Shown here: in pieces, positions 1 through 64,000 of the stretch
Layout of the letters: each line of letters opens with the position of its first letter
How positions within the stretch are numbered: position 1 is the stretch's first letter
Assembly: GCA_021323945.1 (NCBI GenBank)
Contig: JAJPKA010000020.1
Span: forward strand, 496,001 to 560,000
DNA from: Pseudomonadota bacterium
Lineage (GTDB): Bacteria > Desulfobacterota > Binatia > Binatales > Binataceae
Reading direction: 5' to 3'
DNA: 64,000 nucleotides
Position numbers and translations under genes: made by a program
Notes under the pieces: model-generated
Database searches by the model: none
Told to the model about the DNA's origin: nothing
Seen by the model: the letters and a program-made list of their open reading frames with translations, nothing else

Positions 1-599
1 GGGCCAGTGCGGGCGGTGTAGCCGACTACGCAGGGATCACTTACGAGCGCATCGATCGCCAAGAGGGAGTCTTTTGGCCGTGTCCCGACAAGAACCATCC
101 GGGGACCCCAAGAGTCTTCCTCGAGCGTTTTGCTACGGCCGATGGCCGTGCGCGCTTCCATCCTGTGGAATATGAGCATCCGGCCGAGGAACCGGACGAT
201 GAATATCCTCTTTATCTGACCACGGGGCGCGTTACTGCGCATTATCAGTCGGGCGCTCAGACCCGCCGCGTAGCCGCACTCAACGCCTCGCAACCAGAGC
301 CGTTTGTCGAGATCCATCCCGCGATCGCTCACGATCTCGGGATCGCCCCGAATGAGCTCGTACGACTGGCCACGCGCCGGGGCGCGGCCTTGATGCGGGC
401 GCGACTGACCGAGACCCTGCGGATGGATACGATCTTCGCTCCATTTCACTGGGGCGAAGCAGGGTGCGCAAACCTCCTGACCAATCCCGCGCTCGATCCC
501 TTGTCGAGGATGCCAGAATTCAAGGTTTGCGCAGCGCGTCTCGAAAAGCTCACGCCGGCGGCCGTGTTACCAATGGTTTGCTCGGACGATCGCAGCTGA
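1..599 (+). CDS. Assimilatory nitrate reductase catalytic subunit, C-terminal part
   Basis: Molybdopterin oxidoreductase that reduces nitrate to nitrite in the cytoplasm. Only the last ~199 residues lie in the window (frame begins at base 3); the 5' part is cut off. Visible is the junction typical of NasA/NapA-type enzymes (ITYERIDRQEGVFWPCP, then FHPVEY) followed by the molybdopterin-dinucleotide-binding domain (YLTTGRV, a FVEIHP element, and FHWGEAG near the end). The stop lies 21 bases before nirB, so it is probably the first gene of a nitrate-to-ammonium operon. The assimilatory assignment rests on that neighbourhood; the cofactor-binding N-terminus is not visible. Confidence 0.88.
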   Translation, partial: ASAGGVADYAGITYERIDRQEGVFWPCPDKNHPGTPRVFLERFATADGRARFHPVEYEHPAEEPDDEYPLYLTTGRVTAHYQSGAQTRRVAALNASQPEPFVEIHPAIAHDLGIAPNELVRLATRRGAALMRARLTETLRMDTIFAPFHWGEAGCANLLTNPALDPLSRMPEFKVCAARLEKLTPAAVLPMVCSDDRS

Positions 600-620
600 G
601 AGGAGATTCGACTGGCAGTA

Positions 621-3092
621 ATGGTTTCAGCGAACGATAGCAGACAAAAACTAATCGTGATCGGTAATGGTATGGCCGGCGCCCGCACCGTCGAGGAGAT
701 TCTTGCACGCGGCGGCGGGGAGCAATTCGCGATCACTGTCTTCAGTGAGGAACCTTATGGCAATTACAATCGAATCCTGCTCTCCAACGTACTGTGTGGC
801 GCGCAGGATCCGTCGCAGATCTTCCTTAACCCGCCCGAATGGTACGAGGAACAGGGGATTACGCTTCGCCTGGGGGTGCGCGCCGATGTGATCGCTCGGC
901 CACACAAGGCGATTCATTGCGACGATGGTAACTGGTACAGCTACGACAAGTTAATTATTGCGACGGGCAGTCGGCCGACGATTCCCCCGATCGCCGCTCT
1001 GCGCAAGCCCACCGGGGAGTTGCGACCAGGTATTTTTGTATTCCGAACTCTCGACGATTGCCGGCGCATCGCGGAATATGCGGCAAATTGTCGACACGCC
1101 GCGGTCATCGGCGGCGGACTCCTCGGTCTCGAAGCCGCGCGAGGTCTGCTCACTCAGAAGGTTGAAGTCAGCGTCATTCATCTGCTCGACCATTTGATGG
1201 AGCAACAACTCGACCCGGTGGCCGGCGCGCTCCTCAAGCGGACCATCGAGGCAATGGGAATCAAAGTCTATCTGAAGAAGCTCACCAAGGCAGTGCTCGG
1301 AGACAACCGGGTGACTGGCCTCGCCTTCGAGGACGGTAGTTCTCTCGAATGCGATATGGTGGTGATTGCCACTGGCATCACACCAAATGCTGAAATCGGC
1401 TCGCGCTGGGGTCTCACCACCGAACGCGGCATCGTCGTCGACGATCAGCTCCGCACTTCAGACCCGGACATCTACGCGGTTGGGGAGTGTGCGCAGCATC
1501 GCGGCCGCGTCTATGGTCTGGTGGCTCCGCTGTGGGAACAAGCCAAGGTTTTAGCTGACCACATCACCGGGTCAAATCCGGCCGCGGCCTACCAGGGTTC
1601 GAAGCTAGCGACCAAGCTTAAGGTAATGGGCGTCGAACTGGTCTCCATGGGTGCCATTACTCCGGACGGAGAGCACGAAGACGTGGTTCAGTTCCTCGAA
1701 GCCCGCCGCGGTATCTACAAGAAACTGATCATCCGAGATGGGCGACTGGCGGGCGGCATCCTGATGGGTGACATCGGCAAAGGCGCATACCTGATGCAAG
1801 CGTACGATCGCGGCATCCGCTTACCCGATGAGCGTCTGTCGCTGCTGTTCGAGACTGGCGCACCCTCGGTCCAGGTAACGTTCGAGGAGATGCCTGACAG
1901 CGTACAAATTTGCAACTGCAATGGGGTCAACAAAGGCGCGATCGTGGCGTCGGTTGCGGCCGGTCACCGCAGCCTGCGCGCCGTAATGGAAAACACACGG
2001 GCCGGCACGGGCTGCGGCTCCTGCAAAGGCCTCGTGGATGAACTCGTGCGTTGGGCCTGCCAGGGCGAGATCGTCGACGATCCCGCGCTCCATTACTACG
2101 TTCCCGGCATCCCACTGACGAAGCCCGAGCTCACCAAAAAGATTCGCGAACTTGGCCTCAAGTCGGTCAGCGCCGTTTTCGACGCGCTCGCCGATGGGCG
2201 CGACGACGCGCAGAGCAAGCCTGGCCTTGCGTCGTTACTGCGAACCATCTGGGGTGCCGACTACGTGGACGAACGCGATGCTCGCTTCGTCAACGATCGC
2301 GTGCATGCCAACATCCAGAACGACGGCACCTTTTCAGTCGTGCCGCGCATCTACGGAGGTGTGACCTCGCCCGCCGAGTTACGGCGTATTGCCGACGTCG
2401 CCGAACGCTATCATGCTCGCATGGTCAAGATCACTGGAGGCCAACGCATCGACCTCCTCGGTATCAGAAAAGCCGATCTGCCCGCGGCGTGGCGCGATCT
2501 CGGTATGCCGAGTGGTCACGCTTATACCAAGGCCTTTCGCACGTGCAAAACTTGTGTCGGAACCGATTTCTGTCGCTATGGCCTGGGTGACTCGACCAAA
2601 CTCGGCATTGCGATCGAGAAGCGCTTCCAGGGAATCGAGGCGCCGCACAAGATGAAGCTTGCTGTCAGCGGATGTCCGCGCAACTGCGCTGAAGCAACCG
2701 TCAAGGACCTTGGTGCGGTGGCAGTCGAGAATGGCTGGCAAGTCTATATCGGCGGCGCCGCCGGCTCGGTAGTGCGTGCGGGTGATCTACTTGCCACCGT
2801 CAAGACTCACCAGGAGGTCATCACCCTGATGGGGCGCTTCATGCAGTATTACCGCGAGAATGCTCGCTACGCGGAACGGACTTATCGCTTCGTTGAAAGG
2901 ATCGGAATCGAACGTTTGAAAGCCATTCTCGTCGAGGATTGCGACGGGCAGATCACGCGCCTCGACCAGGAAATCGAATCCGCGGTGGCCGCCTACCGCG
3001 ATCCTTGGACCGAGGGATGTCAGGCTTACGAATCGACTCAGTTCGCAGAGCCGGTGACTGTCAACGAAGAGGCCGCAGGTTCCTCGGTCTGA
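621..3092 (+). CDS. nirB: Nitrite reductase [NAD(P)H] large subunit
   Basis: Siroheme enzyme reducing nitrite to ammonium with NAD(P)H in the cytoplasm. The 823 residues match the usual family length. Order of domains: FAD/NAD(P)H pyridine-nucleotide-disulfide reductase (GNGMAGA near residue 15, second GxGxxG motif ~170), BFD-like [2Fe-2S] domain with ICNCNGVNKG and TGCGSC (~430-480), then nitrite/sulfite reductase ferredoxin-like and siroheme/[4Fe-4S] domain. The siroheme-cluster ligands are intact: C645-x5-C651 and C685-x3-C689. A GAGAGGAG ribosome site precedes the ATG. The stop TGA shares its last base with the start of nirD, implying coupled translation. Confidence 0.95.
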   Translation: MVSANDSRQKLIVIGNGMAGARTVEEILARGGGEQFAITVFSEEPYGNYNRILLSNVLCGAQDPSQIFLNPPEWYEEQGITLRLGVRADVIARPHKAIHCDDGNWYSYDKLIIATGSRPTIPPIAALRKPTGELRPGIFVFRTLDDCRRIAEYAANCRHAAVIGGGLLGLEAARGLLTQKVEVSVIHLLDHLMEQQLDPVAGALLKRTIEAMGIKVYLKKLTKAVLGDNRVTGLAFEDGSSLECDMVVIATGITPNAEIGSRWGLTTERGIVVDDQLRTSDPDIYAVGECAQHRGRVYGLVAPLWEQAKVLADHITGSNPAAAYQGSKLATKLKVMGVELVSMGAITPDGEHEDVVQFLEARRGIYKKLIIRDGRLAGGILMGDIGKGAYLMQAYDRGIRLPDERLSLLFETGAPSVQVTFEEMPDSVQICNCNGVNKGAIVASVAAGHRSLRAVMENTRAGTGCGSCKGLVDELVRWACQGEIVDDPALHYYVPGIPLTKPELTKKIRELGLKSVSAVFDALADGRDDAQSKPGLASLLRTIWGADYVDERDARFVNDRVHANIQNDGTFSVVPRIYGGVTSPAELRRIADVAERYHARMVKITGGQRIDLLGIRKADLPAAWRDLGMPSGHAYTKAFRTCKTCVGTDFCRYGLGDSTKLGIAIEKRFQGIEAPHKMKLAVSGCPRNCAEATVKDLGAVAVENGWQVYIGGAAGSVVRAGDLLATVKTHQEVITLMGRFMQYYRENARYAERTYRFVERIGIERLKAILVEDCDGQITRLDQEIESAVAAYRDPWTEGCQAYESTQFAEPVTVNEEAAGSSV

Positions 3093-3436
3093 TGCTTTGC
3101 GTGGACTTGCCGATGAAGGAAACAACGCAGGTGTTGGTGGGAAGCTTGGACCAGATCGGTCTGGGTCAGGGCCGTTGCTTTGTGATCGGTACACGGAAGG
3201 TCGCGGTATTCCGCTTGCGCAACGGCGAGGTCTGCGCGCTGGATGCGTGCTGTCCGCATCGCGCGGGTCCACTGGCCGAAGGCATTATCGGCGGCGGCAT
3301 CGTCATCTGCCCGTTGCATGGTTACAAGTTTTCTCTCGCTGACGGCCGCGGTCTGGACAACGATCTCGCGGTCAGCAGCTACCAGGCGGAGGTTCACGAG
3401 GGAATGATTTTCCTGCGCCTTTCGCGGGCCGATTGA
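3092..3436 (+). CDS. nirD: Nitrite reductase small subunit (Rieske-type)
   Basis: Small Rieske-fold subunit of the assimilatory nitrite reductase, 114 residues. The iron-sulfur ligand pattern is complete (C54-P-H56 and C73-P-L-H76), so the protein probably binds a [2Fe-2S] cluster; many NirD proteins have lost these residues. The ATG at 3092 overlaps the nirB stop (TGATG). A second in-frame ATG at 3113 is an alternative start. The fusion of position and domain with nirB makes the assignment firm. Confidence 0.92.
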   Translation: MLCVDLPMKETTQVLVGSLDQIGLGQGRCFVIGTRKVAVFRLRNGEVCALDACCPHRAGPLAEGIIGGGIVICPLHGYKFSLADGRGLDNDLAVSSYQAEVHEGMIFLRLSRAD

Positions 3437-3472
3437 ACCGGAAGTTTACCAGCAAGGCCAGATATTTCACTC

Positions 3473-3486
3473 AGTCCCGCGGGACT
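3473..3486. promoter_or_regulatory. 14-bp perfect palindrome between nirD and narK
   Basis: AGTCCCGCGGGACT is a perfect inverted repeat in the 148-base gap between nirD and the transporter gene. No T-run follows, so it is a poor intrinsic terminator. It may be an operator or an RNA-processing stem. Its role is unknown. Confidence 0.35.
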
Positions 3487-3584
3487 AGCCGTGATTCCGT
3501 GGCGGTTTCGCGAGCCGATGTACCCATATAAATCGCGCGTAGTTTTCTAAACATGACAGACGAGTTCGCAAAAGGGAGTAACGC

Positions 3585-4889
3585 TTGACCACACCGAAGG
3601 GCAGCCCAAAGCGAGGGCTGGCGGGCGCAACACTCGGTTTCTTTGTCGGCTTCGCGGCAGTAGCGCTCTTTGGTCCAATGACCCAAAGGCTTCGGGCCGA
3701 ACTGAGTCTGTCGCCCGTAACGTTGGGATTTGCCCTGGCCTCGCCACTGCTGTCGGGGTCGCTCCTTCGGATTCCGTTTTCCTCCTGGGTGGATACCACC
3801 GGCGGTCGCAAACCGTTTCTGGTGCTACTGAGTTTGTCGACCCTCGGGATGGTGGGGCTGTTACTTTTATTCAATTTCACGACCGCCGATCACTTGCTCC
3901 CGGGTTCTTTTTCTCTGCTATTGGTGCTCGGCGTCCTATGCGGCTGCGGGATCGCCACGTTTTCGGTTGGAGTCGGGCAGGTTTCGTACTGGTTTCCACA
4001 GTCTGAGCAAGGCCTCGCGTTAGGCATTTATGCCGGCCTCGGAAATACCGCACCAGGAATATTCTCCTTCCTTCTTCCAGTGGCGATTGCAGCTTGGGGT
4101 GTAGCAGGTGCTTATCTGGCTTGGTTCATTTTTCTGCTGATCGGCACGCTCGCTTACGCGATCATCAGCCAGGATGCGCCCTACTTTCAGCTTCGTCGTC
4201 GCGGAATTCGCGATCCCGAGGCGCAGCGAATCGCACGGGAACATGGCCAGCAGATTTTCCCAGGACGCACGGCTTCGGGTGGACTGGTTGTAGCTGCTAG
4301 GCGGTGGCGAACCTGGGCGCTGGTCAGCCTTTACCTGGCGACCTTTGGCGGATTTCTTGCCCTTACTGCGTGGCTTCCCGTCTATTGGAGCTTGTACCTC
4401 GATCTCACACCAGAAAAGGCGGGTGGCCTGACCGCGCTCTTCTCGATCAGTGCGTCACTTGCGCGCATAGTAGGCGGCTACTGCGCGGATCGTTTCGAAG
4501 GCGAACCTACTGCGCGCCTGGCATTGTCCGCGCTTGCGATAGGTGCACTCCTAATGTCATGTGCTAGGAGCCTTCGCCTTTCGGTTGCTGCCGTGCTGCT
4601 GATGGCCGTGGCAATGGGCGTGAACAACGGGGCAGTCTTCAAGCTGGTAGCGAAATATGTGCCCGAAGCAGTCGGTGGGGCATCCGGCTGGGTGGGCGGC
4701 TTGGGCGCAGGCGGCGGTTTTGCCTTGCCCCCGTTGATGGGATGGATTGCACAGCACGACGCAACGGGTTACGCCAGCAGCTTTCTGCTTTTCGCGGCTC
4801 TCGGTGTGATTTGCCTCTTTCTCGCGGGCGCGCTCGAGGCAAGTGCTCGCCATGGTGGCGACCTGGAGCTTGTGGAAGAAAGCGCGTGA
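3585..4889 (+). CDS. narK: Nitrate/nitrite transporter, NarK-type MFS protein
   Basis: Major-facilitator inner-membrane protein of 434 residues with about 12 hydrophobic segments. The first segment carries FFVGFAAVALFGPMTQRL and later segments carry GCGIATFSVGVGQVSYWFP and GLGAGGGFALPP, resembling the nitrate-signature regions of the NarK/NasA family. The start is a TTG with a good ribosome site (AAAGGGAGT, ~6 bases upstream); no ATG in frame fits better. It follows nasA-nirB-nirD, so nitrate or nitrite uptake for assimilation is the likely job. Substrate and coupling mode cannot be read from sequence alone. Confidence 0.85.
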   Translation: MTTPKGSPKRGLAGATLGFFVGFAAVALFGPMTQRLRAELSLSPVTLGFALASPLLSGSLLRIPFSSWVDTTGGRKPFLVLLSLSTLGMVGLLLLFNFTTADHLLPGSFSLLLVLGVLCGCGIATFSVGVGQVSYWFPQSEQGLALGIYAGLGNTAPGIFSFLLPVAIAAWGVAGAYLAWFIFLLIGTLAYAIISQDAPYFQLRRRGIRDPEAQRIAREHGQQIFPGRTASGGLVVAARRWRTWALVSLYLATFGGFLALTAWLPVYWSLYLDLTPEKAGGLTALFSISASLARIVGGYCADRFEGEPTARLALSALAIGALLMSCARSLRLSVAAVLLMAVAMGVNNGAVFKLVAKYVPEAVGGASGWVGGLGAGGGFALPPLMGWIAQHDATGYASSFLLFAALGVICLFLAGALEASARHGGDLELVEESA

Positions 4890-4919
4890 GTCGGGTGAGG
4901 CCTCACGGTTGCCTGACTC
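4888..4919 (+). terminator. Hairpin overlapping the narK stop codon
   Basis: GAGTC/GACTC arms enclose the perfect palindrome GTGAGGCCTCAC (4895-4906), starting inside the last codons of the transporter gene. Downstream bases are pyrimidine-rich but lack a clean T-run. Plausible end of the nitrate operon transcript. Confidence 0.35.
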
Positions 4920-5351
4920 TCGCTCCGTTCACCCCTTCTGAGTCTTGATGGCATTGTCGCTTCCGGCTTCACTTTCAACCCATCGGTTGCGTCGACCTCG
5001 CCATTGACATGGCGCGGACGTCGGTCAAAGACGTGCCCTCTGGAAGCGCAAAAAAATCTGAAGATGCCTCACAGTTTGTAGCGGCTACCCATCCATGCCC
5101 TATGATCAAGACCTTGCGCTGGAACGGTCGGCGGTCGCCTTCGAGCGGATGCTCTGCGGAAGAATGGGCTTCCCCCCGACGAGAAGCTGAAGGAGCGTTG
5201 TGATTTTTTCGCCGGTGATCTGTCGGGTGCTGGCTTCGTGGACAGTTGAGTGAGCAGGATCGGAAAAAGTGTGGTAGAGTCCAAAAGGCTCTTGTCGCGC
5301 CGAACTGCACGGCGCCCTCGATGTGAGAAACGAGCTGGGAGGACGAGCGCG
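4890..5351. other. Intergenic region before the VOC gene
   Basis: About 460 bases with no supported gene. The short frames here have no ribosome site or recognisable product. Apart from the hairpin at the narK end, no structured element or clear promoter was seen. The downstream VOC gene must have its promoter in the right half. Confidence 0.5.
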
Positions 5352-5939
5352 ATGACCGTGACGCAACCCAACGGCGAAAAAAGCCACAAGCCCGATACCG
5401 TGCCCGTGCGGCTTCATCACGCGGCTTATGTATGCCGCGATCTCGAACAGACCCGCAAATTTTACGAAGACATCATGGGATGGCCGCTGGTGGCGACCTG
5501 GCGCGAGCGTGACAAGGTCTTCGGTGAAGACGAGCTCTATTACTGCCACCTATTCTTCCAGATCGCTGATGGGGGCGCACTCGCGTTCTTCAAGTTTGCG
5601 GATCCGCGCCAGCACGAGAAGTTCGCCGATTACGGACCGCATTCGCCCTTCATCCATCTCGCGCTCAAATTGCCCGATGCCGCGAGCCAGGAAGAACTCA
5701 AGCACCGGCTCGAGGCGGCCGGCTATCAAACCATGGTGCTCAACCATGGCTATTGCGTGTCACTCTATGTGACTGACCCAAATGGTCTGAACCTCGAATT
5801 TACGGTCGATCATCCAGACGCGGCGAAGATCTCGGCCAAGCGTGCAGCAACCGCACACGAAGATTTGCGCAAATGGCTGGCCGGCGACCGTACGACCAAC
5901 AACGAGTGGCGCGACGAGGCTAAGACCGCCGCTCGATGA
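5352..5939 (+). CDS. VOC-superfamily (glyoxalase/dioxygenase-fold) protein
   Basis: 195-residue protein of the vicinal-oxygen-chelate superfamily. Metal-triad candidates are visible: His in RLHHAAYVCRDLEQT, His in FIHLALKL, and Glu in DPNGLNLEF. One full pair of beta-alpha-beta-beta-beta modules is present, with a charged C-terminal tail. The frame is open upstream to 5250, but the ATG at 5352 has a GGGAGGA site and begins just before the domain. It stands alone between the nitrate cluster and a convergent outer-membrane protein gene, so the substrate is unknown. A ring-cleavage dioxygenase or a glyoxalase-like lyase are both possible. Confidence 0.82.
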   Translation: MTVTQPNGEKSHKPDTVPVRLHHAAYVCRDLEQTRKFYEDIMGWPLVATWRERDKVFGEDELYYCHLFFQIADGGALAFFKFADPRQHEKFADYGPHSPFIHLALKLPDAASQEELKHRLEAAGYQTMVLNHGYCVSLYVTDPNGLNLEFTVDHPDAAKISAKRAATAHEDLRKWLAGDRTTNNEWRDEAKTAAR

Positions 5940-5963
5940 CAATCTAAAAGCCTCAAAATTAAA

Positions 5964-5998
5964 GCCAGCTTCGTTGCCGGCGAAGGGGCTCTGCTGGC
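5964..5998 (+). terminator. Candidate hairpin after the VOC gene
   Basis: GCCAGC ... GCTGGC arms with an inner TTCG/CGAA pair, 25 bases after the VOC stop. No T-run follows. It lies between convergent genes and could serve as a terminator on either strand. Confidence 0.3.
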
Positions 5999-6136
5999 AC
6001 CTAAGCCTCCGAGCATACGAACTGTTGGCAGTGCGACCGCATGCTGAGGGGACGTAACATGCGGATGCAGGTGATAGCCCACGCTAGCTCCAGCGCAGGC
6101 TCATTGGATGGGGTGACTCAAAAGATTGCCGGCGGA

Positions 6137-7324
6137 CTACAACACACACACCAGGCCGTATTCCAGACCGGCCATACTCCAGTGCAGATAGTTGCCGTCC
6201 TCGGTCGAGCGTTCGAGCTGGGTGTAGTGATAGGCGTAAGCCCCGACCATCAACTGAACGGGGCCGAGCCACCCCGGGTTCCCGTAGTAGAGCCGAGTGT
6301 GCACCTCACCACCATAATGCGAAGCCCAAACTATGCCACCCTCATCGCGCAAAGAGTTCAAGCGGTTGAGCCAATAACCTTCGGCCGAAGCCTCGAGCGT
6401 GAAATGCTCGCCCAGCCGGCGATAGCCGGTCAGGCCGAGCGTGGGCAGAGGCATTGATTGGTGGTAGAAGTCCTCGGCGCCTTCGGTACCGGAATGAGGT
6501 TCGACCGGCGGGTGCCCATGGTCAAAGGTGAAGTAGATATAGTTGTATTCGAGCCCTAGCCGTCCGCGGAAATCCCAGCCCTTGAGAAAGGTGGGCCAGA
6601 AAGTTTCATAGCGCCGGTACCATGGCGCAAATCGCCGTTCGTAATACAAACCACCTGCAAACCACGGAAATGGTGTTGTGTCGAGAGGGCCAGGCTTTAC
6701 CCTCGCGCCGTTGAAATGAAAGGGCTGGGTCGAGAACCAACTCCCGCCCAGGTCGAAATAGCGAAAGCGGAAATGGACGGCGTTGAGACCGTTGAACCAG
6801 TAGTAGGCGTCGATGCCCGGCACCTGTTCGGTGCCGAGGCCGATCCGGTTGAATCCCAGGCGCGAGCCAAGGAGCTGGAACTCGCGCACATTGACCACGC
6901 TCCCGGGCAGGGTGAAGCCGGACATGTTCTCGACCTGTATCTGGAACTGATGGGGACAGGGATCGACCAGGTTATAAGCGCTGCACTTTATGGAGGTCGG
7001 CGCCGACGGCCATTGGCGCTCGATTGCATAACCGGCAGCTGCTCCGAGAACGGCCCCGAGCCCGAACCCCACTCCGATCCATGGCACAGCACTTGAGCTA
7101 CCGTTGCCCGCGCCCTCGGCGAGCGCCGGATAGAAGGCTGCGAAGGTGCCCAAATAGGCCCCCAGAACAGCCCCGTTAATCATCTCGCTCTGCTCGTCGG
7201 CTCTCACACCAGGTAGCAGGCTTGCGAGAATGCTCGGGTTCGCGCCGAAGCTCTGGTTGTCCGACGCGCAAACGATGAACAGCATGAGCGATAGGCCGAT
7301 CAAGCCACTGTTGATTCGCTTCAT
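6137..7324 (-). CDS. Putative outer-membrane beta-barrel protein
   Basis: 395 residues beginning with a Sec signal peptide (MKRINSGLIGLSLMLFIV..., cleavage probable near residue 28). A short Gly/Ala-rich hydrophobic stretch (residues ~50-95) is followed by a region rich in alternating aromatic residues (FRFRYFDLGGSWF, YNYIYFTFDH, HTRLYYGN, GAYAYHYTQL), the pattern expected of barrel strands. Not a family I recognise. The Gly-rich helix before the barrel is unusual and resembles glycine-zipper segments. It is monocistronic, with a 14-bp tandem duplication about 105 bases upstream of the start. Confidence 0.7.
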   Translation of the reverse strand: MKRINSGLIGLSLMLFIVCASDNQSFGANPSILASLLPGVRADEQSEMINGAVLGAYLGTFAAFYPALAEGAGNGSSSAVPWIGVGFGLGAVLGAAAGYAIERQWPSAPTSIKCSAYNLVDPCPHQFQIQVENMSGFTLPGSVVNVREFQLLGSRLGFNRIGLGTEQVPGIDAYYWFNGLNAVHFRFRYFDLGGSWFSTQPFHFNGARVKPGPLDTTPFPWFAGGLYYERRFAPWYRRYETFWPTFLKGWDFRGRLGLEYNYIYFTFDHGHPPVEPHSGTEGAEDFYHQSMPLPTLGLTGYRRLGEHFTLEASAEGYWLNRLNSLRDEGGIVWASHYGGEVHTRLYYGNPGWLGPVQLMVGAYAYHYTQLERSTEDGNYLHWSMAGLEYGLVCVL

Positions 7325-7428
7325 CCTTGCCCCCGTTTGAGGCGCTACCTGTGCAGCGCGATTGATTGGCGTGAAAAAATTACGGCGGAGGTCTCACAAA
7401 GCTATCCTCAATCGTGCTCATCCGTGAC

Positions 7429-7456
7429 TTTATAGAGATGTATTTATAGAGATGTA
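7429..7456. repeat. 14-bp perfect tandem duplication
   Basis: TTTATAGAGATGTA occurs twice head to tail in an AT-rich patch about 105 bases upstream of the minus-strand outer-membrane protein gene. It could be a paired regulator site or a recent slippage duplication. Confidence 0.7.
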
Positions 7457-8007
7457 TCCCCACCCACGCCCCGCCCGCATGTAGGCCGGGCGCTATTGGC
7501 CATAAATCCGAAATCACAGTTCGCTGCGCAGCAGGTTCGCGTTTGGAACGACGATGAATCCTGCAAGCGCTCAAACACTGACGCCGTCATCAACCTAAGG
7601 ACTGTAAGCGAAGCCATCCCGATGACCTTCATTGTGGTGGCCTGCTGGCTGGGTGGGCCCTTACTGCCTGTAGCACCTTTTTGAACGCACCGAAAGTTGA
7701 TTTGTGGCGCTTTTCAGACGAGAGCTACAGGTGGATTGCTGCTTCGACTTGATATTGAGCCTGCGAAGGCAGCATCGTGAGCACTGCACATTGGTTATTC
7801 GGCATCATGCTCGGACGTATGCTGCGGGACGCGCCCTCGAGAGCGGTAGCGGCGGGCGTTGCGTGCTTTCAACTAGCTGAGGTCGGCGCACGCCGCGGCG
7901 AGGCCGCCTCATCCCAACCAGACGGAAGCGCCGCGGAGGTGAGCATAGTTCGGTCCATGGTCCTGCGGTTTTGCTACAATGCCGCGGCGCCGCAATCTCG
8001 ACTTCTT

Positions 8008-8036
8008 GGACACATGAACGGTTTAGTTCGTGTCTC
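8008..8036 (-). terminator. Candidate terminator hairpin of the cupin gene
   Basis: GGACACATGAAC and GTTCGTGTCTCC form an imperfect stem around a 5-base loop, 26 bases downstream of the cupin stop on the minus strand. No strong U-run. Confidence 0.3.
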
Positions 8037-8062
8037 CTGTGGGTGTTCCTATAGATGGTCTC

Positions 8063-8458
8063 TTAGGCCAGGTATTGCTCATCGGTAACCTTTTCCATCC
8101 AATCCACCGCTTTGCCATTGAGTTTTTCCACGATCGCTATATGCGACATCGCGGTAGTAGCCGTAGCGCCGTGCCAGTGCTTCTTGCCCGGCGGGCACCA
8201 GATCACATCGCCCGGCCGAATTTCCTCTTTGGCCTCACCCCAGCATTGCGTCCAGCCGCATCCCGCGGTCACGATTAAAGTTTGTCCGAGCGGATGCGTA
8301 TGCCAGGCGGTGCGAGCGCCCGGTTCGAAAGTTACCAATACGCCAAAGGCGCGTGCTGGCTCGGGAGGATCGAATAGGGGGTCGATTCGCACAGAGCCGG
8401 TGAAATTTTCTGCTGGTCCCTTCAGTGAAGGCCGTGATCCGCTTCTTTTGATCTCCAT
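8063..8458 (-). CDS. Manganese-cupin protein, hydroxynitrile-lyase type
   Basis: 131-residue single-domain cupin. It closely resembles the bacterial (R)-selective cupin hydroxynitrile lyases described from Granulicella. The metal ligands of that enzyme fall at the same positions (H53, H55, Q59, H94) and the active-site H106 is conserved; the endings [12 protein letters not shown] are also alike. Known members bind Mn and cleave or form cyanohydrins in vitro, but their natural role is unresolved and many relatives are annotated only as cupin or carboxymuconolactone-decarboxylase-like. The gene is divergent from pobA with a 270-base shared promoter region, so a role linked to aromatic metabolism is plausible (inference). 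Confidence 0.85.
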
Positions 8459-8728
8459 TTCCTGTTCCTTTCGGATTGACTGGTCTGTCGCCTGCCAGCG
8501 GGGTCAAGTTTAAGGCAGTTAAGGCCGCGCGAACAGCCGGTAGAATCCGCACGAGGTCAGCGGAAGTGTACGAATGCTCAGCAACCGCTCGTCTGACCCG
8601 CGGGGCGTTATCCCGGTGGTTGAGAACCAGAACTCCGAGCTTTGACGAGAGGCTTGAGCCTTTCTACCTGCGAACTGGAGCTAACACGCGATTGGACGTA
8701 CGATACCGGGGCGATACTGTAGAGACCA

Positions 8729-9907
8729 ATGATCATCAAGACGCAGGTGGGCATTGTCGGAGCGGGACCTGCGGGCCTCTTACTCTCACATCTTCTGCAC
8801 CGACGCGGCATCGAGTCGGTGATCCTCGAAAGCCGCAGCCGCAGCTATGTCGAACATCGCATCCGGGCGGGTGTGCTCGAGCATGCCAGCGTCAAACTCC
8901 TGGTAGATTCGGGCGTGGGCCAGCGCTTGCTCAGCGAGGGCATGGAGCATCGAGGAATTCAGCTGCGATTCAACCGTCGTAGGCATCTGCTCGATTTCAG
9001 GGCACTAGTGGGGCGTACCATCACGATTTATGGACAACAGGAAGTCGTCAAAGATTTGATCGCTGCTCGCCTGCAGGAGGGCGGCCAGATCCTTTTCGAG
9101 GTTAACGACGTCAGACTTGAGGATCTGGTTACCGGCGACCCCTCAGTCCGATTTGTCCGCGATGGCAAGGAAATGGTGCTTCGATGTCAAATCGTCGCGG
9201 GGTGCGACGGCTTTCACGGCGTGTGCCGCTCATCAATCCCTGCCGGGGCTTTCAAAGTTTTTGAACGAGAGTATCCGTTTGCCTGGTTGGGTATCCTGGC
9301 AGAGGCGGCGCCGGCATCAAGTGAGTTGATCTACTCGTACGATGAGCGCGGATTTGCTCTCTTCAGTATGCGCTCACCGCGGATTACTCGACTTTACCTA
9401 CAGGTACAACCTGACGAGGACCTGGCCAACTGGCCTGATGATCGCGTCTGGGATGAATTGCAAGTCCGACTGCAATGCGACGATGGATGGCGTTTGAATG
9501 AGGGTCCAGTGCTTGAAAAGAGCCTCACTACGATGCGCAGCTACGTTATTGAACCAATGCAATACGGCTCATTGTTTCTGGCAGGCGATGCGGCTCATAT
9601 TGTGCCGCCGACAGGAGCCAAGGGCATGAATCTCGCGCTCGCAGACGTTTACGTGCTTTCGGAAGCGATTGCAGAATACTTAAAATTCAACAAGAGGGAA
9701 GGGCTGGAGGGGTATTCTAACCGTTGCCTGCGGCGAGTTTGGCGAGCTGAGCATTTTTCCTGGTGGATGACATCGATGTTGCATCGTTTCGCCGACGAGG
9801 ATGCTTTCCAACATCGTCTTCAGCTCTCACAACTCGAGTACATTGTTAATTCACCTCTGGCGGCGGCGAGCTTGGCAGAGAATTACACGGGCTTCCCGTT
9901 GGAATAA
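8729..9907 (+). CDS. pobA: 4-hydroxybenzoate 3-monooxygenase
   Basis: FAD enzyme that hydroxylates 4-hydroxybenzoate to protocatechuate with NAD(P)H and O2. 392 residues, the normal length. Motifs: GAGPAG at 11-16 for FAD, the DG motif GCDGFHG, and GDAAHIVPPTGAKGMNLA near 286. The substrate-pocket stretch (IY..DERGFALFSMRS..TR.Y) keeps residues equivalent to Tyr201, Ser212, Arg214 and Arg220 of the Pseudomonas enzyme. It is the first gene of a peripheral-to-central cluster: pcaH follows after 103 bases. Confidence 0.95.
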   Translation: MIIKTQVGIVGAGPAGLLLSHLLHRRGIESVILESRSRSYVEHRIRAGVLEHASVKLLVDSGVGQRLLSEGMEHRGIQLRFNRRRHLLDFRALVGRTITIYGQQEVVKDLIAARLQEGGQILFEVNDVRLEDLVTGDPSVRFVRDGKEMVLRCQIVAGCDGFHGVCRSSIPAGAFKVFEREYPFAWLGILAEAAPASSELIYSYDERGFALFSMRSPRITRLYLQVQPDEDLANWPDDRVWDELQVRLQCDDGWRLNEGPVLEKSLTTMRSYVIEPMQYGSLFLAGDAAHIVPPTGAKGMNLALADVYVLSEAIAEYLKFNKREGLEGYSNRCLRRVWRAEHFSWWMTSMLHRFADEDAFQHRLQLSQLEYIVNSPLAAASLAENYTGFPLE

Positions 9908-10010
9908 GCGATGTATTTGAGCCCGGAGTTTCTGGCGCAAATCTCCTATAGCCTGCTAAAAACAATTGCCGGCAAGCCATGGTGCACAGCGTAGAACCAG
10001 GAATTTAACG

Positions 10011-10718
10011 ATGTCGATTGCGATTTTCGGTTACCGCCGGCCACTTCCGCATACCCAACCTCCCTACTTGCATCCCTCGTATCTCTCGAGTCTAAAACGC
10101 GCCCCGTCGCAGTCGCTGATTGCCATCCCGCCGACCTTAAGCGAGGTCAGCGGGCCACGGTTTTCTCAGAAGGACCTGGCAAACGGCGAAAATGATCTGA
10201 CGCGCCAACATCACGGCGAGCCGCTAGGAGAGCGAATCATTGTGAGTGGCAGGGTTGTCGACGAAGATGGAAAGCCGATTAGAGGGGTCTTGATCGAGAT
10301 ATGGCAGGCGAACGCAGCGGGTCGCTACGCTCATAGCGTCGATCAGCATAATGCACCTCTCGACCCGAACTTCAGCGGTTTCGGTCGGGCGGTCAGCGAT
10401 GATGAGGGCCGCTACACTTTCATCACCGTCAAACCGGGTGCTTACCCTTGGGCGAACCATTACAACGCCTGGCGTCCGGCACACATTCATTTCTCGCTCT
10501 GTGGACCGGCCTTCGCCACCAGGCTTGTTACGCAGATGTACTTTCCAGGTGATCCTCTGCTCCAAAGCGACCCGATCTTTAACTCAATCGCGGACGAGAC
10601 CGCCAGAAACAAGCTGGTGAGTACCTTCGATTGGACGCTAACGACGCCAAGCTATGCGCTCGGGTACCGCTTCGACATCGTTCTGCGAGGGCGAGAGCAG
10701 ACCCCAATGGAGAGTTGA
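10011..10718 (+). CDS. pcaH: Protocatechuate 3,4-dioxygenase beta subunit
   Basis: Iron-bearing subunit of the intradiol dioxygenase that opens protocatechuate to 3-carboxy-cis,cis-muconate. 235 residues from the ATG at 10011; the frame extends to 9966, but a CCAGGA site and the usual N-terminus favour 10011. Fe(III) ligands are visible: Tyr in GRYAHSVDQHNAPLDPNF, Tyr in GAYPWANH, and both His of RPAHIHFS. The stop is one base before the pcaG start. Confidence 0.95.
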   Translation: MSIAIFGYRRPLPHTQPPYLHPSYLSSLKRAPSQSLIAIPPTLSEVSGPRFSQKDLANGENDLTRQHHGEPLGERIIVSGRVVDEDGKPIRGVLIEIWQANAAGRYAHSVDQHNAPLDPNFSGFGRAVSDDEGRYTFITVKPGAYPWANHYNAWRPAHIHFSLCGPAFATRLVTQMYFPGDPLLQSDPIFNSIADETARNKLVSTFDWTLTTPSYALGYRFDIVLRGREQTPMES

Positions 10719-10719
10719 T

Positions 10720-11238
10720 ATGCCTCTTACGGTCACGCCATCCCAGACCGTCGGGCCATTTTTTTCAATCGGTTTGCACCCGGTCGAGCTGGCGCTTGAT
10801 CCCGGCGGCGAGCAATTGGCCATTCAGGGTCGGGTACTCGATGGAGACCACAACCCCGTTGGCGACGCGCTCATCGAGACCTGGCAGGCCGGGCCTGATG
10901 GTCAGTACTCCCAAAACTCATCCCGCGGTTGGAGTCGGTTAGCTACTGACGATTCCGGCAGTTTCCGCTTCTCGACTTTCAAGCCCGGGCGGGTGCGCGC
11001 TGGCAACCAACTTTATGCGCCGCATATAGTGGTCGCAGTTTTTGCTCGTGGGCTTCTCAGACATCTGGTTACGAGGATCTATTTTCCCGATGAACCATCG
11101 AATGCGGATGATCCCATCCTCAATCTTGTGCCCGAACCACGTCGGGCGACTTTGATCGCCCGTGCAGTCGCCCCACGCTTATTCCAATGGAACATCGTGC
11201 TGCAGGGCAGAGAGGAGACGGTGTTCTTCGAGTGCTGA
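10720..11238 (+). CDS. pcaG: Protocatechuate 3,4-dioxygenase alpha subunit
   Basis: 172-residue partner of PcaH, with the same beta-sandwich (PSQTVGPFFSIGL, GDALIETWQAGPDGQY, HLVTRIYFPDE) but without the iron-ligand set, as expected for alpha subunits. ATG (TGATATG junction) follows the pcaH stop by one base. Three bases separate its stop from pcaB, so pcaHGB is one transcription unit. Confidence 0.95.
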   Translation: MPLTVTPSQTVGPFFSIGLHPVELALDPGGEQLAIQGRVLDGDHNPVGDALIETWQAGPDGQYSQNSSRGWSRLATDDSGSFRFSTFKPGRVRAGNQLYAPHIVVAVFARGLLRHLVTRIYFPDEPSNADDPILNLVPEPRRATLIARAVAPRLFQWNIVLQGREETVFFEC

Positions 11239-11241
11239 GAC

Positions 11242-12594
11242 ATGAGCGAAACGCCGCGACTGCTCGATCCGCTCTTCCGTGGAGTATTCGCAGACCTCTT
11301 CGACGACAATCGGCGCGTGCAGAGAATGCTTGATTTCGAGGCGGCGCTCGCAAGGGCGGAGGCACGGGTCGGGGTCATACCACTGCGGGCGCTTGCGCCA
11401 ATAGAAGCAAAATGCCGCGTTGAGCTGTTGGATTTCCGGCTCCTTGCCCATGCTGCCGCAGCAGCCGGCAACCTCGCCATTCCTCTAGTACAGCAACTGA
11501 CCGCTCTGGTCGCGCGTGATGATCCACACGCCGCTTCATATGTCCATTGGGGGGCGACGAGCCAGGACGTAATCGATACAGGTCTTATTCTTCAACTACG
11601 CGATGCGTTCGCTCTAATCGAGTCCGAACTTCAAAGACTTGGTGATGCGGTCGCTCAACTGGTCGAACTTCATCGCAACACCCTGATGGCAGCACGAACT
11701 CTGCTGCAACAGGCGCTGCCGACCACATTCGGCTTTAAGGCCTGCGGATGGTTGGATGCCCTCGGCCGGCATCGCGGCCGACTGCGTGAAGTCCGCCGTC
11801 GAAGTTTGGTGCTTCAATTCGGCGGGGCGGCAGGAACCCTGGCCGCTCTGGGCCAAAAGGGGCTCGCCGTGGCGGATGCTCTGGCTGATGAATTGAAGCT
11901 GTCAGTTCCAGATACACCGTGGCATTCGGAGCACGATCGATTCGCCGAGATTGCCACCGTGCTTGGTTTGCTTACGGCAACGCTTGGCAAGATTGCGCGA
12001 GACATCAGCCTGCTGATGCAATCCGAGGTGAGCGAGGTTCAGGAGCCTCTGGGGCCCAATCGCGGAGGTTCATCAACGATGCCGCAGAAGCGTAATCCAG
12101 TGGGTGCGGTTGTGGCCCTGGCTGCCGCGAACCGCGTTCCTGGCCTGATCTCTGCCATGCTTGCTGCCACGATTCTCGAGCACGAGCGCGGAGTCGGCGG
12201 ATGGCACGCGGAATGGGAGCTGCTCCCCGAAATCGTCACCCTGACCGGCGGCTCGTTGCTTCAAATGGCTGAAGTTATATCGGGATTGCGAATTGACGTC
12301 GACGCCATGTCAAAAAATCTTGAGGAGACGCGTGGCCAAATCATGGCCGAAGCGGTTGTCATGGCGCTGGCTGAATCCATAGACCGCACGGCCGCGCAGG
12401 CAATAGTCAGAGAAGCTTGCGCGTGCGCGGCGGCTCACCGTATCAACGTGCGGGACGCGTTGCTGGATGATGCGCGAGTTAAGGAAGTTCTGACTGTCAC
12501 CGATCTGGACCACCTCCTTGACCCGCGGAACTACCTCGGATCAGTCAACCAGATAATTGATCGTGTGCTTACGTCGTGGCGCTCGGCCAAATGA
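11242..12594 (+). CDS. pcaB: 3-carboxy-cis,cis-muconate cycloisomerase
   Basis: Converts 3-carboxymuconate to 4-carboxymuconolactone. 450 residues of the fumarase/aspartase superfamily with the signature GSSTMPQKRNP (nt ~12070-12100) carrying the flexible catalytic loop, and the upstream WGATSQDVIDTG element. Last gene of the pobA-pcaHGB unit. No pcaC or pcaD gene follows in the window. Confidence 0.94.
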   Translation: MSETPRLLDPLFRGVFADLFDDNRRVQRMLDFEAALARAEARVGVIPLRALAPIEAKCRVELLDFRLLAHAAAAAGNLAIPLVQQLTALVARDDPHAASYVHWGATSQDVIDTGLILQLRDAFALIESELQRLGDAVAQLVELHRNTLMAARTLLQQALPTTFGFKACGWLDALGRHRGRLREVRRRSLVLQFGGAAGTLAALGQKGLAVADALADELKLSVPDTPWHSEHDRFAEIATVLGLLTATLGKIARDISLLMQSEVSEVQEPLGPNRGGSSTMPQKRNPVGAVVALAAANRVPGLISAMLAATILEHERGVGGWHAEWELLPEIVTLTGGSLLQMAEVISGLRIDVDAMSKNLEETRGQIMAEAVVMALAESIDRTAAQAIVREACACAAAHRINVRDALLDDARVKEVLTVTDLDHLLDPRNYLGSVNQIIDRVLTSWRSAK

Positions 12595-12708
12595 TCGCGC
12601 CCGGCACGGATCGGTCAGGGTTTCCCAGCAGGGCGAGGATCCACTCAGGTTCGCTTGCGTCGCCTGACAGCGAGAGGAAATGCTCCCCCTCTTTTTTCAG
12701 GATGAGGC

Positions 12709-13821
12709 TTAATGCCAGGCGCGGTGTGCCAGCGTGGCAACGAGCCGTAGCTTCGATGCTTGGATCGATTCGGATATCGGATTACCGTCCCAAACGGTGC
12801 CGAAGCCGCATTGGGTTGAGAGCGCCATCTGCTCACGTGGGAAATAACGCGCAGCCTCGTCGATTCGCTTGAGTATCAGGTCGGCGGGTTCAAGCTCGGC
12901 TCGCTTGGTCGAGATGAGGCCTAGAACAACGAACTTGTCCTTCGGCATCTGCAGGAGAGGGTCGAACGCGCCCGACCGCCAGTCATCGTACTCCAGGAGC
13001 AACCTCTCGAATTGAGTGGCCCGTGCGAAGACCTGTGTGGCGATGGGCTCGTAGCCACCCTCGGCCAGATAATATCCCTGGTTATTTCCCCGACAGACGT
13101 GCAGGGCGAAGGTTATGCCAGGGACGTTAGCGACCGAGTTGATGATGTCTATTCCTTCGGTCAGAAGGCGGTCAGGATCAATCCCCTGGGCGACAAAGTC
13201 GCGTTGGCGGCGCTCGGGGTCGCACAACATCCCGAGTTCTGGCGCGTCAATCTGTATATACTCGCAGCCCAGTGCGGCAAGTTCCTGGGCTTCCTGATGA
13301 AGTATGGCGGCCGCATCGCGAAACAGTTCGAATGGGTCCGGATACGCCGCGCGCGAATATTGCGGCGACCACCTGAGCGCCATCATTAAAGGACTCGGCA
13401 GCGTTACCTTAAGCGGCTTCTTCGCCGACCTCCGCGCATAGGTAAACTCTTCATTAGTCAACGAGCGGATGCGATGGATTTTCGCCACCACGGCGTATTG
13501 CACGGGGATTTGTCTGTGTTCCCCAGGGACCCCTTTCTCGTGGGGTCGGCGCCAGAGACGGGTAAAAGCCGGAATCTCCTGAACACCCGAAATGACATCA
13601 GTAAGCGGTCCCATGAAATGGGTGCGGCGCATCTCACCATCGGTGATTACATCCAGATCGCAATCGTGCTGGAGCGCGAGCATCTCGTCCACTGCTCGGT
13701 CCTCGATTTCCTTGAACTCCCGCGTGCTGATTTCATGGTTTTCCCATTGTTTGCGGGCCTGCTTGAGATACCCGGGCCGCAATAGCGAACCGATTACTTC
13801 TGCCCTGTAGTTGATTGCCAT
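12709..13821 (-). CDS. Core-MetE-like cobalamin-independent methyltransferase
   Basis: 370 residues corresponding to the C-terminal catalytic barrel of methionine synthase MetE, without the ~350-residue N-terminal domain of the classical enzyme. Zinc-ligand candidates are present: HVC in LHVCRGNN and Cys in STQCGFG, plus an acidic residue in LLEYDDW. Classical MetE moves a methyl group from methyltetrahydrofolate to homocysteine; free-standing core proteins may use other methyl donors. A GGAG site lies just before the ATG. Convergent with pcaB and divergent from the BMP-type protein gene; no other methionine gene adjoins. Confidence 0.83.
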   Translation of the reverse strand: MAINYRAEVIGSLLRPGYLKQARKQWENHEISTREFKEIEDRAVDEMLALQHDCDLDVITDGEMRRTHFMGPLTDVISGVQEIPAFTRLWRRPHEKGVPGEHRQIPVQYAVVAKIHRIRSLTNEEFTYARRSAKKPLKVTLPSPLMMALRWSPQYSRAAYPDPFELFRDAAAILHQEAQELAALGCEYIQIDAPELGMLCDPERRQRDFVAQGIDPDRLLTEGIDIINSVANVPGITFALHVCRGNNQGYYLAEGGYEPIATQVFARATQFERLLLEYDDWRSGAFDPLLQMPKDKFVVLGLISTKRAELEPADLILKRIDEAARYFPREQMALSTQCGFGTVWDGNPISESIQASKLRLVATLAHRAWH

Positions 13822-13867
13822 AGGATCTCCGGCGTGACAGCCAGCTCTGCCGTACAGTTATGATAAG

Positions 13868-13886
13868 GATCAGAGCATCGCTGATC
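13868..13886. promoter_or_regulatory. Inverted repeat between divergent genes
   Basis: GATCA-N9-TGATC sits in the 99-base divergent region, about 35 bases before the BMP-type protein start. Position suits an operator; factor unknown. Confidence 0.3.
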
Positions 13887-13920
13887 ATAGCCAATTACCG
13901 ATGACGATGCTTAGGGAGCT

Positions 13921-14925
13921 ATGAATCGGCCTAGTTTGCGCCATTCGGTGTGGTGGAAAATCCTGGCCGCGCTCTTTGCACTGCTGCAGTCAGTTGCGTT
14001 TGTGGCCTGTCGAGCCGGCACCGGAGCTCATCAGCGCGAGTCGCAGTTTGGTGTCGCGCTACTCACTCCAGGTCCGGTGAGCGATGGGGGCTGGAATGCT
14101 GCCGCTTATGATGGGGTTCAGTTGATCAAGGAAAAATTGGGCGCGCGAACCGCGCTGGTGCAAACCACCTCACCCGCGGACTTCGAGGACTCGATGCGCG
14201 ATTTCGCATCTCGCGGGTTTGACCTGATTTTTGCGCACGGATTTGAATATACTGATGCGGCGCTGCGCGTCGCGCAGGACTTTCCGAATACCTATTTCGT
14301 GGTGAGTTCGGGAGGCGCCGCGTCGCGCAATGTCGCTTCGCTGGCCTTCAAATTCGATCAAGCGGCATACATCGAGGGCATCCTCGCGGCCGGAGTTTCC
14401 AAGAGCGGAGTGGTCGGCGCGATCGGCGGGATCGAATTACCAACAATCAAATTAACGTTCGAAGGATTCAAGCGCGGTTTCTTGTCGGCCCGCCCGCACG
14501 GGCGAATTTTGATCAGTTATACCGGTAGCTTCAACGACGTCGGAGCTGCGAAAGAAGCAACTCTGGCTCAGATTGGTCAGGGCGCCGACGTTTTTATTCA
14601 CGACGCTGACGCCGCTGGTTTGGGGGTTTTTTTGGCGGCTCAGCAGGCGCACGCCTTTGCATTCGGCGCCTTCAACAACCAAAACAACGTCGCCCCCGAT
14701 GTGGTGCTTGCCAGCGCAGTCACTTCAACGCCGTTGGCCTTCCTGAAAATCGCCCGTGAAGTGAAGGCGCATAGCTTTCACCCGGGCATGCTCGAGTTCG
14801 GAATGAAAGATGGCATGGTAAAGGTGGTGCTCAACCCGCGGCTCGAACCGCGCATCCCTGTGGCTACGCTCGCACGGGTGCGCGCCGCTGAGCAACAGTT
14901 CCAGGAGGAGCCCGAGCCTGGTTGA
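13921..14925 (+). CDS. BMP-family substrate-binding lipoprotein
   Basis: 334 residues of the basic-membrane-protein (Med/PnrA) family of ABC-transporter binding proteins, which usually bind nucleosides. Features: N-terminal hydrophobic segment ending SVAFVAC, an imperfect lipobox (Phe at -3); SDGGWNAAAYDG, typical of the family's N-terminus; DLIFAHGFEYTDAALRVA; VGAIGGIELP. No permease or ATPase gene is adjacent, so the protein is an orphan component or works with a distant transporter. 65 bases downstream begins an acyl-CoA dehydrogenase, which may be co-transcribed. Confidence 0.82.
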   Translation: MNRPSLRHSVWWKILAALFALLQSVAFVACRAGTGAHQRESQFGVALLTPGPVSDGGWNAAAYDGVQLIKEKLGARTALVQTTSPADFEDSMRDFASRGFDLIFAHGFEYTDAALRVAQDFPNTYFVVSSGGAASRNVASLAFKFDQAAYIEGILAAGVSKSGVVGAIGGIELPTIKLTFEGFKRGFLSARPHGRILISYTGSFNDVGAAKEATLAQIGQGADVFIHDADAAGLGVFLAAQQAHAFAFGAFNNQNNVAPDVVLASAVTSTPLAFLKIAREVKAHSFHPGMLEFGMKDGMVKVVLNPRLEPRIPVATLARVRAAEQQFQEEPEPG

Positions 14926-14990
14926 TGCTAAGGGCCGGTTCGTGGCATTAGAAGCATGAGTCGCAACAAACCGGCGAGCTTTTTTTGAAC

Positions 14991-16163
14991 ATGAACAGAT
15001 CCGATGAGCCAGGGCTGGAGCCCAGGCGGCGTATTCAGTTCGCATTCACCGAGGAACAGGAGCAGTTTCGGTCGACCCTTCGCCGATTTCTCACCGATCG
15101 ATCGCCGACGACCGAAGTTCGGCGGCTGATGGCCACCGATCAGGGTTATGACGAGACGGTATGGCGGCAACTCACTGAGGAACTTGGGTTGCCGGGTATC
15201 CATATTCCTGAACAATTTGGTGGCGCCGGCTTTGGGATGGTAGAGTTGTGCATCGTCACCGAGGAGCTGGGGCGTGCCTTGCTCTGCGCTCCCTATTTCT
15301 CCACCGCTGTTTTGGGCGCCAATGCCATTCTGAACGCCGGCACCGATGCACAGAAATCAGCACTGTTGCCCAAAATTGCCAACGGCTCTTGTCTTGCGAC
15401 TCTAGCAATCACTGAGCCTGCTGGTGACTGGGATCCGGCTGCGGTTCGCACAATCGCTATCGCTGACGGCGGCGGTTATCGCCTCGATGGGACCAAGAGC
15501 TTTGTGGTCGACGGCCACATCGCCGATCTGCTGGTAACCGCCGCACGACTACCTGATTCTGTTGGTCGCCAGGGAGTCGCACTGTTTGTGGTGCAGGCGA
15601 ACAGTGATGGGGTGCAGCGGCGCCTGCTCCAATCGATCGACCCTACCCGCAAAATTGCCCGGATCGAATTTCAGCAGGCATATGCCAGCCTACTCGGTAA
15701 TCTCTCCGACGGCGCCAATGCGATCACGCGTACTCTGGATCAGGCGGCGATCGCGCTGGCTAATGAAATGGTTGGCGGGGCACAGACGATGCTGGAATCG
15801 GCGGTTAGCTATGCCAAGTTGCGCGTCCAATTCGGAAGGCCGATCGGCTCGTTCCAGGCGATCAAGCATAAACTGGCGGACATGTTGCTCGAGGTCGAGC
15901 TGGCGAAGTCAGCAGCGTATTATGCGGCGCAGGCTGCGGCAATTGATGATCCCGAATGGCCCGCGCTGGCGTGTCTGGCGAAAGCGAGCGCGTCGGAGGC
16001 GTATCTGCACGCTGCCGCTGAATGTATTCAGATTCATGGCGGCATTGGCTTCACCTGGGACAATGACACGCACTTATGGTTCAAGCGAGCGAAAAGTTCC
16101 GAAGTTTTTCTGGGGTCACCCAATTACCATCGGGAACTCTTGATGCAGCGCTGGGGAGTCTGA
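14991..16163 (+). CDS. Acyl-CoA dehydrogenase-family protein, probable non-catalytic subunit
   Basis: 390 residues with the acyl-CoA dehydrogenase fold (FGGAGFGMVELCIVTEELGRAL; GGAQTMLESAVSYAKLRVQFGRPIGSFQAIKHKLADM; IQIHGGIGFTWD). The usual catalytic glutamate is not at either known site: the C-terminal EGT position reads GSPNYHREL and the helix-G position reads LDQAAIALANEM. This pattern matches one subunit of heteromeric alpha2beta2 dehydrogenases. ATG at 14991 is preferred to the TTG two codons earlier. The next gene, three bases on, is a complementary acyl-CoA dehydrogenase. Confidence 0.88.
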   Translation: MNRSDEPGLEPRRRIQFAFTEEQEQFRSTLRRFLTDRSPTTEVRRLMATDQGYDETVWRQLTEELGLPGIHIPEQFGGAGFGMVELCIVTEELGRALLCAPYFSTAVLGANAILNAGTDAQKSALLPKIANGSCLATLAITEPAGDWDPAAVRTIAIADGGGYRLDGTKSFVVDGHIADLLVTAARLPDSVGRQGVALFVVQANSDGVQRRLLQSIDPTRKIARIEFQQAYASLLGNLSDGANAITRTLDQAAIALANEMVGGAQTMLESAVSYAKLRVQFGRPIGSFQAIKHKLADMLLEVELAKSAAYYAAQAAAIDDPEWPALACLAKASASEAYLHAAAECIQIHGGIGFTWDNDTHLWFKRAKSSEVFLGSPNYHRELLMQRWGV

Positions 16164-16166
16164 ACG

Positions 16167-17414
16167 ATGAGTGATCTCACAGAAGCGGAAGTTCGTGCCG
16201 AAGTCCGCCAGTGGTTGGCGGAAAACTGGGACCCCGACATGCCCCTGGTGGAATGGCGCAGCAAGCTGGCAGACTCCGGGTGGGGCATGCCGCAGTGGCC
16301 TAAAGAGTGGTACGGACGTGGTTTGCCGCATGCTTTGGCGCGCGTCGTCGAAGAGGAGATGGCAAATGTCGGGGCGGTCGGGGTCGCCCGCTCAGGGGTG
16401 CGACTGCTTGCCGCAGCCACGCTGCTCGAACACGGTTCGGACCTGCAAAAAAAGAAATTCCTGCGCCGGATCCTTACCGGCGAAGACACTTGGTGCCAGT
16501 TCTTCAGCGAACCCGGCAGTGGTTCTGATCTGGCTGGCGCCACTACGCGCGCTGAACTCAAAGGGGACTTTTGGATTATCAATGGCCAAAAGGTCTGGAC
16601 CACCAGTGCACACCATGCAGACTACGGCTTGTTGCTCGCGCGCACCGACTGGGACGTGCCGAAGCATGAGGGCCTCTCGTACTTCATCATCGAGGTCAAG
16701 CAGCCCGGGGTTGAGGTACGGCAACTCAAACAGATGAACGGCTACGCCTCCTTCAACCAGGTGTTCTTTACCGATGCGAAGGTGCCACAAGAAAACCTCG
16801 TGGGCCGGGTCGGAGAAGGTTGGAAAATCGCCCTAACCACTCTGGCGCACGAACGCCGTCTCGCCGATGGACTTCAGCCGACTCCGCTGAAGAGGGGCGC
16901 GCGCGTCGGCCGGATTCACGCCGAAGAGCGCATCGAAACCGAAAAAGCTAATGAACCTTACAAATGGTATCCTCAGCGCGCCGGCCGAGTTGACCTGATT
17001 ATCGAGCGGGCAAAGGAGACGGGCGCCAACAAAGACCCCTACGTGCGCCAGGAAATTGCGAAGCTGATGATCCTGGCCAAATCGGCCGAGTGGACCGCAC
17101 GCCGGGCGCGAGCCGCTCAACAACAAGGCCGACCGCAAGGACCCGAGGGCTCACTTGGAAAGTTGGCCGCGAGTCACGTGGCGCGAGGGTGCTCTCGAGT
17201 ACATACGCTGATTACCGGTACCGCGGCCATGTTGAGCGGACCGGAGAGTCCGCGCAACGGAATTATCGCCGAGATTCTGCTTTCGGTTCCAGCCGTTTCG
17301 ATTGCCGGCGGTACCGACGAGATTCAGCGCAATATTATTGCTGAGCGGGTGCTGGGATTACCCAAGGAACCGCGCTTCGATACCGGGCCTTTTCGCAACG
17401 TCCGTCGCAACTGA
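16167..17414 (+). CDS. Acyl-CoA dehydrogenase, probable catalytic subunit
   Basis: 415-residue flavoprotein oxidising an acyl-CoA thioester at C2-C3. FAD-binding stretches are present (CQFFSEPGSGSDLAGATTRA; GQKVWTTSAHHADYGLLLAR). The C-terminal catalytic site reads AGGTDEIQRN, so Glu is absent there, but helix G has LAHERR where isovaleryl-type and heteromeric steroid-type enzymes carry their catalytic Glu. It is also longer than typical by an insertion rich in charged residues (~230-280). Three-base spacing to the previous gene suggests a heterotetramer. The acyl substrate is unknown. Confidence 0.9.
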   Translation: MSDLTEAEVRAEVRQWLAENWDPDMPLVEWRSKLADSGWGMPQWPKEWYGRGLPHALARVVEEEMANVGAVGVARSGVRLLAAATLLEHGSDLQKKKFLRRILTGEDTWCQFFSEPGSGSDLAGATTRAELKGDFWIINGQKVWTTSAHHADYGLLLARTDWDVPKHEGLSYFIIEVKQPGVEVRQLKQMNGYASFNQVFFTDAKVPQENLVGRVGEGWKIALTTLAHERRLADGLQPTPLKRGARVGRIHAEERIETEKANEPYKWYPQRAGRVDLIIERAKETGANKDPYVRQEIAKLMILAKSAEWTARRARAAQQQGRPQGPEGSLGKLAASHVARGCSRVHTLITGTAAMLSGPESPRNGIIAEILLSVPAVSIAGGTDEIQRNIIAERVLGLPKEPRFDTGPFRNVRRN

Positions 17415-17548
17415 AAGCTTTCGCAGACGCTACAGCATTTTTGGCAGAGCCAGGTGTCGCCCCCGACAGGCCAAAGCACATGCGCGCGTGTCCCCTAAAG
17501 TTCAAAGAAACAGCGATGGCACGTAAGTGAAGCTCTTGCGAAACCTGC

Positions 17549-18850
17549 TCACGAATTTCGCTTCGCTGAAGCCTTCTGCGATTCTCCAGCGGGGTCATAA
17601 TCCGGATCGGGATCCTCCTGGGATGGGCGAAGGTGTTCGGGCACGTTACGTAGGTTCACACGGACGCGTGTCCATGTCGATGACCGGCCCCGCAGTGAAT
17701 CAACCAGAACGTCATCGGGGCTCAGCAGCGCGGCGACTTCAGGATGCCTGGTCCTCCATCTGTCTAAACCTGCTAAAGCGCTGGCCCGATCGGGCGACCG
17801 CGCAACCACCACCAGCGGCATCTTGACCCGAGCTTGTTTGGTCGCCGCTTTTGCTCTGGAAGGGGCGATGCGGGGTCCTTCGCCCCGCATCTTCGGAAAA
17901 TGCGGCGGCCAAGGAGCGTCGGGGAGACCAGCAGCTTCATCTCGGGCGGCCAACTCGAGCAGCTTTTCTAAGGAACCGCAAGTTGTCTCGATACCTGCGT
18001 GAGGGTCGCCTATCGCAGCAAAACGCTTCGGTACCGTAGTTGCCGTAAAATCGCTCGGTTCGCAATCGGGAACTTCATGCCAGTACAGCGGTGTGGACAC
18101 CCGTGCGTCTGGGAGCGGACGTACTGAATAAGCCGAACAGGTGGTACGGTCGCGGGCATTTTGATTGTAATCGAGAAAAACACCGTGACGTTCCTCCTTC
18201 CACCATTTCGAACTAGCCAGACCGGGAAGGCGTCGCTCGATAGCCCGCGACAGTGCTACTGCTGCTCGCCGCACCTCGTAAAAAGTCCAGCGCGGCTCGA
18301 TACGGACATTAATATGCATGCCGCGTGATCCGCTAGTTTTCGGCCAGCCGCGAAGCCCCATCTCCTCCAAAAACGCTTTAACTTCGAGGGCTACCGTTCG
18401 AACGTTTGCCCAGCTCACGCCAGGACAGGGATCAAGGTCAACCCTCAGCTCATCGGGATGTTCGAGATCTGCTGAGCGCACGGAATGGGGATGTAATTCG
18501 ATACAGCCGAGATTGACTAGCCAGGCGAGCCCTGCAGCGTTGTCAATGACAATTTCCTCGGCCGCACGACCAGAAGGGAATGTGAACGTTACCGTTCGGA
18601 GCCAGGCGGGGCGTCTGGCTGGTGCCCGTTTTTGGTAAAATGCCGGACGGTCAGCTCCATTGACAAATCGCTTAAGGACAAGCGGTCGGTCGCGAATTCC
18701 GGCTAAGGCGCCCGGAGCAACGGAAAGATAATAGTGCACGAGGTCCAGTTTTGAGAGCTTAATGCCGGTGGAGAAATAGAGTTTCTCGGGGTTTGTTATC
18801 CGTACCTCGTGGCCGTCGATTGAAAGTAGCGCTGCTGATTGCTTGCCCAC
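17549..18850 (-). CDS. LigD-type DNA polymerase/primase domain protein
   Basis: Archaeo-eukaryotic-primase-fold polymerase of bacterial non-homologous end joining. Present: ITNPEKLYF at the start of the domain, YQKRAPA, the metal-binding DLDP pair, TSGSRGMHINV, and FLDYNQNARDRTTCSAYSVRP with the third Asp. No ligase or nuclease domain is attached; the polymerase part is followed by ~120 basic residues of unknown nature. Start uncertain: the frame is open to 19036 but overlaps the DedA gene. GTG at 18850 is chosen, just before the conserved region; TTG at 18904 or 18979 are alternatives. No ku gene in the window. Confidence 0.83.
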   Translation of the reverse strand: MGKQSAALLSIDGHEVRITNPEKLYFSTGIKLSKLDLVHYYLSVAPGALAGIRDRPLVLKRFVNGADRPAFYQKRAPARRPAWLRTVTFTFPSGRAAEEIVIDNAAGLAWLVNLGCIELHPHSVRSADLEHPDELRVDLDPCPGVSWANVRTVALEVKAFLEEMGLRGWPKTSGSRGMHINVRIEPRWTFYEVRRAAVALSRAIERRLPGLASSKWWKEERHGVFLDYNQNARDRTTCSAYSVRPLPDARVSTPLYWHEVPDCEPSDFTATTVPKRFAAIGDPHAGIETTCGSLEKLLELAARDEAAGLPDAPWPPHFPKMRGEGPRIAPSRAKAATKQARVKMPLVVVARSPDRASALAGLDRWRTRHPEVAALLSPDDVLVDSLRGRSSTWTRVRVNLRNVPEHLRPSQEDPDPDYDPAGESQKASAKRNS

Positions 18851-18968
18851 CGCCTTGAGTCTGAATGTAGCTGTCCGGCACGGACCGATGGTAAAAGCGC
18901 TCAAAACGCGTGTTTGCGGCCCGCGCTGGAACTTGCCGGTTCGTCGGATCGCAAGAGCGACCTCCCAG

Positions 18969-19595
18969 CTATGCTTCAAATCGCTTTTGTTGCCGCTCGC
19001 GCACGACCCACCATACGATTGTGAGGAACAGAACAAGCCCGAGAGCCACCCAATAGCCAGCCGTGTGGATGAGATGCGACACGGCCTCTAACTCATCACC
19101 GACGACGTAGCCAATGGTGATGATCAGCGAGCACCAGATGAGAGCGCCCGATACGTTCCATCCGAGAAACCGCAAAAACGACATACCGGCCGCACCCGCC
19201 ATCGGACCCGCCATAAAGCGCGCGCCAGCAATGAAGCGGGCCATAAAGACGGCTTTGGAACCGTGCACATTAAAAAACACCTGCAGCCGCTGATAGCGCG
19301 ACCGAACAAACGCGAAGCGCTCGCTAAGTCGTTGAAACAGCCGTTGACCACCGGTCCGCCCAAAGAAAAAGCCGCAGCAATCGCCGGTTACCGCACTGCC
19401 AATCCCAACGAGATAAAGCGGCTCCAACGCCAAATCGCCTCGGCCGGCTAGAAACCCAGCGGCCAGCAACACAGTTTCTTCCGGGACGGGGATACCCAGA
19501 TTGCCGATGAAGACACAGATGAAGACGCCCACGTAACCCCAAGTCGCCAGCCAGTCGCTAAGTTCAGAAGGATTTGGCAAATGGGGCATCTGCAT
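18969..19595 (-). CDS. DedA/SNARE-associated family membrane protein
   Basis: 208-residue inner-membrane protein. DedA hallmarks: GNLGIPVPEETVLLAAGFLAG, GSAVTGDCCGFFFGRTGG, and the basic F.ARFIAGARFMAGPMAGAAGM stretch. Family members act as lipid-carrier flippases or scramblases and influence envelope homeostasis. Last of the C-terminal hydrophobic segments is followed by a basic tail. Upstream of, and possibly co-transcribed with, the LigD polymerase gene. A second DedA gene lies at 47990-48601. Confidence 0.88.
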   Translation of the reverse strand: MQMPHLPNPSELSDWLATWGYVGVFICVFIGNLGIPVPEETVLLAAGFLAGRGDLALEPLYLVGIGSAVTGDCCGFFFGRTGGQRLFQRLSERFAFVRSRYQRLQVFFNVHGSKAVFMARFIAGARFMAGPMAGAAGMSFLRFLGWNVSGALIWCSLIITIGYVVGDELEAVSHLIHTAGYWVALGLVLFLTIVWWVVRERQQKRFEA

Positions 19596-20031
19596 TCAAC
19601 CAATACCTTGAAAAGTACCTCAAACCTTAGGCAGCAATCAGCTTGCCGGATAAATGAAGTGAAAGTAAGTCCCTATTAAATGTGGCAAACGGCAATCAGC
19701 AGCTCCGAATGTCAGACTGAAATTGTAGTTTGCAGCCTGGGCTGCCAACACCCGTGACAAAGTTACAGCCGGAAGTTGGGCGTGATGGCCGGAATGCGCT
19801 ATGAAAGAGCATTGGGGCTCGCTTTCGGTCGGGACGGTCGATTTGCTCTGCCAGCCTGAATCATTGTCGAGCTGCGGCCTAAGCTCTGGCAAGAAGAGCT
19901 TTTAGAATCAATTGGGTACGCCAAAGGAGTGTCTTAGAAAGTCCCTATGACCGATTTGTGAGGTCAGCGTCTCTAATTGCATCACCGAGGTTCAAGCCGC
20001 GAATCCGAATACAGAAAACAAGGAGGAGCCT
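19596..20031. other. Intergenic region between divergent DedA and hydrolase genes
   Basis: About 435 bases without a supported gene. It should carry the promoters for the minus-strand DedA gene and the plus-strand hydrolase. AAGTCCCTAT occurs twice (near 19670 and 19940). GCAGCC/GGCTGC near 19732-19745 forms a short stem. No further element recognised. Confidence 0.45.
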
Positions 20032-20802
20032 ATGGCTTTGGCGGGTGAAGTGAAAAATCCCGAAACTCTCGAAACACGAGAGATAACCTTTACCAGCGAC
20101 GGGTCACAGATGCAGGGCTATTTGGCACGCCCAAAAGCCCCTGGCACCTATCCCGGTCTTCTGGTTCTGCACGAGGCCTTCGGCTTGGTCGAGCACGAAC
20201 GCGACGTGGCTCGGCGGTTTGCCAATGTCGGCTTCATCGCCCTCGCGCCAAACGTCTATTCGCGAATTGGCGCACCCAAGAGCCCGCCTGAAATGGCGGA
20301 GGTGATGAGCAAGATGTTCAGCCTGGAAGATGCTCAGTTGGTGCGCGATTTTGAGTCTGCCGCAGCATTTGTACGCGCGCAACCTGGTTGCAATGGTAAG
20401 GTCGGGTGTGTGGGGTTCTGTGTAGGTGGCCGCTGGACACTACTGTTCGCGTGCAGCAGCGATAAAGTGAACGCGGCGATCGATTGCTGGGGAGGATTCG
20501 TCACCCGAGCCACGCCCGAGGCCGTAACCACCCCACAAAGACCGACGCCGGTGATCGATCTCGTCCCGCAGGCACACTGCCCGATTTACATCGTCGGTGG
20601 AGAAGAAGATCAGAACCCATCGCCGGCGGAGTGTGCTGAGATTCAGCGACGGTTGCAGCAAGCCGGTAAAAGCGTCCAATGTGACATTTTCAAGAATGCT
20701 GGTCACGCTTTTTTTGCCGATTATCGTCCAAGCTATCGGGAAAAGGCCGCATTTGAATTGTGGCCAAAGATGGTGGCATTCTTCCAGACTCATCTGAAAT
20801 AG
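20032..20802 (+). CDS. Dienelactone hydrolase-family protein
   Basis: 256-residue alpha/beta hydrolase. The nucleophile is Cys130 in GFCVGG, with a downstream Asp (GGEEDQNPSP) and His (AGHAFF), the Cys-Asp-His triad of dienelactone hydrolases. Those enzymes open lactones from chlorinated catechols, but many homologues act on other esters. A near-perfect AAGGAGGAG ribosome site precedes the ATG, suggesting strong translation. A crotonase-family gene follows after 63 bases. This is not the PcaD enol-lactonase, which is a Ser hydrolase of a different subfamily. Confidence 0.88.
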   Translation: MALAGEVKNPETLETREITFTSDGSQMQGYLARPKAPGTYPGLLVLHEAFGLVEHERDVARRFANVGFIALAPNVYSRIGAPKSPPEMAEVMSKMFSLEDAQLVRDFESAAAFVRAQPGCNGKVGCVGFCVGGRWTLLFACSSDKVNAAIDCWGGFVTRATPEAVTTPQRPTPVIDLVPQAHCPIYIVGGEEDQNPSPAECAEIQRRLQQAGKSVQCDIFKNAGHAFFADYRPSYREKAAFELWPKMVAFFQTHLK

Positions 20803-20865
20803 CATGGCGCTGAGTTCAACCGAATCGGCAAAAAACTTCGGCTTAAGCCTTGTGACGGTGCGGTA

Positions 20866-21660
20866 ATGGCTGAAACTGAAAATCCCTTGCTGGTCGAACA
20901 TGAGCCACCCCTGGGGTGGATGATTATTAATCGTCCCCACAAGCGAAATTCGCTCAACTACGAGGCGTGGCGGCGGATCGTCGCGGCGATGGACGAACTT
21001 AACGCCGATCCCGACGTCCGCGTGATCATCATGCGCGGGGTCACCCCGGAAGCCTTCATCTCGGGAGCCGACATTTCCGAATTCCCGAGTCATCGGGCAA
21101 ATGCCGACCAGGCCCGCCAATACCGTTCTGCGCCGGGCAATGCCACCAACGCATTAATGGACAGTCCGAAGCCGGTGATCGCGATGATTTCGGGCGTCTG
21201 CATTGGCGGTGGTCTTCAGGTAGCACTCTGCTGTGATATCCGGATTGCGGCTCGCGGAACTAAATTTGGTATCCCAGCGGCCCGGCTCGGGCTGGCATAT
21301 CCATTGGAGGGCATCCTGTCCTTGTCGCAAATCGCCGGACCCGCGAACGCCCGCGACATCCTAATGTCGGCGCGGATTTTCGACGCCGAAGAAGCGTTTC
21401 ATATGGGTTTGATTCATCAGCTGGTCGAACCAGCCGAGCTTGAGTCGACAGTCCGCCAGTACGCCACGCGAATGGCGGCTAACGCGCCGCTGACGATGGC
21501 GGCGGCGAAAGCCACAATTCGCGAAGCACTCAAAGACGCAGCCGACCGCGATATGCAAAAGATCGCGATGATGGTGGCACAATGCTTCGATAGCGAGGAT
21601 TACAAAGAGGGGGTACAGGCCTTTCTTGAAAAACGGCAGCCCCGTTTCAAGGGTTGTTGA
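20866..21660 (+). CDS. Crotonase-family (enoyl-CoA hydratase/isomerase-like) protein lacking both catalytic Glu
   Basis: 264 residues with the crotonase fold: oxyanion-hole segments AFISGADISEF and SGVCIGGGLQVALCCDIRIA, then FGIPAARLGLAYP. Compared with rat mitochondrial enoyl-CoA hydratase, Glu144 is Gln (GGGLQ) and Glu164 is Ala (GIPAA). Classical hydration is therefore unlikely; decarboxylation, isomerisation or C-C cleavage with other residues is possible. It follows the dienelactone hydrolase gene on the same strand. Confidence 0.88.
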   Translation: MAETENPLLVEHEPPLGWMIINRPHKRNSLNYEAWRRIVAAMDELNADPDVRVIIMRGVTPEAFISGADISEFPSHRANADQARQYRSAPGNATNALMDSPKPVIAMISGVCIGGGLQVALCCDIRIAARGTKFGIPAARLGLAYPLEGILSLSQIAGPANARDILMSARIFDAEEAFHMGLIHQLVEPAELESTVRQYATRMAANAPLTMAAAKATIREALKDAADRDMQKIAMMVAQCFDSEDYKEGVQAFLEKRQPRFKGC

Positions 21661-22117
21661 TCAAATTGAGCGCGGTGCGGCGGCCGTCATCCTGGCAAGA
21701 TGACCACTGTTTGTCACATGGGATGATGGGCGCCGCATCTCTCTACCGAGGTTGAATGTGACAGGAAGCCACACAGGTCGCGCCTGCTGTTTCTGTTTAA
21801 TTCCGATCAAAACAAAGATCGAGCCGAAGCTACAGCGCCTGTTAACTCGAGCCCTTAGTACAGCGCCACCGAACTAATTCAGACTCCCGCCCCGCTCTCT
21901 GCGTGCATCCGTACTGCCCTTAAGTGCGCGGTTGGTCTAAATGGAAGCGTTGATTATCGTCTCCACTTCATGCCAGCTCCTGTTCGGCCTGCACCTGTGG
22001 CGCACGCGAGGAGCGACTCGTCGACAAACGGTCAAATTTCAGGCCGGGGATGGCCCGATTGCCCACGTGTTCGGTGAGTTGTCTAGTTTATAAAGATGAG
22101 TTCGCAGGGACACTCCC
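21661..22117. other. Intergenic region between crotonase and MFS genes
   Basis: About 455 bases with no supported gene. A hairpin near the left end (21686-21704) may end the upstream transcript. The right end holds the promoter of the transporter. Nothing else recognised. Confidence 0.45.
21686..21704 (+). terminator. Candidate hairpin after the crotonase gene
   Basis: GTCATC-N7-GATGAC perfect arms 26 bases after the stop; no strong T-run follows. Confidence 0.3.
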
Positions 22118-23413
22118 TTGTCCTGTTTGACCGGCCAAGACCAAAGCAAGGCAAAGCGGCGATCATTGATTGGAAGGCAGTTTCCGCCCTTCACCTCGCG
22201 CGAATGGCGCGTCTTTGCAATTTCCAGTACCGCAGGATTTTTCGACAACTATGACAGCGCATTGCTGAGCTTGGCACTTAAGCAGATCCAACACGGCCTG
22301 GGGATTGCCGAGAGGCAATTGGGAGCGATACTGTCTCTAATTCGCCTGGGCTATTTGGCTTCGCTTGCCCTCTCTCCGCTGGCCGATCTGTACGGTCGAC
22401 GGCGGCTGCTGTTGTACACAATCGTGGGATATACGGCCTTTACCGCGATCAGCGCAGTCGCGCCGCATACGGGGAGTTTCGTGTGGGCGCAATTCCTCGC
22501 GCGGGCATTTTCGGGGGCCGAAGCTACGGTATCTTTAGTAATTTTGGCCGAGGAGGTTGATGCGGCCATCCGAGGATGGGCGCTGGGGATGCAGGGGGCG
22601 TTGTCAATTTCGGGTTATGGTCTGGCAGCCATCGTTTTCGCATTGATCGGCATAATCCCGTTCGGATGGCGTGGTTTATACGCATTGGCTCTCTTTCCGC
22701 TTTTTTTGCTGATCCCTTTGCGGCGGATCCTGCCGGAGAGTCGCCGCTTCGAACGAGCTCATCAGGCCGACGTGACGCAGCCGCGGCTTCAAGGGGCGCT
22801 GCGAGGATTGCTGACTAACTATTCAGGCCGAGTTACCTCGACCTTTGTAGTGGTGTTCGTGGGGTCAATGGCAGGCGGGGCGGTCGGGTTTTTTGTACCG
22901 AAGTACTTGCAAGAGGTGCATGCCTGGTCGCCCGCGCGTGTATCGTCGCTCTATGTTTTCGGAGGAGCACTGGGAATTGTTGGCAATATCGCTTCAGGTC
23001 GACTGAGCGATCGTTTCGGTAGGCGCCTGGTAGGACCGATTTTTATCGCGCTCGAGGCTCTGCTGGGCTATCAGCTCTACGCAGTGCGTTCGGCTGTGGT
23101 GGTGATCCTATGGATCGGTTGGCTGTTTTGCGATCAGGCAGGATACACGGTCACCAGCACCTATACCGCTGAACTCTTCCCGACTTCTTTTAGAGCGGCT
23201 GCGACTGGCTCGCTGTATGTCGCCCGCTACGTTGGCGGTGCAGTTGGGCTCATCTGTGAAGCCGCCCTGTACAGAGTAATGGGTTCGCACTGGTCTGCGA
23301 TTCGAGTATTAACGGGTTGTTGGTTAATCACGGCAGCGCTGATGTATCTGATTTTCCCCGAAACCGCTGGTCGTGAACTCGAAGAGATCGCCCCGGCATC
23401 ATCTTTGCGGTGA
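22118..23413 (+). CDS. MFS transporter, metabolite:H+ symporter type
   Basis: 431-residue inner-membrane transporter with about 12 hydrophobic segments. The signature loops are those of the sugar/aromatic-acid symporter branch: DLYGRRRLLL after segment 2, RILPESRRFERA in the central loop, GRLSDRFGRR in the second half, and YTAELFPTSFRAAATG near segment 10. Start is a TTG with AGGGA about 7 bases upstream; an ATG at 22096 is out of frame. Isolated, so the substrate cannot be inferred; an organic acid or aromatic acid would suit the upstream catabolic genes. Confidence 0.83.
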   Translation: MSCLTGQDQSKAKRRSLIGRQFPPFTSREWRVFAISSTAGFFDNYDSALLSLALKQIQHGLGIAERQLGAILSLIRLGYLASLALSPLADLYGRRRLLLYTIVGYTAFTAISAVAPHTGSFVWAQFLARAFSGAEATVSLVILAEEVDAAIRGWALGMQGALSISGYGLAAIVFALIGIIPFGWRGLYALALFPLFLLIPLRRILPESRRFERAHQADVTQPRLQGALRGLLTNYSGRVTSTFVVVFVGSMAGGAVGFFVPKYLQEVHAWSPARVSSLYVFGGALGIVGNIASGRLSDRFGRRLVGPIFIALEALLGYQLYAVRSAVVVILWIGWLFCDQAGYTVTSTYTAELFPTSFRAAATGSLYVARYVGGAVGLICEAALYRVMGSHWSAIRVLTGCWLITAALMYLIFPETAGRELEEIAPASSLR

Positions 23414-23494
23414 AGACGAATGCGGTAACCAGCATGGACAGAGACAAATCGCACGCATGGCGGCTTAAAACCGCGTAGCTCGACCTGGATTCAG

Positions 23495-23962
23495 ATGCGT
23501 GGTCCAATCCCGACGCTTCGTTTCCTAATCATTCCATTGTTGGCACTTGTCTGCTGTAGTTGCGAAAAAGGACCGCGGGTCCAGATTTTAGATGCGCACG
23601 GGAATCGCAAGGCGGTAGTGCGAGTGGAGATTGCCGATACTCCAGCGGCGCGTGAAATGGGCCTTATGTACCGGCAGCATTTGCCGGAAGATTCGGGAAT
23701 GTTGTTCGTGTTCAAGCGGCCGCAGCGCCTGGTCTTCTGGATGAAAAATACAGAAATTCCTCTCGATATGATCTTCGCCGGTCCCGATGAAACCATCACC
23801 GGCATTGTCGCCAACGCCGAACCCTTTTCTGAAAGGCAGCTCAGCGTGAGCGGGCAGGCGCAGTTCGTGTTAGAGGTGAATGGCGGCTATGCGCGGCGTC
23901 ATAGGATTGTGCCTGGGGACCGCCTCGAATTCTTGGGTGTAACTCCGAGTGCGAAGGACTGA
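23495..23962 (+). CDS. DUF192-family lipoprotein
   Basis: 155 residues: signal segment ending LVCCSC (lipobox-like), then a complete DUF192 domain with TPAAREMGLMYRQHLPEDSGMLFVF, FWMKNTEIPLDMIF and the C-terminal VPGDRLEF. The family is widespread, small and functionally undefined; members are exported. Convergent with rplS, eight bases between stops. Confidence 0.88.
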   Translation: MRGPIPTLRFLIIPLLALVCCSCEKGPRVQILDAHGNRKAVVRVEIADTPAAREMGLMYRQHLPEDSGMLFVFKRPQRLVFWMKNTEIPLDMIFAGPDETITGIVANAEPFSERQLSVSGQAQFVLEVNGGYARRHRIVPGDRLEFLGVTPSAKD

Positions 23963-23970
23963 AACGCAAG

Positions 23971-24315
23971 TCACCCGACCGTTTCGACCCGAGCGGCCTT
24001 GCCCGAGAGCTTGCGTAGATAGTATAAGCGCGCTCGCCTCACCTTGCCGCGGCTGAGCACCTGGATCTTTTCCAGGCGCGGCGAATGAAGCGGGAAGATC
24101 CGTTCGACGCCGATACCGTAGGAGACCTTACGGACAGTGAAGGTCGCGCGGTTTCCTCCCCGATTAATCTTGATCACAATGCCTTCGAAGGGTTGAATTC
24201 GCTCTTTTTCCCCCTCGACCACCCGAACCTGGAGGCGTAGCGAATCCCCGACCCGGAACTGGGGAATATCCTTTCGCAGGCTGCGCTCTTCAAGTTTGCG
24301 GATGACGTCGTTCAT
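23971..24315 (-). CDS. rplS: 50S ribosomal protein L19
   Basis: 114 residues, standard length, with the L19 hallmarks: [50 protein letters not shown], and [15 protein letters not shown]. It makes an intersubunit bridge in the large ribosomal subunit. In most bacteria it closes an rpsP-rimM-trmD-rplS operon; here it is alone, with a PLP-enzyme gene downstream on the same strand after 0.1 kb and a convergent DUF192 gene at its end. Confidence 0.97.
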
Positions 24316-24420
24316 GGAAACAAAACCTCAGATCAGGACTAGCAAAAATAGCGCAAGCCCCGTTTCAACTCAATCCCCATCCTGCCCGATGCTGGCCGTC
24401 TACTCGCAAGTGCTTTTTTC

Positions 24421-25653
24421 CTAATCAAGTGCGCGGGTAAAATCCTCTAGCAGATCGCGCCAGTGTTCGGTGCCAACCGAAATTCTGACCATGGATTCGG
24501 TGATGCCGGCGGCCGCCAACTCGTGTTCGCTCAGTTCGCTATGGGTGGTGGTAAGTGGATGGCAAGCAAGCGTCTCGACGCCACCAAGGCTGACTGCATT
24601 TCGACCGATCTGCAAACGCCGCAGGAAGTCAAACGCCACCAATCTACCGCCGTGCAGCTCGAGTGAAAACACCGAGCCAGGGTAGTCTGTCTGGGCATCC
24701 CTAATTCTGATCTGCTCGGAGTCAGTAAACAGCGAGGGATACAAAACTCGTTTTATTCGGTGATTGGTCGCTAACTGCTCTGCGATTCGCTGGGCGTTCT
24801 TACTCTGGCGCTCCATCCGTAGCCTGACGCTGGACAATCGCGAGTTCAGCATCCAGCATTCGTCAGCTTGGAGAATGTTGCCGAACAGTGCACGCAGTCC
24901 TCGCAGGCGTTGAATCAATTGGGGATCGGCCGAGAGTACCGCGCCGGCCAAAAGGTCGCTGAAACCGCCTAGAAACTTGGTCGCTGAGTAGATGACAAGG
25001 TCAGCATCATGGACCAACGGATGCTGAAAAGTCGGTCCTAACAGGGTGTTGTCGACCGCTAGCAGAGGCCGGCGGGGATGGCGCCGCACCGCACTGGCAG
25101 CGGCCGCGATGTCCGTCATTGTCAGGGTCGGATTCGACGGAGTTTCGATCAGTACGAGGGCTAGATCGTCACTGGCCTCAATAGCCCGGTTAATTCCTTG
25201 CGTATCGCCCGCGGGGACCTGCCTTGTTCTAAATCCCAATGGTTCTAGGACTTGGTGTATAAGGTGCTGAGTACCTCCGTAAAGCGGTTGAGTATAAAGC
25301 AAAGAGCGCCCTGGCTCGAGAAAACCCATCATAACTGTGAAAATCGCGGCCATCCCAGAATTAAAGACGGCTGCGGCAGTCGCACCGCGCTCGAGCGGCA
25401 CGAGCTGATCTTCGAGGATTTGGGCATTGGGGTGGTTCAGCCGCGCATATATCAAGTCCGGAACCTCGTCTTGAAAAGGGCGGATCTTACCCAGCACGAT
25501 GGCGAAAGCACGCTCTGCTGCTTCAGGACTGGAAAAGACGTAGGTTGAACTCCGATAGACGGGCGGTCGGGCGGAGCCGACTGACAAGCGCGGGTCAAAA
25601 CCCCTTGTCAAAACGGCCGTCTCAGGTCTGACATGGTATGGAAATCTGGCCAT
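24421..25653 (-). CDS. Cys/Met-metabolism PLP-dependent enzyme (cystathionine gamma-synthase/lyase family)
   Basis: 410 residues of the trans-sulfuration PLP family. Visible: RSSTYVF, the phosphate-binding NSGMAAI, ETPSNPTL, DNTLLGP, and the Schiff-base lysine in SATKFLGG. Reactions in this family include gamma-replacement (cystathionine synthesis), gamma- or beta-elimination, and homoserine sulfhydrylation; residues do not settle which. A GGAGG site precedes the ATG. It lies downstream of the mntP-like gene on the same strand with a 145-base gap, so it is probably independently transcribed. Confidence 0.87.
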   Translation of the reverse strand: MARFPYHVRPETAVLTRGFDPRLSVGSARPPVYRSSTYVFSSPEAAERAFAIVLGKIRPFQDEVPDLIYARLNHPNAQILEDQLVPLERGATAAAVFNSGMAAIFTVMMGFLEPGRSLLYTQPLYGGTQHLIHQVLEPLGFRTRQVPAGDTQGINRAIEASDDLALVLIETPSNPTLTMTDIAAAASAVRRHPRRPLLAVDNTLLGPTFQHPLVHDADLVIYSATKFLGGFSDLLAGAVLSADPQLIQRLRGLRALFGNILQADECWMLNSRLSSVRLRMERQSKNAQRIAEQLATNHRIKRVLYPSLFTDSEQIRIRDAQTDYPGSVFSLELHGGRLVAFDFLRRLQIGRNAVSLGGVETLACHPLTTTHSELSEHELAAAGITESMVRISVGTEHWRDLLEDFTRALD

Positions 25654-25798
25654 AAGAGACCTCCGGTGGGACCACCATCGAAGCAGCTATACCCGCAAGC
25701 CTCGTGCTTTTAATTTTACCTGAACACGGGCCAGCACGCCGCCTGGAATTCACGCTTAAATTGCAGCGATAAAAGAGCGAAAAGTTCCAAGAAAGGCA

Positions 25799-26362
25799 TC
25801 AGGCGAGGCGTTCAAAGGCCATCACTCCTGCCAAGAGCACCAGCATGGCCCCGGCAGCCCCTTCTGCACCGCGTTCGTAGCGCTCGCCTAGCATCGCTCC
25901 GAATGTGAGGCCGGCGTATGTGAAAACGACAGTGGTCATCGAGGTAGTGATTAAAAGTGGAACAAGTGGAATGCCCAACGCTGGTAACGCGATACCAACC
26001 CCGAGCGAGTCAAGGCTGATGGATAAGGAGGCCAGTAACAAGCCACCGCCACGGGCGGTATCAAAATGGCTCTCTGGTAAGAACTCAAAAGACTTTGCAA
26101 TCATGGTCCAACCGATCAGAAAAAGCAGGGTCAAACTGGCGCTCCCGGCGACGTGACCCAGAAATTCCCCGGCCTCCGCCCCGAGCGAGTAGCCAATTAA
26201 CTGCATACCGATCTCGGCTGCCGCGAAGGCGCTACCGACTCGAATGCTTGTCGCGGTGTTGAGTCGCGCTATGCCGACGGCAATCGACAACGCGAGCACA
26301 TCGAACCCGACTGCGAACGCAACTGCCAAGACTTTGCTCAGGATTAGGAGGCCATGCTGCAT
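25799..26362 (-). CDS. MntP-like manganese efflux membrane protein
   Basis: About 187 residues with six hydrophobic segments in two repeats. The paired acidic motifs of MntP/YtaF proteins are present (GFDVLALSIAVGIA in segment 1 and SISLDSLGVGIALPALG in segment 4). MntP exports Mn(II). ATG at 26362 is preferred over the TTG three codons upstream. No yybP-ykoY manganese riboswitch could be found in the 5' region. It might also belong to the related DUF families of unknown cation specificity. Confidence 0.8.
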   Translation of the reverse strand: MQHGLLILSKVLAVAFAVGFDVLALSIAVGIARLNTATSIRVGSAFAAAEIGMQLIGYSLGAEAGEFLGHVAGSASLTLLFLIGWTMIAKSFEFLPESHFDTARGGGLLLASLSISLDSLGVGIALPALGIPLVPLLITTSMTTVVFTYAGLTFGAMLGERYERGAEGAAGAMLVLLAGVMAFERLA

Positions 26363-26479
26363 AACACGCAACGCTCGCCCGGAGGATCAGGGGTCAGTTC
26401 TTTCCCTGGCGAAGTGGGCTAGGCGACAACCTTCTTCATCGACGTCCGTGAAGATAACCGACAGGCAAATCTATACACT

Positions 26480-26857
26480 TTGTGCGTATGCGATCTGAAG
26501 GATTTGCTCAGTTTCGATGTTAGTGCCGGGACATATGGCTGCAGCATATGCACTTTTCTCGACATTCGCGGTGGCGAATTGTATTGTTGGACGGTGAAAC
26601 GCGACCTTAGCACGGAACTCGAAGCCAAGCTGCTAGCCGAATTGGCCAATAGAGCCAAATCCCTCAAGAATGCGAGCGTTCTTAATTTGAAATGCCCGTG
26701 TGGTAAGGTGATACTGCCGCCAACTCCTGCATTGCCCAACCTTGAAGACCGTCAGCGTGGATTCGTCAAATCGCGGATCAGGCGGCATCTACGCGACGAG
26801 CATCAGCTCTCGGATCATATCATCGAAATAGTGGTTAGTCGGTCCTTCACTGAATAG
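26480..26857 (+). CDS. Hypothetical Cys/His-rich protein
   Basis: 125 residues, no family recognised. It has CSIC, later CPCGK, and HLRDEH, which together look like zinc-binding pairs, and a basic segment (QRGFVKSRIRRHLRDEH). The start is a TTG without a clear ribosome site, so the N-terminus is unsure. Composition is mildly unlike neighbours. Real gene likely but not certain. Confidence 0.45.
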   Translation: MCVCDLKDLLSFDVSAGTYGCSICTFLDIRGGELYCWTVKRDLSTELEAKLLAELANRAKSLKNASVLNLKCPCGKVILPPTPALPNLEDRQRGFVKSRIRRHLRDEHQLSDHIIEIVVSRSFTE

Positions 26858-27182
26858 TTGTTAGGTGTGGAGAGCCCGGGCGCCCATAGTCGCTGGCGCC
26901 GCGGTCGATTCAGTACGAACCGCTTCGGAGTGTGACGAACGCCAGGCAGTGCGGCGTAAGTTCCAGATGCCAACGAGCCCGATCACTATGTGCTCGCCAC
27001 GCTACGACCCTTCACGACACATCAGCTATTGCATCAGACCTGAATACGATCGTGAAATGGACAATGCTTGCCCAGGCTACTTGGTTCATGCGACTCATTG
27101 ACCCTCTGGCCTGAAGCCACGGGCCGTGGAACCGCGCGTTTGTTTTTGAAGCAACTTACGGATTCGATCAGCATCTCCGAAA
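26858..27182. other. Intergenic region upstream of the KimA-like transporter
   Basis: About 325 bases without a supported gene. CCACGG-G-CCGTGG palindrome at 27117-27129, followed by TTTGTTTTT about 10 bases later. No ydaO-type c-di-AMP riboswitch pattern was recognised, although KimA genes in Firmicutes carry one. Confidence 0.4.
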
Positions 27183-29309
27183 ATGGAAACCGAGAGCAAT
27201 TCGCAGCATCCTACACGCCCGATTGGAAGGTCATCACCAACGCTCACAGAATCCCCAGCGGCTGCCGCGAAGCGCACCTTAACGGAGATCATCATCGGCC
27301 GCGCTCGTAACATCCGCGACCCGCAAGTCTTCCATAACATTTCTCTGATCGCATTCTTGGCGTGGGTGGGTCTGGGTTCGGACGGATTGAGCTCGTCCTG
27401 TTACGGCCCCGAGGAGGCCTTTCTGGCGTTAGGGCCACACCAGTACCTCGCGGTGTTTCTGGCGATGCTAACAGCCTTGACGGTGTTCATAATATCGGCC
27501 TCGTACTCACAAACCATCGACCAGTTTCCGTCGGGGGGCGGCGGCTATGTTGTGGCGTCGAAGTTGCTAGGGCCGACTCCGGGTTTGGTTTCGGGTTGTG
27601 CGCTAGTAGTCGACTATGTGCTGACCATTTCGATCTCAATTGCGAGCGGTGCCGATGCAATTTTCAGCTTTCTGCCAACTCAATGGTCTGAGGCGAAATT
27701 CTGGGTTTGTATCGTGGTGGTGCTATTGCTGGTCGGCATGAATCTGCGGGGCGTCAAAGAGTCCGTCCTGACGTTGCTGCCTATCTTTCTGACCTTTGTC
27801 GTAATGCATGTTTGGCTGATTAGCTACGCGATCGTAGAGCGTGCGCCACAACTGCCACAGGTCGTGCACGAAGCCATTTTGCAAGCGCATCGCGAAAGTA
27901 AAAGTATAGGATTTTTCGCGTTAGCGATTATCTTCCTGCGCTCCTACAGCCTTGGCGGCGGCACCTACACAGGAATCGAAGCCACGAGCAACGGACTGCC
28001 CATCCTGCGTGAACCGCGCGCAGCTACGGGCAAGCGCACGATGCTCTATATGGCAGTGTCACTGGCATTTGTCGCGGGCGGGATTCTCTTCGGTTACATG
28101 ATCTTCAACGTCGGGCCGGAGACCGGCAAGACCCTTAATGCGGTGCTGTTCGACAAGATGTCGGCTGGTTGGAAGCTCTTTGGATTAAATGTGGGCACAC
28201 CGATTGTCACCTTCACTCTCATCACTGAAGGTGCCCTGTTATTCGTTGCGGCGCAAACTGGTTTCGTCGACGGCCCTCGCGTGCTCGCATCAATGGCCCA
28301 TGATCGCTGGCTTCCGCGGCGCTTTTCCAATCTAAGCGGTAGACTGGTTACCCAGGACGGTGTGTTAGCCATGGGCTTGGCCGCGGTTGCGACGCTGGTA
28401 GGCACGCACGCCAATGTTCACATGTTGGTCGTTCTGTACGCGATCAATGTTTTTATTACCTTCACCCTTTCACAGCTTGGGATGACGGTTCATTGGTGGC
28501 AGACGCGGACCCAGGAACGGCATTGGATCCGAAAACTTGCGGTCAACGGCATTGGCTGCACCTTTACAGCTCTGATTCTAATCGTGACGACTACTTTGAA
28601 ATTTTATGAGGGGGGATGGGTCACCGTCCTTATGACGGGGGGACTTGTGTTGGTATGCTATTTGGTCAGGAAGCATTACGAGGCCGTCAGCAGGGCAGTC
28701 CAGCAGCTCGAGGCCGACATCCTGCCTGAGATCTATGCAGCGGTCGAAAAGCCGCCGCCGGAGCGTGATCCGCTTGCTCCGACGGCGGTGGTACTGGCCA
28801 ATGGGTTTAATGGGCTTGGACTCGCTACCTTGACTGCCATCCCCCGTCTCTTTGACGGACAATTCCGCAATATTGTTTTTATCGGCGTGGGCGAGGTTGA
28901 CTCGGCGTTACTCAAAGGACCTGAGGAAGTGAAAGCGCTTGAGCAGAGCGTCGCCGACGATCTGCTCGAATATTGCCGGCTCGCAGCCGACCTAGGCTTT
29001 CATTCCGAACTACGCTGCACGATTGGGCCTGACGTGGTGCTGGAGCTGCGGCGACTTGCGCTGGAAGTAGCCAAAGAATTCCCCAATTGCGTTTTCTTTG
29101 CCGGCAAGCTCGTCTTTACGGATGAGGCCGACGGCTTCATCAGCCGCTTTCTCCACAACCACACCGCCCTGGAACTTCAGAACTGGCTTCAGGTTCATGG
29201 CTACAGTCTGGTGATTCTGCCCGTACGTGTGTCCACCTCCCGGCCCGCTACACCACCCCCACATACAGAATCTGCCCGGGTTGCGGAGATGGAAGCTGCG
29301 CACAACTAG
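27183..29309 (+). CDS. APC-superfamily transporter, KimA-like (probable K+ uptake)
   Basis: 708 residues: basic N-terminal tail, about 12 hydrophobic segments (residues ~50-505), then a ~200-residue cytoplasmic domain. GLGSDGLSSSCYGPEEAFLALG in the first transmembrane region matches the KUP/KimA-type potassium transporters rather than classical amino-acid permeases. The C-terminal domain (VVLANGFNGLGLATLTAIPRLF onward) resembles the universal-stress-like fold in this group. It converges on the kdp regulatory genes with a 4-base gap, which supports a potassium role. An amino-acid substrate remains possible. Confidence 0.75.
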   Translation: METESNSQHPTRPIGRSSPTLTESPAAAAKRTLTEIIIGRARNIRDPQVFHNISLIAFLAWVGLGSDGLSSSCYGPEEAFLALGPHQYLAVFLAMLTALTVFIISASYSQTIDQFPSGGGGYVVASKLLGPTPGLVSGCALVVDYVLTISISIASGADAIFSFLPTQWSEAKFWVCIVVVLLLVGMNLRGVKESVLTLLPIFLTFVVMHVWLISYAIVERAPQLPQVVHEAILQAHRESKSIGFFALAIIFLRSYSLGGGTYTGIEATSNGLPILREPRAATGKRTMLYMAVSLAFVAGGILFGYMIFNVGPETGKTLNAVLFDKMSAGWKLFGLNVGTPIVTFTLITEGALLFVAAQTGFVDGPRVLASMAHDRWLPRRFSNLSGRLVTQDGVLAMGLAAVATLVGTHANVHMLVVLYAINVFITFTLSQLGMTVHWWQTRTQERHWIRKLAVNGIGCTFTALILIVTTTLKFYEGGWVTVLMTGGLVLVCYLVRKHYEAVSRAVQQLEADILPEIYAAVEKPPPERDPLAPTAVVLANGFNGLGLATLTAIPRLFDGQFRNIVFIGVGEVDSALLKGPEEVKALEQSVADDLLEYCRLAADLGFHSELRCTIGPDVVLELRRLALEVAKEFPNCVFFAGKLVFTDEADGFISRFLHNHTALELQNWLQVHGYSLVILPVRVSTSRPATPPPHTESARVAEMEAAHN

Positions 29310-29313
29310 TAGG

Positions 29314-30645
29314 TTATTCAATCTTATAACGCTTGCGCTTGCGCCACAAAGTCGAGACATTGATCCCGAGGGTCTGTGCCGCGTCCTCAAGCGTGGCTGA
29401 TTCCGCCAGTACTCGGATGATGAGCTCGCGTTCCATGTCTTCGATATTGCGCGGACCGGAAGGTACGGCTGTTTCGGCCGACTGTCGAAAGAGATTGTCC
29501 GGCAGATGATCAGGGAGAATTGTGTCGCCGCCGGCCAACACCACGGCGCGCTCGATCGCGTTGCGCAATTCGCGCACGTTGCCGGGCCAGCTATAGGAGT
29601 GCAATATGGCTTCCACCTCGGTGGAGAAATGCAGTCCCGTACGGTGATTGCGTAGCCCTTCAATTTGTAGCATGCGCTGGGCCAGCGGCAGAATGTCCTC
29701 ACGCCGTTCGCGCAAGGGTGGCACTCGAAGCGTAATCACATTGAGCCTGTAGAAGAGATCTTCGCGGAAATGGCGAGCCGCGACCTCTGCCGCCAGGTCA
29801 CGATTCGAAGCAGCGATCAGGCGAGTGTTTACGCGGATCGTCTGAATGCCTCCGACCCGTTCGAAGCTTTGTTCCTGGACGAAACGCAGAAACTTGGTCT
29901 GTAGGGCCGGGCTTAGATCGCCGATCTCGTCGAGAAATACCGTACCGCCATGGGCGGCCTCGAGACGGCCGGGTTTGTTCTTGACAGCCCCGGTAAAAGC
30001 GCCCCGCACATGGCCGAACAGTTCGCTTTCCAGCAAATGTTCTGAAAGCGTCGTGCAATTGACAACTATGAAAGGATGATTGCTCCGCGGGCTCCACTGG
30101 TGAATCTGGCGCGCCAGCACGTTTTTGCCGGTGCCGCTCTCGCCGGTCAGCAATATGGTTGCCTCGCTGCGGGCGGCTTGTCGTGCAGTTTCGAGCAGGC
30201 GTTGCATCACGCTGCTGCGCGAATCCAACAATGGTCGTTCTTCCAAAGTATCGCGCAGCAATCGGTTTTCGGCGCGTAGCTTCTGCACCTCCAGCGCGCG
30301 GCTCACGACGTGCTCAATTTGCTCGAGCGAAAAAGGCTTGGTTAAATAATCGTAGGCGCCCGCCTTCATCGCCTCTACCGCGTTCTCAATAGTGCCATAC
30401 GCGGTCATCAGGATGACGGGTATTTCGGGCGTTTGATGTTTGATGCGCCGGAGCAATTCAAGGCCGTTTACCTCCGCCAGCTTGTAGTCAGTGAGCACCA
30501 GGTCAAACCTGGGGTCTTCCATCAGCAGATCGAGCGCTTGCCTGGCGGTCTCAGCCGTTTTGACCGAATGTCCGCAGTTTTCCAGGAATCTGGCCAAATG
30601 CACTCGAATGTTTCGTTCGTCGTCAACAACCAGGAGACTTGCCAT
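29314..30645 (-). CDS. NtrC-family sigma-54 response regulator of the kdp locus
   Basis: 443 residues: receiver domain (phospho-acceptor D53 in LVLTDYKL), sigma-54 AAA+ domain with Walker A GESGTGKN and the sigma-54 contact loop GAFTGA, and a Fis-type helix-turn-helix at the end ([24 protein letters not shown]). ATG at 30645 lies inside the end of the kinase gene (23-base overlap), so the two are translationally coupled; the frame is open further upstream but only antisense-like. It sits where KdpE (an OmpR-type regulator) normally is. Confidence 0.92.
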
Positions 30646-32431
30646 CGAGTTTGCCCTCAGGCGATGCGGGTAACTCCACCGTAAACGTTGTGCCCAGCCC
30701 TGCCTGACTATCGACGAAAATGCGGCCGCCGTGTGCATCGACGATCTCTTTGACAATCGCCAGGCCAAGTCCGGCGGAGCCCGGCTCGGAGCCATTAACC
30801 CGCCATTGAGCGAAGCGTTCGAACAACCGGTCACGCAGCTCGGTAGGTATCCCTGGACCGGTGTCGCTTACGCAAAGACGAACGCCGCTGCTGGTGTTGT
30901 TCAACGAAACCGAAATCGCGCCGCCGGCGGGAGTATACCGAAGCGCATTCGCTATCAGATTCGACATCACCCAGGAGAGTTTCAATGGGTCGCCCCGGAT
31001 CCGCGAGCTGAGCGGTTCAAACTTTCCGGTAAGACTCACGTGCTTTTGCTCCGCTTGTCGCGCAAATCCTTTGATCACTGCTTGCACCATCTCCGGAAGA
31101 TCCACTGGCACCCGTTGGACAGTAATGGCGGCGCCCCGGCCACGCGCCAATTCCATTAGATCGCCGGCCAGGCGGCGCATGCGAGTTACGTCATCCTGGA
31201 TGGAGGTGAGAAGCTCGCGCTGTTCAGGCTTGAGGTCAGGATTACGCAGCAACAGCTCGACGCAGAATCCCAGTGAGGTCAATGGAGTATTCAACTCGTG
31301 CGATAAAGTGGCGACCAGGTTGGTTCGCGCGCGCTCCTGATCACGCAGATAGGTAATGTCCTGAAGAATCAGAATAGTGCCGAAAGAGCCCCCGTTGCCC
31401 TCTCGCAACGGCACTGCCTTAAGCAAATAAGTATGAGCGCGACCCCGCACATGCAGCTCCACCTCGACACGTTGTGAATCGGTGTTGCGCGATGTACGGT
31501 GCAAGGCGGAGCGTATCCGCGCGTAATGAGGAGAGTTGCTGTCGAGATCGTCAAATGAGCTGCCGAGAGCGTCTTCGCGCTCGATTCCGAGGATAATGCC
31601 GGCAACTTCGTTCATGTGCGTGACTATGCCGTCGGGGTCGATCAGCACGACACCGTCTTCGAGACTTTCGATAATCGCTTCCGTTTTACTTTTTTCGTAA
31701 ATGAGCCGGTCGACATTCAGTCGCTCGAACTGTTCAAGACGGTCGGCCATGCGGTTGAACTCTGATGCCACCGCCTGCAGCTCAGCCAGCGGCTGATTGC
31801 CAATCCTGGCCGATGGGCCCTGCAAACTATAGCTACGGAGGTGACCGGCCAACTCCTCGAGCGGGCGAGACAGCTTCGATCCAAGGGTCTCGGCGAGAAT
31901 AGTGCCGAACAGCAACAGCAGTAGCAGTCCGGCCGTCAATTCGCGTGCAAGCCGACTACTGATTTGTGTTGAACGGCTGTCCGCCCGAAACATCGCCGTC
32001 TGGTTAATGGCAATGAGTTCATCGAGTTGGCGGTGGAGTTCATCGAATTGCTGGCGGCTGGGAGGGTGAGTACCGGAGGTCAGCTCGTTAAATATCTGCA
32101 GCCCGCGCCGTTGGATATCGACTGCCAGTTCACCTTCGCCCTTCTCGGTGATATCTCCGAGTTCTACATTGATCCAATGAGTAAACTCTCCTCGCTCGAT
32201 AGGTAGCGTCGTCTTTAAATTGCCGGTCATCAGCGCGAGCTGCACCTTATAGAGCGCGGTGTGCATGTGCTGCGCGGCTTCTATGCTGACGTAATTACGG
32301 TAAAGTGTCGCTCGAACCGCACGGCCCAAGCTGTAGACTGTCGGAATGGCGACAACGCCAAAGGCCAGCGCTATCGCCAGCATCCCAAGGGTGCCCCAAC
32401 GAATACGAGAACGCAGCGACCGTGGTTTCAT
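30623..32431 (-). CDS. Membrane sensor histidine kinase (HAMP-PAS-HisKA-HATPase)
   Basis: 602 residues from the ATG at 32431 (the frame is open to 32539). TM1 13-34, a ~130-residue helical extracytoplasmic region, TM2 ~165-184, HAMP, PAS (AIIESLEDGVVLIDPDGIVTHMNEVAG), HisKA with H378 in LSHELNTPLTS, and HATPase with NLIANALRYTP, DTGPGIP and SAGLGLAIVKEIV. The architecture differs from KdpD, which has four clustered TM helices and no PAS. It lies directly after a detached KdpD sensor domain (50 bases) and overlaps the response-regulator gene. Confidence 0.92.
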   Translation of the reverse strand: MKPRSLRSRIRWGTLGMLAIALAFGVVAIPTVYSLGRAVRATLYRNYVSIEAAQHMHTALYKVQLALMTGNLKTTLPIERGEFTHWINVELGDITEKGEGELAVDIQRRGLQIFNELTSGTHPPSRQQFDELHRQLDELIAINQTAMFRADSRSTQISSRLARELTAGLLLLLLFGTILAETLGSKLSRPLEELAGHLRSYSLQGPSARIGNQPLAELQAVASEFNRMADRLEQFERLNVDRLIYEKSKTEAIIESLEDGVVLIDPDGIVTHMNEVAGIILGIEREDALGSSFDDLDSNSPHYARIRSALHRTSRNTDSQRVEVELHVRGRAHTYLLKAVPLREGNGGSFGTILILQDITYLRDQERARTNLVATLSHELNTPLTSLGFCVELLLRNPDLKPEQRELLTSIQDDVTRMRRLAGDLMELARGRGAAITVQRVPVDLPEMVQAVIKGFARQAEQKHVSLTGKFEPLSSRIRGDPLKLSWVMSNLIANALRYTPAGGAISVSLNNTSSGVRLCVSDTGPGIPTELRDRLFERFAQWRVNGSEPGSAGLGLAIVKEIVDAHGGRIFVDSQAGLGTTFTVELPASPEGKLDGKSPGC

Positions 32432-32480
32432 CAACGCCCCGCGAATTTTGACTATCCAGCTGCGCGCTATTCGAGTACGT

Positions 32481-33659
32481 CTAAAGTAGCTCTTTGGGAT
32501 TCTTGCCACCGCTTCTATCGCATTGACTGACCAGTTCAATATCGATATCTGTGGCAGCCGCGATCAATTGCTGGCTGACTGAGCCGTGCCAGAGGCGATG
32601 CCACCAGCTCGAATTGGTGCGGCCGATAATCATCCGCGTCACATTATGTTCGCGTGCAAATTCGATTAATGCTTTGACGACGTCGGGACTTTTGAGCCAC
32701 ACGGTCTCGGCCCCCAGGTCAGCAGCCAGATTTATATTATCAAGAAGCCTGCGGAAATCTGCTGTGCTGATCTTCTGGACAGATTCAGCCGGCGTTTCGA
32801 CATGAACCGCGTACCACTCAGCGTTCAGGCGGTTGGCGCTCCGCGCCGCTTTGCGCAGCAATTCATCGCTCCCGTTCGGATTCGAGGACAGGCACACCAT
32901 AAGGCGTTCGCCTACTGCCGTACGCCGGCCTCGCTCGCGCTTGCGCAGCTCCATTTCAGCGCGGGTCCGGCCGGCACTGCGAGCAACTTCGCGCAGGGCC
33001 AGTTCGCGCAGCGCCGCGAGGTTGGCAGGTTTGAAAAAGTTCTTGAGGGCATGCTCGACTTGATTAGTCGGGTAGATCTTCCCTTCCCGCAGGCGCTGGC
33101 GAAGTTCTTCGACCGAAACGTCCACTGTCACAATCTGATCAGCGCGTTCGAGAAAGGTGTCGGGGACGGTCTCGCGAACCTCCACGCCAGTCATCCGACG
33201 TACCAACTGATTAAGGCTTTCCAGATGCTGGATGTTGACGGCCGTAATGACATTTATGCCGCTGGCGATGAGTTCGTCGACGTCCTGGTAACGTTTGCTA
33301 TGGCGGGAGCCGGGTGCGTTGCTGTGTGCCAGTTCGTCCACAATAGCGAATTCGGGTTTGCGAGCCAGTATTCCCTCCAAGTCCATTTCACGTAGAACGA
33401 TCCCGCGATACGTAACTTCGCGCAAAGGGACCACTTCCAGGCCAACAACTAGCGACGCGGTTTCCGCTCGGCCATGCGTCTCGATGAATCCGAGTACAAC
33501 GTCACGGCCGTCCGCTCGCAACCGGTGCGCCTCTTCGAGCATGCGGTAGGTTTTGCCGACGCCGGCGGCGCTACCCAAATAAACCTTCAAGGTCCCCTTT
33601 TTGTTGCGTGGGACGAGGTCGAGGAAAGACTCAGGATCGGGACGATCCTCGTCGTTCAT
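32481..33659 (-). CDS. kdpD: Stand-alone KdpD sensor domain (KdpD N-terminal + Usp)
   Basis: 392 residues matching the cytoplasmic N-terminal half of KdpD and ending where its transmembrane part would begin. KdpD domain: GSAAGVGKTYRMLEEAH (Walker A), GFIETHGRAET, VDELAHSNAPGSRHSKRYQDV; Usp domain: RLMVCLSSNPNGSDELLRKAARSANRLNAEWYAVHVETP. There is no histidine-kinase region; the adjoining kinase gene probably supplies it. The SxS/FTAxY residues linked to c-di-AMP binding in Staphylococcus KdpD are not seen. 116 bases downstream of kdpC, preceded by a short direct repeat. Confidence 0.92.
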   Translation of the reverse strand: MNDEDRPDPESFLDLVPRNKKGTLKVYLGSAAGVGKTYRMLEEAHRLRADGRDVVLGFIETHGRAETASLVVGLEVVPLREVTYRGIVLREMDLEGILARKPEFAIVDELAHSNAPGSRHSKRYQDVDELIASGINVITAVNIQHLESLNQLVRRMTGVEVRETVPDTFLERADQIVTVDVSVEELRQRLREGKIYPTNQVEHALKNFFKPANLAALRELALREVARSAGRTRAEMELRKRERGRRTAVGERLMVCLSSNPNGSDELLRKAARSANRLNAEWYAVHVETPAESVQKISTADFRRLLDNINLAADLGAETVWLKSPDVVKALIEFAREHNVTRMIIGRTNSSWWHRLWHGSVSQQLIAAATDIDIELVSQCDRSGGKNPKELL

Positions 33660-33662
33660 AGT

Positions 33663-33695
33663 ATTATCGCGGCCATAATATCATCGCGGCTCATA
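33663..33695. repeat. Pair of imperfect direct repeats upstream of kdpD
   Basis: ATTATCGCGGCCATA (33663-33677) and ATCATCGCGGCTCATA (33680-33695) lie just upstream of the kdpD start codon on the minus strand, in the only sizeable gap of the kdp operon. They could be protein-binding sites or reduce readthrough; effect unknown. Confidence 0.4.
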
Positions 33696-33775
33696 CGACA
33701 TTCGATCGTCAATTGCCGGTTGGATGTTACGCCACCAAGCGAAGCCAACTCGCCCCGATCTTCGATTTAGTTTAT

Positions 33776-34372
33776 TCACCTGAAGGCTTTGGAGCTGCTA
33801 TTCGATGCCAGGTCATCAAGTGCGAGATTAAGCTCGAGGACGTTGACTCGGGGTTCGCCCAGCAAACCGAGCATCCGCCCCCTGGTATAGCTGGCTACGA
33901 GCGACCGTACGGTACTTTCGGCGAGGCCGCGCGCACGAGCAACGCGCGGCACCTGGGCTTCGGCCGCGGCAGGCGTAATCTCCGGATCGAGTCCGCTCGC
34001 CGAGGCTGTGACCATGTCGACTGGAATTGCGCCATGACCAATGCCGGGCTCATGTTCACGCAAGGCGCTGGCCCGCGAACGTACAGCCTCAATTAGCCGT
34101 TTGTTAGTCGGGCCCAGATTAGAGCCGCCCGAGCCTGCGGCATCATAGCCTGTTGCACCCGCAGCCGAGGGGCGTGGATGAAAATAGCGCGCCGAGGCAA
34201 AATTCTGTCCGATCAGTAACGAGCCTATGACATGCCCATTGCGCCAGACCAGAGTTCCCTCAGCCTGCCTGGGGAACAAGAGATGGGCGAGCCCCACCAA
34301 CGCGACCGGGTACGCAATACCGGTCAAGATGGTGAGCACAAGAGTCATACGGATGGCGGTCCAGGACCTCAT
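33776..34372 (-). CDS. kdpC: K+-transporting ATPase subunit C
   Basis: 198 residues: single N-terminal TM segment (VLTILTGIAYPVALVGLAHLLF), then the periplasmic KdpC domain with GSLLIGQNF, FHPRPSAAG..YDAAGSGGSNLGPTN, DMVTASASGLDPEITPAAA and VNVLELNLAL. KdpC stabilises the KdpFABC complex. ATG at 34372; 10 bases separate it from the kdpB stop. Confidence 0.95.
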   Translation of the reverse strand: MRSWTAIRMTLVLTILTGIAYPVALVGLAHLLFPRQAEGTLVWRNGHVIGSLLIGQNFASARYFHPRPSAAGATGYDAAGSGGSNLGPTNKRLIEAVRSRASALREHEPGIGHGAIPVDMVTASASGLDPEITPAAAEAQVPRVARARGLAESTVRSLVASYTRGRMLGLLGEPRVNVLELNLALDDLASNSSSKAFR

Positions 34373-34382
34373 TAGTCGATTC

Positions 34383-36416
34383 CTAGGCGAGATGCAGAGC
34401 GGCAACCACCAGATCGATTGCCTTGATACCGATGAACGGGATGATGACACCACCGAGGCCATAGACCAGCAGGTTGCGACGAAGGATAGCGGCGGCTCCG
34501 AGGGGGCGATATTGAACCCCACGCAACGCGAGCGGGATCAGGGCAATGATGATCAGAGCGTTGAAGATTACCGCCGACAGAATCGCGCTCTGAGGCGTCG
34601 CCAAGTGCATAACATTGAGCTCCTGCAGTTGCGGATAACTCAGCACAAACATCGCGGGAAGAATCGCAAAGTACTTTGCCACATCATTGGCGATGGAAAA
34701 GGTGGTAAGCGCTCCGCGCGTAATTAGCAGTTGTTTGCCGATTTCGACCACCTCGATGATCTTGGTGGGATTGGAATCCAGGTCCACCATATTGCCGGCC
34801 TCACGCGCGGCCTGGGTGCCTGCGTTCATCGCAATTCCCACGTCAGCCTGAGCCAGGGCTGGAGCATCGTTGGTGCCATCGCCGATCATCGCCACTAGCT
34901 TACCCTGAGCTTGCTCCTCACGTATCAGCTGTAACTTGGTTTCCGGGGTAGCCTCGGCCCGGAAATCGTCGACGCCCGATTCCGCGGCGATTGCGGCCGC
35001 AGTCAAGGGGTTGTCACCGGTAATCATGACTGTGCGCATACCCATTGCACGCAATCGGGCGAAACGTTCGCGGATGCCTGCTTTTATCACATCTTTAAGG
35101 TGAATCACGCCTAGTACACGTCCGCGGTCGGCGACCACCAGAGGTGTTCCCCCGCTGCGGGCAATACGTTCAACGATCGGACCCAGTTCGCTGGGAACCG
35201 TTCCACCGTTTTCCCGCACGAAGTTCATAATTTGATCGTAGGCACCCTTGCGGATCCTTCGATTATTGATATCGATCCCGCTCATGCGCGTTTGGGCCGT
35301 GAAAGGAACAAAGTGCGCCTCCGAGTGTGCCAGTTCGCGCCCACGCAGATTGAATTGATTCTTGGCGAGCACGACTATCGACCGGCCTTCCGGCGTCTCA
35401 TCGGCGAGCGAGGCGAGCTGAGCAGCGTCGGCCAGCTCTTCAGCGGTGGTTCCGTGCATTGGAATAAATTCCGTTGCCAGTCGATCACCGAGCGTTATGG
35501 TCCCGGTCTTGTCGAGCAACAGCGTGTCGATATCGCCCGCAGCTTCAACCGCGCGCCCCGACATTGCAAGCACGTTATGCTGCACTAGTCGATCCATTCC
35601 TGCGATGCCGATAGCCGACAATAAGCCACCGATGGTGGTGGGGATAAGACAGACCAGCAACGCAACCAGCACGGGCAGCGACAGCGCACTACCACCGTAG
35701 AGCGCAAGTGGATAAAGACTCACGCAGACCAACAGAAATATAATCGTGAGTCCGGCCAGCAAAATGCTCAGCGCAATTTCGTTGGGGGTTTTTTGCCGCT
35801 GGGCTCCTTCGACCAGTGCGATCATCCGATCCAGAAAAGTTTCGCCCGGATTCGCGGTAATACGAATTTTGATCCAGTCGGAAATGACAATGGTGCCGCC
35901 AGTCACCGCGCTCCGATCACCGCCGCTTTCACGAATGACCGGGGCGGATTCACCCGTAATTGCTGCTTCGTTAACCGAGGCAACCCCCTCGATTACTTCG
36001 CCATCACCCGGAATTATCTCGCCCGCCCGCACCAGGACAACGTCTCCGCGGCGCAGTGACGGAGCTGGAACTCTCACTTCCTGACCATCGCGCAGCAAAG
36101 TAGCTGGAGTTTCCGTGCGCGTTTTGCGCAGGTTTTCTGCCTGTGCCTTGCCGCGCCCCTCGGCCATTGCCTCAGCAAAATTGGCAAAGCCCACTGTAAA
36201 CCAGAGCCAAACCGCGATCTGTAACTCGAACAGGACCTGACTACCGCGCCCCGAGAGAAAGTCGCGCAACAGAATAAGACTGACCGCCGCCGCCGTTACC
36301 TCGACGACGAACATTACGGGGTTATGCGCTTGAAGCCTTGGGTCGAATTTGCCCAGCGAGTCAACCAGCGCTGTCCGCACGATTTTGCCTTCCCACAGCC
36401 GAACCGCTTTGGCCAT
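34383..36416 (-). CDS. kdpB: K+-transporting P-type ATPase subunit B
   Basis: 677-residue P-type ATPase, normal length. Phosphorylated Asp302 in [12 protein letters not shown] in the actuator domain, and [20 protein letters not shown] in the hinge are all present; TM helices flank as expected. It energises K+ uptake through KdpA at the inner membrane. 16 bases downstream of kdpA. Confidence 0.97.
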
Positions 36417-36432
36417 CGAAGATCAAACCCCA

Positions 36433-38160
36433 TCAGTACAGTTTGCCGGCGTGCATTACCAATTCCTCAACGATTGGTCCCAAGGCGTCGGCCGGAAAAA
36501 AGGTGAGGGCGGCGACAATGATGATCACTCCGACTAGTAAGACGACGAAAGTTGCGCCGCCGGTGGGAAAGGTGCCGGCACTGGGCGGCACCGCCTTCTT
36601 CGCCACCAAGGAACCCGCCAAAGCCAGTACAGGGACCTTCATCAGAAAGCGGCCGAACAGCATCACGAACGCCAGTAGAACGTTGTAGAAAGGCGTGTCG
36701 GCGTTAAGACCGGCAAACGCCGAGCCATTGTTCGCGGCGGCTGATGTGAAGGCATAGAGGATCTGGGACAAACCGTGAGGGCCCGGATTGCTGATCCCTG
36801 CGAGGCCTGCCTTGGTGGCCACCGCAGCGCCGACAGGGAGCAGAATCACTGCTGGAAAGATCAAGACAAAGAGCATTGCGAGCTTCATTTCGCGCCCTTC
36901 GATTTTTTTGCCGAGGTATTCCGGGGTTCTGCCTACCATCAGGCCGGCAATAAATACCGTGAGCACCGCCATCACCAGCATCCCATATAGTCCGGAACCG
37001 ACCCCGCCAAAGATGATCTCGCCAATCTGCATGTTAAGCAGGGGAACCAGACCCCCCAGCGGTGTAAAGCTGTCATGCATTGCGTTGACTGCACCACACG
37101 AGGTGTCCGTGGTAACTACTGCCCACAGCGCGGACCCAACGATGCCGTTGCGAACCTCTTTACCTTCCATGTTGCCGCCAGCTTGCATGACGGTCGCTCG
37201 CTGATCGATCCCCATCGCGGCGAACTGCGGATTACCGCGCTGTTCAGCCCAAATTGCCCAGCTCGTCCCCATCAGGAACAAAACACCCATAGCAGCGAAC
37301 AAGGCCCAGCCTTGACGTCGATCGCCTGCCATGTGGCCGAAGGTGTGCGTTAGGCCGGCGCCGATCGCGAAAATTGCGATGAGCTCGAGCAGGTTAGTCA
37401 GCGGTGTGGGATTCTCATACGGATGGGCGGAATTGGCGTTGAAGAATCCACCTCCGTTTGTCCCCAATTCTTTGATACTTTCCTGTGAAGCAACCGGTCC
37501 CTGCGCGATGACCTGTTCGGGACCTTCCAGGGTCCGAGCGTGAACGTAGCGACTAAAGTTTTGCGGTACCCCTTGCCATATTAGAACCAGGCTCAAAAGG
37601 ATGCTCAGCGGCAGCAGTACCCATAAGGTTGCGCGGGTCAGGTCCACCCAGAAATTGCCGAGCGTCTGACCACCTCGCCGCACGAACCCACGGATGACGG
37701 CTATCGCTACGGCTATTCCAGTCGCCGCCGAGACAAAATTGTGAAAGGCCAAGCCCGCCATCTGCGTGAAATAGCTCATGGTCGACTCGCCGCTGTATGC
37801 CTGCCAGTTCGTATTGGTCGTGAAGCTGGCGGCAGTATTAAAGGCGAGGTCGGGAGCGATGGCGCCGAAATGCTGCGGATTTAGAGGAAGGTAATACTGA
37901 AGCCGCTCGATGCCATACAGGAGCACCATCCCGACGGCGCTGAAGACCAGCATCGAGATCGAATACTCGATCCAATCCTGCTCGAGACCGGCATGCACGC
38001 CGCAAATGCGATAAATGATCGTTTCGAGCGGCACCAGTGCAGGATCGAGCCAAGTCCGTTCTCTGCCGAACACACGCGCCATATATCGTCCGAGCGGGAC
38101 GCTGATGACGGTGACCAACATGGAAAAGATAGTCACTTGGATAACAGCGTTGATGACCAT
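36433..38160 (-). CDS. kdpA: K+-transporting ATPase subunit A
   Basis: 575-residue channel-like subunit that binds and conducts K+. The four selectivity-filter-like loops are visible: FNTAASFTTNTNWQ, KELGTNGGGFFNANSAHPYENPT, TDTSCGAVNAMHDSFTPLGG and FTSAAANNGSAFAGL. Length and order match the family. Starts 12 bases after kdpF. Confidence 0.97.
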   Translation of the reverse strand: MVINAVIQVTIFSMLVTVISVPLGRYMARVFGRERTWLDPALVPLETIIYRICGVHAGLEQDWIEYSISMLVFSAVGMVLLYGIERLQYYLPLNPQHFGAIAPDLAFNTAASFTTNTNWQAYSGESTMSYFTQMAGLAFHNFVSAATGIAVAIAVIRGFVRRGGQTLGNFWVDLTRATLWVLLPLSILLSLVLIWQGVPQNFSRYVHARTLEGPEQVIAQGPVASQESIKELGTNGGGFFNANSAHPYENPTPLTNLLELIAIFAIGAGLTHTFGHMAGDRRQGWALFAAMGVLFLMGTSWAIWAEQRGNPQFAAMGIDQRATVMQAGGNMEGKEVRNGIVGSALWAVVTTDTSCGAVNAMHDSFTPLGGLVPLLNMQIGEIIFGGVGSGLYGMLVMAVLTVFIAGLMVGRTPEYLGKKIEGREMKLAMLFVLIFPAVILLPVGAAVATKAGLAGISNPGPHGLSQILYAFTSAAANNGSAFAGLNADTPFYNVLLAFVMLFGRFLMKVPVLALAGSLVAKKAVPPSAGTFPTGGATFVVLLVGVIIIVAALTFFPADALGPIVEELVMHAGKLY

Positions 38161-38172
38161 GCCGTCGCTTCC

Positions 38173-38265
38173 TTAAAACCGCTCCGGGCGCAACATCGCG
38201 TAAACCAGGTACACGATCAGACTGAGTGCGATCGCCGAACCAAGCACTAATTCGACTGGCGTCAT
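38173..38265 (-). CDS. kdpF: K+-transporting ATPase small subunit F
   Basis: 30 residues, MTPVELVLGSAIALSLIVYL followed by VYAMLRPERF: one hydrophobic helix ending in the LxRPERF motif diagnostic of KdpF, a lipid-like stabiliser of the Kdp complex. Its ATG overlaps the TGA of the small upstream ORF (ATGA), and kdpA follows after 12 bases. Confidence 0.9.
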   Translation of the reverse strand: MTPVELVLGSAIALSLIVYLVYAMLRPERF

Positions 38266-38369
38266 AGCCTCGAACAGCCCCGTACATATGCAATCGCAAT
38301 CGCAAAGAATAAACCGGTAAGAAGCAGGTAGACGAGATCGCTCACGCAAGGAGGCTGAGCACCTATCAT
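38262..38369 (-). CDS. Small membrane protein at the head of the kdp operon
   Basis: 35 residues from the ATG at 38369 (MIGAQPPCVSDLVYLLLTGL then FFAIAIAYVRGCSRL); the frame is open further. One transmembrane helix ends in YVRGCSRL. Similar tiny proteins with an F-A-x-A-x-x-Y-V-x-x-C-x-x-L ending occur upstream of kdpF in other bacteria, as far as I recall. The ATGA overlap with kdpF argues for a genuine, coupled gene. No strong ribosome site; a GTG at 38345 is an alternative start. Function unknown. Confidence 0.6.
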   Translation of the reverse strand: MIGAQPPCVSDLVYLLLTGLFFAIAIAYVRGCSRL

Positions 38370-38384
38370 GCCGAGCGAAAACCC

Positions 38385-38399
38385 AACCAATCGTTGGTT
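38385..38399. promoter_or_regulatory. Inverted repeat upstream of the kdp operon
   Basis: AACCAA-TCG-TTGGTT, perfect 6-base arms, 16 bases before the start of the small kdp leader ORF. Could be an operator or an RNA stem masking the start. Confidence 0.35.
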
Positions 38400-38655
38400 T
38401 CTTTTGGTCCGTAAGAAGTAAGTCATCGCAATATGCAGCAATGGACCGTGCAAAAGGAAATGAACCGGAGGGGTCGCCGCAAAACTTCTTGCGTCGATCA
38501 AGAGGTAGGCCAGTCTGACGGACTAAGCAGGCTGCTTAAAGGAGTAAGTGTTGAATCATCGTGCGGGTTCGTGCTCGACGCAGTAACACCTTAAACGCCT
38601 GGGTGCCTCGTGCAAAAATGTTGCGCTAGAATCGCATCCGAAGTGTCCGCGGGTA

Positions 38656-38703
38656 GCGGTCATACCGCGGTCCGGACGGAAGCACCTGCGGGAATGGCTT
38701 CCG
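38656..38703. other. Two adjacent GC-rich hairpins, possible structured leader
   Basis: GCGGT-CAT-ACCGC (38656-38668) is followed by CGGAAGC-N13-GCTTCCG (38677-38703), with the palindrome GTCCGGAC between. If the kdp transcript starts upstream of here, this would be a structured 5' leader about 300 bases before the first ORF. It matches no riboswitch consensus I know. Confidence 0.35.
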
Positions 38704-39412
38704 CGAAACGACGTGAAATTTTAGAGAAGAGTCCTCACTCTGTACTTAATTCGGGCCGTAACTGATGAAAGCTGCTCGCGACGCTTCGGGCGGTATCGCC
38801 AAAGCAACTGTGGCCTGAACGGCTTTTGCAACCAAAACCCGATCAGGCCTATTCGTTGGCCGTGCAGGATGGTGTTTCGTTCTCCTCTATGGAGAGGTAA
38901 CTGCCTTGAGTGGTCCATCGCCCGGCACTGGTGAGGTGAAAGAGAATGGAACCGTGGGACCCTGTGGCTTTTCGTCTCCTCTTCGGCCCGAAGTCTAATG
39001 AACAACTCGTCAGCAAAGCCCCCGCGGCCAATTCGAAGATGCCGAACGTTTGCGCCTGCTGGGAGGGGTGAGCCCTTCGTTTCGAAGCTACATCGCTGGT
39101 GCTTTTTTGGTTATTTGTCAGCTCTGACAGCGGCGCTTTGCTCAAACCGGAGGCGCACGATCTGATCGTGAGCCGCGCCTTACAGCCATTTCCTCTGCGT
39201 TTAGTTCAGACCATGAACGTAGCGCGCAGTTTGGTACTCGATCTAGCGTTTTATCGCGCAGCTCTACCCGGTAGGATGGCGCCGAGAAGGACTGCTTGTC
39301 ATCGGTGGCAGAAAGTGCCGCCCGTCTCCGATTCAAACGGCTCGAACCGTTCCTTAAATGAATTGCAAGTAGGCGAGGTTGCTCTGCACCGGGCCGCGGG
39401 AGGCACTTACGC

Positions 39413-40543
39413 GTGACGTCCAGGTTCCCGAAGGGGATGCCAATAAGATGCGCGGCGTTACTGATCACTGCTGTCCTGATGAGCGCCTGTGAACAATCAC
39501 GCCAAGCCAATGCCACCATACCGCAACCGACGAGTATCGCGAAACTCGAGCACCAGGGTTCCGATCACGAGCTTCTCGAGCTTCAACCGGGAGCGCTGCC
39601 CGACATGTCCCTATCTTCCGTGCGTGCGATACAATTGCCAGCGATTCTGGAAACCACCGGACAGATCGCGTTCGACGATAGACGGGTTGCCAACATAATC
39701 TCGCGTGTCACAGGGCGAATCGAAGACGTGCACGTGTCCCAGTGGGATTTTGTCAGGCGGGGTCAGCCAATCTTGACGCTGTACAGTCCCGAACTCATGA
39801 CGGCCGAGGCCGAATATCTTCAGGCCAAAGCTGCCGAGCCGATTTTGTCGGGAAGCGCCGACCAGCGCCAGTTTGCTACCTCGATGCTTGAAGCGGCTAG
39901 GCGCAAACTCGAACTTCTGGGCGTTGACCCGGTTCAAATCGCGACCATCAAAAGCGCGGCGCCCAGTTTTGTGATGCGTGCCCGAATCAGCGGGACGGTG
40001 GTTCAGAACCTGGCCTTGCGCGGTTCGGCTATTAGACCCGGGGATGTGCTTTATTCGCTTGGAACGCTCGATGATGTCTGGGTCACGGCCGACATCTATG
40101 AAGACGAGGTGTCGCGTGTCCGTGTCGGACAGCAGCTCGAAGCTGTCACAGCTGCCTATCCCGGTGAGATCTTTCGCGGCACCATCGATCGTATCAGTCC
40201 GACAGTCGATCCCAACACTCATAGCCTGCAAGTACGCTGCAGGATCAACAATCCGGGGCACAAACTTAAACCACAGATGTTAGCCCGAGTGAGAATCATG
40301 GTGCCGGCGGGCCACGCCATCATCACGCCTCTGGATGCACTCGTGTTCGAAACCGATGCCTACTTCGTCTACGTCGAGACCGAGCCCGATCGCTTCGAAC
40401 GGCGCCGGGTCAGCGTTGCGTCGTGGAGCCAACAAGGCTACGCACGGATTACGCGGGGCCTTAAGCCCGGAGATCGGGTGGTGACCGGCGCCACCATGCA
40501 GATGAACGAACTCTGGCACGAAGCTCACGGAGAGCGATCGTAA
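39413..40543 (+). CDS. RND efflux periplasmic adaptor lipoprotein (heavy-metal type)
   Basis: 376 residues: signal peptide with lipobox LMSAC, then the membrane-fusion-protein fold of the CusB/CzcB branch (TTGQIAFDDRRVANIISRVTGRIEDVHV, DFVRRGQPILTLYSPEL, a short helical hairpin, beta-barrel with VWVTADIYEDEVSRVRVGQ). It links an inner-membrane RND pump to an outer-membrane channel. GTG at 39413 has a GGGAGG site 9 bases upstream; ATG at 39437 is an alternative. 37 bases before the pump gene. No outer-membrane factor gene adjoins. Confidence 0.88.
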   Translation: MTSRFPKGMPIRCAALLITAVLMSACEQSRQANATIPQPTSIAKLEHQGSDHELLELQPGALPDMSLSSVRAIQLPAILETTGQIAFDDRRVANIISRVTGRIEDVHVSQWDFVRRGQPILTLYSPELMTAEAEYLQAKAAEPILSGSADQRQFATSMLEAARRKLELLGVDPVQIATIKSAAPSFVMRARISGTVVQNLALRGSAIRPGDVLYSLGTLDDVWVTADIYEDEVSRVRVGQQLEAVTAAYPGEIFRGTIDRISPTVDPNTHSLQVRCRINNPGHKLKPQMLARVRIMVPAGHAIITPLDALVFETDAYFVYVETEPDRFERRRVSVASWSQQGYARITRGLKPGDRVVTGATMQMNELWHEAHGERS

Positions 40544-40580
40544 TGGGCGCGGCCCGAGTCTTGCCGATGGTTGCGATCCG

Positions 40581-43500
40581 ATGATCAAGTTTTTAATGGC
40601 GCTTGCGCTACAGCAGCGCGCGGTGGTAGTTGCGGCTGCGGTTCTTTTGCTTCTCGCCGGGATTTATTCATTCAGTGAACTGGACATTGAGGCGTATCCC
40701 GACCCAATCCAGCCAATGACTGAAGTATTGACCCTACCGACCGGCTACAGTGCCGAGGAGGTCGAGCGTCTGTTCACGGTTCCCACCGAGTACGCGATGA
40801 GCGGGATGCTGAACCTCAAGTCCATGGAGTCGATCTCGCTTTATGGGTTATCCGACGTGCGTCTGTACTTCGACTGGGACAGCGACTACGAATTCGACCG
40901 CATGCAAACGATCAATCGGCTGCCTTTTGTTAACTTACCGCAAGGGATCACTCCCGGCCTGTCACCGGAAAATCCGATCGGTGAGATTTACCGCTATACG
41001 ATCCAAAGCCCGGATCACGATCTGATCGAAGAAAAGACGGTCGAGGACTGGATTTGCGAAAAACAACTTAAAACGGTGCCCGGCGTGCTCGACGTCTCGG
41101 GCTTCGGCGGTCTGACCAAGGAATACCACGTCGATATTGATCCGGCGAAGTTAAATCATTACGCAATTCCGCTTTCGCAGGTGATAGCGGCGATTCAGAA
41201 CTCCAACACCAACGCGGGCGGCAGTTATCTCAACGTTGGCCAACAGGTTTTTGATATTCGTGGGATTGGGTTGATTCGTTCATTGGACGACATTCGAAAC
41301 ATTGTACTCGCATCGAATAGGTCGACTCCTGTTAAGGTCGGCAATGTAGGCGAAGTTTCGGTGGGATGGTCTCCACGTCTTGGCATTGTCGGGATGAACT
41401 ACCAGGACGAAGTGGTTGAGGGAATTGTGCTGATGCGAAAGCACGGCAATACGCTCGAGACCTTAAAAGGTGTCGAGCACAAAGTAGCGCAATTGAACCG
41501 GAGCGGCATGCTGCCGCCAGGCTACAAAATCGTGCCCTATTATGATCGCACGGGCTTGGTACGTACCACTTTGCACACGGTGCTGGAGAATCTTTCGGTG
41601 GGAATGATCCTGGTGTGCCTGGTTCTGCTGTTCTTTCTGGGCAACCTGCGGACCGCGATAATCGCCGCGATCAATATACCATTGGCAATGCTGGGCGCCT
41701 TTATACTGCTCTACTTAACTCGCACGCCCGCCAATCTGTTGTCCTTGGGGGCAGTCGATTTCGGGATCATCATCGACTCGACCGTTATCGTGGTTGAGAA
41801 TATCTATCGCCACCTGACGACCGATTACCAGGCTACGAGCGATACCCATCACATCATCAGTCGGGCTTCTGAAGAGGTCGGTGGGCCGATGTTCTATTCG
41901 ACGCTGATCTTCCTGATCGCATTTCTGCCGCTGTTCACCATGCGGGGAGTCGAAGGGGCAATCTTTTCGCCGATGTCGCACACCTACGCATACGCGCTGG
42001 TTGTAGCCATTCTACTGGCGGTTATGTTGTCGCCAGTGCTCAGCTCATTGCTTTTGAATCGGAGATTGCGCCCAACCCGTAATTTAGTCTGGGAGGCGAT
42101 CCACGGCTTTTACCGTAGCCTCTTTATCCTCGTAATGCGCTGGCCACGACTGACGCTCGCGATTATCACGGCCATGATTATTGCGGGACTTTCCCTGTTT
42201 CCCAGTCTCGGCGGTGAGTTTCTGCCGAAGTTGGAGGAGGGCAATATCTGGACCCACGCGATAATGCCCTCCACCATCAATCTTCCAAGTAGCGCCCGGC
42301 TGGTCTCCGAGATACGCCACGTGTTTCTTTCCTTCCCCGAGGTGACGAACGTCGTATCGCAGTTGGGTCGCCCCGACAACGGCACCGAGACCACAAGCTT
42401 TTTCTCCGCTGAATTCTCGGTCGATCTCAAGCCCGCTGCTCAGTGGCCACCAGGCGTGACCAAGGAACTACTGGTGCGGCAACTCGATGCCAAACTGCGG
42501 CGACGGTTCCCGGGCGTGAGCTTTTCCTACTCGCAAAACATTGAAGATAATATCGATGAAGCCTTGTCTGGCGTGAAGGCCGGCGCCAACGTAGTCAAAG
42601 TGTTCGGTCCCGATCTCGATACGGACGAATCAGCGGCAAACCGCGTCGCATCAGTTCTAGAGCGTATACGCGGGGTAACTGACGTCTTTGTTTTCCGTTC
42701 CCTGGGACAGCCTAATATCGTTATCGAGCCGGACCGTGACGCAGCTGCACGTTATGGCTTGAACTCTGGCGATCTCGCTGCTGTGGTGCAGGCGGCAATT
42801 GGCGGACAGACGGTGACCCAGGTGCTGGAGGGCGACCGCAGTTTTGGCTTGGTCGTCCGGTGGCTGCCCCAATATCGTGAAGATCTGCAGGCCATGCGGA
42901 ACATTCGGCTAAACGTTCCCACGGGAGGAAACGTCCCGCTGGGGCAAATCGCAAAAGTGAGAACCGTCGAAGGCGCCTCGTTTATCTATCGTGGCAACCT
43001 TCAACGCTATGTTCCGGTGCGATTCTCTGTGAGCGGTCGAGACCTGCGAAGCACAGTGGCGGAGGCGCGACAGCAGGTCAGTGAACAGGTTCACCTTCCT
43101 GAAGGCACCCGCCTGGAGTGGGTCGGTGAATACGGAGAGCTGCAGGCGGCCAACCGTCGGTTGGCCGTGGTTATCCCAATAGCCCTGGTCCTGATCACAG
43201 GAGTCTTGTACGCCGCGACGCTGTCTGTGATTAACACTCTTATTCTGATGGCTCAGGTGCCGCTCGCGTGTCTGGGCGGCGTGCTCGCACTGGTGTTGAC
43301 GCACACACCTTTCAGCGTATCGGCGGCGGTCGGGTTTATTTCAATTTTCGCTATCGCGATCATGGGCGGGATCGTGATGAATTTCTATATCCACCAGCTC
43401 TGGGAAAGGGGACATGCCGCGGATGAGTCGATACTTATGGGGGCTGACCGGCGCCTGCGCGCGGTCATGATGACAGCACTGGTTGACGGGCTGGGAATGC

Positions 43501-43679
43501 TGCCCGCTGCCTTGTCGACTCGGATCGGCGCTCAGACTCAGCGTCCCCTAGCTATCGTAATCATTGGCGGGGTAGCGTCGATCGTGCTCCTGACGCAGAT
43601 ATTTCAAGTCACTTTAGTGTACCTGCTCCGAGAGCCACTTGGTCTGACTGACCGGCGCCCCACAGTGGCCGACGGGTAG
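40581..43679 (+). CDS. RND efflux pump permease, CzcA/CusA (HME) family
   Basis: 1032-residue inner-membrane proton-driven pump with 12 TM helices and two large periplasmic loops. The proton-relay signature of the heavy-metal RND branch is present (AVDFGIIIDSTVIVVENIYRHL). The three Met residues that bind Cu/Ag in CusA are not all kept: only the one in MPSTIN is present, while the equivalents in the SFFSAEFSVDL and NIDEALSG stretches are not Met. So Cu/Ag specificity is unlikely; another divalent cation or an organic substrate is possible. Follows its adaptor in one operon. Confidence 0.9.
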   Translation: MIKFLMALALQQRAVVVAAAVLLLLAGIYSFSELDIEAYPDPIQPMTEVLTLPTGYSAEEVERLFTVPTEYAMSGMLNLKSMESISLYGLSDVRLYFDWDSDYEFDRMQTINRLPFVNLPQGITPGLSPENPIGEIYRYTIQSPDHDLIEEKTVEDWICEKQLKTVPGVLDVSGFGGLTKEYHVDIDPAKLNHYAIPLSQVIAAIQNSNTNAGGSYLNVGQQVFDIRGIGLIRSLDDIRNIVLASNRSTPVKVGNVGEVSVGWSPRLGIVGMNYQDEVVEGIVLMRKHGNTLETLKGVEHKVAQLNRSGMLPPGYKIVPYYDRTGLVRTTLHTVLENLSVGMILVCLVLLFFLGNLRTAIIAAINIPLAMLGAFILLYLTRTPANLLSLGAVDFGIIIDSTVIVVENIYRHLTTDYQATSDTHHIISRASEEVGGPMFYSTLIFLIAFLPLFTMRGVEGAIFSPMSHTYAYALVVAILLAVMLSPVLSSLLLNRRLRPTRNLVWEAIHGFYRSLFILVMRWPRLTLAIITAMIIAGLSLFPSLGGEFLPKLEEGNIWTHAIMPSTINLPSSARLVSEIRHVFLSFPEVTNVVSQLGRPDNGTETTSFFSAEFSVDLKPAAQWPPGVTKELLVRQLDAKLRRRFPGVSFSYSQNIEDNIDEALSGVKAGANVVKVFGPDLDTDESAANRVASVLERIRGVTDVFVFRSLGQPNIVIEPDRDAAARYGLNSGDLAAVVQAAIGGQTVTQVLEGDRSFGLVVRWLPQYREDLQAMRNIRLNVPTGGNVPLGQIAKVRTVEGASFIYRGNLQRYVPVRFSVSGRDLRSTVAEARQQVSEQVHLPEGTRLEWVGEYGELQAANRRLAVVIPIALVLITGVLYAATLSVINTLILMAQVPLACLGGVLALVLTHTPFSVSAAVGFISIFAIAIMGGIVMNFYIHQLWERGHAADESILMGADRRLRAVMMTALVDGLGMLPAALSTRIGAQTQRPLAIVIIGGVASIVLLTQIFQVTLVYLLREPLGLTDRRPTVADG

Positions 43680-43697
43680 TAGCAGGGAGCTGGGACG

Positions 43698-44519
43698 ATG
43701 ACTCGAACAGCGAATTCACTGACTGACGCCGAGCTTGACGAATACCTGGAGTTCGCGTGTCGGCTCGCCGAGCTGGCCGGCAACGCCATTTTGCCGCACT
43801 TTCGTTCCGGCCTTGGCGTGGAGAACAAGGCTGCGCATGGCTACGACCCGGTTACGTTAGCTGACAGACAGGCCGAGGAGTTAATACGCGGCGAAATTGC
43901 TCGTACTTACCCCTCGCACGGGGTAATCGGTGAAGAGTTCGGCAGCCGACCGGGTGAATCGCCGCTAACGTGGGTAGTCGATCCAATCGACGGCACCCGT
44001 GGCTTTGTGCTGGGTCTGCCGCAGTGGGGTACGTTGATCGCGCTCAACGATGGCTGTCGCCCGGTGCTGGGGGTGATGCACCAGCCGTTTATCGGTGAAA
44101 CCTTTACCGGCTGCCGGCGGGGCGCGTTCTTGCGCCGAGCAGGTACTCGAACGCCACTGCGTGCTCGCCGGGTCAAGACGCTGGCGGACGCTTCGATGTG
44201 CGCGACGCACCCCGACATGTTCAATACTGCTTCAGAGCGAGCTGCGTTCCAGCGGGTCGTCGATGCCTGTAAGCAGACCCGCTATGGAACGGACTGCTAC
44301 GCCTGGTGTCTGCTTGCAGCGGGATTGATCGATATCGTAATCGAAGCTCAACTGAATGCGTACGACATTCAGGCGCCGATTCCGATCATCGAGGCGGCCG
44401 GCGGTGTGGTAACCACCTGGTCAGGGCACTCCCCCCACAATGGCGGTCAGGTCGTGGCGGCGGGAGACCCGGAGATACACAGAATCCTACTCAAGATGCT
44501 CAACGATCGCGACGTCTGA
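43698..44519 (+). CDS. Inositol-monophosphatase-family enzyme, HisN-type histidinol phosphatase
   Basis: 273 residues with the Mg-dependent phosphatase motifs: GEEFG, WVVDPIDGTRGFVLGLPQWGTLIAL (DPIDGT metal site) and the later DIQAPIPIIEAAGG. The DCYAWCLLAAGLIDIVIEAQL segment matches actinobacterial and proteobacterial HisN more than inositol monophosphatase or CysQ. Probably dephosphorylates L-histidinol phosphate, but other sugar phosphates cannot be excluded. GGGA site before the ATG; 18 bases after the RND pump gene, perhaps a passenger. Confidence 0.85.
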   Translation: MTRTANSLTDAELDEYLEFACRLAELAGNAILPHFRSGLGVENKAAHGYDPVTLADRQAEELIRGEIARTYPSHGVIGEEFGSRPGESPLTWVVDPIDGTRGFVLGLPQWGTLIALNDGCRPVLGVMHQPFIGETFTGCRRGAFLRRAGTRTPLRARRVKTLADASMCATHPDMFNTASERAAFQRVVDACKQTRYGTDCYAWCLLAAGLIDIVIEAQLNAYDIQAPIPIIEAAGGVVTTWSGHSPHNGGQVVAAGDPEIHRILLKMLNDRDV

Positions 44520-44536
44520 TAAGCGTGGCCCTGACC

Positions 44537-44887
44537 TCAAAGGTGTCGCGACAATTCATTTCCTAGAGTGGCTCGTGCGACCGTATTGAATTCGTGCTGC
44601 CACTTCGGACCGTGATCGAGTTGCTCCTCAAGCGTACGGACATGGGCCAGTTCATGTACCAGTGTCTCGAAACTGTAATGGCCAGTGTTGCGTCCGATTA
44701 GAATCGTCTTGTCACGCGCGAGCGTGACTCCGCAAACATGTCGTCCATGAACGTTCTGGATAACGGTCTTTCGCACTAGGTATACTTTCCAGCCCGCTGG
44801 CATGGGTTCGGGCCAGATGCGAGACCAGGTTTCGCGAGCTAAAGCTGTTATGTTTTTTAATCGGAGTGATCGCTTCGAATTGGGCAT
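44537..44887 (-). CDS. SprT-like zinc metalloprotein
   Basis: 116 residues with the HExxH zinc motif HELAH and the downstream HGPKW element (third ligand candidate), as in small SprT-like proteins. Preceded by VCGVTLARDKTILIGRNTGHYSFETL. SprT/SPRTN relatives cleave DNA-protein crosslinks in eukaryotes; bacterial small forms are uncharacterised. No zinc ribbon follows, so it is shorter than SprT. Convergent with the HisN-like gene. Confidence 0.75.
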   Translation of the reverse strand: MPNSKRSLRLKNITALARETWSRIWPEPMPAGWKVYLVRKTVIQNVHGRHVCGVTLARDKTILIGRNTGHYSFETLVHELAHVRTLEEQLDHGPKWQHEFNTVARATLGNELSRHL

Positions 44888-45046
44888 TGCGCGTGCTTGC
44901 GACCGAGCATGACCCCGTATCGCCCTGGGTTACCACATTACGAGCACCCGGGCCCCATGATGCCCAAGTGGCCGGCTGACCCAGCGCCAGCGATCATCGG
45001 TGGTCTGACCGCCGCCAATGCGTTAAACAGGCCGAAATCTTCGAAG

Positions 45047-46477
45047 CTATTGGCCACTGCCATGCTGCTCAGGGTTGGCGCCCTTCGTTTCGGGCTTTTT
45101 AACGCCAAACTTGTCCAGGCGATATTGCAAGGTTCGATAGCTCATGCCAAGCATCTTGGCGGCCTTCGCAATCACCCAGTCTGCTTTTTCCATTGCCTGG
45201 TAAATAACGTCTCGTTCAAGATGCTCGAAATTAATACCCTCTGGTGGAAGTTCAAATCCTCCGCTGCCGCGCGCGCGTTCGGAGCGTCCTACGGTCTTGC
45301 GATCACGCACCTCTTGCGGCAGATCGCCGGGCATAATGCGATCGCCTTCGCATAACAGCAACGCCCGTTCGATAGCCGATTCCAGTTGCCGAACGTTACC
45401 CGGCCATGAGTAATCGAGCAACACCGCCATCGCCTCGCGGCTTATTTCTTTGACGCGGCCGTTGGCGAGATGAGCGAAACGAGCGAGCGCATGATTGGCG
45501 AGCAAGGGAATATCCGACCGCCGGTCGCGCAGCGGTGGCAAAGTGATGGTAACAACGTTGACCCGATAGAACAGATCCTCACGAAAGCGCCCTTCGGCTA
45601 CCTCTTCAGCGAGATTACGATTGGTTGCCGCGATCAGCCGGACATCGACTCTAATTGATTCATTACCGCCGACCCGACGTAGTTCGCGTTCCTGCAAAAC
45701 GCGGAGTAGTTTGGCCTGGACGCCTGCGCCCAAATCAGCGATTTCGTCGAGGAACAGCGTGGACTTGTCCGCGGTTTCGAACAGGCCAATCTTCCGTTCG
45801 GTGGCGCCGGTGAAGGCTCCTCGCTCGTGACCGAATAGCTCGTTTTCTATCAGGTTGTCGGGGATCGCCGAGCAATTGATCGCCACAAAGGGCCGCTGGG
45901 CACGGGGTGAGAGGCGGTGGATTGCGCGTGCTATGACTTCCTTGCCGGTGCCGCTTTCACCCTGTATGAGGACCGTCGAATTGGAGGGCGCGATCTTGCG
46001 GACGATCCGGATCATCTCGCGCATGGCGGGATCTTGACCGATAATCCCTTCGACGGCGAGCTTCCCTTCGACCTCGCTTCGCAGCAACAGATTTTCCTGT
46101 TTCTCGCGGGCGAGTTCGGCGGCCCGCGCCACAGTCATTACCAGTGGCTCGCGATCGACCGGCTTGGTCAAATAGTAAAATGCTCCCTGCTTGATTGCAT
46201 TGACCGCGCTGTCGATCGTGCCGAAGGCGGTTAGAACCACGACCTGAGTAGCGGGGTACTTCTCCTTGACCTTGACCAGCAGCTCTTCCCCTGAAATTCC
46301 CGGCATCATCAGGTCAGTCAGAACGACATCGAAACGGCTCGGACCAAGCAATTCCAAGGCACGCTTGCCGAGCGCGGCCTCTTCGACCCTAAACCCCTCT
46401 TCGCGCAGGGTCTCAGCCGTGATTTGTCGTTCGAGGTCGTTGTCCTCGACCACCAAAACCGAGGCTTGCTGCGTCAT
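45047..46477 (-). CDS. Sigma-54 response regulator, NtrC/ZraR type
   Basis: 476 residues: receiver with D55 (DVVLTDLMMPG), AAA+ domain with GESGTGKE and GAFTGA, Fis-type HTH (VIAKAAKMLGMSYRTLQYRLDKFGV) and a short charged tail. Its start overlaps the stop of the kinase gene at 46474 (ATGA), so kinase and regulator are coupled. It would activate sigma-54 promoters in response to an envelope or stress signal; targets are not visible. Confidence 0.94.
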   Translation of the reverse strand: MTQQASVLVVEDNDLERQITAETLREEGFRVEEAALGKRALELLGPSRFDVVLTDLMMPGISGEELLVKVKEKYPATQVVVLTAFGTIDSAVNAIKQGAFYYLTKPVDREPLVMTVARAAELAREKQENLLLRSEVEGKLAVEGIIGQDPAMREMIRIVRKIAPSNSTVLIQGESGTGKEVIARAIHRLSPRAQRPFVAINCSAIPDNLIENELFGHERGAFTGATERKIGLFETADKSTLFLDEIADLGAGVQAKLLRVLQERELRRVGGNESIRVDVRLIAATNRNLAEEVAEGRFREDLFYRVNVVTITLPPLRDRRSDIPLLANHALARFAHLANGRVKEISREAMAVLLDYSWPGNVRQLESAIERALLLCEGDRIMPGDLPQEVRDRKTVGRSERARGSGGFELPPEGINFEHLERDVIYQAMEKADWVIAKAAKMLGMSYRTLQYRLDKFGVKKPETKGANPEQHGSGQ

Positions 46478-47949
46478 ATGGATTTATGGATTCCCTCTGC
46501 TGGAAAAGTAAACGTTACGTTGGCGCCCGGCGGCGGGTCATTGGGGCTGATGGTCACCGTGCCGCCGTGTTTTTCCACAATGGCCTTGGAGAAGAACAAA
46601 CCCAGTCCGATTCCCTCGCGCTTGGTCGTATAGAAGGGTTCAAAGACATGAGCCGCGATTTCTGGGTCGATGCCCAGGCCGGTATCGGAAAATCGCACGA
46701 TAAAATGGCCATCATTGCGCGCAAATTCGATCTTCAGTCGCCCACCCTCCGGCATCGCCTGAGTGGCATTGGCGATGACGTTGATGAAACAGGTCCGTAC
46801 TTTCTCGGCATCGACGTTGAGGATGCTTTCGACCTGGGTGCCTTCCTCAATTACCTCAATTCCCTGGCTTTTGAGTTTCGACTCGCTTAGCGTCAGGACG
46901 CTGTTGACCAACTGTCGGAGATCCGTGGGAGCCGGAAAAATTTCGATGGGCTGGCCGTAATGAAGAAAGGTTTGCACCATTTCTGATAGCCGCTTGATCT
47001 CATCTTTCATCATCGCCAGTTGCCGCAGAAAATCCTCACGCCCGCGGCCGAGCTGCGGCCCGTAACGGGTGCGCAGCTGATCGACGGCTAGACTGATGAA
47101 GTTCAAAGGGTTCTTGATTTCGTGTGCCAACGCACCGGCGAGCTGGCCCAACGCGGTGAAGCGTTCGAGCCGGTTCAATTCCGCCTCGCGCTCGCGGGCC
47201 CGACGGAGCTGGGCTATCATTTCGTTGAAGCTGCGGGTCAGCAAGCCGATTTCGTCCCGGCGCCGCGATTCGGGCACCGGCTCGAGTCCATGCGAGGGGA
47301 TATTTTGAGCGGCGAAAGCGACCGTATGAATCGGCTTCACGTAGCGTTGCGCGAGCAGATAGGCAAAGACCAGACCGACCGCAAAAATACCGAGTCCGGT
47401 CATTACCAGCCAGAATTGATAAGCCTTTAAGGGCTGCTCAAAATCACCAAAATTGGCTAAGACCTGAACATAGCCAAGCAGATGATCTTCGACCTCGACC
47501 GGAATGAAGTAGACGGTACTTTGTGCTCCGGGTATGCCGAGTTTGGCGGCCGGAACGGCAATCGGCTCATTATGGGAGCCCCCTGCCCGAAGTGACATCA
47601 GCGTGCGGACTACCTCGGGATTGACCGCTTCACCGATCAACTTCGGATTGGAGCTGTTGATGATGAGATCCTTGTCCGAGGCGATGGACACCTCGAGGCC
47701 CTGCGTTTTGAGACGCGCGACGTAGTTCTGGAGGCGATCATGATCGGTTGCTTCAACCGATGTGAGCTCCTGAACGCTGATCTGGATCACACTTGCAAGA
47801 TCCTTGACCTTGCTCTGGGTGGTTCGGATGATGGCCTCTTCCGCGCTCAAACTGACGATTACTTCCGCCCCCAGTGTCAGCGTGAGCAGCACAACCATTA
47901 GCAGAATCAATTTGGCTTTTAAGTTAAGGGCGGGGAATGCGAATCGCAT
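46474..47949 (-). CDS. Membrane sensor histidine kinase (NtrB/ZraS-like)
   Basis: 491 residues: TM1 (~12-32), an extracytoplasmic dCache/sCache-like region of ~145 residues, TM2 (~180-205), HAMP, HisKA with ALAHEIKNPLNFI, and HATPase (NVIANATQAMPEGG, DTGLGIDPE, GIGLGLFFSKAIV). The H-E-I-K-N-P H-box is the type that pairs with NtrC regulators. Partner gene overlaps immediately downstream. Confidence 0.93.
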   Translation of the reverse strand: MRFAFPALNLKAKLILLMVVLLTLTLGAEVIVSLSAEEAIIRTTQSKVKDLASVIQISVQELTSVEATDHDRLQNYVARLKTQGLEVSIASDKDLIINSSNPKLIGEAVNPEVVRTLMSLRAGGSHNEPIAVPAAKLGIPGAQSTVYFIPVEVEDHLLGYVQVLANFGDFEQPLKAYQFWLVMTGLGIFAVGLVFAYLLAQRYVKPIHTVAFAAQNIPSHGLEPVPESRRRDEIGLLTRSFNEMIAQLRRAREREAELNRLERFTALGQLAGALAHEIKNPLNFISLAVDQLRTRYGPQLGRGREDFLRQLAMMKDEIKRLSEMVQTFLHYGQPIEIFPAPTDLRQLVNSVLTLSESKLKSQGIEVIEEGTQVESILNVDAEKVRTCFINVIANATQAMPEGGRLKIEFARNDGHFIVRFSDTGLGIDPEIAAHVFEPFYTTKREGIGLGLFFSKAIVEKHGGTVTISPNDPPPGANVTFTFPAEGIHKSI

Positions 47950-47989
47950 TGTCTCGATCGATTACGAGCCAAATAGTCCGGTGAGGGGT

Positions 47990-48601
47990 CTAGACGCTAT
48001 CAGCCTGTCGGCTATCAGTCCGCAGCAAGAACTGCGAGGCGTAAAAAATGATACAAACACTGATCGCTAACAAGACCAATCGGTCGAAGCCGCCAAGGTA
48101 AGAAATTGCCAGTTCGATTTGATCACCGAAAAAATACCCGATGGAAACGGCTATTGGTACTGAGAAGAGCGCGCCGAGTGCATCGTACATAACAAAGCGC
48201 TTGGGAGTCACCCCCGTGGAGCCTGCCAGAAGGTAAACGGGCGCACGAATTCCTGCTAAAAACCGCGCGTAAAAGATTGCCATGTGTCCATGACGCTCCA
48301 TGAAGCCTTTGAGCCGCTCGATGCGTGGCAACACGCGCGGACGCACAAAGCCAAGGTAGTGCAAGATGCGGGTTCCAAAACGACGACCGATAAAAAACAG
48401 CGAGTTGTCGCCCGCCACAACCCCGATGAAGGAGACTGCCAGAGTCGTCGGGTACTGGGTGATACCGCGATGAACTAAAAAGCCGCCTGTCAGCAAGGCA
48501 AGATCTTCAGGCACCGGCAAGCCCATCCCGCACAGAACCAGCACCAGGAGCAGCCCGAGGTAGGTGAAATGCTCAATATAGGTGGAGACCAGTCCCGTCA
48601 A
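47990..48601 (-). CDS. DedA-family membrane protein
   Basis: 203 residues from TTG at 48601, three bases after the stop of the CYCXC gene; the frame is open to 48742 but that part lies inside the upstream gene. Hallmarks: CGMGLPVPEDLALLTGGFLVHRG, GVVAGDNSLFFIGRRFG, F.ARFLAGIRAPVYLLAGSTG. Likely lipid-carrier transport or envelope maintenance. Transcribed with the CYCXC gene and ahead of the two-component genes on the same strand. Confidence 0.86.
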   Translation of the reverse strand: MTGLVSTYIEHFTYLGLLLVLVLCGMGLPVPEDLALLTGGFLVHRGITQYPTTLAVSFIGVVAGDNSLFFIGRRFGTRILHYLGFVRPRVLPRIERLKGFMERHGHMAIFYARFLAGIRAPVYLLAGSTGVTPKRFVMYDALGALFSVPIAVSIGYFFGDQIELAISYLGGFDRLVLLAISVCIIFYASQFLLRTDSRQADSV

Positions 48602-48603
48602 AA

Positions 48604-49002
48604 CTAGCCCCCGTTCGCATAGCGTTGATGCAGAATTGCACGAATCTGCTCGGGAGGAGTGCCGTTTTCGTACAGCTGACCAGCGGTTATCGCTTCGCCG
48701 GTACACGTCGCGCAGGTCGCGCCGTGGTTGGTTCGAAAACAATCGAGTAAGCTTTTGTGGCCCTCGTGTCGCTCACAACCACAGTAACAATCGAGCTGAG
48801 CTAACAAGTCTGGGTGTCGCTGGGCGACCAGGTAGGCAGCGTGAGTTTCACCTTCAAACAGATCCGGATTGAGTGTAAGCCCATTAGTAGCGGCGACCGC
48901 AAACGAATGCAGCTGATAGACGGCGGCTGCGGCCAGGCCCAGCAGACCAACCACCACGAGCGCGGCTACCATCCTGCTGGCGCTGTTAGATTTGGTGCTC
49001 AT
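48604..49002 (-). CDS. CYCXC-motif (PCYCGC-family) exported protein
   Basis: 132 residues: N-terminal membrane anchor (~11-30), then C72-x-C74-x-C76 in LDCYCGCERHEGH, C88 in LLDCF, and C97/C100 in TCATC. This is the PCYCGC/CYCXC domain, in which some homologues contain selenocysteine; all positions here are Cys. The conserved Cys/His set suggests metal or redox chemistry in the periplasm; function unknown. Followed by DedA in the same operon. Confidence 0.87.
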   Translation of the reverse strand: MSTKSNSASRMVAALVVVGLLGLAAAAVYQLHSFAVAATNGLTLNPDLFEGETHAAYLVAQRHPDLLAQLDCYCGCERHEGHKSLLDCFRTNHGATCATCTGEAITAGQLYENGTPPEQIRAILHQRYANGG

Positions 49003-49057
49003 CTTATGGCAGTCACCCTGAAGGCTTCTTGTGGCGCTCGAGCCCTTCTGCCCAACA

Positions 49058-49819
49058 CTATAGCATCTCGACGACCTGTAAGCTTCGCCGTCGAAACGAA
49101 TAAAGGGCAGCCGGCCGATGTCTTCCGCGGCGCTTAAACGGGAGTCGGATCAACAAATTCATCGCTAGAATTCGACGACGAAAATTGCGTCGATCAAGCG
49201 GACGGCCCAGCACAATTCCATACAGCTCTTCAAGCTGTGCAAAACTGAACGTAACAGGCAATAGATGGCATGCGATATTGGTATATTCAAGTTTCGACTT
49301 TAAGCGCTGCACTGCATATCTGGCAATCTCGGCATGATCATAGGCCAGCTCCGGCAGTGCCCCCACCTCAAACCATGCGCCATTCGCATACTTTGCCGAA
49401 CATGATTGCACCGCAGAGGTTCGGTCGATCAATGCCATGTAAGCCACGGAAACCACATGGGCCTTGGGATCGCGATGCGGGTCACCGAAGCTGAAAAGCT
49501 GTTCGATGTAGCACTGATCAAGTCCGGTCGACTCGCGCAGCTCACGTCGAGCGGCTTCGTCAAGCATTTCGCCTTCGCGGACCAATCCCCCCGGAAAAGC
49601 CCATTTGCCGGCCGATGGTCCGCGCCTGAGGCGGACCAGGTAGCACTTCACCCGCCCCGAATCGACTGCAAACAGCACCGTGTCAACTGCCACCTTAGGC
49701 CGTGCGTGGCGCCGCACTGGTGCCATCCGGGGTCGGACCAGGGAACCGGACGACGCGCGGAAGTTCTGAACTGGTTCCAGGCTGCGGGAAACTGACACCC
49801 TACCCTGATGAGGGCTCAC
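49058..49819 (-). CDS. nrtR: NrtR-like Nudix/winged-helix regulator of NAD metabolism
   Basis: Up to 253 residues: N-terminal Nudix domain (PKVAVDTVLFAVDSGRVKCYLVRL; GPSAGKWAFPGGLVREGE) and C-terminal winged helix (VTFSFAQLEELYGIVLGRPLDRRNFRRRIL). The Nudix box reads RELRESTGL where REUxEExGU is expected, so one metal-binding Glu is Ser; loss of catalysis is typical of NrtR repressors that sense ADP-ribose. GTG at 49819 overlaps the nadA stop (GTGA); ATG at 49726 is an alternative. Adjacent nadA fits regulation of NAD synthesis. Confidence 0.82.
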   Translation of the reverse strand: MSPHQGRVSVSRSLEPVQNFRASSGSLVRPRMAPVRRHARPKVAVDTVLFAVDSGRVKCYLVRLRRGPSAGKWAFPGGLVREGEMLDEAARRELRESTGLDQCYIEQLFSFGDPHRDPKAHVVSVAYMALIDRTSAVQSCSAKYANGAWFEVGALPELAYDHAEIARYAVQRLKSKLEYTNIACHLLPVTFSFAQLEELYGIVLGRPLDRRNFRRRILAMNLLIRLPFKRRGRHRPAALYSFRRRSLQVVEML

Positions 49820-50823
49820 GCGCCAAGATCTAACATGCGATCCAACGCCCGCCGGGCTCCCTGGCGCACTTCCTCGGACATTGTGATCTCATATCTGAGG
49901 TTTGTCAGGGCGTCGCGTACCCCAGCTAGCGTGATCATTTTCATGTATCGACACAGCTTACATGCCTTGTAGAAATGCTTTCCGGGTATTTCCATCAGCA
50001 GGCGATCAGATAAACCGCACTCTGTCACAATCAGAAATTTGTCAGCGTTGCTCTCGCGCGCGTATCGTATCATGGCGCTAGTCGACAGAACCGCGTCCGC
50101 CATTGCGATTACGTCCTTGCGGCATTCGGGATGCGCAATGACGACGAGGCCCGGGATGCCCGCCTTCGCCCGTTCTACCTCGGCCGGAGTTATCTGATGA
50201 TGAACATAGCAATTACCATCCCATGAAATTATGTTCTTGCTAGTCTGCCCCTGTACGTAACTGGCCAGATTTTGATCGGGGACAAACAAGATATTGTCGG
50301 CTTCCAGGCGATTCACGACTTTGACGGCGTTGGCCGAAGTGCAGCACGCATCAGAGAGGGCTTTAACGTCAGCTGTGCAGTTGACGTAGGAAACCACCTG
50401 CAGGTCGGGGTAGATTTCGCGCAGCTCCTGAACCCGCTCGGCCAAGGCCTCGGCTGTCACCGAATCCGCCAGCGAGCAGCCCGCTCGCAAATCCGGCAGC
50501 AGCACCATCCGCTCCGGATTGAATACCTTGGCGGTCTCGGCCATAAAATGAACGCCGCAGAACACGATAATCTCAGCGTCTTCTACGTCGCGGGCCTTGC
50601 GGGCGAGTTCGAAGGAATCGCCGATGAAGTCCGCCACTTCGAAGATTTCGGGGCGCTGATAATTGTGGGCGAGCACGATTGCGCTTCGTTGCGCCTTCAA
50701 CTTCAAAATTTCATCAATCAGCGTTGCATACTGCTCGCAAAGTTCGGGAGTGTAGGTTGGGTCATGTAAACTGACGAGCTTGGCATGCAGCTCGTTGCCA
50801 GTGATTTTCGTCTGGGTGATCAT
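49816..50823 (-). CDS. nadA: Quinolinate synthase A
   Basis: 335-residue [4Fe-4S] enzyme that condenses iminoaspartate with dihydroxyacetone phosphate to quinolinate for NAD synthesis. Conserved segments: AIVLAHNYQRPEIFEVADFIGDSFELA, FCGVHFMAETAKV, DLRAGCSLADS, NCTADVKALSDACCTSANAV, HPECRKDV, CKLCRYMKMITL; cluster Cys candidates lie in these. Overlaps the nrtR-like gene; nadB and nadC are not in the window. Confidence 0.96.
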   Translation of the reverse strand: MITQTKITGNELHAKLVSLHDPTYTPELCEQYATLIDEILKLKAQRSAIVLAHNYQRPEIFEVADFIGDSFELARKARDVEDAEIIVFCGVHFMAETAKVFNPERMVLLPDLRAGCSLADSVTAEALAERVQELREIYPDLQVVSYVNCTADVKALSDACCTSANAVKVVNRLEADNILFVPDQNLASYVQGQTSKNIISWDGNCYVHHQITPAEVERAKAGIPGLVVIAHPECRKDVIAMADAVLSTSAMIRYARESNADKFLIVTECGLSDRLLMEIPGKHFYKACKLCRYMKMITLAGVRDALTNLRYEITMSEEVRQGARRALDRMLDLGA

Positions 50824-50923
50824 AAACTGCTTCCTCGCAAGACGTCTGATGTAGCGGTGTTGAGCGCGGTGGTAACGTGGCTTGCAGCTCGGGTTTGCGT
50901 CAATTTGACACTTACCTTAGCAA

Positions 50924-50943
50924 TTGTTACAGACGTGTGACAA
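50924..50943. promoter_or_regulatory. 20-bp palindrome upstream of nadA, candidate NrtR operator
   Basis: TTGTTACA-GACG-TGTGACAA: arms match at 7 of 8 positions. It lies ~100 bases before nadA in the 229-base divergent region, where the nadA-nrtR promoter must be. Known NrtR operators are ~20-21-bp palindromes of lineage-specific sequence. The same site could also affect the divergent acyl-CoA dehydrogenase. Confidence 0.5.
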
Positions 50944-51052
50944 CAGTTCGTCAATTGCTATCGCAAGACCGCGGAGCCGCCTTCCCAATTGTCGGGTTCG
51001 CGCAGATTAGATACGTGTCGGGCGACAGCCACGTCAGGGGAGAGTGAAGCAA

Positions 51053-52201
51053 ATGGATGAATCGTTGGACCGCGAGATTGTCGAGACTGTTCGCCGATTT
51101 GTCGACCGCGAGGTAATTCCGGTAGCCAGTGAGCTCGAGCATAAGGACGAGTACCCGCACGGGCTGGTGGCGAAGATGAAGGAACTTGGCCTGTTCGGCG
51201 CCACCATTCCTCAGGCCTATGGCGGTCTCGGCTTGAGCTTCCTCAGTTACGCGCATTTGATGAGCGAACTCTCGCGCGGCTGGATGAGTCTGGCGGGTGT
51301 CATCAACAGCCATTTAATCATGGCCTACCTGATCAGCAATTATGGCACCGAAGAACAGAAGCACCGCTTTCTTCCCGCCATGGCGACCGGCGAGAAAAGA
51401 GGCGGACTGGCGCTCACCGAACCACACGCCGGCAGTGATGTCCAATCAATTCGGACCACCGCAGTGCGCGACGGCGACTATTATCTCATCTCAGGAACCA
51501 AGATGTTCATTACCAACGCTCGCTACGGCACGATGCTGGCGGTCGCGGCCAAGACCAACCCTCACGCTCAGCCTGCCTATTTGGGAATCAGCATGTTAGC
51601 GGTCGAGAAAAATGAGCGTGGCCCCACAGTGAGCCGCCAGCTCAAGAAACTCGGTTACAAAGGACTGGACACGTGCGAAGTCCTCTTCGAGGAGCTTCCA
51701 GTTCCGGCAGCCAATCTGATCGGCAGTCGCGAAGGCGAAGGGTTCAAACAGGTGATGAGTGCGCTTGAAGTCGGGCGCATCAACGTAGCGGCCCGAGCGG
51801 TCGGCGTTGGTCAGGCCGCGTTCGATAGTGCGATCCGTTATGCGCAGCAGCGGACGGCCTTCGGCAAGCCGATCGCGCAGCATCAGGCGGTGCAGTTATT
51901 ACTCGCGGATATGGGAACGCGGCTTCAGGCGGCCAAACTACTGGTAGATAATGCGGCCCGAAAAAAGGATGCAGGAGAACGCTGCGACGTCGAGGCCGGC
52001 ATGGCTAAACTGTTCGCCTCCGAGGCGTGTGCCAAAATGACGCTGGATGCCATGCGGGTGCTGGGCGGCTATGGTTATATGGCCGAATTCCCAGTGGAAC
52101 GGTTTTATCGTGACGCGCCACTTATGATGATCGGCGAAGGTACGAACGAGATCCAGGCGCTCGTGATTGCCCGCGGGTTGTTGGCTCGCAATCCACTTTG
52201 A
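51053..52201 (+). CDS. Acyl-CoA dehydrogenase (short-chain type)
   Basis: 382-residue flavoprotein. ALTEPHAGSDVQSIRTTA, GTKMFITNARYGTMLAV, RTAFGKPIAQHQAVQ, RVLGGYGYMAEFPVERFYRDA and the catalytic Glu in GEGTNEIQ are all present, so it should be active, unlike the subunit at 14991. ATG at 51053 with AGGGGAGAG is preferred to the GTG three codons upstream. Divergent from nadA. Substrate unknown. Confidence 0.93.
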   Translation: MDESLDREIVETVRRFVDREVIPVASELEHKDEYPHGLVAKMKELGLFGATIPQAYGGLGLSFLSYAHLMSELSRGWMSLAGVINSHLIMAYLISNYGTEEQKHRFLPAMATGEKRGGLALTEPHAGSDVQSIRTTAVRDGDYYLISGTKMFITNARYGTMLAVAAKTNPHAQPAYLGISMLAVEKNERGPTVSRQLKKLGYKGLDTCEVLFEELPVPAANLIGSREGEGFKQVMSALEVGRINVAARAVGVGQAAFDSAIRYAQQRTAFGKPIAQHQAVQLLLADMGTRLQAAKLLVDNAARKKDAGERCDVEAGMAKLFASEACAKMTLDAMRVLGGYGYMAEFPVERFYRDAPLMMIGEGTNEIQALVIARGLLARNPL

Positions 52202-52212
52202 ATCTGCTCAGA

Positions 52213-52240
52213 AGGTTACTCGCATGCGACTAACCTCTTT
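52213..52240 (+). terminator. Intrinsic-type terminator after acyl-CoA dehydrogenase
   Basis: AGGTTA ... TAACCT arms with an inner CGC/GCG, then CTTTT; 12 bases after the stop codon. Good fit to a rho-independent terminator. Confidence 0.65.
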
Positions 52241-52322
52241 TCGCAAATGTCAGCCGCCTCGGGATTGACGGCGAGCGGCAAAGCGTATGGTGCTATGGGC
52301 CGCTCCCTAGCATGGTTTCCGT

Positions 52323-52430
52323 GATGCGGCCGAATAAATGGTCCGGCGCTAGTCGGAATTTCCGATGCGGCTGAGTAGATCGCCCTCGATTCGGCCAAAG
52401 CCGATACGACCGAGTAATGGGCCGCAGGCG
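52323..52430. repeat. Three degenerate ~40-bp tandem repeats
   Basis: Units begin at 52323, 52364 and 52403 (41 and 39 bases apart). Shared core: GATGCGGCCGAATAAATGG, GATGCGGCTGAGTAGATCG, GATACGACCGAGTAATGGG. Divergent enough to be old. Nature unknown. Confidence 0.5.
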
Positions 52431-52733
52431 CCTTGCGGGCGGCACAAACATTTGTCAAGCAGCTGTCGTTCTCCTCTTTTCGGCGCAAAACGGTACATTG
52501 CGTCGTGGCCGATCAGTGCCGGGGAACCCGGTTTTGAATTCCTCCTCTCATGAAGTTTCGGCACAAAACCGCAGACCGCAATTCCGCCAATGATCTATAC
52601 GCCGCCACTTATAATGGGGCGGCCTTGGAAGTCCCGCTCAATCAAATCAAGCGTAAATCGTGGAGTAGGCTCCGAATCGGCCTAGCTTCGAGAAAAAGTT
52701 ATACGACCTCGTTAAGAGGGATAGTCTTGGCTG

Positions 52734-54263
52734 ATGGTACAAAGCCCCCGGATAGCATATTTTCGCCCTTGGAGTTCTGTCTTCGGGGGGCTCAATGTGA
52801 CCTATCGAACTAAGGTTATGACCGTTTTGGTCGGGTTCGTGGTGATGATAAACGGCTTGCTCGGCCTGGCGGAGTACCGTCGATGTAAGGGGCTGTTAGA
52901 AAAGGAATTTCATCGTAAAGCGAGGTCGATCGCCAGTACTGCTGCTGCCCTGCTTGATCCGGAGCTCGTGCGTGCGAGTTCCGATCGGCTCGGTGGCGAG
53001 ACTCCTGCATACCGCGAACTCCGGCGGCAACTGCAAAGAATCCGCGACTTCAATCGCCGCAAGGATGTCTGGATCGCTGATATTTTCACGCTCATACGTG
53101 CCCCACAGGACTCGCACTACGTTGAATACGGAGTTGATGCTGAGGAGAGCTTCCCCTACATTCATCGGCTCGGGGACCTCTATGTGCAACGTGGCCAGCC
53201 GGTAGCCATCGGGATTGAAGGGATCAACCGGCTTGCCGACAACCTTCAGAGCTTCCAAGCTGGTTTTAACGCTGCCTTTGCGCCGGTCCGCGACTCGCGA
53301 GGCGATTTGATTGCCGTAATAGGGGTCCGCTTGTCTCCAGCGCCTTATAGCGTTCTGAACGAAGTCGCACGGGCGACGCTCGGGCCTTTTGCAGGCACGG
53401 TCATGTTGGCAGTTATCGTCGCCTCTATCTTGGGGCGATCGGTCGCGCGTCCATTGGAAACGCTCCGCAGGCAAATTGATCAGGTGGGTGCGGGGAACTT
53501 TAATTCTATCGAGGTTCCCGCCGGAATGACTGGAGAATTCAAGCAGATGGCGGTTGCTATTGCCGCTATGGCTAAAGGCTTGCGCGAGCGTGACACGATC
53601 AAACGTGCCTTCTCCGGCTACATCTCGCGTCAGGTCCTGGAAACGATCATGCAAAAGGGAGAGCTGCCTGAGCTTAAGGGCGAGCGACGCCGTATTACGG
53701 TCTTGTTCGCTGACATTCGCGGCTTCACGACTCTAGCTGAGACCATGACGCCAGAAGACGTGGTTGAAATGCTGAGTGAATTTTTCGACCGCATGGTCGA
53801 GGTGTTGATGCGACATCAGGGTACGATTGATAAATTTTTGGGCGACGGTTTGATGGTAATTTTCGGCGCGCCGATGGACGACCCTTATCAAGAGCAACAC
53901 GCAGTCTTGGCGGCACTCGAGATGCAGAAGCAGTTGAGCAACCTTTGCGCCCAGTGGCAGACCAGCGGGCGGCAGCCAATCAAGATGGGGATCGGGATTA
54001 ATTCCGGGGCCGCGGTCGTCGGTAATATCGGATCGCACGACCGCATGGAATACACCGCCATCGGTGATACCGTTAATCTGGCAGCTCGCCTGGAATCGGC
54101 GACCAAAGAGCTTGACCTTGATATCGTGGTCAGCGAGCACACATATAGTGCCGTCCGCCCCCTGTTTAAATGGAAGCCGGCTGGAACCATAGCGGTGCGC
54201 GGGAGGTCGGAACCGGTCCGCGCCTACAGTGTCGAGGGCGCGAACGGCAAAATCCCAGGCTAA
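52734..54263 (+). CDS. Class III adenylate/guanylate cyclase with membrane sensor region
   Basis: 509 residues: TM1 (~28-48), extracytoplasmic region of ~165 residues with a Cache-like ending (FNAAFAPVRDSRGDLIAVIGVRLS), TM2 (~220-240), HAMP, then the cyclase domain. Metal Asp residues are in VLFADIRGFT and DKFLGDGLMVIFG; NSGAAVVGNIGSHDRMEYTAIGDTVNLAARLE is intact. Product cAMP is likelier than cGMP from the Lys in IDKFLGD, but not proven. A GTG at 52797 with a GGGGGG site may be the true start, removing 21 residues. Confidence 0.9.
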   Translation: MVQSPRIAYFRPWSSVFGGLNVTYRTKVMTVLVGFVVMINGLLGLAEYRRCKGLLEKEFHRKARSIASTAAALLDPELVRASSDRLGGETPAYRELRRQLQRIRDFNRRKDVWIADIFTLIRAPQDSHYVEYGVDAEESFPYIHRLGDLYVQRGQPVAIGIEGINRLADNLQSFQAGFNAAFAPVRDSRGDLIAVIGVRLSPAPYSVLNEVARATLGPFAGTVMLAVIVASILGRSVARPLETLRRQIDQVGAGNFNSIEVPAGMTGEFKQMAVAIAAMAKGLRERDTIKRAFSGYISRQVLETIMQKGELPELKGERRRITVLFADIRGFTTLAETMTPEDVVEMLSEFFDRMVEVLMRHQGTIDKFLGDGLMVIFGAPMDDPYQEQHAVLAALEMQKQLSNLCAQWQTSGRQPIKMGIGINSGAAVVGNIGSHDRMEYTAIGDTVNLAARLESATKELDLDIVVSEHTYSAVRPLFKWKPAGTIAVRGRSEPVRAYSVEGANGKIPG

Positions 54264-54369
54264 TCTGAGGCGGCCGTTATATGGTTCTATGACGGGCTGA
54301 AATTTTCTGGTAGATTCACCTTTTCTTCGCCTGCCAGGATTCGCTCATCCTCGCGAACCAATGCTGACA

Positions 54370-54422
54370 ATCTTGATGAGGCATTATTTTAATCTATTGC
54401 CACTATTCAGTCATCTTGATGA
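54370..54422. repeat. Direct repeats of ATCTTGATGA in an AT-rich gap
   Basis: Two copies (54370-54379 and 54413-54422), 43 bases apart centre to centre, in the AT-rich 216-base gap before a small Cys-rich ORF. Possible paired activator sites; four helical turns apart. Confidence 0.4.
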
Positions 54423-54479
54423 TGTTATATACATTCGGACCTGCGAAAGCGGACGTTTTCGCTGCCGATCACCGAGCCG

Positions 54480-54692
54480 ATGCGCTTAACGACGCTTAGA
54501 TCGGAGTCTTTGCAGTGCGATGATTGTCAGCGAAAGGCCACATACAGAATTCGCTTTCGCAACCTCTCTACTGTGACCCTATGTCAACGTTGCGCCGTCA
54601 AGCTCCTCGTCTCGTTGGCCAACCGAATAGCAGGCCCCGAAGTCGAGCGTTCCAGCTTCTTGGCCAGGCTAGCCAGTAGACGCAAGAATTAA
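54480..54692 (+). CDS. Small zinc-ribbon-like hypothetical protein
   Basis: 70 residues with CDDC (13-16) and CQRC (~36-39), a two-knuckle zinc-ribbon pattern, and a basic tail. No family recognised. Ribosome site weak. Small size leaves doubt that it is translated. Confidence 0.45.
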   Translation: MRLTTLRSESLQCDDCQRKATYRIRFRNLSTVTLCQRCAVKLLVSLANRIAGPEVERSSFLARLASRRKN

Positions 54693-54883
54693 AGTTGGTA
54701 CCGGACAAAGTCGCCACGGAGCACTGCCCGAGAGTTTAATCACCGGGGCAGCGCAGGTTTATCGCCCAATTTCGGGCCGACCATATTGGAACAACTCGAC
54801 GCGAAAGCATCCGGAATCAGTGAGTTTTAAGGGTGCTGTCGAAAAACCAAGACTTGGTTAGAGCCGTAAAGCCGGACTAAAGC

Positions 54884-55183
54884 ATGAAGCGTACAACGAA
54901 CCGGTTCGCAAAACCGAGAAGCTTTTCACTGCATTGGGGGTCAGGCGTAATCGCTGAGCAGGTCCAGATCGTGACTCCTTATCATCGCCCTACCATCCAA
55001 CTACTCAAATTTAGCGATGGTCCTGCCAAAGGATCAGAGGGGGTCCGCTTCTGCGTCTACGATCATCGCGGGCGGTTTCAGCGCATGCCATGTATTATCG
55101 ACGCACAAGACTTCATGAAACTCCGCAGTGAACTGGCCAAGGCTCCGCGCCTACAGCAGCTTATCGCGCGATTGGTGCGTTAA
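54884..55183 (+). CDS. Hypothetical protein, 99 residues
   Basis: Soluble, basic at both ends (MKRTTNRFAKPRSF ... LIARLVR), with a plausible beta-rich core (IQLLKFSDGPAKGSEGVRFCVYDHRGRFQRMPCI) and a C-terminal helix. No family recognised. Weak ribosome site. Codon use looks like that of neighbouring genes, so probably real. Confidence 0.5.
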   Translation: MKRTTNRFAKPRSFSLHWGSGVIAEQVQIVTPYHRPTIQLLKFSDGPAKGSEGVRFCVYDHRGRFQRMPCIIDAQDFMKLRSELAKAPRLQQLIARLVR

Positions 55184-55312
55184 TCAGGCTATTTGGGCGC
55201 GCGGAGAACGGTTCGTGACGACCCAAGATAGATGGCGCTAAGGGACGAATCTCTCTGCGCTGTCCATGGTCAAAAGGCTGATAATTTCAGCGCTCCAAGG
55301 AGCGAATCATCC

Positions 55313-55390
55313 TGGTGGACGCACCTGGACTTGAACCAGGGACCCCTTGCATGTGAGGCAAGTGCTCTAACCGGGCTGAGCTATGCGTCC
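55313..55390 (-). tRNA. tRNA-Val (anticodon CAC)
   Basis: Cloverleaf folds completely: acceptor GGACGCA/TGCGTCC, D-stem GCTC/GAGC, anticodon stem CTTGC/GCAAG with loop CTCACAT, T-arm CCTGG-TTCAAGT-CCAGG, discriminator A, and an encoded CCA. Reads Val codon GTG. No attachment-site duplication or integrase seen beside it. Confidence 0.95.
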
Positions 55391-55590
55391 ACCGCGCGCA
55401 GCTATTATCGCGTCGGCTCAGCACAGCCGCAAGAGCAATAGATGGAACTGCCTGTGCCGCTAGCGCGACCGCGTGGAAGACTCTGCCGGCAGATTCAGCT
55501 AGATTAGCCGCAACCGGAAGTGCTGTTCCTGACTTCAGGCATCGGGTGAGGAAGCGAAGCATTGTTTACAGGAGTTTCGAGCCAAGCGCC

Positions 55591-56475
55591 ATGAGCGAAC
55601 TGCTGCAGACGGTCAAGCCAGGCACACCGGTGATGGTTGCTGACCCGATCACTTACCGCGAGTATAAGCTCTTGCTCCGCAGTGAGCATTTCAGCAAGGC
55701 GGCGCATTTTCACAAGTTCTGGAAGATAACTCGAGGCACGGCCAAGTCAGTCGGGGTTGATATCTCGAAGATCGCCAAGCCGATAGAAACCCATCTGCGC
55801 GAGGTCCTCTTTTTCGATACTCCTAAATTTCGTCTCTACAATCACGGTTTCATTCTTCGTCGAAGAACTTTCTATAAGAAGGGGCTGCCACAGCCCAATC
55901 ATGAGCTGACGATCAAATTTCGACACCCCGACCGCCAGACAGCCGCCGCGGTCGATGTGCGGCCGCTGGTTCCCTGCGCTTACACTATCAAGTTTAAAGA
56001 GGAGGTTCTGATGCAGCGGGGCAAACCGGGGACCAGGCGGTCGATCTACTCACATGGATGCGAATTGGACACTCCCAACGTGGTTTTGACGCGAAGCTTT
56101 GGGAGTATTTCTCAGCTTTTTCCCGCGCTGCTTCAGACTGGGGCCAAACCTCGGACGCTGTTGAGCATCGTCAACGGCATCGCGATCGAGGAGATTCTAG
56201 CCGACTGTGGCGAGATCGATTTCGGCGGCAAAATAACGGCCAAAGCGACCCTGGCGATCTGGCGCAACCGTATGACGCAGGAGCATCTGGTCGGCGAGTA
56301 TTCGTACCAAATCAAGTTTGCTGACGTGGATGATTTCCATGGCAAACCACGGGAATTATCCGAAGCCTTCTTTCTTCAACTCCAGGAAGATGCGAAGGAC
56401 TGGCTGCATCTGGGAACCACGAAAACGGCGATGGTTTATGGACTCGGCAAGACTCTTGTCACAAATCCCGAATGA
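55591..56475 (+). CDS. CYTH-like (triphosphate-tunnel) protein
   Basis: About 294 residues. The core resembles CYTH/triphosphate tunnel metalloenzymes: LFFDTPKFRLYNHGFILRRRTF, NHELTIKFRHPD, AIEEILADCGEIDFGG, EYSYQIKF; charged residues alternate along strands as in the tunnel. Family members cleave triphosphates or thiamine triphosphate, or make cAMP. The N-terminal ExExK motif is not obvious. The frame is open to GTG 55546; ATG 55591 has AGGAG upstream at long spacing. Its end overlaps the chrA half-gene by ~38 bases. Confidence 0.65.
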   Translation: MSELLQTVKPGTPVMVADPITYREYKLLLRSEHFSKAAHFHKFWKITRGTAKSVGVDISKIAKPIETHLREVLFFDTPKFRLYNHGFILRRRTFYKKGLPQPNHELTIKFRHPDRQTAAAVDVRPLVPCAYTIKFKEEVLMQRGKPGTRRSIYSHGCELDTPNVVLTRSFGSISQLFPALLQTGAKPRTLLSIVNGIAIEEILADCGEIDFGGKITAKATLAIWRNRMTQEHLVGEYSYQIKFADVDDFHGKPRELSEAFFLQLQEDAKDWLHLGTTKTAMVYGLGKTLVTNPE

Positions 56476-57091
56476 GCGGGCAATTCCGCCGGCACGGCTA
56501 GGAACCATCTTCAAGACTTTTTTCATAGCCGGCGCAATCAGTTTCGGCGGCGGTGTGGTGGCCTATCTACGTGAATATGTGGTCAATGCTCACAAGTGGT
56601 TCGATGACGAGAGCTTTCTCGACGCCTTGGAACTGAGTGAAACTCTGCCCGGGCTGAACTCCGTCAACATCAGTGTGATCATTGGAGACCGCCTGCGCGG
56701 CGTTCGCGGTGCCGCATCCGCGGTTGCGGGGTTGCTGATGCCCGGCATGATAGTCGTCATGGCTTTGGGAGTGGTATGGAGCGAGCAACGCGACAACCCC
56801 TATCTGCGTGCAGCGCTGATAGGGGTAGCGGCTTCGGCCGTTGGTTTGCTTACGACGGTCACGCTTCAGCTTGGCCATCGTCAGTTCACACGGCTGGCGG
56901 ATGTGGTCTTCATCGCCGCAACCTTTGCCGCTGTGAGCCTGATCAAGCTTCCACTGGTGGCCGTGCTGCTGACGCTCGGGCCTGTTGCCATTTGGTACTA
57001 TCGACCTCCTGCCCATCCAGCCCCCAGCACGCAGCATTTCCACCATCTCCGTGAACGATTCCAGTCGCATCGTGCACACTGGCGGCATTGA
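56438..57091 (+). CDS. ChrA-family transporter, N-terminal half
   Basis: 217 residues, about six hydrophobic segments: FIAGAISFGGGVVAYLREYVV, KWFDDESFLDALELSETLPGLNSVNISVIIGDRLRG. One of two half-size ChrA-domain proteins that pair, as in the short-chain chromate transporters. The start is uncertain (ATG 56438 or TTG 56456), both inside the end of the CYTH-like gene. Substrate may be chromate/sulfate or another anion. The C-terminal ~30 residues are hydrophilic and His-rich. Confidence 0.82.
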   Translation: MDSARLLSQIPNERAIPPARLGTIFKTFFIAGAISFGGGVVAYLREYVVNAHKWFDDESFLDALELSETLPGLNSVNISVIIGDRLRGVRGAASAVAGLLMPGMIVVMALGVVWSEQRDNPYLRAALIGVAASAVGLLTTVTLQLGHRQFTRLADVVFIAATFAAVSLIKLPLVAVLLTLGPVAIWYYRPPAHPAPSTQHFHHLRERFQSHRAHWRH

Positions 57092-57092
57092 A

Positions 57093-57620
57093 ATGGCAGG
57101 TAAGCTCTGGAGCCTCGGGTGGGTTTTCGCTCTGCTGTCTCTGCTGGCAGTAGGTGGCGGCACGGCGGTATTGCCGGAGATGGAAAGGCTCGTGGTCCAT
57201 CATTTCCACTGGATGGGAGACAAGCAGTTTCGCGATATTTACAGCCTCGGACAGGTTGCCCCTGGGCCGAACATGCTGATGGTCATGATCATTGGCTATC
57301 GACTCGCGGGCGCAGCGGGAGCCGCGGTGGTCGCCGTGGCGTTTTTTCTCCCTGACTGTATCGTGACCTTCGTCGTCAACCGTTTGTGGTACCGGGTTGC
57401 GCAATCGCGCTGGGGACTCGCGGTTCAGCGAGGGCTGGCACCAGTCGCTATTGGCCTGATGCTGTCGGGAACTTATGCATTGGCGCGGCTCTCAATTTTT
57501 AATCTGGCCGGACTGGCCATCGCCGCTATCACCTGCGCAATTCTTTCCTGGCGGCGGGTCAATCCGCTGTTCCTCGTCTCGGCCGGCGGTTTGGTCTATT
57601 TGATTTATGCAATCCAATAG
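57093..57620 (+). CDS. ChrA-family transporter, C-terminal half
   Basis: 175 residues with the second ChrA repeat: LSLLAVGGGTAVLPEMERLVV and the diagnostic YSLGQVAPGPNMLMVMIIGYRLAG. ATG one base after the stop of the first half, so the two are certainly co-translated. In the short-chain type the halves insert with opposite topology and act as a heterodimer. Confidence 0.86.
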   Translation: MAGKLWSLGWVFALLSLLAVGGGTAVLPEMERLVVHHFHWMGDKQFRDIYSLGQVAPGPNMLMVMIIGYRLAGAAGAAVVAVAFFLPDCIVTFVVNRLWYRVAQSRWGLAVQRGLAPVAIGLMLSGTYALARLSIFNLAGLAIAAITCAILSWRRVNPLFLVSAGGLVYLIYAIQ

Positions 57621-57746
57621 ATGCGTAAAAATCGAGTGATGCTGGCGTCGTGTGCCCCGCCGGCAGTGGGCGGTCAGCCGTCGGTGGTGTGGCAAGCTGC
57701 GGCGCGGAACGTTGGTCGTCTCCAATCATTGCTTGGGAGGTTAGCT

Positions 57747-58463
57747 ATGCCGTTGTTCGAACGCGATGGCGTATCCCTGTATTACGAAGAATTCGGTTCG
57801 GGTCATCCGCTTTTACTTTTTGCGCCGGGCGGGATGAGGTCGAGCATCGACTTTTGGCGCCGAAGTCCTTTCGATCCGACAGTGGAATTGGCCAGCGATT
57901 TCCGCGTGATAGCCATGGACCAGCGCAACGCGGGTCGCTCGCGCGGGCCGATTAGAGCAACGGACGGATGGGATACCTACACCTCCGATCATTTGGCGCT
58001 GCTTGACCATCTTGGAATCCAGCGATGTCACATCATGGGCGGGTGCATTGGCGGTTCGTATTGTTTCAATATGATCAAGGCCGCGCCCGCGCGCGTCAGC
58101 GCTGCGGTGATTCAGAATCCAATTGGACTCAAAGACAATCGTGATGCCTTCCGCGAGATGTTCGACGCGTGGGCAGCGGAGCTCAAAGCACAGCGGCCGG
58201 AACTGACCGACAGCGTACTGGCGAGTTTCCGCGAAAATATGTACGGGGGTGATTTCGTATTCGCTGTGTCACGTGACTTCGTCGCCCGCTGTACCACGCC
58301 GATGATCCTGCTTAACGGCAGTGACTTGTACCATCCGGCGGAAATCTCAGCCGAAATCGCGCGTTTGAACCCGCGGGTCGAAGTGGTGACGGAATGGAAA
58401 AGCCCTGAAGCGGCCCGAGCGGCCGTCGAGAGAATCCGCGCATTTTTGAAAAAACATCAATAA
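57747..58463 (+). CDS. Alpha/beta hydrolase-fold protein with Cys at the nucleophile position
   Basis: 238 residues from ATG 57747, which has GGGAGG 6 bases upstream. Fold markers: PLLLFAPGGMRSSIDFW, DQRNAGRSRGP, and the nucleophile elbow IMGGCIGGSYC with Cys where Ser is usual. An Asp is in LLNGSDLYHP, but the C-terminal His of the triad is not evident (VVTEWKSPEAARAAVE). It may be a cysteine hydrolase, or a non-hydrolytic member of the fold. Follows the chrA pair after 126 bases. Confidence 0.83.
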   Translation: MPLFERDGVSLYYEEFGSGHPLLLFAPGGMRSSIDFWRRSPFDPTVELASDFRVIAMDQRNAGRSRGPIRATDGWDTYTSDHLALLDHLGIQRCHIMGGCIGGSYCFNMIKAAPARVSAAVIQNPIGLKDNRDAFREMFDAWAAELKAQRPELTDSVLASFRENMYGGDFVFAVSRDFVARCTTPMILLNGSDLYHPAEISAEIARLNPRVEVVTEWKSPEAARAAVERIRAFLKKHQ

Positions 58464-58494
58464 TTGGAGGCTGACGGTCGCGTGCATATTCTTG

Positions 58495-59727
58495 CTACTC
58501 GATTGCCAGGCTTGCGAATGACACGGCCGATTCGGTCTGGGGCTCCATGGCGATGTCATGCATCAGGAGGCGCGCGGGATGATCCCGCAGCAACTCAAGT
58601 TGGGTATACATCGGTGACAGCCCGCAGATCTTGCGGGCGTCGCGATCTTTGACGATATCGGCGAAAAAACCCTCCGGGTCGCCGCGCTTGATATTTTCAA
58701 TCAATGCCAGGTCTTCCCGCTTAATCCATTGGGCAACCTTTTCGTCCGCGCCAAACGAGTCGCCGAATTTCCGCCCCACATGGGCGAAGTCGACTCCTGC
58801 GATGATAAGTGTGCGCCGGGAGTCCGCCGCGAGTTCGCCGCGCAAAGCCTCGAGAAAACCACCCACGCGGGCGTCGTAGGCGGGCGTTTCACCGCTTTGC
58901 ACCATCTCGTGAAAGGAACCAACCAGGATCGGCACGATTTGATAGCCAGCGGTACCCAAGGCCCAGGCCAGGAACAACGCCTGAAATTCAATCGAATGTT
59001 CGTTGCGGTGCAGCAGTTCCTGTTCGAACAGGGCTCCCTCCTTGTAGCGCGCCGCGAGCCGCTCGACGAATTGACGATCGGTCTGCACCACCCCGAGAGG
59101 CGTGGCGAAGTCCTTGCGCGTCGCGGTAAATAATTGGGGGCCGCTACCATAATGCGAGGTTCCCAGAATAACAACCAGTTCCGGACGCTCACGGCGGAGC
59201 AATTCTCCATACGCGTGCGCGTAGGCAGCACCGCCGCGACGGGGGTCAATATGGGGGGAAATTAGCCCGCTGAGGCAGGCCAGCTCAGTACTCGGTACTG
59301 GAATTTCGCCGGGGGCGCCGGGACGACGGAAAAAGGCGGCTATTTCCTCGCGCAACTGAATCGGGTCCGCGTGGTACGCGAGGCCCGCCAGAGCGGCCGG
59401 CCGTTGCGGACTTTTGGCGAACTCCTCCGTGACCTCGCGAACACGCTCGAGGTAACGGGCAGATTCAAGGAAATAGGCGCGATCCAGCGCGTCGATCAAC
59501 TGCTGGATTTGCTCGGAGGGTATAATTTCGCCAAATCGGCGCGCAAACGCTGCCTGCAGATCCAGACGCTCATTCTTACCGTCCATCTGGGCCACGAGAA
59601 AGTACGCACCCATGCCAATCAAAATGGGCTCGGGGGCGATGCCGGTTGGATCGCGCAGTAGGACGAAAGTCTGACCTTGCTGCTCGACCGGAAAGGCTTC
59701 GACAGCTCTTATTTTAGGCTTGTCCAT
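58495..59727 (-). CDS. MEMO-family protein (AmmeMemoRadiSam system protein B-like) with extra N-terminal domain
   Basis: 410 residues. Residues ~110-410 form a MEMO domain: AGLAYHADP, SPHIDPRRGG, ILGTSHYGSG, NEHSIEFQALFL and GVDFAHVG keep the three metal-site His positions of human MEMO1, while the Cys equivalent is Ala. Residues 1-105 form a separate helical/winged-helix domain resembling PqqD-like peptide-binding modules. MEMO is a copper- or iron-linked redox protein in eukaryotes; bacterial forms usually occur with AMMECR1 and a radical-SAM gene, neither found here. ATG 59727. Confidence 0.85.
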   Translation of the reverse strand: MDKPKIRAVEAFPVEQQGQTFVLLRDPTGIAPEPILIGMGAYFLVAQMDGKNERLDLQAAFARRFGEIIPSEQIQQLIDALDRAYFLESARYLERVREVTEEFAKSPQRPAALAGLAYHADPIQLREEIAAFFRRPGAPGEIPVPSTELACLSGLISPHIDPRRGGAAYAHAYGELLRRERPELVVILGTSHYGSGPQLFTATRKDFATPLGVVQTDRQFVERLAARYKEGALFEQELLHRNEHSIEFQALFLAWALGTAGYQIVPILVGSFHEMVQSGETPAYDARVGGFLEALRGELAADSRRTLIIAGVDFAHVGRKFGDSFGADEKVAQWIKREDLALIENIKRGDPEGFFADIVKDRDARKICGLSPMYTQLELLRDHPARLLMHDIAMEPQTESAVSFASLAIE

Positions 59728-59752
59728 GGTGTGGCGCCCACCAACTCCCTCA

Positions 59753-59770
59753 GGGCGGGCTGTCCCGCCC
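59753..59770. other. GC-rich hairpin between divergent genes
   Basis: GGGCGGG-CTGT-CCCGCCC, perfect 7-base stem, 26 bases upstream of the MEMO-family start. Could be a transcript leader stem or a REP-like element; only one copy seen. Confidence 0.4.
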
Positions 59771-59867
59771 GCTTCAAACACTTCAAATGCTAAGGGCTGG
59801 GCAGGACTGCAGCAAGCCATCGCTCACTGCTGGACAGCCGGCATTTGACGTTTAACACTGATAGTCG

Positions 59868-60326
59868 ATGAGGCGGCGAAGTCAGCGGCATCAAACGGGC
59901 TCCGTTGCGAGTGAACGGCCGAAGCAAAGAGGCAAGCCTTCCGGGACTCGTTATATAGTTGCCCGGACGGCCGATCTCCGCCCGGGCGAGTCCGCCAAAT
60001 TTCTGTTGCCGATTCGTGGCACTGACGAAGAATGCTTCCTCATTAACTATAGAGGGCAGTTTCACGCCTACCTGAATCGATGCCGGCACATACCGATAGC
60101 GATGGACTGGATTGATAACCAGTTCTTCGCTGAAGAGGGACGCTACCTGATGTGCCAAACTCACAATGCTTATTACGAGCCGGACACGGGCGAATGCATC
60201 GCCGGGCCGGCGGGCACCTGCGGCAAATATCTTTATCGGGTGCCGCTCGAAATAGTTGACGGCGTCGTCTACGCGACCCCACCAGATCCGGATTTCGCGG
60301 GCGATCGAGATAAGTGGCAGCCCTAG
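59868..60326 (+). CDS. Rieske [2Fe-2S] domain protein
   Basis: 152 residues. Cluster motif C72-R-H74 ... C96-Q-T-H99 is complete; the strand after (GECIAGPAGTCGKYLYRVPLEI) is typical of soluble Rieske ferredoxins. The first ~27 residues are basic and disordered-looking. No oxygenase catalytic domain is attached and no reductase gene adjoins. Divergent from the MEMO-family gene; the pairing of two metal proteins may mean a shared redox role. Confidence 0.85.
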   Translation: MRRRSQRHQTGSVASERPKQRGKPSGTRYIVARTADLRPGESAKFLLPIRGTDEECFLINYRGQFHAYLNRCRHIPIAMDWIDNQFFAEEGRYLMCQTHNAYYEPDTGECIAGPAGTCGKYLYRVPLEIVDGVVYATPPDPDFAGDRDKWQP

Positions 60327-60375
60327 ATGCCACTGGATACTAAGCGCTCAACTTAGGAATCGCAATCTGCATTCC

Positions 60376-61068
60376 TCAATTGTGCGGGGCCTTCTCGTTG
60401 ATTCTGAACAGATTGGTATGCCATGTCACCTCGGCATAGGGTTCACCGTTAGTCTCGACGAACACCTCGGCACTAACGAACATTAGATTGTGTTCAGGAT
60501 TAGCGTTGCAATGAAGATGGGTTAACTCGTCCAGCGTGCTCGGTCGAGCGACACCGCCAAGCCCGACAAAACCGTGCGTGCGAAAGTGCAGGTAGGCGGT
60601 CAACTCCGCGCGGTCGCGACCTGTTACCGAATCGACCTTGATCGATTGGCGTTGATCACTGACTTCGCTACGAGCGGCAACGGTGCCTTCGGCGAAAGTG
60701 AGTTGCCATTTGCCGTTGTAACCGCTTTGCAAGTAACAGAGCGTATAGTTTTTGGTCAGCCAAATCAGGCGCCCGAGATTCGGATTTAAAGGTCGGATCG
60801 AGTCAACTCGGTAGACCGAGCCCGACCAGCATCCACGAAATACGCGGGGTAGCGGAAGTTCGCGCGTATTGCCCTGCGCGGCCGGCAAGTGCAAGCGCGA
60901 GCCGCTGTCAGATGGCTGGTGCCGAACGGGCGGGACAGACGGTTGTGTTGCGGGAATCTGTTGCGAAGGCAGTGTCTGTACTTCCCCGCCAGAGCCCCTC
61001 GCTGGCACCGAGATTTGGAGCAAAAACGCTAATGAAACAAGAGCCAGCCGCCAGCGCACCCATACCAT
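60376..61068 (-). CDS. Exported hypothetical protein
   Basis: 230 residues with an N-terminal signal peptide (LALVSLAFLLQISVPARGSG), a Pro/Gln-rich linker (~30-75), then a beta-rich domain (VFRGCWSGSVYRVDSIRPL, GKWQLTFAEGTVAA, AELTAYLHFRTHGFVGLG). No family recognised. Possibly periplasmic or surface exposed. Same strand as the small gene at 61108. Confidence 0.7.
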   Translation of the reverse strand: MVWVRWRLALVSLAFLLQISVPARGSGGEVQTLPSQQIPATQPSVPPVRHQPSDSGSRLHLPAAQGNTRELPLPRVFRGCWSGSVYRVDSIRPLNPNLGRLIWLTKNYTLCYLQSGYNGKWQLTFAEGTVAARSEVSDQRQSIKVDSVTGRDRAELTAYLHFRTHGFVGLGGVARPSTLDELTHLHCNANPEHNLMFVSAEVFVETNGEPYAEVTWHTNLFRINEKAPHN

Positions 61069-61107
61069 TCGTATCCCCTATGGCGGCCATTCGCGCACGA
61101 AATCTGG

Positions 61108-61353
61108 TTATTCGTACTCGTCGCCGAAATGAGCGCGAACGATGCGTGCCTTGAGGTATTCGAGTGTGCCCAGGTCTTCGACGATGTCGCCACCGGTGTC
61201 ATAGAAGAATAATTCGCCGTTCTTGGTACGTCCCACAGCGATTATCCATTCAAGATCGTCGCGGTCCTCAAGCAGATAGTTGATGGTTTGGGCAACGCCG
61301 CGTCCGGGGATAATGGTGATTTTAGGACGCGCTAATTTTTCCTGCTTTGGCAT
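61108..61353 (-). CDS. Small conserved-looking hypothetical protein
   Basis: About 81 residues (MPKQEKLARPKITIIPGRGV ... ARIVRAHFGDEYE). An acidic, soluble protein with alternating strands and helix. No family recognised. Start ATG 61353; GTG at 61368 adds five residues. Between the RNA methyltransferase and the exported hypothetical on one strand. Confidence 0.6.
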   Translation of the reverse strand: MPKQEKLARPKITIIPGRGVAQTINYLLEDRDDLEWIIAVGRTKNGELFFYDTGGDIVEDLGTLEYLKARIVRAHFGDEYE

Positions 61354-61415
61354 CGCTTTGGTCAACACCCCGGGAAGGTGGAACCATCTGGCTTAGATTA
61401 CGGACGCCTTGAAGC

Positions 61416-62672
61416 CTAAGTCAATAGCAGGCTCACCGCGATTTCCGTATGGTGCGTGTTCGGAAAGAAGTCAAAAGCGCGCACCGAGCATAGCTTGTAT
61501 CGCTGTGACGAAAGCCGCCGCAAGTCGCGCATGAGGGTTGGCAGATTGCAGGAGACATAGACCAGTCGTTGAGCTTGGAGGCGAGTTATCGAATCGATCA
61601 AATCAGCGGCACCAGCTCGCGGTGGATCCATGATCAGGACCTCAGGGCGATAGCGTGATCGAGCCAAAAACCGCAAGCCATCGCTCGAGCGCATCGCGAA
61701 AAAGCGTGCCTGTAACCGGCCCATTCGTTCAGCATTAAACCGGGCCGCCTCAATCGCCAGCGAGTTCTGGTCAATCCCGGTCACGTGTGCACCCCGCCTC
61801 GCAGCCGGGAGGCTGAAGTTTCCAGTCCCGCAGAAAAGGTCCAACACGCGAGTTTCCTTGCCAATTCCCCCCATGTCCATGACCGCGGGCACCAATTTGA
61901 CGTTCTGGGCTCGATTGACCTGGCTGAACAAATCGGCATCCGCTTCGATCACACAGTCGGGCTCGCACTCATAACCGATCGTGACATTACCGAAGCAGTC
62001 GCGTGCCTCACCGTTACGCAAGATCAAGCCGGCACTTGCGCCATCTTCAATAAACTGGGAGGCGATCTTTCGCTCGAGGGCGCCCGGCGGTCTGCTCAGA
62101 TGCGCTACAAGGACGCTTCCGTGCCGTCCTTCGACAATTTCAATTTCGGAACATACATGTCCGAGCAAGGTGGCCAGCCGGCGTGCCGGCGCAATCGGTA
62201 CGGCGGAAATCGCGCATTCTTCGACTGGTACCAATGAGTTCGTGGCCGCATGCCGAAAACCGACTACACCACCTGGTCCGGTCTTCAGGCGCACTCGCGC
62301 ACGGTAACCAACTTCTGCTGGTGCTGGCTCGACCAGACCCTCGGGGTCAAGTCGGGTCCCGAGCACCTGATGGAAAACGCGGGCGATGATTTCGCCCTTG
62401 AGCCGGATCTGGCTGTTATATTTAATATGCTGCCAATCACATCCACCGCATTGCGCAAAATAGTGGCAAGGCGGCTCGCGGCGTAGAGGTGACGGCTGAA
62501 CAATGCGGATGATTCTCCCCAACAAATAATCATGCCTGTCTGAACTGGCCGCGATCTCGAGGACATCGCCTGGCGCGGCACGACGGATCATGACGACCTT
62601 ATCGTCGGCGCGACCTATCGCAAATGGTCCAAACGTCATGGTTGAGACTTGGACCTGCGCGCTTTCGATCAT
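61416..62672 (-). CDS. RNA (uracil-C5) methyltransferase, RlmD/RumA family
   Basis: 418 residues: TRAM domain at the N-terminus, [4Fe-4S] Cys set in CHYFAQCGGCDWQH with a further Cys in VEECAIS, then the SAM domain with LDLFCGTGNFSLPAARRG, MDPPRAG, catalytic Cys in VYVSCN and Glu in FPNTHHTEIAV. It makes 5-methyluridine in 23S rRNA or tRNA; which site cannot be told from sequence by eye. ATG 62672; GTG at 62681 is an alternative. Confidence 0.92.
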   Translation of the reverse strand: MIESAQVQVSTMTFGPFAIGRADDKVVMIRRAAPGDVLEIAASSDRHDYLLGRIIRIVQPSPLRREPPCHYFAQCGGCDWQHIKYNSQIRLKGEIIARVFHQVLGTRLDPEGLVEPAPAEVGYRARVRLKTGPGGVVGFRHAATNSLVPVEECAISAVPIAPARRLATLLGHVCSEIEIVEGRHGSVLVAHLSRPPGALERKIASQFIEDGASAGLILRNGEARDCFGNVTIGYECEPDCVIEADADLFSQVNRAQNVKLVPAVMDMGGIGKETRVLDLFCGTGNFSLPAARRGAHVTGIDQNSLAIEAARFNAERMGRLQARFFAMRSSDGLRFLARSRYRPEVLIMDPPRAGAADLIDSITRLQAQRLVYVSCNLPTLMRDLRRLSSQRYKLCSVRAFDFFPNTHHTEIAVSLLLT

Positions 62673-62823
62673 AGGATCCACTCAGCAAGTAATTATATCG
62701 CGACGGCCTCTTGCGTGCTGCACAGGGTAATGCGACGAGTCGCGCTGATCGATGAAGTTCAATCCGCGACCGTGATTTCCGTCATGTCCAAGCGGCCCGC
62801 AGTCTCACTCCAGCCATCCACGG

Positions 62824-64000
62824 GTGATCGTTATCTTGGATAACAACATCGAACAGCAGGACAGTGCAGTTCAGGTTTCGTTGGAAGCTCAGTGGCTGCC
62901 GATCTTTTCCGATCTGCTTTTCAAGCGGTTACCGGCCGATTCCGCTGGTCTGTTTACGGCAGAGAAACGCCTGACCCTGGCACGGCGTGCTTTTGATTTC
63001 TTTTATAGGCGGACCGAGCCAATAAAGGTTCGATGCCTTGCTGACGACGACAAGCAGGGGGTGATTGTCGAAACGGCAATGCCCGATTGCGCATTCATCG
63101 TCGACAGCATTCACGAATACTTCCGCGCCAATGAATTGCCGCTTCGCCTTCTGCTTCATCCCATTTACCATGCGGCGCGCGATGCGGACGGTAAGCTGGT
63201 TTCGTTCGAGCTCAGCAGCGCTGATGAAAAGCGCGAGTCATTCACTCACAGCGAGCTGGAAGTTGCACCGGATGAGGGTCGGCTGAAACAACTTGAAACC
63301 GATTTGAATCGGATTCTTGCGCAAGTATTTGCCGCGACCCAGGACTTTGGCGCGATGACTGCCCGCGCGCTGCAAATCTGTCAGGAAACGGCGCGCAGAC
63401 GCGAGTGGGTAGAAATCCGCGACTTTCTGCGTTGGCTGGTGCAAGGAGCTTTCGTCTTTCTCGGCTATCGTCACTACCGGGTTGTGTGCGAGCGCGGCCA
63501 GAAGGCCATTGTTGTCGATGCCGCAAAGGCCTTGGGCATTATGCGGACTGGTCGACTTTCGCGCTATGCGCAGCCCGTACCAATCGATGAGCTCGAGGAA
63601 TCACATCGAAGAGTTCTGTTCGAGGGCTCACCCCTGGTGGTGGCAAAGACTCATGCCGTGGCCGAGGTTCATCGGCGGGCGGCGATGGACGACATTACAA
63701 TTCGCCGCGTTGACGAGGACGGCCAGGTGATCGGCTTCGACCGCTTTATTGGACTGCTTACCTCGAAAGCGTATGCGGAAGAGGCGGAGCACATCCCGGT
63801 GCTTCGGACCAAACTCGGCGAACTCTTACGAGCCGAGGGTTTGCAGCCGGAGATGCACGATTACAAAGCGACCATCGCGGCATTTAATAGTTTTCCCAAA
63901 GAGGAGTTGTTCCGCGCACCGCTGGACGAGCTGCGAGGACAGATCCGGATGGTGCTCGACCTGCAAAGCGAGGATCAAGTCCGGCTTAGTCTGCAGAGTG
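62824..64000 (+). CDS. NAD-dependent glutamate dehydrogenase, large type (N-terminal part)
   Basis: First ~392 residues of a protein that runs out of the window. Recognised by the ~1600-residue NAD-GDH family pattern: EYFRANELPLRLLLHPIYHA, EIRDFLRWLVQGAFVFLGYRHY, GFDRFIGLLTSKAYAEEAEHIPVLR, KATIAAFNSFPKEELFRAP. It deaminates glutamate to 2-oxoglutarate. The start is GTG 62824 or TTG 62836; no strong ribosome site for either. Catalytic domains lie beyond the window. Confidence 0.85.
   Translation, partial: MIVILDNNIEQQDSAVQVSLEAQWLPIFSDLLFKRLPADSAGLFTAEKRLTLARRAFDFFYRRTEPIKVRCLADDDKQGVIVETAMPDCAFIVDSIHEYFRANELPLRLLLHPIYHAARDADGKLVSFELSSADEKRESFTHSELEVAPDEGRLKQLETDLNRILAQVFAATQDFGAMTARALQICQETARRREWVEIRDFLRWLVQGAFVFLGYRHYRVVCERGQKAIVVDAAKALGIMRTGRLSRYAQPVPIDELEESHRRVLFEGSPLVVAKTHAVAEVHRRAAMDDITIRRVDEDGQVIGFDRFIGLLTSKAYAEEAEHIPVLRTKLGELLRAEGLQPEMHDYKATIAAFNSFPKEELFRAPLDELRGQIRMVLDLQSEDQVRLSLQS

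What the first reader, a model, noticed from the sequence alone, without database searches (positions are those of the whole stretch)
49058..51052. nadA-nrtR unit with a degenerate Nudix box and a 20-bp palindromic operator candidate
The Nudix-winged helix protein overlaps nadA, has lost one catalytic Glu (RELRESTGL), and the divergent upstream region carries TTGTTACA-N4-TGTGACAA. Together this predicts a self-controlled NAD-synthesis repressor with a specific site.
Basis: partly seen in the sequence, partly recalled or inferred. Interest (0 to 1): 0.55.

Follow-up and report, generated by a model that had tools for sequence, protein, structure and literature searches.

The report
NAD-synthesis repressor gene with corrected operator
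A bacterium's NAD-making gene nadA sits next to a switch protein of the known NrtR family, but the DNA site that the switch most likely grips is a conserved palindrome beside the one first proposed, which looks like a chance palindrome overlapping the promoter.

Summary
The genes are real: nadA (49816-50823, -) followed by an NrtR-family regulator (conserved part 49061 to about 49726, -) with a degenerate Nudix box, in a relative of Candidatus Binataceae. One arm (TTGTCA) is probably the nadA -35 box. The likely operator lies 9 bases nearer nadA: TAAGTGTCAAATTGACGCAAA (50894-50914, - strand; wider form TWWGYGT-N7-ACRCWWA). It is in 45 of 47 nadA-nrtR loci (both misses are cut by contig ends) and in 0 of 8 nadA loci of genomes where no full-length NrtR was found. 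Copies sit at nadB in one relative and before valS-nadC in another. Its core has the geometry of the GTGT-N7-ACAC site in the published BtAraR crystal, and the base-contacting residues are kept or conservatively changed. Steric repression of nadA and nrtR is the best reading. ADP-ribose as ligand is open: a phosphate-binding arginine is Leu here. New member of a known kind.

The parts
49816..50823 (-). nadA, quinolinate synthase
   Evidence: Pfam NadA 389.5 bits; NCBIfam PRK09375.1-2 398.6 bits over cut-off 294
   Evidence: NrtR_WHD and NUDIX; Foldseek matches to BtAraR 5bs6 and SoNrtR 3gz6; N-terminus not conserved
50894..50914 (-). proposed NrtR operator TAAGTGTCAAATTGACGCAAA (core GTGT-N7-ACGC), 71 to 91 bases upstream of the first base of the nadA start codon
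50914..50919 (-). candidate -10 box TAAGGT; its last T is the first base of the operator
   Evidence: T, A and T of TANNNT at this place in 19, 15 and 24 of 27 aligned upstreams, TATTGT in the genus-mate; inferred, and not reported by the consensus scan
   Evidence: TTGTCA-N18-TANNNT shared with the genus-mate, while the rest of the palindrome is not; inferred
51053..52201 (+). divergent acyl-CoA dehydrogenase gene, probably not part of the regulon
   Evidence: Pfam Acyl-CoA_dh domains; its distance from nadA varies in relatives while the operator keeps to nadA

Best explanation
nadA-nrtR is an autoregulated NAD-synthesis unit. A dimer of the Nudix-fold, winged-helix regulator binds the 21-bp palindrome TAAGTGTCAAATTGACGCAAA at 50894-50914, which overlaps the -10 box and probable start of the nadA promoter, and blocks transcription of nadA and of nrtR. 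A ligand in the catalytically degraded Nudix pocket, probably a NAD-related metabolite, moves the winged helices and releases the DNA. Shown by sequence comparison: domain make-up, degenerate Nudix box, operator conservation, its absence where NrtR was not found, and sites at other NAD genes in two relatives. Inferred: promoter boxes, co-transcription of nrtR, repression, and the nature of the ligand.
For: Family and fold. Operator: 27 of 28 nadA upstreams in the first set, own included (the 28th, L008, ends 100 bases upstream); 25 of 27 relatives beat the best of 100 resamplings of their own upstream (the motif had been picked from this same set). Over the class, 45 of 47 loci with nadA and nrtR carry the wider form at 12 or more of 14 (L008 and L155 are cut by contig ends). 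Of these, 12 loci (fetched, after the form was fixed) are new: 11 of 12 carry it. Control: 8 of 8 nadA loci with nrtR against 0 of 8 nadA loci in genomes where only partial Nudix matches or none were found. In G014 nrtR is missing from the otherwise kept gene order, and so is the operator. Other targets: exact site at nadB in G029; one-mismatch site before valS-nadC in G003. The only exact site of the own genome is this one. Structure: BtAraR contacts GTGT-N7-ACAC through Lys179, Arg180, Asn181, Lys184 and the wing's Lys204 and Arg205 (PMC4666351, section 15 read whole); the aligned residues here are Arg, Arg, Asn, Arg, His, Arg. Residue 184 tracks the inner base pair: Lys with A..T in 8 of 8 loci, Arg with C:G on at least one side in 37 of 37.
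Against: No binding or expression data. SoNrtR's ADP-ribose phosphate contact Arg41 (BtAraR Arg34) is Leu in 26 of 30 proteins, and the Arg98 position varies, so the known ligand is not assured. The NCBIfam NrtR equivalog model scores 137 bits against a cut-off of 400. No site lies before nadB or valS-nadC in the own genome. Two-mismatch matches in the own genome are at or near noise level (22 and 16 against 34 and 34 for the control pattern; 9 and 12 against 4 and 7). The consensus promoter scan did not report the proposed promoter. The distant relative L031 did not beat its resamplings with the family's 18-mer.
Confidence: 0.87

Rival explanations
1. The first reader's palindrome TTGTTACA-N4-TGTGACAA at 50924-50943 is the NrtR operator.
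For: It is a real 7-of-8 palindrome in the nadA upstream region, with no second copy in the genome at up to 2 mismatches.
Against: Found in 0 of 27 relatives (best 11 of 16, never above the best resampling), not in the genus-mate's nadA upstream, at chance frequency as a palindrome, and without the GYGT-N7-ACRC geometry of BtAraR's solved operator.
Confidence: 0.03
2. The conserved palindrome is the site of another regulator or a promoter part, not of NrtR.
For: It overlaps the proposed -10 box, and conservation alone does not name the binder.
Against: It was not found before nadA in 8 of 8 genomes without a full-length NrtR match, matches the operator geometry of the NrtR-family protein BtAraR, and its inner base follows a base-contacting residue of NrtR.
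Confidence: 0.07
3. The protein is an AraR-like sugar-responsive regulator that only happens to sit beside nadA.
For: Its best solved relative by sequence and fold is BtAraR.
Against: The neighbour gene and the extra sites point to NAD synthesis; the arabinose-binding Arg34 is Leu.
Confidence: 0.03

Closest known systems
NrtR (Nudix-related transcriptional regulator of NAD metabolism; Shewanella SoNrtR, M. smegmatis MsNrtR)
   Same: Nudix-like domain plus winged helix, degenerate Nudix box, next to a de novo NAD gene, palindromic site upstream
   Different: Operator TWWGYGT-N7-ACRCWWA differs from the mycobacterial GTTTTCGA-N7-TCGAAAAC and the streptococcal site (PMC6800001, passages); Arg41 of the ADP-ribose pocket replaced by Leu
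BtAraR (NrtR-family arabinose regulator)
   Same: Closest solved structure (36% identity in the Foldseek match); same operator core spacing, GTGT-N7-ACAC; shared recognition-helix pattern
   Different: Controls arabinose genes and binds L-arabinose through Arg34 (PMC4666351), which is Leu here
NadQ
   Same: Related winged helix (phmmer 3.3e-9); controls nadABC; palindrome ttATRCTCannntGAGYATaa with a 3-base spacer (PMC5343134, passages)
   Different: Different N-terminal effector domain and half-site

Membership tests
NrtR | N-terminal Nudix-like domain and C-terminal NrtR winged helix | tested here: met
NrtR | Degenerate Nudix catalytic motif | tested here: met
   second Glu of EE absent in 30 of 30 proteins of L002-L031; first Glu kept in 3 of 30, the window protein among them
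NrtR | Linked to, and with predicted sites before, NAD-metabolism genes | tested here: met
NrtR | Score over NCBI's curated equivalog cut-off for NrtR | tested here: not met
   137 of 400 bits; this is one narrow model, and Pfam's NrtR winged-helix model passes (73.2 over 27)
NrtR | ADP-ribose (or NAD) as ligand | tested here: inconclusive
   Arg41-equivalent is Leu in 26 of 30, Arg98-equivalent variable, Lys in the window protein; ligand binding itself not testable here
NrtR | Repression of target genes | not testable with these tools
   needs expression data
AraR branch | Arabinose-binding Arg34, Arg86, His131 | tested here: not met
   Arg86 and His131 kept, Arg34 lost
NadQ | NadQ N-terminal domain instead of Nudix | tested here: not met
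   N-terminal domain is Nudix

The most novel reading that the evidence does not exclude
In this class the NrtR recognition-helix residue aligned with BtAraR Lys184 acts as a specificity switch that reads the inner base pair of the operator (Lys: GYGTA; Arg: GYGTC), and the regulator answers to a ligand other than ADP-ribose because the phosphate-binding Arg41 has become Leu.
Probability: 0.3. Interest if true: 0.5.

Novelty: new member of a known kind. Interest (0 to 1): 0.33.

Why it matters
It gives a group known here from metagenome-assembled genomes a testable NAD regulon with an exact operator, corrects a plausible but wrong site, and offers natural losses (nrtR without nadA, nadA without nrtR) and a residue-base correlation that tie regulator to site. 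The possible change of ligand is the part most likely to surprise a specialist.

Tried and rejected
A wider regulon in the own genome was looked for: no second strong site. The palindrome at G000:C14:101738 (GCGTCACAATGACGC) lacks the A/T flanks and overlaps the start of an open frame that I did not search by family; it was not counted. G023:C281 (1 mismatch) has no NAD gene that I recognised by reading the translations beside it (no family search) and was not counted. In G008 a 2-mismatch site lies at the start codon of a gene that matches only the N-terminal half of an NAD-synthase model, below the cut-off (150 of 479 bits): suggestive only. Of the 30 loci returned by the family-wide pattern search, 6 (L078, L093, L097, L099, L100, L101) hold no nadA or nrtR; L078 is the valS-nadC site and L097 the G008 site, the other four are 2-mismatch matches not followed. 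L036-L040 (L118 is the contig of L040) are NrtR-like proteins with no nadA match in the locus and no site of this form found. The residue-184 correlation rests on few separate lineages (Lys type in families f6, f9 and f11), so shared descent may explain part of it. Rodionov et al. 2008, the founding NrtR paper, is not held and was not read. No paper on a Binatota NrtR operator turned up in the searches made (listings), which cover this library only.

In one search, four repeats (L146, L151, L153, L156) and three loci without nadA in reach (L020, L029, L144). L127 is the locus of L031.

Full report
Setting. The window lies in a 3.74-Mb genome in 22 contigs. Of 18 named records with a relative of its NrtR, the two closest are titled Candidatus Binataceae, so the source is probably of that family; the phylum name Binatota is recalled. 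On the minus strand lie nadA, nrtR, a CYCXC-family gene, a DedA-type gene and a sensor kinase; an acyl-CoA dehydrogenase gene diverges at 51053.

The protein. The regulator has a NUDIX domain and an NrtR winged helix. BtAraR and SoNrtR are its best solved relatives by sequence and by predicted fold (mean pLDDT 81.7; Foldseek E 5.9e-22 and 2.5e-19). The Nudix box is degenerate: the second Glu of the EE pair is absent in 30 of 30 proteins of L002-L031 (Ser 19, Ala 8, Thr 2, Lys 1) and the first is Glu in only 3 of 30. PMC4666351 (passages) says the motif is impaired in NrtR regulators, several of which are inactive enzymes, so this feature is typical of the family.

The proposed palindrome. It is in the DNA, but 8-N4-8 palindromes of this quality occur 34 times in the window against 33.4 expected. 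Before nadA it was found in 0 of 27 relatives (L008 has only 100 bases upstream). In the genus-mate only TTGTCA of it is kept, 18 bases before a TANNNT hexamer as in the window. I read these as the -35 and -10 boxes of nadA; a consensus scan did not report them, so this is an inference. At up to 2 mismatches the palindrome has no second place in the own genome.

The operator. The upstreams of 28 nadA genes, own included, share TAAGYGTCA-N3-TGACGCAAA or a close form in 27; the exception L008 ends 100 bases upstream, and what looks like half of the site stands at its edge. Without the own sequence, 25 of 27 relatives exceed the best of 100 resamplings of their upstream; L008 and the distant L031 do not. 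The motif was picked from this same set, so that test is not independent. The wider form TWWGYGT-N7-ACRCWWA was fixed on the class loci and then met in 11 of 12 newly fetched loci; over all, 45 of 47 nadA-nrtR loci have it at 12 or more of 14, and L008 and L155 are cut by contig ends. Control: 8 of 8 nadA loci with nrtR beside them score 12-14 of 14; 0 of 8 from genomes with only partial Nudix matches, or none, reach 12 (highest 11). In G014 the order nadA - CYCXC gene - DedA - kinase is kept without nrtR and without the operator; in G008 nrtR is kept and no nadA was found.

The regulon. In the own genome the only exact site is before nadA; two-mismatch matches are no more than the control pattern gives (22 and 16 against 34 and 34) and about twice the control (9 and 12 against 4 and 7). 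nadB and valS-nadC exist and have no site. Among 41 family genomes, 36 have a match at up to 2 mismatches, not all at nadA; the reversed control pattern gave 0 or 1 per strand and genome. Beyond nadA, an exact site lies at the start of nadB in G029 (about 18 bases before its ATG; an earlier TTG lies inside the site) and a 1-mismatch site lies about 100 bases before valS-nadC in G003. A 2-mismatch site in G008 lies at the start of an NAD-synthase-like amidase gene (weak). A 1-mismatch site in G023 has no recognised NAD gene beside it.

Structure link. [quoted passage not shown] The operator here has GTGT-N7-ACGC with A/T flanks, and the aligned residues are Arg, Arg, Asn, Arg, His, Arg. Over the 45 loci with a site, residue 184 is Lys in 8, all with A..T as the inner pair, and Arg in 37, all with C:G on at least one side: C..G 27, C..T 8, C..A 1, A..G 1. 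Relatedness is not corrected for.

Mechanism. The 21-bp site begins at the last base of the candidate -10 box and would cover the start point, so a bound dimer should block RNA polymerase at nadA and, if the two genes are one transcript, at nrtR. The ligand is open. ADP-ribose suppresses DNA binding by the Shewanella and Synechocystis proteins, while NdnR answers to NAD (PMC4666351, passages). The Arg that contacts the ADP-ribose phosphate in SoNrtR (Arg41, equivalent to BtAraR Arg34) is Leu in 26 of 30 proteins here, Ile in 2 and Pro in 2; the Arg98 position is Arg in 14 of 30 and otherwise mixed, Lys in the window protein.

Verdict. An ordinary NrtR-type NAD regulator in a group for which the searches made found no described NrtR site (listings). 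The gene reading is right, the proposed site is wrong, and the likely site is 9 bases away.

Noticed in passing
46474-50823: Gene order nadA - nrtR - CYCXC-family (seleno)protein - DedA - sensor kinase is kept in several relatives, also where nrtR (G014) or nadA (G008) was not found.
   Followed up: partly
L036-L040 (L118 is the contig of L040): NrtR-like proteins, 51-52% identical, with no nadA match in the locus; in L037 and L118 the neighbours look like a metal-dependent hydrolase and an ABC-transporter ATPase (from reading the translations, no family search). Target unknown.
   Followed up: no
L041 3001-3645: NrtR relative in a Bernardetia record with an intact-looking Nudix box (RELEEETG), so possibly an active enzyme; a similar imperfect palindrome TTAGTGTTTTTTGTACACAAA lies just upstream on the minus strand.
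   Followed up: no
L113 441-4081: valS-nadC gene pair with an operator-like site before valS in G003, which would put a tRNA synthetase gene under NAD control; the own genome has valS next to nadC too, without the site.
   Followed up: partly
L112 3946-3966: Operator-like site (2 mismatches) at the start codon of an NAD-synthase-like amidase gene in G008, the family member with nrtR but no nadA found.
   Followed up: partly
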